Shown here: piece after piece, positions 1-27,435 of the stretch
Position numbering within the stretch: the first letter of the stretch is position 1
Layout: the number at the start of each line of letters is the position of its first letter
IMG/VR virus record: IMGVR_UViG_3300035663_000084
Location: 1 to 27,435 of that record
Direction: 5' to 3' (one strand)
Source of the DNA: a virus
DNA: 27,435 bases
Program-made: the position numbers and the translations under genes
Notes under the pieces: model-generated
The model's database searches: none
What the model was told of the DNA's origin: nothing
The model's input: only the letters and a program-made list of their open reading frames with translations

Positions 1-1
1 A

Positions 2-493
2 TATCAATTAGTTAATCCTATCATTGATAGTTGGCAACATGATACTTATGATTATTATCAAACTACAGGCATTATGGAAAACCGTATGTCTATACGTTAT
101 GAATATGTTAAGTATTATGATGGTGCATTAAGTGGTACAGCACCAAGTGAATTTGTCAAAGGTTTTGGTGAACCTGCTCATTATGATACTGAAAAGAGTC
201 CAATTACAAAAGCAGGTACTAGAAATTCTATTCTTGGTCAAGGTGGGTTAGTTGATACCGCATTTGGTATACAAAATGATTTAAGTAATGGTAACTTTAT
301 TGGTGCTGCTATTAAAGGTGTAACTGCTGCAAGAAACTTAAACAAAAAAGGTTTAGTTGCTGCAGCTAAAACTGAATTAGCACAAGGACTTACCCAAACT
401 ATTAACAATAGCGCATCTACTTTTAGATTCCCAACTTTTAGACCATCAAACAATCCTACTCAAGGAAACGTGCAGCCACCGCCTGGTGACTAA
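2..493 (+). CDS. T4-like tail/baseplate structural protein, 3' end (5' partial)
   Basis: The frame is open from base 2 through TAA at 491-493, so the gene begins before the window; the ATG at 74 is internal because the 24 preceding codons read as the same well-behaved protein (…NPIIDSWQHDTYDYYQ…). The visible 163 residues contain a motif IMENRMSIRYEYVKYYDG that resembles the final strands of tail-tube-type folds in T4-like phages, followed by a Gly/Ala-rich helical part and a Pro-rich tail ending QPPPGD. From memory of related aquatic T4-like phages, this C-terminal pattern belongs to a tail-tube or baseplate-associated virion protein close to gp4; I cannot decide between a gp19, gp48 or gp54 equivalent. 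Its place directly before two other morphogenesis genes supports a virion role. Confidence 0.55.
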   Translation, partial: YQLVNPIIDSWQHDTYDYYQTTGIMENRMSIRYEYVKYYDGALSGTAPSEFVKGFGEPAHYDTEKSPITKAGTRNSILGQGGLVDTAFGIQNDLSNGNFIGAAIKGVTAARNLNKKGLVAAAKTELAQGLTQTINNSASTFRFPTFRPSNNPTQGNVQPPPGD

Positions 494-504
494 ATAGGTA
501 TACT

Positions 505-867
505 ATGGCTATTACCGTTTTAGATAATAATAAAGATTCTACTACTAGAATCTACGATGCTTTTTATGACTTACAAATTGAACCACCTGCAGGTCAATAT
601 GAAGTGGTTAACGCTTTTTTTAACCAATATTGTAGCGATCAACGTACTTCAGAATCGTTTACAGTAAACTTATTCAGAATATCTTTACTAACTGCAACAG
701 ATATTTTTACTTTATTGAAGTCATTCGAAGGCGCAAGAGATAGTATGCAAATTACTTTAACAATGGCATATTATTTAAACAGTATCAATCCACATAAAGC
801 TGTTATGTATGGAGTTAATAACGTATTAGTTCCTGTTACATCAGTTCAACGTAATATAGTTCAATAA
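505..867 (+). CDS. conserved T4-like protein, probably virion/tail associated
   Basis: 120 residues, 11 nt after the upstream structural gene, with its stop overlapping the next ATG by one base (TAATG). The sequence is a compact mixed alpha/beta protein: an N-terminal segment AITVLDNNKDSTTRIYDAFY, a central helical part rich in aromatic residues, and a C-terminal NNVLVPVTSVQRNIV. There is no signal peptide, membrane segment or metal motif. I recognise the general pattern from T4-like phages of aquatic bacteria, where it neighbours head and tail completion genes, but no biochemical role is known to me. The tight coupling with gp4 argues for a late morphogenesis function. Not similar to T4 gp53, which is the neighbour of gp4 in T4 itself. 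Confidence 0.6.
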   Translation: MAITVLDNNKDSTTRIYDAFYDLQIEPPAGQYEVVNAFFNQYCSDQRTSESFTVNLFRISLLTATDIFTLLKSFEGARDSMQITLTMAYYLNSINPHKAVMYGVNNVLVPVTSVQRNIVQ

Positions 868-1298
868 TGGGTAAATGGGCACAAGGCATATATGAAGTTA
901 AAAATCCACAAAAATATGTAGGCAGCGGTAAGCCGAAATATAGAAGTGGATGGGAAATGTCATTCTTTATGTTTTGTGATAACAATCCTGCCATATTACA
1001 ATGGGCAAGCGAAGCCATTAAAATACCATACCGCAATCCATTAACAGGCAAGCAAACAATTTATATACCTGATATTTTTATGGTGTATCAAAACAAATTT
1101 GGACAAAAAATTGCTGAAGTTGTTGAGATAAAACCTTCTAAGCAAACTATGCTCACTGAGGCAAAATCAAGAAAAGACAAGTTAGCAGTAGCTTTAAATC
1201 ATGCTAAATGGCAAGCAGCTAATGCTTGGTGCAAAAGCCAAGGTATAAAATTTAGAGTAGTAACTGAGAAAGAATTGTTTCATAATTCATCTAAATAA
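867..1298 (+). CDS. 4: head completion protein gp4-like (PD-(D/E)XK nuclease fold)
   Basis: 143 residues, close to T4 gp4 (about 150). T4 gp4 acts at the end of head filling, before tails join, and is related to TnsA-type nucleases. Visible nuclease signature: RSGWE with Glu30, then YIPDIF with Pro68-Asp69, then EVVEIKP with Glu87 and Lys89, which is the spaced E…PD…ExK arrangement of this fold, so the active site looks intact. The start overlaps the upstream stop as TAATG, which implies translational coupling and fixes the ATG. The gene is followed by the small terminase, so head completion and packaging genes are adjacent. In T4 the equivalent gene is also clustered with baseplate and head-completion genes. 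Confidence 0.88.
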   Translation: MGKWAQGIYEVKNPQKYVGSGKPKYRSGWEMSFFMFCDNNPAILQWASEAIKIPYRNPLTGKQTIYIPDIFMVYQNKFGQKIAEVVEIKPSKQTMLTEAKSRKDKLAVALNHAKWQAANAWCKSQGIKFRVVTEKELFHNSSK

Positions 1299-1301
1299 AT
1301 A
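1294..1301 (+). promoter_or_regulatory. late-promoter-like octamer AATAAATA
   Basis: Overlaps the gp4 stop codon and ends 22 nt before the ATT proposed as the gp16 start, the same distance seen for the GATAAATA copies at 1840, 5202 and 21772. Resembles the T4 late promoter TATAAATA. AT-rich background makes chance occurrence possible. Confidence 0.4.
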
Positions 1302-1323
1302 TCTTAATTAATGGAGATATAAA

Positions 1324-1848
1324 ATTACTAAAAGCTTAATTGATTTGTTTGAGTTAGATTCACCTGAAAATGATGAATCAAAAGAAACAATAGAAGAAAA
1401 AGTTGAAACTCCAACTGAATTAATATCTACTGAAACATTAGAAAGTATTGAAAAGATAGAAGCAGCATTACCACAAGTACGTGGTTTAGATGCAAGTGAT
1501 AAAGAATTTGATGAAATTTCTGCTATGGCGGTGGAAAGTTTCCAAGATTTAAGTAACTTGGGTATGCAGGTAGACAGTAGGTTTAGTGCAGAAATATTTG
1601 CAGTTGCAAGTACAATGTTAGGACACGCTATTACAGCAAAGACTGCAAAAATCAATAAAAAATTGAAAATGATTGATCTACAATTAAAGAAAGCTGAGTT
1701 AGATCGAAAATTAAGTGTAACTGCTGCTAAAGAAGAAAATGTTCAGAAAAAAGATTTAGGTACAGGACATGTACTTGATCGTAATGAACTATTAAAAGAG
1801 CTTCTAAAACAAAACGCAGAGTCTAAAAAAGACAATAAAGATAAATAA
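1324..1848 (+). CDS. 16: small terminase subunit gp16-like, apparent ATT start
   Basis: Likely small terminase, which recognises phage DNA and stimulates the large terminase during packaging. The 174-residue reading has an acidic N-terminal third, a central segment (VDSRFSAEIFAVASTMLGHA followed by a Lys-rich helix) that matches the T4 gp16 core pattern 'EVFATLMGQM…K…LK', and a charged C-terminal tail; strong heptad character from the middle onward suggests a coiled coil. Start choice: no ATG exists near the 5' end. TTG at 1345 lacks a ribosome site, whereas ATT at 1324 has GGAG at 1313-1316 with 7 nt spacing and gives the N-terminus (I/M)TKSLIDLFELD, which looks like related proteins. An in-frame stop lies at 1309. 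A sequencing error turning ATG into ATT is the alternative. Confidence 0.75.
   Translation: MTKSLIDLFELDSPENDESKETIEEKVETPTELISTETLESIEKIEAALPQVRGLDASDKEFDEISAMAVESFQDLSNLGMQVDSRFSAEIFAVASTMLGHAITAKTAKINKKLKMIDLQLKKAELDRKLSVTAAKEENVQKKDLGTGHVLDRNELLKELLKQNAESKKDNKDK
1840..1847 (+). promoter_or_regulatory. late-promoter-like octamer GATAAATA
   Basis: One mismatch to the T4 late promoter TATAAATA; it ends 20 nt before the ATG of the 205-residue gene and overlaps the gp16 stop. The spacing equals that of the 21772 copy. Confidence 0.5.
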
Positions 1849-1867
1849 TTAAACAGGAATTTATTTT

Positions 1868-2485
1868 ATGAAAACTTTTCGCCAATATTTAGCTGAAAGT
1901 GTTCGCACTTATAATTACAAGATCAAAGTTGCAGGTGACTGTGACAAAAATTGGTTAGACATGTTTATGTATAACTTACAAAAATTTGATCCTGTTAAGA
2001 TGGGCGAACCTAAAAGCACACCGATTCAAAAGGATCCTTATGGTTTTCCTAATTTGAAAAATCAATCTGTTTGGATTATTGATGTTGAATTTAGATATCC
2101 ATGTACTGAACCAATGGTTAAGCAAGTTGCACGTTTGTTAAATTATGATGAAAACATGGTTCGTATGATTCAAGCAGGATACGATGATAGTGTGACACAT
2201 GAAGCTGAGCAATATGCTAATCAAATGGAGCATAGTCCTGTATTAGATCATACTGAATTAGAAGATGATGGAAAAGAAGCTAGTAAAGAGTATGGTGATC
2301 AATATATGTCACGTATTCGTGCTGCTGAACAAAAAGATAAAATAGAAATGCCATATGCAGGAGATAAAACAAAACCTGCGTTCGATCCATTTGATCAGAA
2401 AAAGTTTATGTCTACAATGGGTAATAAGAGTCCAATGACTCAAATTACAAGACCACCAAGACCTGAAACGGGTGCGAGAAAATAA
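1868..2485 (+). CDS. conserved T4-like protein of unknown function, possible prohead-associated
   Basis: 205 residues. The N-terminus MKTFRQYLAES is followed by a folded region (residues about 15-110: KIKVAGDCDKNWLDMF…, KSTPIQKDPYGFPNL, VEFRYPCTEPMVKQVARLL) and then a hydrophilic acidic and Gln-rich tail. I recognise the core from T4-like phages of cyanobacteria and other aquatic hosts, where it is annotated only as hypothetical. The start is clear: AGGA at 1855-1858 before ATG, with an octamer GATAAATA 20 nt upstream. The motif LAE|S near residue 10 fits the (L/I)xE pattern cut by the T4 prohead protease gp21, so it may be a core or internal head protein. That is inference from a short motif only. 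It lies between the packaging gene and another acidic protein. Confidence 0.55.
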   Translation: MKTFRQYLAESVRTYNYKIKVAGDCDKNWLDMFMYNLQKFDPVKMGEPKSTPIQKDPYGFPNLKNQSVWIIDVEFRYPCTEPMVKQVARLLNYDENMVRMIQAGYDDSVTHEAEQYANQMEHSPVLDHTELEDDGKEASKEYGDQYMSRIRAAEQKDKIEMPYAGDKTKPAFDPFDQKKFMSTMGNKSPMTQITRPPRPETGARK

Positions 2486-2496
2486 GGAATAGTATT

Positions 2497-5133
2497 ATGG
2501 ATTTAAGAACAATTATTGCTCAACTAGGACAGTTGGATGAAGATCGCAAAGTTGCGGGTAAAGCCTATGGTGGTTCTGCACAAAAAGATGATGATAAAGA
2601 AGAAAATCATAAGCGTGGTGCACCTGAAAAGAAAGATATGGACACAACAGGTGGTGCAGATTTACAAGATTTTATTGGTAAAAAACCAAAGTCTAAAGAA
2701 GTTGGTAAAACAAGTGTAACTCATAAGCTTAAAGAATTTATTGAGCAAGTAGAATCTAGTAAAAAACAGTTAGATGAAGTTGCTTTAGACCAAAGTCAAG
2801 TAGCAGTGCCATCAATTGGTGCAACACAACCATCAGCAACATCACGTCCTGCAGGTAATGCACAAGTAGGTATGAAAGTTATAGATTTTAAGGATCCCAA
2901 TGATCCACTTAAACATGCACTAGACCAAGCAGTAAAGAATAAAGAAGTTACTGCATTAGGTGAAGAAAACTTAGAAGAAGTCGCCCCTCCAGGCATGGAA
3001 GATTGGATTAAAGGTCGTAAAGAAGCATTTAAGAAACAATATGGTGATCGTTGGGAAGGTGTTCTTTATGCCACTGCATGGGATGAATATAATAAAAAAC
3101 ATAAGAAAGATGAAAGTATGTATGAAAGTGCTGAGTCTGACAAACAACCTATTATGGAAAGTGTACTAGAAGAAATTTTAGAGGCATTTCCACATGAGCA
3201 CAAAATGTGTCAAGAAGGTTGGTCAATGGATGAAGGATTATATGAGGCATTGTGCGATCATTATTATAAAGAAGGTCGTATCCCACGTAAAATTTGGCAT
3301 GGTCCATTAGAAGAACTTCGTAAGCATGTTGAAGGTTGCTATATGGAAGATACAGGTGTTATGCATGAAGCAAAGAAAGAATATGATTTTCCACCATCAA
3401 TGCGTAAACCTGCAACATTAGCCACAGTTGGTGTAAAACCTACTGTAGATTTAGTGCCACAACAGCAAGCAAATCGTGAATTAAATAAACAATTAGATAT
3501 GGAACCAAGCATGAAAAAATCAGCATTTGAAACAAGTCAACGTGAATTTGCCTTTGAAAGTTGGGATTCACAATTACAATCTTTATTACAAGAAGGTTTA
3601 ACTGTTACAACTTCTACAGGTGGTCCAATGGGACAAGAAGATAGCGTTAGTGTTAGTGCATCAGGTGAAGATGCTAAATCTATGATGGAATTATTACGCA
3701 ATGCAGGTATTGGTCATGGTGGTGCAGAAGCTTCACATGATATGGGTCCTGAAGTAACTGATCAAGATGAAGTATTAGGTCAATTAGGTGGACAAGAGCA
3801 TGACGATAGTGGTGATACTGATTTATCATTCTTAAAGAAAATGATTGGTACACCTGTTGAGGCAGATTGTGGATGTGAAGAAGGTCAAACACAGACAGCA
3901 AGTCCTGGGGATTCGCACATGAGTCCAATGGCTAATAAAATGGATGAAGCTGAAGTGGAAGAAGGTAATCTTTTCACAAAAGGTTTAGAAGATGACGATG
4001 TAAAAATTGGGCAAAAGATTCCTGGCACTGATGCGATTAAGACTAAAGATATAGGTGAATCAGATGATTTAGGTCCTGTAAAAGATACAGGTGGTAAGTG
4101 CAACATGGTTCATAAAACATCAGGTAAAGAAATTGTAGTACGAGATGAGCCTGATGTAATTAAAAAATATGAAGCAATGGGTTATAAAAAACAAGTTGAA
4201 GAAGCTGATGATGACGATGATACAGAAACAAGTAAATCATCAACAGGTGGTCGTATTGAGCGCAAAGATGGCGTAACAAAACATCATGCAGGTAAGCATT
4301 ATGGTGGGTCTGAAGATAAAGATGACGATGATGAAAAAGTTGATGAATCATATGATTCACAAGATCCAACGGACGTTGCAGGTATTGATGACGAGCGTTC
4401 AGAGGCAATTCGTGATGCAGGTTTAGCAGCATCATATGTACCCGAAGAAGCATTAGATCAACCTGCAACATTTGAAGAAAAGTCTTGCATGGAATGTGGT
4501 TCACCTATGGAAGAATCAGCACATGAGTGCAATGAATGTGGTTACACTGAGTCTATGTATGAAGATGAAGTTGAAGAAAGTGCGCTACAAGCATATCTTG
4601 GTAAAAAGAAGTATGGTGAAGAAGGTATGAAAGCACTTCAACAGGCAGGTCGTGAAGGAGCAGGAAAAGAAGAAATGGCAAAGATTCGTGCTCAACATGA
4701 TAAGTTAGACGAAGAAGGTTATACTTTTGAAGGATTGTTCAAGAAATTAGCAATGATTGCTGAAGAATCTACTGCTGAAAAAGATGAACATGCAGAAAAG
4801 GCAGGAAAAAAAGTAACTAAAGATATCGAGTATGATGAAGGTCATAAAGGTAAAGATGATGCCAAAGCTGAAAAAGCAGGTAAAAAAGTTACCAAAGATA
4901 TCGAATACGATGATAAAAAAGACAAGGAAAAAGTTGATGAATGGGCAAATTCACCACAGAACAAGTTAAGTGATGAAGAATTCCAAACAGAAATGAACTA
5001 TATGTTACAAGCTTTAAGTGGTGGATTAAATGGTCCTAAAGTTGATAACACTACACTTCCTAAAACACAAGTACGTCCTGTAGCAGAAAGTGAAAGTCTT
5101 GATGGATGGTTAAGATTAGCAGGAATTAAGTAA
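2497..5133 (+). CDS. large acidic low-complexity protein with a zinc-ribbon-like motif, function unknown
   Basis: 878 residues, very rich in Glu, Asp and Lys, mostly predicted disordered. Visible elements: a segment near 370-415 ending SGEDAKSMMELLRNAGIG; a Cys pair CGC near 458; a zinc-ribbon-like motif with Cys664, Cys667, Cys678 and Cys681 (CMECG…CNECG); two copies of AEKAGKKVTKDIEYD starting at residues 766 and 791; repeated short acidic motifs such as ESMYE; and a C-terminus LDGWLRLAGIK. Several (L/I)xE|[AGS] sites occur, for example LLQE|G, which would suit processing by a gp21-type prohead protease. I recognise the 'ELLxxAGI' style from acidic proteins of aquatic T4-like phages, but no function is established. 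Its neighbours are packaging and head genes, so an internal-head or scaffold-like role is my best guess. A strong terminator follows. Confidence 0.6.
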   Translation: MDLRTIIAQLGQLDEDRKVAGKAYGGSAQKDDDKEENHKRGAPEKKDMDTTGGADLQDFIGKKPKSKEVGKTSVTHKLKEFIEQVESSKKQLDEVALDQSQVAVPSIGATQPSATSRPAGNAQVGMKVIDFKDPNDPLKHALDQAVKNKEVTALGEENLEEVAPPGMEDWIKGRKEAFKKQYGDRWEGVLYATAWDEYNKKHKKDESMYESAESDKQPIMESVLEEILEAFPHEHKMCQEGWSMDEGLYEALCDHYYKEGRIPRKIWHGPLEELRKHVEGCYMEDTGVMHEAKKEYDFPPSMRKPATLATVGVKPTVDLVPQQQANRELNKQLDMEPSMKKSAFETSQREFAFESWDSQLQSLLQEGLTVTTSTGGPMGQEDSVSVSASGEDAKSMMELLRNAGIGHGGAEASHDMGPEVTDQDEVLGQLGGQEHDDSGDTDLSFLKKMIGTPVEADCGCEEGQTQTASPGDSHMSPMANKMDEAEVEEGNLFTKGLEDDDVKIGQKIPGTDAIKTKDIGESDDLGPVKDTGGKCNMVHKTSGKEIVVRDEPDVIKKYEAMGYKKQVEEADDDDDTETSKSSTGGRIERKDGVTKHHAGKHYGGSEDKDDDDEKVDESYDSQDPTDVAGIDDERSEAIRDAGLAASYVPEEALDQPATFEEKSCMECGSPMEESAHECNECGYTESMYEDEVEESALQAYLGKKKYGEEGMKALQQAGREGAGKEEMAKIRAQHDKLDEEGYTFEGLFKKLAMIAEESTAEKDEHAEKAGKKVTKDIEYDEGHKGKDDAKAEKAGKKVTKDIEYDDKKDKEKVDEWANSPQNKLSDEEFQTEMNYMLQALSGGLNGPKVDNTTLPKTQVRPVAESESLDGWLRLAGIK
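4792..4911 (+). repeat. two-copy 15-codon repeat inside the acidic protein
   Basis: The peptide AEKAGKKVTKDIEYD is encoded at 4792-4836 and again at 4867-4911, 75 nt apart, with synonymous differences between copies (for example AAAGTAACT versus AAAGTTACC). Conservation of the peptide while the codons drift suggests that the repeat is maintained at protein level. Confidence 0.85.
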
Positions 5134-5159
5134 ACAGCCTGAATAAGACTGTGGTTCAC

Positions 5160-5188
5160 AATCCCAACAAATCGTTGGGATTTTTTTT
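5160..5188 (+). terminator. Rho-independent terminator
   Basis: Perfect 9-bp stem, AATCCCAAC at 5160-5168 and GTTGGGATT at 5174-5182, around a 5-nt loop, with T continuing through 5188. It follows the acidic-protein stop by 26 nt and separates the head block from the tail-fibre block. Confidence 0.92.
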
Positions 5189-5201
5189 ATGTATTCTTTT
5201 A

Positions 5202-5209
5202 GATAAATA
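5202..5209 (+). promoter_or_regulatory. late-promoter-like octamer before tail fibre gene
   Basis: GATAAATA within AGATAAATAC, directly after the terminator and 24 nt before the fibre ATG. The same ten bases recur at 21771-21780 in the other true intergenic region. This is the best-supported late promoter here because it must restart transcription after a terminator. Confidence 0.7.
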
Positions 5210-5233
5210 CAATACTAATGGAATTCTATCGAA

Positions 5234-8200
5234 ATGGCTCAACGAAATATTGACTATGGTGCATATCCTGATGATGGTAATGCTAACAGTATACGTGATG
5301 CATTCATTGCAACTCAAGATAATTTTACCGAACTTTTTAACCAACCACAAGCGGGTGTTTCTCAAATTGTTGGTGGCGCAGGTATTACACTTTATAACGC
5401 AAGTGGTGTTGCACAAGCACAACTAGCAGGTAATGTCAATGTTAGTGCAAATATTTATAAAATTACTTTCCAAGCAGGTGATCCTGCAAATCCTGCAAGT
5501 TTAGGTGCACAATTTCTTACATTCAATGGTAATACAACTGCAACCATCGAATCCACCAACCCAGGCACCATCCCCGATGTTATCCTCGATATTAGTCCAA
5601 ACTTTTTAGCGAATTTCCAAGTTGCTAACTTGTATGTTAGCAATAAAGCATTAATTGGTAATGATTCTATAATTTATTCCAATTTATTTCCACCATTAAC
5701 CGTAACAGGTGGTAACACAGGTAATAATATACCAACAGGTAACATTGTTGTTGACCATGTTAAAGCTACTCCATTAGGTCGTTTTATTGGTAACGTATCA
5801 CTACAAGATACACCATACACTAACGTTGGTGGTGTAATTTATAATGATTTAAGTCCTGTACCATTCTTAGCATCACAGGGTATACAAGTTTTAACAAGTG
5901 ATCCTGATTTTTATCGTTACGATTCTGCTAACTTTAATCTATTAGTTCCTAACGTCACTACAAATAACATTACAGTATTAGGTAATATTAATGGTAATTT
6001 TACAGGTAATATTTCAGGTAATGTTTCTGTTACAGGTCTTGATCGAGGTTTAGTTGTAAAAAGTGGCAGTGGCTTAACAACAACATCAACAACTGCAAAT
6101 AGTATTAACACTACATTCGCCAATGCTGCGCTTACAGGCGATACAATCATAACTGTAACAAGTATCACAGGAATTACAGCGGGTCAAGTTGTAACAAGTA
6201 GTGTTTCAGGTTTACTAGATTCAGACGTAACAGTTGTAGATCGTTGGACAGGTAATAACAATGTACAACTAAGCTCAGCATTACTAACCAATGCTAATAT
6301 TGGTGATCCATTAACATTTACTACACTAACAGGTTTTGTTCGTTACACTACCGCAGGTGTGTTACAAACAATTAGTACACCTATTGCAGCTATTGGTTCT
6401 AATCTAACCATATCAGCAGGTGGTGGTATAACACTTTCTAATACTGCAAGTAATTTACTTGTATTAAGTAATAATTCTACATTTGGTATGGGAACAGGTA
6501 GTTTGCGTGTTCAAGGTGGTGCAGCAATAACCCAAGCACTAAATGTTGGAGCAAATATTAATGCAAATTCTCTTAATATTGGTAATGATACACCTATTGG
6601 TAATTTAGGTGTATTCACTGTATCAAGTACAGGTATTGTACAAACTGAAAACAATAGTGCAGTTGACTATAACAACCCATTAAACTCAGGTGCGTTACAA
6701 GTTGCAGGTGGTGCGTCATTTGCCAATAACATTTATGTAGGATCACCAACTAATTCATCAAATTTAGCTACAGGCGCAATGCGGGTAGTAGGTGGTATGT
6801 CAGTTGGAAACAGTTTAAATGTTGGTAATAATATCAGTGGCTACACATTAGAAATTGGCGTAAACGCACCAAACGGATCTAGTGGTAATTTTGGTGTTAC
6901 ACAATCAGGTGTGGTCAGCGTGTTTGCTGTAAACAGTGGTAACTATACTGACGCAAATTATAGTATTACAACAAGTGGTGGTATTCAAGCTAATAAAGAT
7001 GTTTTTGTTAAAGGCACCACAGTAAGTACTGATACACAAACAGGTGCGTTAGTAGTTGTTGGTGGAGTAGGTATTGGTGGTAATTTAAATGTTGCAGGTG
7101 ATGTAAATCTTTCATCAACAACAAATTCTGTAACTATTGGTAGTACTATTGATAGCTCAAATAGTTCAAACGGTGCGTTCACTGTGGCAGGTGGTGTTGG
7201 TATTGCTAAACGATTGCACGTTGGTACAAGTGTGGCAACAGATGCGCTATATATTGGTAACAACGCAGGTAATAGTGGTTATGCTAGTGGCATACTAACA
7301 ATTGATACAAGTGGTAACATTTTAACGACAAGTAGTAGTGTTGCGATATTACCTAATAATGCATCTAACCTAGGTATTGGTCTAGAAGCTAATGTCATTC
7401 GTTTTGGTGGTGTTAATAGTACTACCATTTTAGTAAGTCCAACATTAGTATCTCCTGCAGGACAAACACAGCAATTTTTATTTGAAACTGTTACTGAAGT
7501 AATGAACTTTGCGGGTACTGCTACCACACTCAACATGGGTGCTAATAGTGGCAATGCTATTTTACGTAATCCAACATTGGTTGGTACACAAGCAACACAA
7601 AATGTATATAACAGTAATGCAACTACCGTAAATGCATTTGGTGCAGCTACTACATTAAACATTGGGCAAAATAGTGGCACTGCTACATTACGCAATCCTA
7701 CTTTAGTTGGTGTTGAAGCAACACAAAATGTTTATAACACAATAGCTAGCACAGTAAATGCATTTGGCGATGCAACAGGATTGAATATCGGTGCAAATAG
7801 TGGAACAGCTACCTTACGTAACCCAACATTGGTTGGTACAGAATCAACACAGAATGTTTATAACACCACTGCAACTACTGTAAACGCATTTGGTGCAGCA
7901 ACTGCAATGAATATTGGTGCAACTAATAGCACGTTAACATTGCGTAGTAATACAGTGGTTGGTGAAACAGGACAAATTAATCAAAACTTATTCAATACAA
8001 TTGCTACAACAGTCAATGCATTTGGACAAGCTTCAACCATTAATTTAGCAAACTCTGCTGACACAACGATTAACATTGGTAATGGTGGTGCAACAGGTGT
8101 AGTTAAAATATTTGGTACACAAAACGCAACCAATAATAACTATACAAGTGGTGCACTACAAGTTTCAGGTGGCGTAGGTATTGCTAAAGATGTTTATATT

Positions 8201-10585
8201 GGTGGTAACTTATATCTTGTTGGGTCAAACAGTAACGGTACAATAAGTAATACGAAAATTGAAGTACAAAATACTAATGATTCATTAAACGCATTAGATA
8301 CAGGCGCAAGTATTAGCACAACAGGTGGTGTAAGTGTTGCTAAAGGATTGAATGTAGGCACTAATATACGTTCAAATTATATTGGTGTTGGTGGTAATGC
8401 AGGTATTAATGGGTCAGGCGAAACAATATCATTGTTTGGTGATAGTAGTACAAGTAACATTGATACAACAAGTGCGACATTTAATGTAGCAGACACTACA
8501 GCAGGTACTGTGAATATTGGTAGTGCAGCTACAAGCATTAACATGGGTGTTAATAGTGCAGGAAGTAAATTAACTATCCGTAATGGCAATGTTATAGGTG
8601 CTAATTCAACACAATCATTGTTTGATGGTGTAGCAACCACGATGAATTTTGCACGTGCAGCAACATCTATCACAATGGGTGCTGTAGCAGGTACAATGAC
8701 CCTACAAAACCCAACTATTGTTGGTAGTCAAGCAACACAAAATGCATTTAACACTGTTGCTTCAACCATGAATTTTGCAGGACAAGCTTCTAATCTTAAC
8801 ATGGGATTAAACAGTGGTACTGCTACGTTACGTAACCCCACACTTGTTGGTACAGAAACTACACAAAATGTTTATAACACCACTGCAACTACTGTAAACG
8901 CATTTGGTGCAGCAAGTAATTTAAACATTGGATTAAACAGTGGTACAGCTACATTGCGTAATCCTACACTTGTTGGTACAGAAACAACGCAAAATGTTTA
9001 TAACTCTACTGCAACCACAGTAAATGCATTTGGTGCAGCTACAAGTTTAAACCTTGGTGCAACTAGTGGCACAATGACTGTTAATAACCCAACATTAGTT
9101 GGAACACAGACAACACAAAATGTATTTAATGCTACTGCTACTACAGTAAATGCATTTGGTGCAGCTACAAGTTTAAATGTTGGTGCAACTAGTGGCACAA
9201 TGACTGTTAATAATCCAACATTAGTTGGAACACAAACAACACAAAATGTATTTAATACTACTGCTACTACAGTAAATGCATTTGGTGCAGCCACAAGTTT
9301 AAATCTTGGACAAAATAGTGGAACAGCTACACTACGCAATCCAACATTAGTTGGCACTGAAGCAACACAAAATGTATTTAATACTACTGCTACTACAGTA
9401 AATGCATTTGGTGCAGCTACAAGTTTAAACGTTGGTGCAACTAGTGGCACAATGACTGTTAATAATCCAACATTAGTTGGAACACAAACAACACAAAATG
9501 TTTATAACACCACTGCAACTACTGTAAACTCATTTGGTGCAGCAAGTAGTCTTAATATGGGTGCTAATAGTGGCACAGCTACATTACGTAATCCAACATT
9601 AGTAGGTACAGAAACAACGCAAAATGTTTATAACAGTGTTGCAACTACAGTAAACGCATTTGGTGCAGCTACTACATTAATAATAGGTGCTTCTACAGGC
9701 ACAGCAAATATACAAAACCAAACAGTAAACATACCAAATGGTAATTTAGTAGTTGGTGGAGCTACAGCAAACATTGTTGGAAATGCAATAATTGGTGGTA
9801 ATGCCAATATCAATGGAGCAGAATTATATGTTAGTGGTAACGCTAATGTCGCAGGAAATTTAAAAGTAACTAATAATATAACTGCTGATAATTTTTGGGC
9901 GACTAATAATGGCGGTAGTGGAATTAACTATAGAGTTGGCGACGATATTTATTTGGGCGATGTTAATTTATCAGATACGCTTGGCTTACGTGGGCAGCAA
10001 AGTAGTGGATCTAGTGCCTATATTAATTTTGGATCAGGGGACACAAAAGTATTAGGGCGTTCAGGTACAGGACCATTAACTTACACAGGTAATTTTACTG
10101 TTAACGAAACATTTACAAACAGAGATATTACAACGGGTGGTTCATCAACCTCAGGTAATCTAACAGGTAATTGGACATTAACAAGTGGCTCACAATTACA
10201 AGCAACCTATTCTGACTTGGCTGAATATTATGCAGGTGATGCACCTATTGAAAAAGGTCGTGTTGTTGAAATAGGTGGCAGTGCTGAAGTTACAATATGT
10301 AATACATATATGAGCACAAGAGTTGCAGGTATTGTAACTACTGAACCTGCATATGTGATGAATAGTTTAAATAACTATGAACATCCAATATGTATTGCAC
10401 TTGCAGGACGTGTACCTGTCAAAGTACGTGGGAAGATTAGAAAAGGTGATATGTTAGTAAGTTCATTGCATGGATGTGCAACAGCTACTGACAATCCTAC
10501 AGTTGGTACAGTCATTGGTAAAGCATTACAAAATTATGATAGTACAGAAGAAGGCACTATCGAAGTTATGATAGGAAGAAATTAA
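5234..10585 (+). CDS. large repeat-containing tail fibre protein
   Basis: 1783-residue virion protein, probably a long tail fibre or adhesin. The N-terminal motif NANSIRDAFIATQDNFTELF is typical of phage tail proteins that attach to the baseplate. Residues about 420-1045 carry seven or eight degenerate copies of a 'TGALxVxGGVGIxxxLxVGxxI' motif. Two arrays of a 42-residue repeat follow the pattern TQNVYNTTATTVNAFG…NPTLVGT (residues about 746-950 and 1126-1503). From about 1504 there is a Gly/Asn-rich part, and from 1659 a distinct C-terminal domain beginning YSDLAEYYAGD with alternating beta strands. That domain is shared by structural proteins of aquatic T4-like phages; an autoproteolytic or trimerising role is possible but not shown. 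Composition (Asn, Thr, Gly, Ser, Ala; almost no Cys) fits a beta-helical trimer. The lysin gene follows one base after the stop. Confidence 0.85.
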   Translation: MAQRNIDYGAYPDDGNANSIRDAFIATQDNFTELFNQPQAGVSQIVGGAGITLYNASGVAQAQLAGNVNVSANIYKITFQAGDPANPASLGAQFLTFNGNTTATIESTNPGTIPDVILDISPNFLANFQVANLYVSNKALIGNDSIIYSNLFPPLTVTGGNTGNNIPTGNIVVDHVKATPLGRFIGNVSLQDTPYTNVGGVIYNDLSPVPFLASQGIQVLTSDPDFYRYDSANFNLLVPNVTTNNITVLGNINGNFTGNISGNVSVTGLDRGLVVKSGSGLTTTSTTANSINTTFANAALTGDTIITVTSITGITAGQVVTSSVSGLLDSDVTVVDRWTGNNNVQLSSALLTNANIGDPLTFTTLTGFVRYTTAGVLQTISTPIAAIGSNLTISAGGGITLSNTASNLLVLSNNSTFGMGTGSLRVQGGAAITQALNVGANINANSLNIGNDTPIGNLGVFTVSSTGIVQTENNSAVDYNNPLNSGALQVAGGASFANNIYVGSPTNSSNLATGAMRVVGGMSVGNSLNVGNNISGYTLEIGVNAPNGSSGNFGVTQSGVVSVFAVNSGNYTDANYSITTSGGIQANKDVFVKGTTVSTDTQTGALVVVGGVGIGGNLNVAGDVNLSSTTNSVTIGSTIDSSNSSNGAFTVAGGVGIAKRLHVGTSVATDALYIGNNAGNSGYASGILTIDTSGNILTTSSSVAILPNNASNLGIGLEANVIRFGGVNSTTILVSPTLVSPAGQTQQFLFETVTEVMNFAGTATTLNMGANSGNAILRNPTLVGTQATQNVYNSNATTVNAFGAATTLNIGQNSGTATLRNPTLVGVEATQNVYNTIASTVNAFGDATGLNIGANSGTATLRNPTLVGTESTQNVYNTTATTVNAFGAATAMNIGATNSTLTLRSNTVVGETGQINQNLFNTIATTVNAFGQASTINLANSADTTINIGNGGATGVVKIFGTQNATNNNYTSGALQVSGGVGIAKDVYIGGNLYLVGSNSNGTISNTKIEVQNTNDSLNALDTGASISTTGGVSVAKGLNVGTNIRSNYIGVGGNAGINGSGETISLFGDSSTSNIDTTSATFNVADTTAGTVNIGSAATSINMGVNSAGSKLTIRNGNVIGANSTQSLFDGVATTMNFARAATSITMGAVAGTMTLQNPTIVGSQATQNAFNTVASTMNFAGQASNLNMGLNSGTATLRNPTLVGTETTQNVYNTTATTVNAFGAASNLNIGLNSGTATLRNPTLVGTETTQNVYNSTATTVNAFGAATSLNLGATSGTMTVNNPTLVGTQTTQNVFNATATTVNAFGAATSLNVGATSGTMTVNNPTLVGTQTTQNVFNTTATTVNAFGAATSLNLGQNSGTATLRNPTLVGTEATQNVFNTTATTVNAFGAATSLNVGATSGTMTVNNPTLVGTQTTQNVYNTTATTVNSFGAASSLNMGANSGTATLRNPTLVGTETTQNVYNSVATTVNAFGAATTLIIGASTGTANIQNQTVNIPNGNLVVGGATANIVGNAIIGGNANINGAELYVSGNANVAGNLKVTNNITADNFWATNNGGSGINYRVGDDIYLGDVNLSDTLGLRGQQSSGSSAYINFGSGDTKVLGRSGTGPLTYTGNFTVNETFTNRDITTGGSSTSGNLTGNWTLTSGSQLQATYSDLAEYYAGDAPIEKGRVVEIGGSAEVTICNTYMSTRVAGIVTTEPAYVMNSLNNYEHPICIALAGRVPVKVRGKIRKGDMLVSSLHGCATATDNPTVGTVIGKALQNYDSTEEGTIEVMIGRN
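6487..8370 (+). repeat. dispersed 'GALxVxGG' motif repeats in the fibre gene
   Basis: Degenerate copies of a 20-25 residue motif occur near 6492, 6687, 6771, 7041, 7170, 8148 and 8300, for example TGALVVVGGVGIGGNLNV, NGAFTVAGGVGIAKRLHV and SGALQVSGGVGIAKDVYI. They are unevenly spaced and are interrupted by the first 42-residue array. They probably form rungs of a beta-structured shaft. Confidence 0.75.
7469..8086 (+). repeat. first array of 126-nt (42-residue) repeats
   Basis: About four full units starting at 7469, 7595, 7721 and 7847, and a degenerate fifth near 7980. Each reads roughly TQNVYN…ATTVNAFG…LNIG…SGTATLRNPTLVG. The first unit is divergent (MNFAG in place of NAFG). Confidence 0.85.
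8609..9742 (+). repeat. second array: nine 126-nt (42-residue) repeats
   Basis: Nine in-register units start at 8609 and every 126 nt to 9617. Inner units are nearly identical in nucleotides, outer units diverge. Two versions of the middle segment occur: SGTATLRNPT (units 2, 3, 6 and 8) and SGTMTVNNPT (units 4, 5 and 7). This fits unequal recombination between units. Confidence 0.92.
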
Positions 10586-10586
10586 A

Positions 10587-11207
10587 ATGCAAGTAACACT
10601 AGAAATATTACGAGCAGTATGTGATAAAACTCCTGCAGCTAAATTGGAGCCATTTATTGAACCACTTAATCAAACAATAGAACATTATGAAATTAATACG
10701 CCACAACGTATTGCAGGATTTCTTGCACAAACAGGACATGAAAGTGGTGGATATACCGCATTAAAAGAAAATTTAAACTATAGCGCACAAGGTTTAGTAA
10801 AAATATTTAAGAAATATTTTCCTAATGAAGCATTGGCAAAACAATATGAAAGAAAACCTGAAAAAATTGCTAACCGTGTTTACGCAAACCGCATGGGTAA
10901 TGGCGATGAAGCAAGTGGTGATGGTTGGAGATTTTGTGGTAGAGGATTAATTCAATTAACAGGTAAAGTTAATTACACAAGATTTGCTACATCATTAGGA
11001 ATACCTATTGAAGAATGTGTTGCTTATATGGAAACTCATGCAGGTGCAGTAGCAAGTGCAGGATGGTTTTGGGATAGTAACAAATTAAATCAATGGTGTG
11101 ACAAAGGTGATTTTATTACGTTAACAAAACGAATAAATGGTGGCACTATTGGGCTTGAAGATAGAAAAAAACATTACGAAGCAGCATTAAGAATACTACA
11201 GCGATAA
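10587..11207 (+). CDS. endolysin, glycoside hydrolase family 19 (chitinase-like lysozyme)
   Basis: 206 residues, the usual size for single-domain GH19 phage lysins. Catalytic region: FLAQTGHESGG with Glu52 as likely general acid, then TALKENLNYS with Glu61 as likely general base, and the substrate-binding stretch GRGLIQLTG at 118-126. GH19 phage enzymes cut the peptidoglycan glycan strand between NAM and NAG. There is no signal peptide or SAR helix, so export should depend on a holin; a holin-like gene lies at 22955. The ATG is one base after the fibre stop and the next gene begins one base after its own stop, so it is embedded in the late tail operon. It could also be a virion-associated wall-penetration enzyme, because it sits between two tail genes. 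Confidence 0.92.
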   Translation: MQVTLEILRAVCDKTPAAKLEPFIEPLNQTIEHYEINTPQRIAGFLAQTGHESGGYTALKENLNYSAQGLVKIFKKYFPNEALAKQYERKPEKIANRVYANRMGNGDEASGDGWRFCGRGLIQLTGKVNYTRFATSLGIPIEECVAYMETHAGAVASAGWFWDSNKLNQWCDKGDFITLTKRINGGTIGLEDRKKHYEAALRILQR

Positions 11208-11208
11208 T

Positions 11209-14200
11209 ATGTCTCAACCAATATGGAATACCCCTGCAGGAAGCGTAGGTCAGTTTTTAGAACGTAGACCTGTAACATTTCAATTCTCAGCTATTAGTGC
11301 TGATGGATTGTCTAATGTCACTTATACACTACAAAGTGGACGTTTACCTGAAGGACTTCCTGAAAACCCGCTAACATTGCGCAGTGATGGTTTGTTATTA
11401 GGTATTCCTGCTGAAGTTGGTATTGATACAACTTATTCATTTACAGTACGAGCAACTGATGCAGTAGGAAATATACGTGATCGTTCATTTACAATGACCG
11501 TAACTGGAGCAAGCCCACCTAGATTCCTCACCTACCCAGGTACCATCATCTCCACCGTAGACTCAAAATACGTTTACTATCAAATTCGATATGAGAATAC
11601 AGACCCTGATAATAACCCATTTGTAAAAATTATATTTGGTAGGTTACCACCTGGGCTGTCGATGACACCATTAGGATTGATTACAGGATATGCTGAACCT
11701 CCACTATCAAATTTAGGACTACCAACCTCAAAAGTTTATAACTTTACAGTACAATTAACTACTGATAGCGGTATTGTTACTACTAATTATAACATCATCG
11801 TTGTTAATTACTATGTTGAAAACCCAAAACCTGCAGCTAATGCAAGACCACCTGTTATTTTAAATAGTCAACCACTTACATTAGTACCACCAACATCAGA
11901 TCCATACTATGGATATTATATGCCATACGATGGTTACATAGGTCGTGTACGTCATAATAACGAGTGGGTATACAAGATTATTGGTTATGATTATGAAAAT
12001 ACAGGGCAGATGACTTATACTGTTACAGGATTGTCTGCAATAAACAACGCTGACCCCTTGAATCCAGGTAGCATCCAACTCGACACTAATACAGGTTGGA
12101 TCACAGGTCGTTTTCCAAATATTGGCAATAAAGTAATGGACTTTTTCCTTACTGCAACGGTTACAAAATCTGTTCCATCAGGATTTAGTACAGGTAATGT
12201 GTTAGGTATTTCAAGTATTTCTAATACAGTACCTGCTATTGTTACAACTACTACGCCACATAATTTCTTTGATGCACAGCAAATTACAGTGGCAGATGTT
12301 ATACCAACTACATTGAATAGCACTAATATGTATGTTGATGTTTTAAGTTCAACAGAATTTGCAATGTACCAAAATCAAGGTTTAACTGCACCATGGCCTA
12401 TTGCTCCAATTACGGTAACATCAACAGGTATTTGTTGGGCAAATGAATATAGTAAAACAAGTCAAATTTATCGATATACATTAACACTAGTTGGTGAATT
12501 AGATAATGACTTTACTTGGGTAAGCCCAACATATCTTGGCAATTTAAACAATGGTCAAATTAGTACGCTTAATGTCAAAGCAAATACTAATTTAACAGGA
12601 CAGACTGTTAATTATCGTATTGTCAGTGCAAGACAAGAAAATTTAAATAGTGTTGCCTATGGTCCTATGGGCACTGTTACACCAACTACCGTTCCAATGT
12701 ATATAGCAGTAGGTGACTTAGGTGTTATTGCATATAGTACAACATTTGGCAGATCATGGTCATATGTTCCACAATTTACATTCGATAAATTAGAAAGTGT
12801 AGATTATGGATATTACCCAACTGAATCAGGTGGGTTGATGGTTACTGTAGGATATGATCAATCATTCAATCCACGTATCTATCGTTCAACTGATGGTATT
12901 AATTGGAGTCCTGCAGCTACCGCAGGTAATGACGCACTGTATGATGTAATTTTTGACGAGCGTGTAGGATCATCAAGATGGCTATCAGTTGGTAATAATG
13001 CCACCGTATTGACAGGAAGTCAAACAGGATTTTTATGGAATGAAGGTACGATTGAGATTGATGGTCATCCTTCAGGAGAGGGATTTGTTTTTAATAAAAT
13101 TTTACGAACAGGCACAACCTATCCATTCCGTTACACCGTAGTTGGTAATGATAATACAGGTAAAGCTGCAATTTGGTATTCTGAAGATACGTTGTTTCCC
13201 GTAGTAGCCTCAGGTACCTATTGGGAAGAAACCACCGTTGTTACGCCAATAACTATAACAAATATTACTCAATCTGTAATTGCCGTAGCTACCACTTCAA
13301 ATTCACATAATTTATCTGATGGTCAGCGTATTATAGTTTCAGGTGTAAGTGGTATGACTGAAGTTAATGGTAACACTTATTATGTCAAAGCTTCAGGTTA
13401 TATTGTTAATACGTTTGCTTTATATAATGATGAAGATTTGGAAAATCCTGTAGATTCTAGAACATACACCGCATATGTTAGTGGTGGAAGCATTGCACCA
13501 CAATTGCCACCATTAAACAGTGTGGCTAGTAACGGGTTAATATGGGTTGCTGTTGGTGACAATGGATTAATTATTGATAGTCTTGATGGTATTACTTGGC
13601 GTATGCAAAAATCAGTTACATCAGAGCGACTTATTGATATTATCTTTGATGAAATTATAGAACAATTCTTTATCGTAGGTAGTGATGGATATACTGCATA
13701 TAGCACAGATGGTAGTAATTTATCTTGGTCATACATATCAGGCAAAACCAACAATGATTTGAATAGTATTGTGTATGGTTTAACTGTTCCCAAAGATGGT
13801 TTCTTAATTACCAATATTACACAATCATCTCCTGCAGTTGTTATAACAGATCAACCGCATCAAATCGAACCAAGTGATCAAGTTTTTATACGTGCAGTAT
13901 TGGGTATGACAGAAATCAACAACCAAAAATTTTATGCCAAACCTATTAGTGTTACTGCTTTTGAATTATATACGGATTTTGCTTTATCTACCCCATTCAG
14001 TACAACATCATATAGTGAGTATACAAGCGGTGGGTCAGTACAAATATTAAAAAGAAACTTTGTTGCAGTTGGGCAAAATGGTACTGTTATCTATAGTAAA
14101 ACAGTTGAGGTATACAACCCACAAGCAATTACTGAAGAATACGATGAGTTTCATTATGATGAAACATTATACGATCAAAATACTAATTTAATAACAGAAT

Positions 14201-15528
14201 GGGCAAGCCCAACACTAGGAGAATTACCACCTAATTTAGTATTTTTACCATCAGGTGAAATAGCAGGGCGTTTAGTATTTCAACCAACAACTGACCAAGA
14301 GGGTGTGTTTCCTGATACAACTTCATATCATTACTTTTATGTACAAGCATATATTGTTGGACAAGAAGAAATTAATGAAACAAAACAATTCTACTTTACC
14401 ACGTACCAAAAATACGAAGAACCATACGAAACAATCTATATGCAATGTTATCCAACATTAACAAATAGAGCAAAATTGTTTGAATTAATTAGACCTGACT
14501 TCCCAGGCGACCCTAACACCATTATCCCACCTGCAGCAGTGTATAGAATAAACGATCCTTACTTTGGTAGATCAAAGAACATTATCTATAATCATGCCTA
14601 TGGTATACCTGCTAGTACTGTACAAGAATATTTGTCTGCAACCAATAAAAATCATTATTGGAGAGATATAACTCTAGGTGAAGTAAAAACAGCGGTGGCA
14701 CGAGATAGTAGTGGAACAATTATTTACGAAGCTGTTTATTGTGAAATAATTGATAACTTAGTTAATAATCAAGGCGTTAGTGTTAAAAAAGATGTGGTAT
14801 GGAAATACCCAATCAGTTTAAAATTAGGACCATGGTATGATAGCCAAACTGATATTGCTACAAGTTACATATTTTCCAAATCACCTGTCACCGTAGATAT
14901 AATTTCAACTGTTAATACACATACGTTTGTTGTAAGCAGTGTGGAAAATCTTAAACTCAATATGATTTTAGGTAATACATCAGGACAACCTTACATTACA
15001 TCAATAGTTCCTGAAACAAATACAATTACTTTAAATCAACCTTTGTTTTTTATTAATGACACGTTTACTTTTTATACAGCATCGTTTTTTACTGCACAGA
15101 CGCCTGGGTTTGCTAGGGTGGTGTATCCAAACAGTTTAATTAATATGCGTGAACAAGAGCATGAAGTATTGGGTTATTTAAATGATGACAGCTTATTACC
15201 TGCATGGATGACAAGTCAACAATTAGATGGCAGTACGCTAGGATTTACACCTGCTTGGGTAATCGCCTATGTCAACCCAGGCTACGGCACCGCTATTAAA
15301 AATAACATTAATGCATGGCAAAATAGTGCAGCAGGTATAAAATTCAACCAAATACAGTTTAAGGTAGATCGTTTTGAAGTAGATAAACAATTAACGTTTG
15401 ATTGGAATGGTAGACAATGGGTTAGTGTATATCCAAGTTCACAACCATCAGTTACAAATAATTCAAAAGATCAATACATATTGTTTACACAAAAGACAAT
15501 TCTTCCTAACGAAATCCAAAAGGGATAA
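11209..15528 (+). CDS. large virion structural protein with Ig-like, propeller-like and FCCH-like modules
   Basis: 1439 residues. Order of modules: two putative-Ig (He_PIG-like) units, SGRLPEGLPEN…GIPAEV…YSFTVRATD at about 43-84 and FGRLPPGLSMTPLGLITGY at about 143-165; three copies of an FCCH-like unit (about 334-410, 683-760 and 867-943) with the pattern ITxITQ…VVT…H…DGQ.I.V.GV.GMTE.NG..YYVK…F.LY…Y.SGGS; and BNR/Ycf48-like propeller strands (near 497, 555, 779, 822 and 951) such as VAVGDNGLIIDSLDGITW. A third Ig-like strand set lies at about 997-1025 (GELPPNLVFLPSGEIAGRL). The C-terminal 110 residues (LPAWMTSQQLDGSTLGFTPAW…) match an ending I know from structural proteins of aquatic T4-like phages. 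Probably part of the tail periphery or fibre network. No enzymatic motif seen. Confidence 0.75.
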   Translation: MSQPIWNTPAGSVGQFLERRPVTFQFSAISADGLSNVTYTLQSGRLPEGLPENPLTLRSDGLLLGIPAEVGIDTTYSFTVRATDAVGNIRDRSFTMTVTGASPPRFLTYPGTIISTVDSKYVYYQIRYENTDPDNNPFVKIIFGRLPPGLSMTPLGLITGYAEPPLSNLGLPTSKVYNFTVQLTTDSGIVTTNYNIIVVNYYVENPKPAANARPPVILNSQPLTLVPPTSDPYYGYYMPYDGYIGRVRHNNEWVYKIIGYDYENTGQMTYTVTGLSAINNADPLNPGSIQLDTNTGWITGRFPNIGNKVMDFFLTATVTKSVPSGFSTGNVLGISSISNTVPAIVTTTTPHNFFDAQQITVADVIPTTLNSTNMYVDVLSSTEFAMYQNQGLTAPWPIAPITVTSTGICWANEYSKTSQIYRYTLTLVGELDNDFTWVSPTYLGNLNNGQISTLNVKANTNLTGQTVNYRIVSARQENLNSVAYGPMGTVTPTTVPMYIAVGDLGVIAYSTTFGRSWSYVPQFTFDKLESVDYGYYPTESGGLMVTVGYDQSFNPRIYRSTDGINWSPAATAGNDALYDVIFDERVGSSRWLSVGNNATVLTGSQTGFLWNEGTIEIDGHPSGEGFVFNKILRTGTTYPFRYTVVGNDNTGKAAIWYSEDTLFPVVASGTYWEETTVVTPITITNITQSVIAVATTSNSHNLSDGQRIIVSGVSGMTEVNGNTYYVKASGYIVNTFALYNDEDLENPVDSRTYTAYVSGGSIAPQLPPLNSVASNGLIWVAVGDNGLIIDSLDGITWRMQKSVTSERLIDIIFDEIIEQFFIVGSDGYTAYSTDGSNLSWSYISGKTNNDLNSIVYGLTVPKDGFLITNITQSSPAVVITDQPHQIEPSDQVFIRAVLGMTEINNQKFYAKPISVTAFELYTDFALSTPFSTTSYSEYTSGGSVQILKRNFVAVGQNGTVIYSKTVEVYNPQAITEEYDEFHYDETLYDQNTNLITEWASPTLGELPPNLVFLPSGEIAGRLVFQPTTDQEGVFPDTTSYHYFYVQAYIVGQEEINETKQFYFTTYQKYEEPYETIYMQCYPTLTNRAKLFELIRPDFPGDPNTIIPPAAVYRINDPYFGRSKNIIYNHAYGIPASTVQEYLSATNKNHYWRDITLGEVKTAVARDSSGTIIYEAVYCEIIDNLVNNQGVSVKKDVVWKYPISLKLGPWYDSQTDIATSYIFSKSPVTVDIISTVNTHTFVVSSVENLKLNMILGNTSGQPYITSIVPETNTITLNQPLFFINDTFTFYTASFFTAQTPGFARVVYPNSLINMREQEHEVLGYLNDDSLLPAWMTSQQLDGSTLGFTPAWVIAYVNPGYGTAIKNNINAWQNSAAGIKFNQIQFKVDRFEVDKQLTFDWNGRQWVSVYPSSQPSVTNNSKDQYILFTQKTILPNEIQKG

Positions 15529-15531
15529 ATA
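15524..15531 (+). promoter_or_regulatory. GATAAATA octamer five bases before ATG
   Basis: Overlaps the stop of the 1439-residue gene and is followed by five bases (TCACT) and then the ATG at 15537. If used as a T4-like late promoter it would give a leaderless transcript. AGGG at 15521-15524 may instead act as a distant ribosome site, so the octamer could be coincidental. Confidence 0.35.
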
Positions 15532-15536
15532 TCACT

Positions 15537-16289
15537 ATGAGTGCAATTGATACAGGACAAATAGATACAGCCTACCCCGTTCCAGGCATCAACAACAGTA
15601 CACAAGGTTTTCGCACCAATTTTACTGCGATTAAAAGTGGACTTGATACTGCTTCGAACGAAATTACTGACATACAAACTAAAGCAGTAGTAAAAGCAGC
15701 ATTAACAGGTATTCCTTTAAACAATGACATGGCTAATACGTTAATTAGCAATGCATTAGTGCAAGGTTTTAGAGCAACAACTTATAACTTAGGTAATAAC
15801 TTAAGTGGTACTGTAACGGTTGATATTACCAATGGTGATGTACAATATGGCACGATCACAGGTAATGTGGTATTAGAGTTTGCTAAGTGGGCACCTGCAG
15901 GTACTCAAAGTAATGTACAAACTGTTTTTACAGTGGCTAACGCACAAGCTGTTATTACATTGCCAAATAATATTACAGATGGTACCATCACTATTGAAAA
16001 TTATAGTGGTAATGGTACGGCAGGTGGAAATTTAATTGCACCTGCAGATGTTACAAAATTACATCATGAATTTACAACGTTAGATTGCGGTACTAATATT
16101 ACTATGTTACCCATTGATAGACCACGTAAGTCTACCCAAGTAGTAACAGATGTACCATTGTCTAATGTTGGTGCACAAGGTGATAAGGCAGGAACGATTG
16201 CAGCAGATTCAACTTATTTTTATGTATGTACAGGTGATTATAATGGATCAACTGCTATTTGGAAAAGAATTTCGTTGAGTGCGTGGTAA
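15537..16289 (+). CDS. tail-associated structural protein
   Basis: 250 residues. The N-terminal motif AYPVPGINNSTQGFRTNF plus TAIKSGLDTASNEITDIQ is a common attachment motif of phage tail proteins and parallels the N-terminus of the 1783-residue fibre. Residues about 80-175 form a beta-rich Gly/Thr/Asn domain (LGNNLSGTVTVDITNGDVQYGTITG…), and the C-terminus (DKAGTIAADSTYFYVCTGDYNGSTAIWKRISLSAW) resembles the terminal strand of tail-fibre tip or collar domains in many phages. It is probably a short fibre, or a tip protein bound to the neighbouring large structural protein. Its stop overlaps the next ATG by one base (TAATG). Confidence 0.75.
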   Translation: MSAIDTGQIDTAYPVPGINNSTQGFRTNFTAIKSGLDTASNEITDIQTKAVVKAALTGIPLNNDMANTLISNALVQGFRATTYNLGNNLSGTVTVDITNGDVQYGTITGNVVLEFAKWAPAGTQSNVQTVFTVANAQAVITLPNNITDGTITIENYSGNGTAGGNLIAPADVTKLHHEFTTLDCGTNITMLPIDRPRKSTQVVTDVPLSNVGAQGDKAGTIAADSTYFYVCTGDYNGSTAIWKRISLSAW

Positions 16290-16516
16290 TGCAACATCCA
16301 TTCATTACTGATTTAACAGGACAAAATTTAGAAGATCTTGGTGAAAAAATAAGCACCTTGAATAACCGTATGCAATGGGCATTTCGTATGGGTAAACATG
16401 ATATGGTTCGCCAAATGCAAATGGTACTTGAATCTTACAAAGCAGAATATTCTAGACAACAAGCTGAAATGTGGGCAAAGCGTGGTAACAGTGCTCCAAA
16501 AATTGATATATCCTAA
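16289..16516 (+). CDS. small conserved T4-like protein, helical, unknown function
   Basis: 75 residues from the ATG at 16289, which overlaps the previous stop (TAATG); the in-frame ATG at 16259 lies inside the upstream gene and is less likely. MQHPFITDLTGQNLEDLGEKI begins a protein that is otherwise mainly amphipathic helix (NRMQWAFRMGKHDMVRQMQMVLESYKAEYSRQ), probably coiled. I recognise this pattern as a conserved small protein in T4-like phages of aquatic bacteria with no assigned role. It is the last gene of the late structural block; a promoter for the next block follows. Confidence 0.6.
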   Translation: MQHPFITDLTGQNLEDLGEKISTLNNRMQWAFRMGKHDMVRQMQMVLESYKAEYSRQQAEMWAKRGNSAPKIDIS

Positions 16517-16521
16517 TTATA

Positions 16522-16549
16522 TTAACTCAAACTAAAACTCATGTATAGT
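16522..16549 (+). promoter_or_regulatory. sigma70-like promoter giving a leaderless start at 16556
   Basis: TTAACT (16522-16527), 16-nt spacer, TATAGT (16544-16549), then six bases and ATG at 16556. No Shine-Dalgarno sequence precedes that ATG. The predicted +1 falls on or next to the A of ATG. The 17413 promoter has the same geometry. Confidence 0.5.
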
Positions 16550-16555
16550 ACTTGT

Positions 16556-17065
16556 ATGAAGCAAGACTCATACGGACAATTCATTCTAAGCGAGGAAGAT
16601 TTATGCAAGCATTATTTGCAAAATCCTGATTTGCCCATTAAAGAAGCATTAGTTAATGATAACATTGTCTTTCATGATGATCTTAATTTACAAAACTATC
16701 CTATTTTACAAACATATAAACAAGAAGAAATTACGATTGTTTCATTTGATGAACGTAGTCAAAAAACATATTGGATGCCACAATCATATTATGATTTAGA
16801 TATTGCAGAGTGGGTATTGCTACAATGTAATGATGAAGAAGCACCATTGCAGCGATGTGGTGCAGAGTTATTAAGATATGTTGAATTAGATTTGTTACCA
16901 CTGTTGCAATACTTAAAATATCTTGTTGATACATTACGTTTAAATAATATAGTATGGGGTGTTGGTCGTGGCAGCAGTGTCAGTAGTTACGTACTGTATA
17001 AAATTGGTGTACATAAAATCGATAGCCTATATTATGGTTTAGACTACAAAGAATTTTTAAAATAG
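16556..17065 (+). CDS. conserved phage protein with a DNA polymerase III alpha-like GRGS segment
   Basis: 169 residues from ATG 16556 (MKQDSYGQF…); the ATG at 16541 lies inside the probable promoter, and the shorter N-terminus fits relatives I remember. Residues about 127-169 (NNIVWGVGRGSSVSSYVLYKIGV followed by DSLYYGLDYKEFL) closely follow the bacterial family C polymerase pattern GPGRGS(A/G)xGSLVxYxLxITxxDPLxxxLLFERFL, the palm segment that holds the incoming nucleotide phosphates. The protein stops exactly where Pol III alpha would continue to its catalytic PDFDxDF, so it cannot be a polymerase by itself. The N-terminal 120 residues are acidic and helical. Role unknown: nucleotide or DNA binding, interference with host Pol III, or a domesticated fragment. 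Opens the replication-related block. Confidence 0.7.
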   Translation: MKQDSYGQFILSEEDLCKHYLQNPDLPIKEALVNDNIVFHDDLNLQNYPILQTYKQEEITIVSFDERSQKTYWMPQSYYDLDIAEWVLLQCNDEEAPLQRCGAELLRYVELDLLPLLQYLKYLVDTLRLNNIVWGVGRGSSVSSYVLYKIGVHKIDSLYYGLDYKEFLK

Positions 17066-17075
17066 GAGAAAAATC

Positions 17076-17402
17076 ATGGCTTTACGTAAAACCGCAAATG
17101 GTAAAACGCTTGATATGAATTCGCTCATTGCAAGACATGAGCGCACACGTGCAGTAGGAAATATGAATGTCAATGCACGTGGTGATACCATTGACTCACA
17201 TAATCGTGTTATTGCTGATAGTTCAAAACGTGTGAATAGTCTTTATAATAAAACTATGCAGCGTGGCAAACATGGTGCCAATCTTGCAACACCTGTGCCT
17301 AAAGAACAAAAAGTAGAAGTAAAAGAAGAAACTAAAAAAAGCGATCTAATGGATGAATTTGATAGCTACGATGATGGTTGGGATGAAAAACAAAAGAAGT
17401 AA
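17076..17402 (+). CDS. conserved T4-like protein of unknown function
   Basis: 108 residues. AGGAG at 17063-17067 gives a good ribosome site before the ATG. The N-terminal 70 residues are basic and polar (LRKTANGKTLDMNSLIARHERTR, VGNMNVNARGDTIDSHNRVI); the C-terminus is a Lys/Glu-rich linker ending in an acidic patch DLMDEFDSYDDGWDEKQKK. I recognise the motif 'RAVGNMNVNARGDTID' from T4-like phages of aquatic bacteria, always as a hypothetical protein. No catalytic motif, membrane segment or signal peptide. The basic front and acidic tail would suit a nucleic-acid-binding or assembly protein, but that is speculation. Confidence 0.6.
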   Translation: MALRKTANGKTLDMNSLIARHERTRAVGNMNVNARGDTIDSHNRVIADSSKRVNSLYNKTMQRGKHGANLATPVPKEQKVEVKEETKKSDLMDEFDSYDDGWDEKQKK

Positions 17403-17412
17403 TCCTAATTAC

Positions 17413-17440
17413 TTGACAACTAATTTTTGAATGTTAATAT
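17413..17440 (+). promoter_or_regulatory. sigma70-like promoter giving a leaderless start at 17447
   Basis: Perfect TTGACA (17413-17418), 16-nt spacer, TAATAT (17435-17440), then TAAACC and ATG at 17447. There is no ribosome site before the ATG. Predicted transcription start is on or beside the A of the start codon. Confidence 0.65.
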
Positions 17441-17446
17441 TAAACC

Positions 17447-17809
17447 ATGAATAAACATATTTTTGACGCACATAAAGTAAACAAAGTAACACCATTACAT
17501 GATAGTGTAATCGTTTCTGACATGAATTTTGAAGAACGAACCACATCTAGTGGTATTGTAGTGGTTAGTGATGATGGAAAAAATAGTGGTATTAGACCAC
17601 GATGGGGCAAAGTTTATGCCATTGGACCTAATCAAAGAGATGTAACTATTGGACAATATGTTCTAGTTGCACATGGTCGTTGGACACGTGGTATAAAGAT
17701 CGAAGATGAAAAAGGTGTACATACAATTAGACGTATTGACACTAATGATATTCTTGCAGTAAGTGATGAACCCGTTGTCGATGATACCATGGGCGATAAA
17801 ACAATTTAA
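17447..17809 (+). CDS. 31: GroES-like co-chaperonin (gp31-type)
   Basis: 120 residues, similar in size to T4 gp31 (111) and host GroES (about 97). The 10-kDa chaperonin pattern is visible: VTPLHDSVIVSD near the N-terminus, SSGIVVVSDDGKNSG in the place of the mobile loop, then GKVYAIGPNQRDVTIGQYVLVAHGRW and a closing strand RRIDTNDILAVSDEP. T4 gp31 replaces host GroES on GroEL so that the capsid protein can fold; the same role is expected here. The gene has its own promoter and apparently a leaderless mRNA, so it may be expressed early or independently. It is distant from the other quality-control genes at 23470-26980. The symbol is by functional analogy. Confidence 0.82.
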   Translation: MNKHIFDAHKVNKVTPLHDSVIVSDMNFEERTTSSGIVVVSDDGKNSGIRPRWGKVYAIGPNQRDVTIGQYVLVAHGRWTRGIKIEDEKGVHTIRRIDTNDILAVSDEPVVDDTMGDKTI

Positions 17810-17817
17810 GGAAAATC

Positions 17818-18030
17818 ATGGTAAAACCTAAAAATGCAGTAAAAAAAATTAGTGACAAATTAAACAAAGTTAATGATAGCTTTACTATAAACATGTACGA
17901 CAATGGATTTATGATGGAAATTGGTGGGCGTGATCATGAAGATAATTGGACACAAGCTAAAATTATGGTCACTTCACTTGAAGAACTTAATGCTTTAATG
18001 AAAGAAGCATCAGAAATGGATCGAGAATAA
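17818..18030 (+). CDS. small conserved phage protein, paralogue of the 97-residue gene
   Basis: 70 residues with a clear ribosome site (AAGGAAA) before the ATG. A basic N-terminus (VKPKNAVKKISDKLNKVN) is followed by a compact domain FTINMYDNGFMMEIGG…W…IMVTSLEELNALMKEA, predicted beta-beta-beta-helix. The same pattern recurs in the gene at 18457, so the two are probably ancient duplicates. I know no function; similar small proteins occur before the clamp-loader genes in aquatic T4-like phages. Eight bases separate it from the GroES-like gene, in one transcription unit. Confidence 0.6.
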   Translation: MVKPKNAVKKISDKLNKVNDSFTINMYDNGFMMEIGGRDHEDNWTQAKIMVTSLEELNALMKEASEMDRE

Positions 18031-18032
18031 TC

Positions 18033-18464
18033 ATGGCAAGATGGATGGTTTCAACACTTAATAAAAAGTCTGTTGAAGAACATGAATATTGGCAAAAAGA
18101 TGGTGCCTCTATTATTCGTGTAACAGGTTATCGTTGGGGTTCATGGATTGTTACCACTACCGATGATGATGAACCTAAGTTTGAACGAATCGCTAATCCA
18201 CTTGGTAATGAAGATGAAGATAGTATCAATATGTATGATTCTTATGAGAACAATATTGAGGACATTGAATTAAATTCGCTTGATGATGGATGGTACTCAG
18301 ATATCATTTATTCTGAATATATGGATGAAGATGAACAAGAACGTATGACAGAATTATGGGATGAGGATTCTTACGAAGGTTGGGAGTCTGAAGGGTGGTT
18401 TCAAATTGAAACAGAATGTTGGACTAATAGTGAATTAAAAATAGAGAGAATGACTAATGATTAA
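18033..18464 (+). CDS. acidic conserved T4-like protein, unknown function
   Basis: 143 residues, strongly acidic, Trp-rich at the C-terminus. N-terminal beta segment ARWMVSTLNKKSVEEHEYW, then VTGYRWGSWIVTTTDDDEP, an acidic middle part, and a C-terminal motif DEDSYEGWESEGWFQIETECW followed by ELKIE. That last motif is one I associate with hypothetical proteins in many T4-like phages of cyanobacteria and other aquatic hosts. The high negative charge could mimic DNA, but there is no direct evidence. It lies between the two paralogous small genes; its end overlaps the next start by 8 nt, so the four genes up to gp44 are likely translated together. Confidence 0.6.
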   Translation: MARWMVSTLNKKSVEEHEYWQKDGASIIRVTGYRWGSWIVTTTDDDEPKFERIANPLGNEDEDSINMYDSYENNIEDIELNSLDDGWYSDIIYSEYMDEDEQERMTELWDEDSYEGWESEGWFQIETECWTNSELKIERMTND

Positions 18465-18750
18465 GCGTTTTTTTAGATACATTGGTCGTAAGATTAATGA
18501 ATCTCAAAACATTGAAGGTAAAATTGGTAGACCTATCGCTGAACCAATTGCAGAAAAAGACAATTTTCATAATCCACGTAAAAGTTTAAATTTCTTTGTT
18601 TATTATGCCAATGGTGGTATGATTGTTGAAATCCGTACGTTTGATAAAAAACGTGAGGAATGGGATAATCAATTATATATTGTTACTGAAGATCAAGATC
18701 TATCAGAATTTTTATCACGTATTATTACTGTACAAATGTTATCACGATGA
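18457..18750 (+). CDS. small conserved phage protein, paralogue of the 70-residue gene
   Basis: 97 residues. Basic N-terminus MIKRFFRYIGRKI, a variable linker, then the domain LNFFVYYANGGMIVEIR…EEWDNQLYIVTEDQDLSEFL, which follows the same beta-beta-beta-helix pattern as the gene at 17818 (F.V..Y.NG.M.EI…W…VT…L…L). It overlaps the previous gene by 8 nt and gp44 by 4 nt (ATGA), so it is translationally coupled to the clamp loader. Function unknown; coupling to gp44 hints at a replication-linked role. Confidence 0.6.
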   Translation: MIKRFFRYIGRKINESQNIEGKIGRPIAEPIAEKDNFHNPRKSLNFFVYYANGGMIVEIRTFDKKREEWDNQLYIVTEDQDLSEFLSRIITVQMLSR

Positions 18751-19685
18751 TATTACAAAACAAGTTATGGACTGAAAAGTATAGACCAACTAAAATTACT
18801 GACTACGTATTTGTTGATAGTAATCAACAAACATTGGTAGAAAGTTGGATTACAGAGGGAATAATCCCACATTTACTTTTTAGCGGTGAGCCAGGCACAG
18901 GTAAAACCACACTAGCAAAAATTCTAATCAATGAATTAGATATTGATGAACTAGATGTGCTTGAAATAAATGCATCACGTGAAAATAGTGTAGACAATGT
19001 GCGAACTAAAATCCATAATTTTGTTGAAACAATGCCTTTTGGTAAGTACAAGATAGTCTTATTAGATGAGGCAGATTATTTAACACGTGATGCACAAGCT
19101 AGTTTACGTAATGATATGGAAACATATGCTTCTACGGTAAGATTTATTCTTACTTGTAATTATGAGCATCGTGTTATTCCTGCATTACGTGAGTCACGTT
19201 GCGTTAAAATGCATATCAGTAAACCTGATCATACAGAGTTTATGGCACGTGCTGCTACTGTATTGATGGCAGAAAATGTACAATTTACCATTGAAACATT
19301 AGAGCATTATGTTGGCGTAACATATCCTGACTTAAGAAAATGTTTGAATCAGTTACAAGCTAATAGTACTAGTGGCGAGTTACTATTAAAATCTAGTGAA
19401 GATGATCAACATAGTGACTTAATCAATGTTGTACAATTATTCAAACAAGATAAAGTCATTGAAGGTAGAAAAGAATTATTACAGTATTTAAGTTTCAATC
19501 CATCAAGAATAGAAGCCATTTATAAATGGATGTATGATAACTTAGAATTATGGGGTACTACTCAATCTGAAAAAGATGCAGCAATTATTATTATACGTAA
19601 TGGTTTAGCTAATCTTTCATTAGTAGGTATACCTGAAATTAACTTAGCAGCAACATTAATTGAATTAACATCAAGAGGTAATTAA
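18747..19685 (+). CDS. 44: sliding clamp loader ATPase subunit gp44
   Basis: 312 residues against 319 for T4 gp44. AAA+ clamp-loader signatures: LWTEKYRPTKITDYV at the N-terminus, Walker A GEPGTGKT (47-54), Walker B LLDEAD with Asp107-Glu108, sensor 1 ILTCNYEHRV, and the SRC arginine-finger motif (Ser150-Arg151-Cys152). The C-terminal third is the helical collar domain. With gp62 it opens and loads the gp45 clamp for the phage polymerase. It begins in an ATGA overlap with the previous gene. The usual partner gp62 is not next to it: only two small unrelated genes follow. All key residues are present, so it should be active. Confidence 0.95.
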   Translation: MILQNKLWTEKYRPTKITDYVFVDSNQQTLVESWITEGIIPHLLFSGEPGTGKTTLAKILINELDIDELDVLEINASRENSVDNVRTKIHNFVETMPFGKYKIVLLDEADYLTRDAQASLRNDMETYASTVRFILTCNYEHRVIPALRESRCVKMHISKPDHTEFMARAATVLMAENVQFTIETLEHYVGVTYPDLRKCLNQLQANSTSGELLLKSSEDDQHSDLINVVQLFKQDKVIEGRKELLQYLSFNPSRIEAIYKWMYDNLELWGTTQSEKDAAIIIIRNGLANLSLVGIPEINLAATLIELTSRGN

Positions 19686-19686
19686 C

Positions 19687-19944
19687 ATGGCAAGAGCAAA
19701 GAAAACCGAGACTAAAGAACTTGAAAGTATTACATCAGGTCATTATTCAACAAGAACTGTACATGGTGACGGTCGTGTAGATTTTGACATTGATTGGGAT
19801 CAATTACGCACCCATATTAGCAATGCACTTGAAGAACATAATCGTACACGATTAGTTGAGGAAGCCCCCTACCACCCAGGCTACGAAGGCGCAGTCATCG
19901 AACAGCCTAAACCAAAAGCTAAAACAACAAGAAAGAAAAAATGA
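19687..19944 (+). CDS. small conserved phage protein, unknown function
   Basis: 85 residues, starting two bases after gp44 and overlapping the next gene by 4 nt (ATGA). Lys-rich N-terminus, a central acidic segment VDFDIDWDQLRTHISNALEEHNR, and a basic Lys/Pro tail PKPKAKTTRKKK. It is too short and unlike gp62 to be the clamp-loader small subunit. Codons 59-74 (19861-19908) contain an unusually C-rich run around CCAGG. The basic tail may contact nucleic acid. No known function. Confidence 0.55.
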   Translation: MARAKKTETKELESITSGHYSTRTVHGDGRVDFDIDWDQLRTHISNALEEHNRTRLVEEAPYHPGYEGAVIEQPKPKAKTTRKKK

Positions 19945-20195
19945 GATATTTACTGATTACATATTTGCGTAAATCAAGTGGTCAAATTGACGAGCAAGTT
20001 GGTTTTTCAACAAGATTGCGTGATAAAGACCTTTCATCTTGTAATGTCATTGTTGATTATAAAGACAAAAAAGTGGTAAAATGTGTTATCGAAGGTAAAA
20101 AGGTAGAAACTGATTTTGGGTTAATGGACGATTATTATCGTAAAGTTTACCCTGAATTAATTACTCAGTTGTCTGAAGCTGCTGATAAGACTTGA
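19941..20195 (+). CDS. conserved T4-like protein of unknown function
   Basis: 84 residues. MRYLLITYLRKSSGQIDEQV, then a strand pair CNVIVDYKDKKVVKCVIEG, and a C-terminal helix DDYYRKVYPELITQL. I recognise this as a well-conserved small protein in T4-like phages of cyanobacteria and pelagic bacteria, commonly near replication genes; no role has been shown to my knowledge. Start codon in an ATGA overlap with the previous gene. It is the last gene of the gp44 transcription unit; a strong promoter begins at its stop codon. Confidence 0.65.
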   Translation: MRYLLITYLRKSSGQIDEQVGFSTRLRDKDLSSCNVIVDYKDKKVVKCVIEGKKVETDFGLMDDYYRKVYPELITQLSEAADKT

Positions 20196-20220
20196 CACCT
20201 TCAATTTCTTTTGATATAAT
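20192..20220 (+). promoter_or_regulatory. full-consensus sigma70 promoter
   Basis: TTGACA at 20192-20197, 17-nt spacer, TATAAT at 20215-20220: six of six matches at both boxes with ideal spacing. It overlaps the stop codon of the previous gene and drives the HAD gene, which has its own terminator, so this is a single-gene unit. Likely an early promoter read by unmodified host RNA polymerase. Confidence 0.92.
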
Positions 20221-20242
20221 AGGTTTTTAGTGAGGAATGATC

Positions 20243-20830
20243 TTGACAGATAGTAATTTGATTCTTGTTGATGTTGATGGTGTGCTTTGTAATTGGGAAT
20301 ATGCTTTTGATTGTTGGATGCAAGAGCATGGATATCATAGAGTTAGTGGTTCACAGTATGAATACAATATTGGAAAACGCTACGGTATCAGCAAAGAAGA
20401 AGGTAAGAAACTAATCAAGATTTTTAACGAATCTGCTGCCATTGGGTTTTTGCCACCATTACGTGATGCCATTCATTACGTCAAAAAGTTGCACGAAGAA
20501 CATGGTTATGTGTTCCATGCAATCACTTCGCTTAGTTTAGACAAGAATGCGCAAAAACTTCGTCGAATGAATCTACAGAAATTGTTTGGAGAAACAGTTT
20601 TTGAAGAAATCATCTGTTTAGATACAGGTGCGGACAAAGATGAAGAACTTGCAAAGTATGCGGGTTCGGAATATTATTGGATCGAAGATAAGTATGCAAA
20701 CTGTGAAGCAGGATTGCGGTGCGGTTTAAGACCAATTTTGATGGAACATGGACACAATATGGAATATAGTCATCCCATGATCCCACGTGTTAAAAATTGG
20801 AAAGAAATTTACGAGATTATGGTTGGATAA
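20243..20830 (+). CDS. HAD-superfamily phosphatase / 5'(3')-nucleotidase-like
   Basis: 195 residues from the TTG at 20243. GAGG at 20232-20235 lies 7 nt before this TTG but touches the alternative ATG at 20237, so TTG (MTDSNLILVDVDG) is preferred. HAD motif I is ILVDVDGVLCNW (Asp10 nucleophile, Asp12); motif II is ITSLS; the later Lys and acidic motifs are GADKDEELAKY and YYWIEDKYANCEAG. A cap domain lies between. Family members in T4-like phages are thought to dephosphorylate nucleotides or other small phosphates, for example in dNMP control; the substrate here is not determined. It stands alone between a perfect promoter and a terminator, suggesting early high expression. Confidence 0.82.
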   Translation: MTDSNLILVDVDGVLCNWEYAFDCWMQEHGYHRVSGSQYEYNIGKRYGISKEEGKKLIKIFNESAAIGFLPPLRDAIHYVKKLHEEHGYVFHAITSLSLDKNAQKLRRMNLQKLFGETVFEEIICLDTGADKDEELAKYAGSEYYWIEDKYANCEAGLRCGLRPILMEHGHNMEYSHPMIPRVKNWKEIYEIMVG

Positions 20831-20855
20831 GGCTCATTACTGAGCCTTATTTTTT
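20827..20855 (+). terminator. Rho-independent terminator after the HAD gene
   Basis: 10-bp stem ATAAGGCTCA / TGAGCCTTAT with a TTAC loop (20827-20850), followed by T to 20855. It overlaps the phoH stop codon on the other strand; leftward there is no T run, so it should work mainly for plus-strand transcripts. Confidence 0.92.
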
Positions 20856-21621
20856 ACCCGTATAATTTTAATACTTTTTCTATTATTGGGTGTCGTTGAA
20901 CATCGGATACTGTAAATTTACATAATTGAATGGTATCAATTGGATGAAACTGTAATCGTTGTTCTAAATCAGTAAGTCCATTATCGGATCGTTTTCTATC
21001 TGATTGCTCTACATCTCCTGTAATAATAATCTTAGAATTCTCACCAATACGTGTTAACAACATTTTAAGTTGACTTGGTGTGGCATTTTGTGCTTCATCT
21101 AATATCACGTACGCATTTTTAAATGTTCTACCACGCATAAATGCTAGTGGTGATATTTCAATGATTTGTTCAGCTAACATGTGTTCAATTTCTTTTACAT
21201 GATAGAATTCACGAAACACATCTAGCAATGGTCTTGTCCAAGGTTCCATTTTTTGGTTAAGATCGCCTGGTAAAAAGCCATGTTTTTCATCATCCACTGT
21301 AATCGCAGGGCGTGTTAATACTATGCGTTCGCATTGTTTGCTGCGTAATGCTTGTATAGCAGCAAGTGTGGCAAGATAAGTTTTTCCTGTACCTGCAGGA
21401 CCTGTACCAACTACAACATCTACACGATCATCAGTAAGTGCAAGTATATAATCTTCTTGGTTAACAGATTTGGGGATTAAATGTATTGATTTACGTTGAC
21501 GTTGAGGATTAAACTCAATGGTGTTTTCATGTTTTTGGTAGTAGGTCTGTGTGTCTTTCTGTGGGTGTTTCATAAATTTTTCTTGTTCTTTTCGGATAGC
21601 CGAATTTTTTCTACGACTCAA
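20854..21621 (-). CDS. phoH: PhoH-like P-loop ATPase
   Basis: 255 residues from the TTG at 21619-21621, chosen because AGGAG (21629-21633, minus sense) sits 7 nt before it; a longer TTG-started reading to 21657 has no ribosome site. The N-terminal 50 residues are basic and polar, then the PhoH ATPase domain: Walker A GPAGTGKT (about 74-81), the segment RPAITVDDEKHGFLPGDL typical of PhoH, Walker B VILDEAQN (Asp175, Glu176), and ITGDVEQSD with the sensor region. PhoH proteins are linked to RNA metabolism and phosphate stress in bacteria and are frequent in marine phages, but the phage role is unresolved. It is the only leftward gene in the window and converges on the HAD gene. Confidence 0.92.
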   Translation of the reverse strand: MSRRKNSAIRKEQEKFMKHPQKDTQTYYQKHENTIEFNPQRQRKSIHLIPKSVNQEDYILALTDDRVDVVVGTGPAGTGKTYLATLAAIQALRSKQCERIVLTRPAITVDDEKHGFLPGDLNQKMEPWTRPLLDVFREFYHVKEIEHMLAEQIIEISPLAFMRGRTFKNAYVILDEAQNATPSQLKMLLTRIGENSKIIITGDVEQSDRKRSDNGLTDLEQRLQFHPIDTIQLCKFTVSDVQRHPIIEKVLKLYG

Positions 21622-21641
21622 AATTACACTCCTTTTAGTAA

Positions 21642-21656
21642 TGAGCAACTTGCTCA
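21642..21656 (-). promoter_or_regulatory. inverted repeat in the phoH leader
   Basis: TGAGCAACTTGCTCA is a perfect 7+1+7 palindrome, 8 nt upstream of the phoH ribosome site. It could fold as a small hairpin or be an operator. No known protein site is recognised. Confidence 0.4.
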
Positions 21657-21672
21657 AACGTATTTAAAGATT

Positions 21673-21725
21673 TTATAACACGGTTTTATCACTACGTTTT
21701 TCTACAATTAAACGCATAAATACAT
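21673..21725 (-). other. possible leader mini-ORFs upstream of phoH
   Basis: On the minus strand AGGAG lies 7 nt before an ATG at 21725 that opens a 5-codon frame (MYLCV). A second, out-of-frame ATG at 21717 opens 14 codons (MRLIVEKRSDKTVL) ending at 21673. The ribosome site is better than that of several real genes here. It may be a leader peptide or a remnant of a lost gene; both readings are too short for confidence. Confidence 0.3.
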
Positions 21726-21771
21726 AGCTGTTCTCCTAAAAACCCGTTTACATCTTCCATATCTAATAAAA

Positions 21772-21779
21772 GATAAATA
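21772..21779 (+). promoter_or_regulatory. late-promoter-like octamer GATAAATA
   Basis: Within AGATAAATAC, identical in ten bases to the copy before the tail fibre gene. It ends 20 nt before the ATG at 21800, in the divergent gap after phoH, where the rightward block needs a promoter. Confidence 0.65.
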
Positions 21780-21799
21780 CTGTATCATGGAAAAATATT

Positions 21800-22411
21800 A
21801 TGCCTAAGAAAGATACATTCTTAGATTCATTAGAATGGGTTGACATTGTTAATAACGTAAAAGGTATCATGACAAGTGATGGTACGATGGCTACGTTATT
21901 AGATTTTGAACGTGTTCTAGATGAAGCAGATTTATATGCATTTAAAAATTGGAAAATGGGCGAATTAGTTGATGGTCCTGTTATTGGGAAATATCTAGTT
22001 TCTTGTACATTTATGTGGCCCCGTTCAATGATGCCTGACCCACGTGCAGGTAGACGTTTGGTTACTTTAGGCTGTAAGGTTAAATTTAAAGAAACAAGTG
22101 TAGAAGTTCCCGTTGAAATTAAAGAACCTATGGACTATAAGCCAGGCACCCATTACCCAAAGAAAACTAAAAAACATGTATGGTTAGTGAATATTACCAT
22201 TCCTAAAACATTAATGAATGATATTCGTGAAGGTAGCGTAGATATTGCTGAGCAAACTATTGATTTAGAAGATTTAGATGATGCATATCAAAAAGATTAC
22301 GATACTGAAGAAGTTAAAGGTGGTGAACAAGGTGGAGGACAACCTGTAGGTGGACCACCCATGCCACCACCTGCTCCTGCAGGACCCCCAACAGGAGGTC
22401 CACCACTATGA
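21800..22411 (+). CDS. conserved T4-like protein with Pro/Gly-rich tail, unknown function
   Basis: 203 residues. Residues 1-150 form a conserved domain (DTFLDSLEWVDIVNNVKGIMTSDGTMATLLDFERVLDEADLYAFKNWKMGELV split across a helical front and a beta core with VSCTFMWPRSMMPDPRAGRRL). The domain is followed by an acidic linker and a low-complexity tail of Gly and Pro (about 175-203). I recognise the domain from T4-like phages of cyanobacteria and pelagic bacteria, where it is paired with the next gene; the function is undescribed to me. The pair overlaps as ATGA. The Pro/Gly tail is a plausible flexible linker, perhaps added in this lineage. It follows a late-type promoter, which suggests a virion or assembly role. 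Confidence 0.62.
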   Translation: MPKKDTFLDSLEWVDIVNNVKGIMTSDGTMATLLDFERVLDEADLYAFKNWKMGELVDGPVIGKYLVSCTFMWPRSMMPDPRAGRRLVTLGCKVKFKETSVEVPVEIKEPMDYKPGTHYPKKTKKHVWLVNITIPKTLMNDIREGSVDIAEQTIDLEDLDDAYQKDYDTEEVKGGEQGGGQPVGGPPMPPPAPAGPPTGGPPL

Positions 22412-22944
22412 CCATATTAAACGAAAGTCTTAATTATTTGGACATGGAACATTTGATTGTTCCTATTGTTGGTATTGACAAGTATAAATCATCAATGGGT
22501 AAAGATAGTGATATTATAACATTAAGCTTTACGGTAAAAGATGAAAATGCTGCTGAAGATTTAGTGAATTGGTTTGAACGTGGTTATGATTGGGTACTTG
22601 ACTCTGATCGTAGCCCAGGCGAAGTCTCCCCCAATAAATATCTAGTGTTTGTTGAATTAGAGCGTAAAAAAATTGCAGCAAAACATATTATTACATTAAT
22701 TGAAGATTTAAAAACATTAACAGGAATTCCTATTGAAAATTGGAGTTTAAAAGCGAATGGTGAAAAAGGTGATGCAAGCGTAGAGTTTATTCAAGCTAAC
22801 GTTCCACTAAATTCATCTGAGTATAAAGAAGAAAATGATTTAGAATTAAATGAATGGCGTAACATTGCAGGAGTAAGTGTACAAACTAGTGTATCTAAAG
22901 ATGAAGATATATTAGCGATGCAACGTCAAGCAGGTATAATTTAA
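22408..22944 (+). CDS. conserved T4-like protein, partner of the upstream gene
   Basis: 178 residues. Visible: a two-layer alpha/beta core with LIVPIVGIDKYKSS, DIITLSFTVKDENAAEDLVNWFERGYDWVLD, then KYLVFVELERKKIAAKHIITLIEDLKTLTGI and NWSLKANG, followed by a hydrophilic C-terminus with NEWRNIAGV. Known to me as a conserved hypothetical protein next to the previous gene in T4-like phages. The 4-nt overlap implies coupled synthesis and possibly a complex. No catalytic motif or membrane segment seen. Confidence 0.62.
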   Translation: MTILNESLNYLDMEHLIVPIVGIDKYKSSMGKDSDIITLSFTVKDENAAEDLVNWFERGYDWVLDSDRSPGEVSPNKYLVFVELERKKIAAKHIITLIEDLKTLTGIPIENWSLKANGEKGDASVEFIQANVPLNSSEYKEENDLELNEWRNIAGVSVQTSVSKDEDILAMQRQAGII

Positions 22945-22954
22945 GGAAACAAGC

Positions 22955-23455
22955 ATGCCTATAACAACAATAACATTGGCACAACGTTCTGACGATGAAA
23001 AAGGTTTTGCGCTTAATGATGAAGCACATGAGCGTTTAGTTAAAGATCCAAGTGTAAAAACAGATGGTTGGCATAGCCCACATGATTTAAAAGCAGCACA
23101 ACAATGGGGAGCACCACCACAAGCTAATCAAGCTGAAATCCTCAAAAACCCAGGCGGCGCAATGCAAAGCGGTCCTGCTGAAGTGCTGATCAAAACGGAT
23201 GATAGTTTTGGTAACTTTATTAACAGTAAGTGGCGACCCATGATGGCTGTTATTTACATGGTTACCTGTACATGTGATTTTGTAATATTCCCTATACTTT
23301 GGAGTGTATTACAAGCGTTAAGTCATGGACAAGTTAACAGTCAATGGATGCCAATTACCCTACAAGGTGCAGGTTTATACCATATTGCTATGGGTGCAGT
23401 GTTAGGTTTAGCAGCATATGGACGTAGCCAAGAAAAAATCGCAGGGAAAGCTTAA
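22955..23455 (+). CDS. holin-like membrane protein (3TM GTA-holin family type)
   Basis: 166 residues: a 90-residue hydrophilic N-terminal region (polar, with DGWHSPHDLKAAQQWGAPP) and a C-terminal membrane part. SKWRPMMAVIYMVTCTCDFVIFPILWSVLQ (about 91-120) and a second hydrophobic stretch ITLQGAGLYHIAMGAVLGLAAYGRSQEK (about 134-161) follow the pattern of the 'holin of 3TMs, for gene-transfer release' family, common in T4-like phages of aquatic bacteria. It would permeabilise the inner membrane so the GH19 endolysin can reach the wall. AAGGAAA gives a good ribosome site. The long hydrophilic front is unusual for a holin and may be a regulator of timing. It lies directly before the chaperone genes. 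Confidence 0.72.
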   Translation: MPITTITLAQRSDDEKGFALNDEAHERLVKDPSVKTDGWHSPHDLKAAQQWGAPPQANQAEILKNPGGAMQSGPAEVLIKTDDSFGNFINSKWRPMMAVIYMVTCTCDFVIFPILWSVLQALSHGQVNSQWMPITLQGAGLYHIAMGAVLGLAAYGRSQEKIAGKA

Positions 23456-23456
23456 G

Positions 23457-23464
23457 TTTAAATA
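23457..23464 (+). promoter_or_regulatory. TTTAAATA octamer five bases before the dnaJ ATG
   Basis: No ribosome site is visible before the ATG at 23470. The octamer ends exactly five bases before it, the same distance as the GATAAATA before 15537. It may be a leaderless late-type start, but may also be chance in AT-rich DNA. Confidence 0.3.
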
Positions 23465-23469
23465 ACTTA

Positions 23470-24264
23470 ATGGACCATTATCAAACATTGGGTGTGGACA
23501 GAAATGCCACACCTGATGAAATTAAAAAAGCATATCGTAAACTAGCTAGTCAACATCATCCTGATCGTGGTGGAGATACTGCTAAGTTTCAATCAATTCA
23601 AGTAGCATATGATACATTAAGCGACCCACAAAAAAAGGCAGCTTACGATAGCCCTCAACCACAATTTAATGGATTTAACCCACATCAAGGTGGTTTTCAT
23701 TTTAACTTTGGTGGTCCACAGTTTGAAGATATTTTCGGACAGTTTTTTAGACAGCAAGCAAGACCACAAAAACGTATCTATACAGCAACCATTTTTGTCA
23801 CCCTAGAACAAATTGCTAAGGGTGAACAACAAACCGTACATCTTAATACACCAAGTGGTCCACAATTATTTAAGATTGATTTACCTAGGGGTATTGACGA
23901 TGGTGCTGTAGTACGGTATGATGGGCTATTGCCTGATGGGTTACTTCAAGTTAATTTCAGGCAACATAGTCATCCACTATTTGATCGTCGAGGATTGGAT
24001 ATTTATTATACAGTTGATGTTTCTATTTTTGATTTAGTCATTGGTAAAAAAATTATTGTCCCAACTATTTTAGGCAAGGAGTTAGAAATTACGATAGATC
24101 CACGTACACGTCCTAATTCAACACTTAGGTTAAATGGACATGGTATGGTAACTCAACAAGGTCAAGGTGATCAATATGTCATTATTAAACCTGTTATGCC
24201 CGAAAGTATAGATGACGAAATCATCAGAGTTTTAGAGAAACATTGTAATGTAAATACGAAATGA
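23470..24264 (+). CDS. dnaJ-like: DnaJ/CbpA-like J-domain co-chaperone (no zinc-finger region)
   Basis: 264 residues. J domain at 1-62 (DHYQTLGVDRNATPDEIKKAYRK) with the HPD motif at 30-32, so it should stimulate an Hsp70. A Gly/Phe-rich linker follows (about 63-98: FNGFNPHQGGFHFNFGG), then a C-terminal peptide-binding region with two beta domains: TIFVTLEQIAKGEQQTVHL and, later, DLVIGKKIIVPTILGKELEITI plus LRLNGHGMVTQQGQGDQYVII. The CxxCxGxG zinc region of full DnaJ is absent, so it resembles the class B/CbpA type (about 300 residues). No DnaK gene is in the window, so host DnaK is the likely partner. Its end overlaps the deformylase start (ATGA), giving coupled synthesis. Confidence 0.93.
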   Translation: MDHYQTLGVDRNATPDEIKKAYRKLASQHHPDRGGDTAKFQSIQVAYDTLSDPQKKAAYDSPQPQFNGFNPHQGGFHFNFGGPQFEDIFGQFFRQQARPQKRIYTATIFVTLEQIAKGEQQTVHLNTPSGPQLFKIDLPRGIDDGAVVRYDGLLPDGLLQVNFRQHSHPLFDRRGLDIYYTVDVSIFDLVIGKKIIVPTILGKELEITIDPRTRPNSTLRLNGHGMVTQQGQGDQYVIIKPVMPESIDDEIIRVLEKHCNVNTK

Positions 24265-24698
24265 AATTAACTAAAAGAACGTTACACCTTGAAACCAAAC
24301 CTGTAAATTTTACTTACCCAATTAAAAATGAATTATTGGGTACTGAATTATTAAAATTTATGCACAAAAGTGGTGGTATTGGTTTAGCAGCAAATCAAGT
24401 TGGGTTGCGAGACCGTGTGTTTGTTATGAGTGTAAATGACAATGACCGTGTATTTTATAACCCAAAAATCATTGATTTTAGTCAAAAAATGGTTCCATAT
24501 ACCGAAGGTTGCCTAAGTTATCCTAATGAATCGGTAGAGCTAGAAAGACCTGATACAATTATGTTAGAGTATCAAACTGCTGAAGGTAAATTCATAGCTG
24601 AATATTTTAGTAATTTAGAAGCTAGAGTTATACAGCATGAAGTTGATCACTTAAATGGAATTACAATGCATGATAGAAAATCGGAGAATAAAGAATGA
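24261..24698 (+). CDS. def: peptide deformylase
   Basis: 145 residues, slightly short for the family (about 150-170), as in many phage versions. All three motifs are intact: GGIGLAANQ (38-46), EGCLS (82-86, Cys84 metal ligand) and QHEVDH (125-130, with His126 and His130 as ligands and Glu127 as catalytic base). It removes the formyl group from nascent N-terminal formyl-Met, the first step before Met removal. Phage deformylases are known in marine phages. It is sandwiched between the J-domain and ClpA genes, with ATGA overlaps at both ends. C-terminal ribosome-binding helix is reduced, typical of phage enzymes. Confidence in activity is high. Confidence 0.94.
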   Translation: MKLTKRTLHLETKPVNFTYPIKNELLGTELLKFMHKSGGIGLAANQVGLRDRVFVMSVNDNDRVFYNPKIIDFSQKMVPYTEGCLSYPNESVELERPDTIMLEYQTAEGKFIAEYFSNLEARVIQHEVDHLNGITMHDRKSENKE

Positions 24699-26980
24699 TT
24701 ACAAATCCTGAGATTGAAAGTATTATTGAAGAAGCAATTCGTATTGCTAAAACTAAAAAACATGCTTATGTTACATTAGAACATGCGTTGTTAAGTATGA
24801 TTACCTATGATTCATTTAGAAAACTACTTGATGATTTTGGCGTAGATACTGAGCAAATGATTACTGAAGTAAATGGTTATCTAGATTCAATGAATACTTT
24901 AGTAGTAAATGCTCCTACTGATGATACTGAATCTGAAATTGCCCCTAAGAAAACTAATTCACTAGAGCGAGTTTTCAATCGTGCAGTAACACAAGTATTG
25001 TTTACAGGGCGCAGACAAATTGAAATTATTGACTTGTATGCGTCATTAATGCAAGAAACAAATAGTCACGCACATTATTTCTTATTAAAATGGGGCATAA
25101 CACGTTCTGAATTCATTCAATATTGGAACAAAAAACAAAAATCAATTAAACATAGTTCAAAACTATCTGAAGAACAAGCTAATGAAATACTAGAAGAACA
25201 TACTATTAATCTTACTCATTTAGCAAAGAAAGGTAAAATTGAACCATTAATTGGGCGTGAAACTGAAGTAGAAGATATTATTAATGTTTTAGCTAAACGA
25301 TTTAAATCAAATGTATTAATGGTTGGCGACCCAGGCGTTGGTAAAACCGTTATCGCTGAAGGTTTAGCACAACGTATTATTGATGAAGAAGTTCCACCAT
25401 TCCTACTAGAACATGAAGTATATTCATTAGAAGTAGGATCATTGCTTGCAGGATCTAAGTATCGTGGTGACTTTGAAGAAAAAGTCAAACAAGTTATGGA
25501 AGCACTAGCAAGCAAGCCAAAAACAATCTTGTTTATTGACGAAGCACATACTATGCGAGGTAGTGGTAATGGTAGTGGTGGTAGCGTAGATTTTGCTAAC
25601 ATGATTAAACCTGCTATTACTAAAGGTAATCTAAAAATTATAGCAAGTACAACATGGGAAGAATATTACGAGTCATTTGAAAAAGATCGTGCATTAATGC
25701 GTCGATTCTATCGTGTTTCTATTGATGAACCTGATCGTGATACTACCATTAATATTCTTACAGGTTTAAGTCAACGTTTGCAAAAGTTTCATGATGTTGT
25801 TATTGAAAAAGATGCTATTGAAGCATCAGTGACGTACAGTAGTCGATATATACATGAGCGTAAAAACCCTGATAAAAGTATTGATCTATTAGATGCAGCA
25901 TGTGCAAAACAACGTGTAGCTAATAATAATGGTGCAATTATTAATGAGGCTAGTATCAAAGAACAAGTTACTAGAATGTGTGGTGTTTCACCTGATAAAT
26001 TAAGCGGTGATAACTCGGATAAGATGATTAATCTTGAGGGTAATATCAAGTCTAAATTGTTTGGTCAAGATGAAACCGTTGAACAAATTCTAGAACGTAT
26101 CTATGTTAGTTATGCAGGTATTTCAAATGAAAAGAAACCTATGGCAAGTTTCTTATTTTTGGGACCAACAGGTAGTGGTAAGACTGAAACCGCACGTTTA
26201 TTAAGTGAATACCTTAGTATGCCATTGTTGCGTTATGATATGAGTGAATATCAAGAAAAGCATAGTGTTGCTGCGTTGATTGGGGCACCTCCTGGGTATG
26301 TGGGGTATGGGGAAGGTAATCTTGGTGGTGGAAAAATTATCAATGATTTAAGTAAAAACCCATATGCAATACTATTGTTTGATGAAGTTGAAAAAGCACA
26401 TCCTGACGTTTATAACCTATTCTTGCAATTATTAGATGAAGGTAGAATTACTAGTACAAATGGTAAAACTGTTGATGCCAAGAATACTATCATCATTATG
26501 ACAAGTAATTTAGGAGCAAGAGATAGTGAACGAGCAAACATTGGGTTTGGGTCAACACAAAAAACGGGTGAAGATGATAAAGCATTAAAAGAATTTTTCA
26601 AGCCTGAATTACGTAATCGTATTGATATGGTTTGTAAGTTCAAAAAGTTAGATAATCTTGCGATTAAAAAAATTGTGGTTAAATTTGTTAATGAACTTAA
26701 GTCACAATTATTATCACAGCATGATATTACGTTGAATTTAGCCGAAGACACTGTTGAATATCTAGCTAAGGTTGGGTACGATGACAAAATGGGAGCACGT
26801 CCACTTGCACGTAAAATTGATGAAGTCATTCGTGTACCGTTAAGTAAAAAGATCTTGTTTGAGCGTCTTAAATCATCGGTTGTTAATACCACAGTGGTTG
26901 ATGACAAGATCGAATTTACTGCAGAAGTAAAATTAAATAGGACTAGCGTAATTGGAACAGATGGTATTATCAGGGTTTAG
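24695..26980 (+). CDS. clpA: ClpA-like double AAA+ protein unfoldase
   Basis: 761 residues, against 758 for E. coli ClpA. An N-domain (1-145) matches the ClpA repeat pattern (KKHAYVTLEHALLSMI, SLERVFNRAV). D1 AAA+ has Walker A GDPGVGKT (211-218) and Walker B with Asp282-Glu283. D2 AAA+ has Walker A GPTGSGKT (490-497) and Walker B with Asp563-Glu564. There is no ClpB-type middle coiled coil between D1 and D2. The loop IGF at 616-618, in SERANIGFGSTQ, sits where ClpA and ClpX carry the IGL/IGF tripeptide that docks on ClpP, so it should feed host ClpP. No clpP is in the window. It overlaps the deformylase gene by 4 nt (ATGA). Full-length and intact; target unknown. The N-domain may accept host ClpS. 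Confidence 0.94.
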   Translation: MITNPEIESIIEEAIRIAKTKKHAYVTLEHALLSMITYDSFRKLLDDFGVDTEQMITEVNGYLDSMNTLVVNAPTDDTESEIAPKKTNSLERVFNRAVTQVLFTGRRQIEIIDLYASLMQETNSHAHYFLLKWGITRSEFIQYWNKKQKSIKHSSKLSEEQANEILEEHTINLTHLAKKGKIEPLIGRETEVEDIINVLAKRFKSNVLMVGDPGVGKTVIAEGLAQRIIDEEVPPFLLEHEVYSLEVGSLLAGSKYRGDFEEKVKQVMEALASKPKTILFIDEAHTMRGSGNGSGGSVDFANMIKPAITKGNLKIIASTTWEEYYESFEKDRALMRRFYRVSIDEPDRDTTINILTGLSQRLQKFHDVVIEKDAIEASVTYSSRYIHERKNPDKSIDLLDAACAKQRVANNNGAIINEASIKEQVTRMCGVSPDKLSGDNSDKMINLEGNIKSKLFGQDETVEQILERIYVSYAGISNEKKPMASFLFLGPTGSGKTETARLLSEYLSMPLLRYDMSEYQEKHSVAALIGAPPGYVGYGEGNLGGGKIINDLSKNPYAILLFDEVEKAHPDVYNLFLQLLDEGRITSTNGKTVDAKNTIIIMTSNLGARDSERANIGFGSTQKTGEDDKALKEFFKPELRNRIDMVCKFKKLDNLAIKKIVVKFVNELKSQLLSQHDITLNLAEDTVEYLAKVGYDDKMGARPLARKIDEVIRVPLSKKILFERLKSSVVNTTVVDDKIEFTAEVKLNRTSVIGTDGIIRV

Positions 26981-27435
26981 TTATACAAATCTTGTATCTA
27001 ACCATAATCAACATTGGTTATGGTATGACAAGTACAAGTATAAAACAACATTTCATATTGCACAAGCAGGTATTTTTAAGGCCTACGATGTAGCTTATAT
27101 AGATCGTGAATTAGAACGTGCTAATAATCGTGCTACTTACCAAAAAAATTTAACTGAACTTAGAAAATTTTTATTATGGAAAGAAAAATATGTAGAATTT
27201 GTTAAAACATTGACACATCGTAATGATATTACAGTGTATTCAACACGATATGATGTTTTAGAAGAAATTGCTATAACCTTACAACAACCTGAAACAGTTG
27301 AAGAAGTGCTTTATACCTTTTCTAGACCAAAAGAAACTATATACCATAAAAACCCAAAGCATAATTTTCGTGTATTTTTAAAAAGTAAAGTGTATACAGC
27401 TAAAGATATTCAGGATTTACAAGAATTTTTTACAA
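26961..27435 (+). CDS. unrecognised phage protein, 3' partial
   Basis: The frame opens at ATG 26961, overlapping clpA by 20 nt, and runs to the window end without a stop (158 codons visible). There is a weak GGA five bases upstream; no later ATG gives a better start. The protein is rich in Tyr, Lys and Asn with mixed helices (LERANNRATYQKNLTELRKFLLWKEKYVEF) and a C-terminal part HNFRVFLKSKVYTAKDIQDLQEFF. No signal peptide, membrane segment or known catalytic motif. I do not recognise the family. Its coupling to clpA suggests co-expression with the quality-control genes. Confidence 0.7.
   Translation, partial: MVLSGFSYTNLVSNHNQHWLWYDKYKYKTTFHIAQAGIFKAYDVAYIDRELERANNRATYQKNLTELRKFLLWKEKYVEFVKTLTHRNDITVYSTRYDVLEEIAITLQQPETVEEVLYTFSRPKETIYHKNPKHNFRVFLKSKVYTAKDIQDLQEFFT

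Follow-up and report, generated by a model that had tools for sequence, protein, structure and literature searches.

A conserved dnaJ-clpA gene pair with an optional deformylase gene in a lineage of huge phages: candidate half of a phage-supplied fold-or-degrade system

Introduction

The components considered here, and the general idea that phages manage proteostasis, are already published. In bS21-encoding huge phages, chaperones together with Clp protease have been read as proteostasis control; the text of that study, however, is without DnaJ, deformylase and ClpA, and contains no dnaJ-def-clpA-X unit (PMC9723584), X denoting here the gene that follows clpA. Moraphages, which are large aquatic phages, carry ClpA in 24 genomes alongside DnaJ, DnaK (in eight) and, in some cases, HSP20, but the text describing them is without ClpP, deformylase or GroES, gives ClpA in a gene table only, and could be compared with our locus by gene content (PMC12619734). 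The role of phage DnaJ is termed not well understood in the same study, and recruitment of host HSP70 by DNAJ has been discussed elsewhere (PMC7824862).

Here we analyse a 27,435-base virus record, the whole of which we call the window, and which covers part of the genome of a very large bacteriophage. An initial annotation had noted in it a coupled cassette of genes for a J-domain protein, a peptide deformylase and ClpA, and considered such a unit undescribed as a system. Our literature search, largely of papers available without subscription, agrees with this, as it returned no paper that describes dnaJ-(def)-clpA-X as a conserved unit or links it to a clpX-(dnaK)-hsp20-clpS-clpP cluster. 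On balance, we consider that the block is probably one half of a fold-or-degrade system that a large lineage of huge phages supplies itself and expresses together with its virion genes.

Results

Three complete genes follow one another on the + strand of the window: dnaJ (23470..24264), encoding a J-domain protein of 264 aa, def (24261..24698), encoding a peptide deformylase of 145 aa, and clpA (24695..26980), encoding a ClpA-type double AAA+ unfoldase of 761 aa. Both the sequence and Pfam bear out the initial annotation on this point, with all motifs intact and the two junctions, dnaJ/def and def/clpA, formed by 4-nt ATGA overlaps. Such junctions are not special by themselves, since -4 overlaps occur at 5 of the 26 gene junctions of the window, and we discarded them as a distinguishing feature. 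The three genes of the proposed cassette are thus real, but an overlapping fourth had been overlooked: gene X, on the + strand, starts at about 26952 or 26961, overlaps the 3' end of clpA, and is cut by the window edge at 27435.

The dnaJ-def-clpA block is placed after virion structural genes. Two of these (21800..22411, +, phrog_12928, and 22408..22944, +, phrog_13138) keep their order in relatives, and they are followed by a gene for a holin-like membrane protein (22955..23455, +), 14 nt upstream of dnaJ and kept in position in most relatives. The holin-like assignment, already made in the initial annotation, is supported by a Pfam match that narrowly misses the cut-off (E 5e-5) and by a PHROG holin match (1.5e-5). 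Likewise, the GroES-like co-chaperonin gene reported further upstream (17447..17809, +) is real (Cpn10, 2.9e-8; PHROG head morphogenesis, 1.4e-13), and is found upstream of the block in most relatives. The virion, holin and GroES neighbours point to late expression of the block. In favour of our reading, we found no terminator-like site on the + strand between 22955 and 27435; against it, the T4-type late promoter TATAAATA has no + strand occurrence in the window. Compared with the nearest distinct relatives, dN/dS ranges from 0.11 to 0.21, a rough figure because dS exceeds 1. The virion block is closely preceded by a PhoH-like gene on the - strand (window 20854-21657), and PhoH genes are also found near clpA in PAC2 and SCTP-2.

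This setting bears on a possibility raised for phage heat-shock proteins (PMC12619734), namely that the three products serve to destroy or neutralise antiviral proteins of the host, or to saturate its DnaJ-dependent sensing. Early expression would then be expected, whereas the block lies beside late genes in many phages from varied samples; moreover, the matches of ClpA in the Padloc defence library look like shared AAA domains only. We hold such a counter-defence role to be highly improbable.

The J protein comprises a J domain, a G/F-rich linker and a DnaJ_C domain (Pfam DnaJ and DnaJ_C), with a single cysteine and no CxxCxGxG zinc finger, as in class B, or CbpA-type, DnaJ/Hsp40 proteins. 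The HPD motif of its J domain (23557-23565) is kept in all 77 relatives, and among solved proteins it is the CbpA-like DnaJ2 type, which lacks a zinc finger, that the J protein resembles. A class A DnaJ identity was rejected, as there is no zinc-finger domain and the TIGR02349 score is 162 bits against a cut-off of 377.

By its metal- and active-site motifs, and by passing the cut-off of NCBIfam TIGR00079 (110.3 bits against 103.95), the def product is identified as a peptide deformylase. The Pfam match is Pep_deformylase (E 9.5e-38), and the motifs GIGLAANQ (24375-24398), EGCLS (24504-24518) and HEVDH (24636-24650) are all present in 30 of 30 deformylases from the slot between dnaJ and clpA. 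Compared with solved proteins, the window deformylase resembles a standard enzyme.

ClpA contains two AAA+ modules with both Walker P-loops, an N domain and no ClpB-type middle domain (Pfam Clp AAA, AAA_2, AAA_lid_9 and ClpB_D2-small, with a weak Clp_N match), and matches E. coli ClpA over its full length: residues 4-736 align with it, at 587 bits as compared to 485 for ClpB. TIGR02639 is its best-scoring family, yet the score of 794.6 bits lies under the equivalog cut-off of 993.15, and we therefore regard the protein as ClpA-type, from a divergent phage branch. The IGL loop is the site by which E. coli ClpA docks on ClpP. Aligned to it in the window protein is an IGF loop (26540-26548, residues 616-618), which is found in 79 of 79 ClpA sequences from near relatives, while all 30 ClpA sequences from triads carry IGF or VGF.

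Retention of this docking tripeptide in every ClpA examined, together with the co-occurrence of ClpP and ClpS described below, argues against ClpA and the J protein being virion-assembly chaperones for which degradation is not the point. A role of this kind would suit the position of the block among virion genes, and in RaK2-like phages clpA lacks a neighbouring dnaJ and is surrounded by structural genes; action as a chaperone or translocase has also been suggested (PMC7824862). We nonetheless consider it quite unlikely that assembly is the whole purpose of the pair.

That the triad is particular to this genome was a candidate reading while, among near relatives, it was seen only in L001, L002 and Sinorhizobium phage Phosso; a deformylase-profile scan, which added about two dozen further triads, and three clpA scans overturned it. 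As the deformylase-profile sample is biased towards def, three deeper clades were sampled by clpA. Across non-redundant loci, dnaJ is found before clpA in 186 of 190; the four that lack it there come from two RaK2-like phages, a Vibrio phage and SCTP-2. Among fetched loci with at least 1.5 kb upstream (overlapping sets), dnaJ stands directly before clpA in 292 of 292. From these two counts, the adjacency of dnaJ and clpA is not due to chance, and the pair is the stable core of the unit. Near relatives mostly have dnaJ followed directly by clpA with no def; the pair also occurs in Agrobacterium phage Atu_ph07 and in a Wroclawvirus, and the full triad in Phosso.

The order dnaJ-def-clpA, which the initial annotation had proposed to seek in related genomes, recurs in many diverged phages, with def between dnaJ and clpA in 82 of 190 non-redundant clpA loci; in the overlapping sets that make up the 292 loci, the counts are 2/71, 24/24 in the def scan, 54/62, 33/61 and 12/74. 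The refuting condition named in that annotation, adjacency of the three genes in a single genome, therefore does not apply. A "strict three-gene coupling" is nevertheless too strong a description: def is a labile, optional third gene that most of the lineage lacks, whereas dnaJ-clpA-X persists. On the clpA tree (FastTree), def was gained or lost about 15 times, as compared to 62 times for shuffled labels.

This coming and going of def beside a constant dnaJ-clpA pair favours the view that the deformylase is a translation-support passenger without functional tie to its neighbours, which would be compatible with our preferred explanation for dnaJ and clpA. Phage deformylases are common and have been interpreted as translation support (PMC7162821), and other phages carry def elsewhere, for instance beside an RF-1-domain gene. 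Against this, def was found in 6 of 60 records searched whole and in the dnaJ-clpA slot in all six, and in the exceptional locus L154 def is again near Clp genes (clpX/hsp20), though among Fe-S genes. Passenger status is thus a serious possibility, if short of a probable one.

At L154 (3505-5543; record G049, 159,889 bp), def lies between clpX and hsp20, and genes for an IscU-like scaffold (NifU_N, 1e-54) and an IscA-like carrier flank def and a kinase-like gene, so that a metalloenzyme gene here neighbours genes for Fe-S assembly. At L148 (3404-5025), a deformylase gene is located between an RF-1-domain (ribosome-rescue-like) gene and an apparent 2OG-Fe(II) hydroxylase gene. The slot deformylases form a phage group separate from sampled bacterial deformylases, with two main sets plus Phosso in their tree; they may have arisen once or repeatedly, as a single clade is not rejected (AU p 0.104). 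A recent host origin of def was set aside, the best fetched bacterial matches being at most 44% identical and in a separate tree group.

Gene X is present in full in L001 (7510-8184, ORF from 7501), where it encodes 224 aa. Of 340 fetched clpA loci that extend 700 nt or more beyond the gene, 328 have X next to it, and 7 of the 12 exceptions are isolate phages; in most loci, the start option closest to the clpA stop gives an overlap with clpA. Searches of Pfam, NCBIfam, PDB sequences and annotated phage records returned no match to X, and PHROG no convincing one. The AF2 model of the protein is confident (pLDDT 91.4, pTM 0.70) and, by its structure elements and partial VIA matches, X is predicted to consist of two ferredoxin-like units. 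Compared with solved structures, this fold has no PDB match at E up to 0.001 in Foldseek and a best VIA Z of 5.8; the best Foldseek matches are other uncultured phage proteins, with an Atu_ph07 protein matching weakly. X is kept as faithfully as the chaperone pair and has no known relatives beyond phages, which makes it the most promising starting point for finding a new function.

The initial annotation had read the lack of dnaK and clpP as fitting host hijacking. We reject this inference as a fragment artefact: the window is a 27-kb piece, so their absence from it is uninformative, and nearly all long relatives encode ClpP and ClpS, and some DnaK. We counted 25 related records of 239 kb or more, not all of them independent: a ClpP-family peptidase is encoded in 23 (with E below 1e-39 in 21), ClpS in 23 and DnaK in 6. 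Within the first set of 47 records, ClpP-family and ClpS genes occur in the same 19, including 13 of 13 records of at least 239 kb, and DnaK in 5. All 13 of these long first-set records have clpA, clpS and clpP in one genome, that is, a phage-encoded ClpSAP, as do G066 and G067, two of ten further records of this length, which combine the triad with ClpP, ClpS and DnaK. Further triad-bearing records include G052, with a strong ClpP match, and G046 (307 kb), with a divergent ClpP and ClpS. No ClpP or ClpS match was found in G061 (270 kb, triad), no clpP or clpS was seen in G002 (137 kb), a near relative of the window, and a search for the clpP of the window's clade with the G004 ClpP found none in the same samples. 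Any clpP, clpS or dnaK of the window's virus would lie beyond the fragment; going by its relatives, it may itself pair the block with a phage ClpP.

In about 11 uncultured contigs examined, these partners lie together in a second cluster with the core clpX-hsp20-clpS-clpP (Pfam identities), into which dnaK is inserted in five. Its fuller form (L111, L112-L119, L124-L126) reads clpX-(dnaK)-hsp20-clpS-(sprT)-clpP, with a SprT-like gene in some members; in most, an opposite-strand gene of ~230 aa and two uncharacterised upstream genes are also conserved. The Ser-His-Asp residues are intact in all 20 ClpP sequences examined, the docking pocket is mostly conserved in close phage ClpPs, and the G004 ClpP passes a model of genuine ClpP but not that of the phage head-maturation protease. 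Pocket position 60, a Tyr in E. coli, is Ser, His, Asn or Ala in G011, G017, G030, G033, Phosso and others, and among close phage ClpPs Atu_ph07 alone keeps the Tyr; the changes may possibly adapt the pocket to phage Clp ATPases. In addition to the standard ClpP, G004, G034, G049, G066 and G070-G075 encode another, divergent ClpP-like peptidase (E about 1e-26 to 1e-34), whose gene adjoins the standard one in G004.

These partner genes argue against host redirection, in which the J protein and ClpA capture host DnaK and ClpP while deformylase alters which N-termini are degraded: ClpP-family and ClpS genes are each present in most long records, and G066 and G067 have DnaK as well. Points in its favour are the triad of G061 without ClpP or ClpS, the lack of DnaK in most long relatives, an IGF loop that suits any ClpP, and the phage J protein Rki of RB43, which binds host DnaK and interferes with it (PMC3486835). 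As a whole, we judge host redirection unlikely, although it survives in part, in that most members are likely to use host DnaK, whereas ClpP would usually be phage-supplied.

Discussion

We favour the reading of the block as half of a phage-supplied fold-or-degrade system serving virion production. The J protein would hand unfolded phage late proteins to DnaK, either the host's or, where encoded, the phage's own; use of host DnaK is plausible because most long relatives have no detected dnaK. Proteins unable to fold would pass to ClpA, which would dock by its IGF loop on ClpP, mainly that of the phage, with ClpS delivering N-end-rule substrates to ClpA. Deformylase would deformylate late proteins as they are made in a burst, such that N-terminal processing keeps pace, and X would act as a dedicated partner. 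Against a phage-supplied system stand G002 and G061, in which no clpP or clpS was found, and the presence of DnaK in only 6 of 25 long records; G061 suggests that some members may rely on the host.

A more elaborate pathway, very unlikely in our estimation, would have protein fate controlled from the N-terminus: phage deformylase would set the N-terminal state of late proteins, phage DnaJ/DnaK would perform triage, phage ClpS-ClpA-ClpP would destroy the marked proteins, and X would be a virus-specific adaptor, of ClpA or of DnaJ, unlike known adaptors. A link between def and degradation is conceivable, since fMet has been proposed as a bacterial degradation signal (PMC4745127).

Hundreds of viral contigs share the unit, its partners are found at a second locus, and an isolate, Phosso, has the triad together with ClpP and ClpS. 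This makes it possible to test whether, and for what reason, huge phages maintain a protein quality control of their own.

Among known phages, Phosso (PV764938) has an annotated dnaJ-def-clpA order, two ClpP-family peptidases and ClpS; it differs in a ClpA that is 40% identical, a wider dnaJ-def gap, no gene X found and no DnaK match. In Atu_ph07 (PMC6102473), dnaJ likewise adjoins clpA, and ClpP, ClpS, ClpX and ClpB are reported, but no deformylase was found, and X does not follow clpA by sequence, its weak fold match being to another protein. Rki of RB43 (PMC3486835) is, like the window protein, a phage J-domain protein, and acts on DnaK; Rki is early and not a generic co-chaperone, whereas the window J protein has a DnaJ_C domain and adjoins clpA. 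The bacterial ClpS-ClpA-ClpP and DnaK-DnaJ systems comprise the same protein families; in contrast, the viral versions are distributed between two loci of the phage and have def and X in addition.
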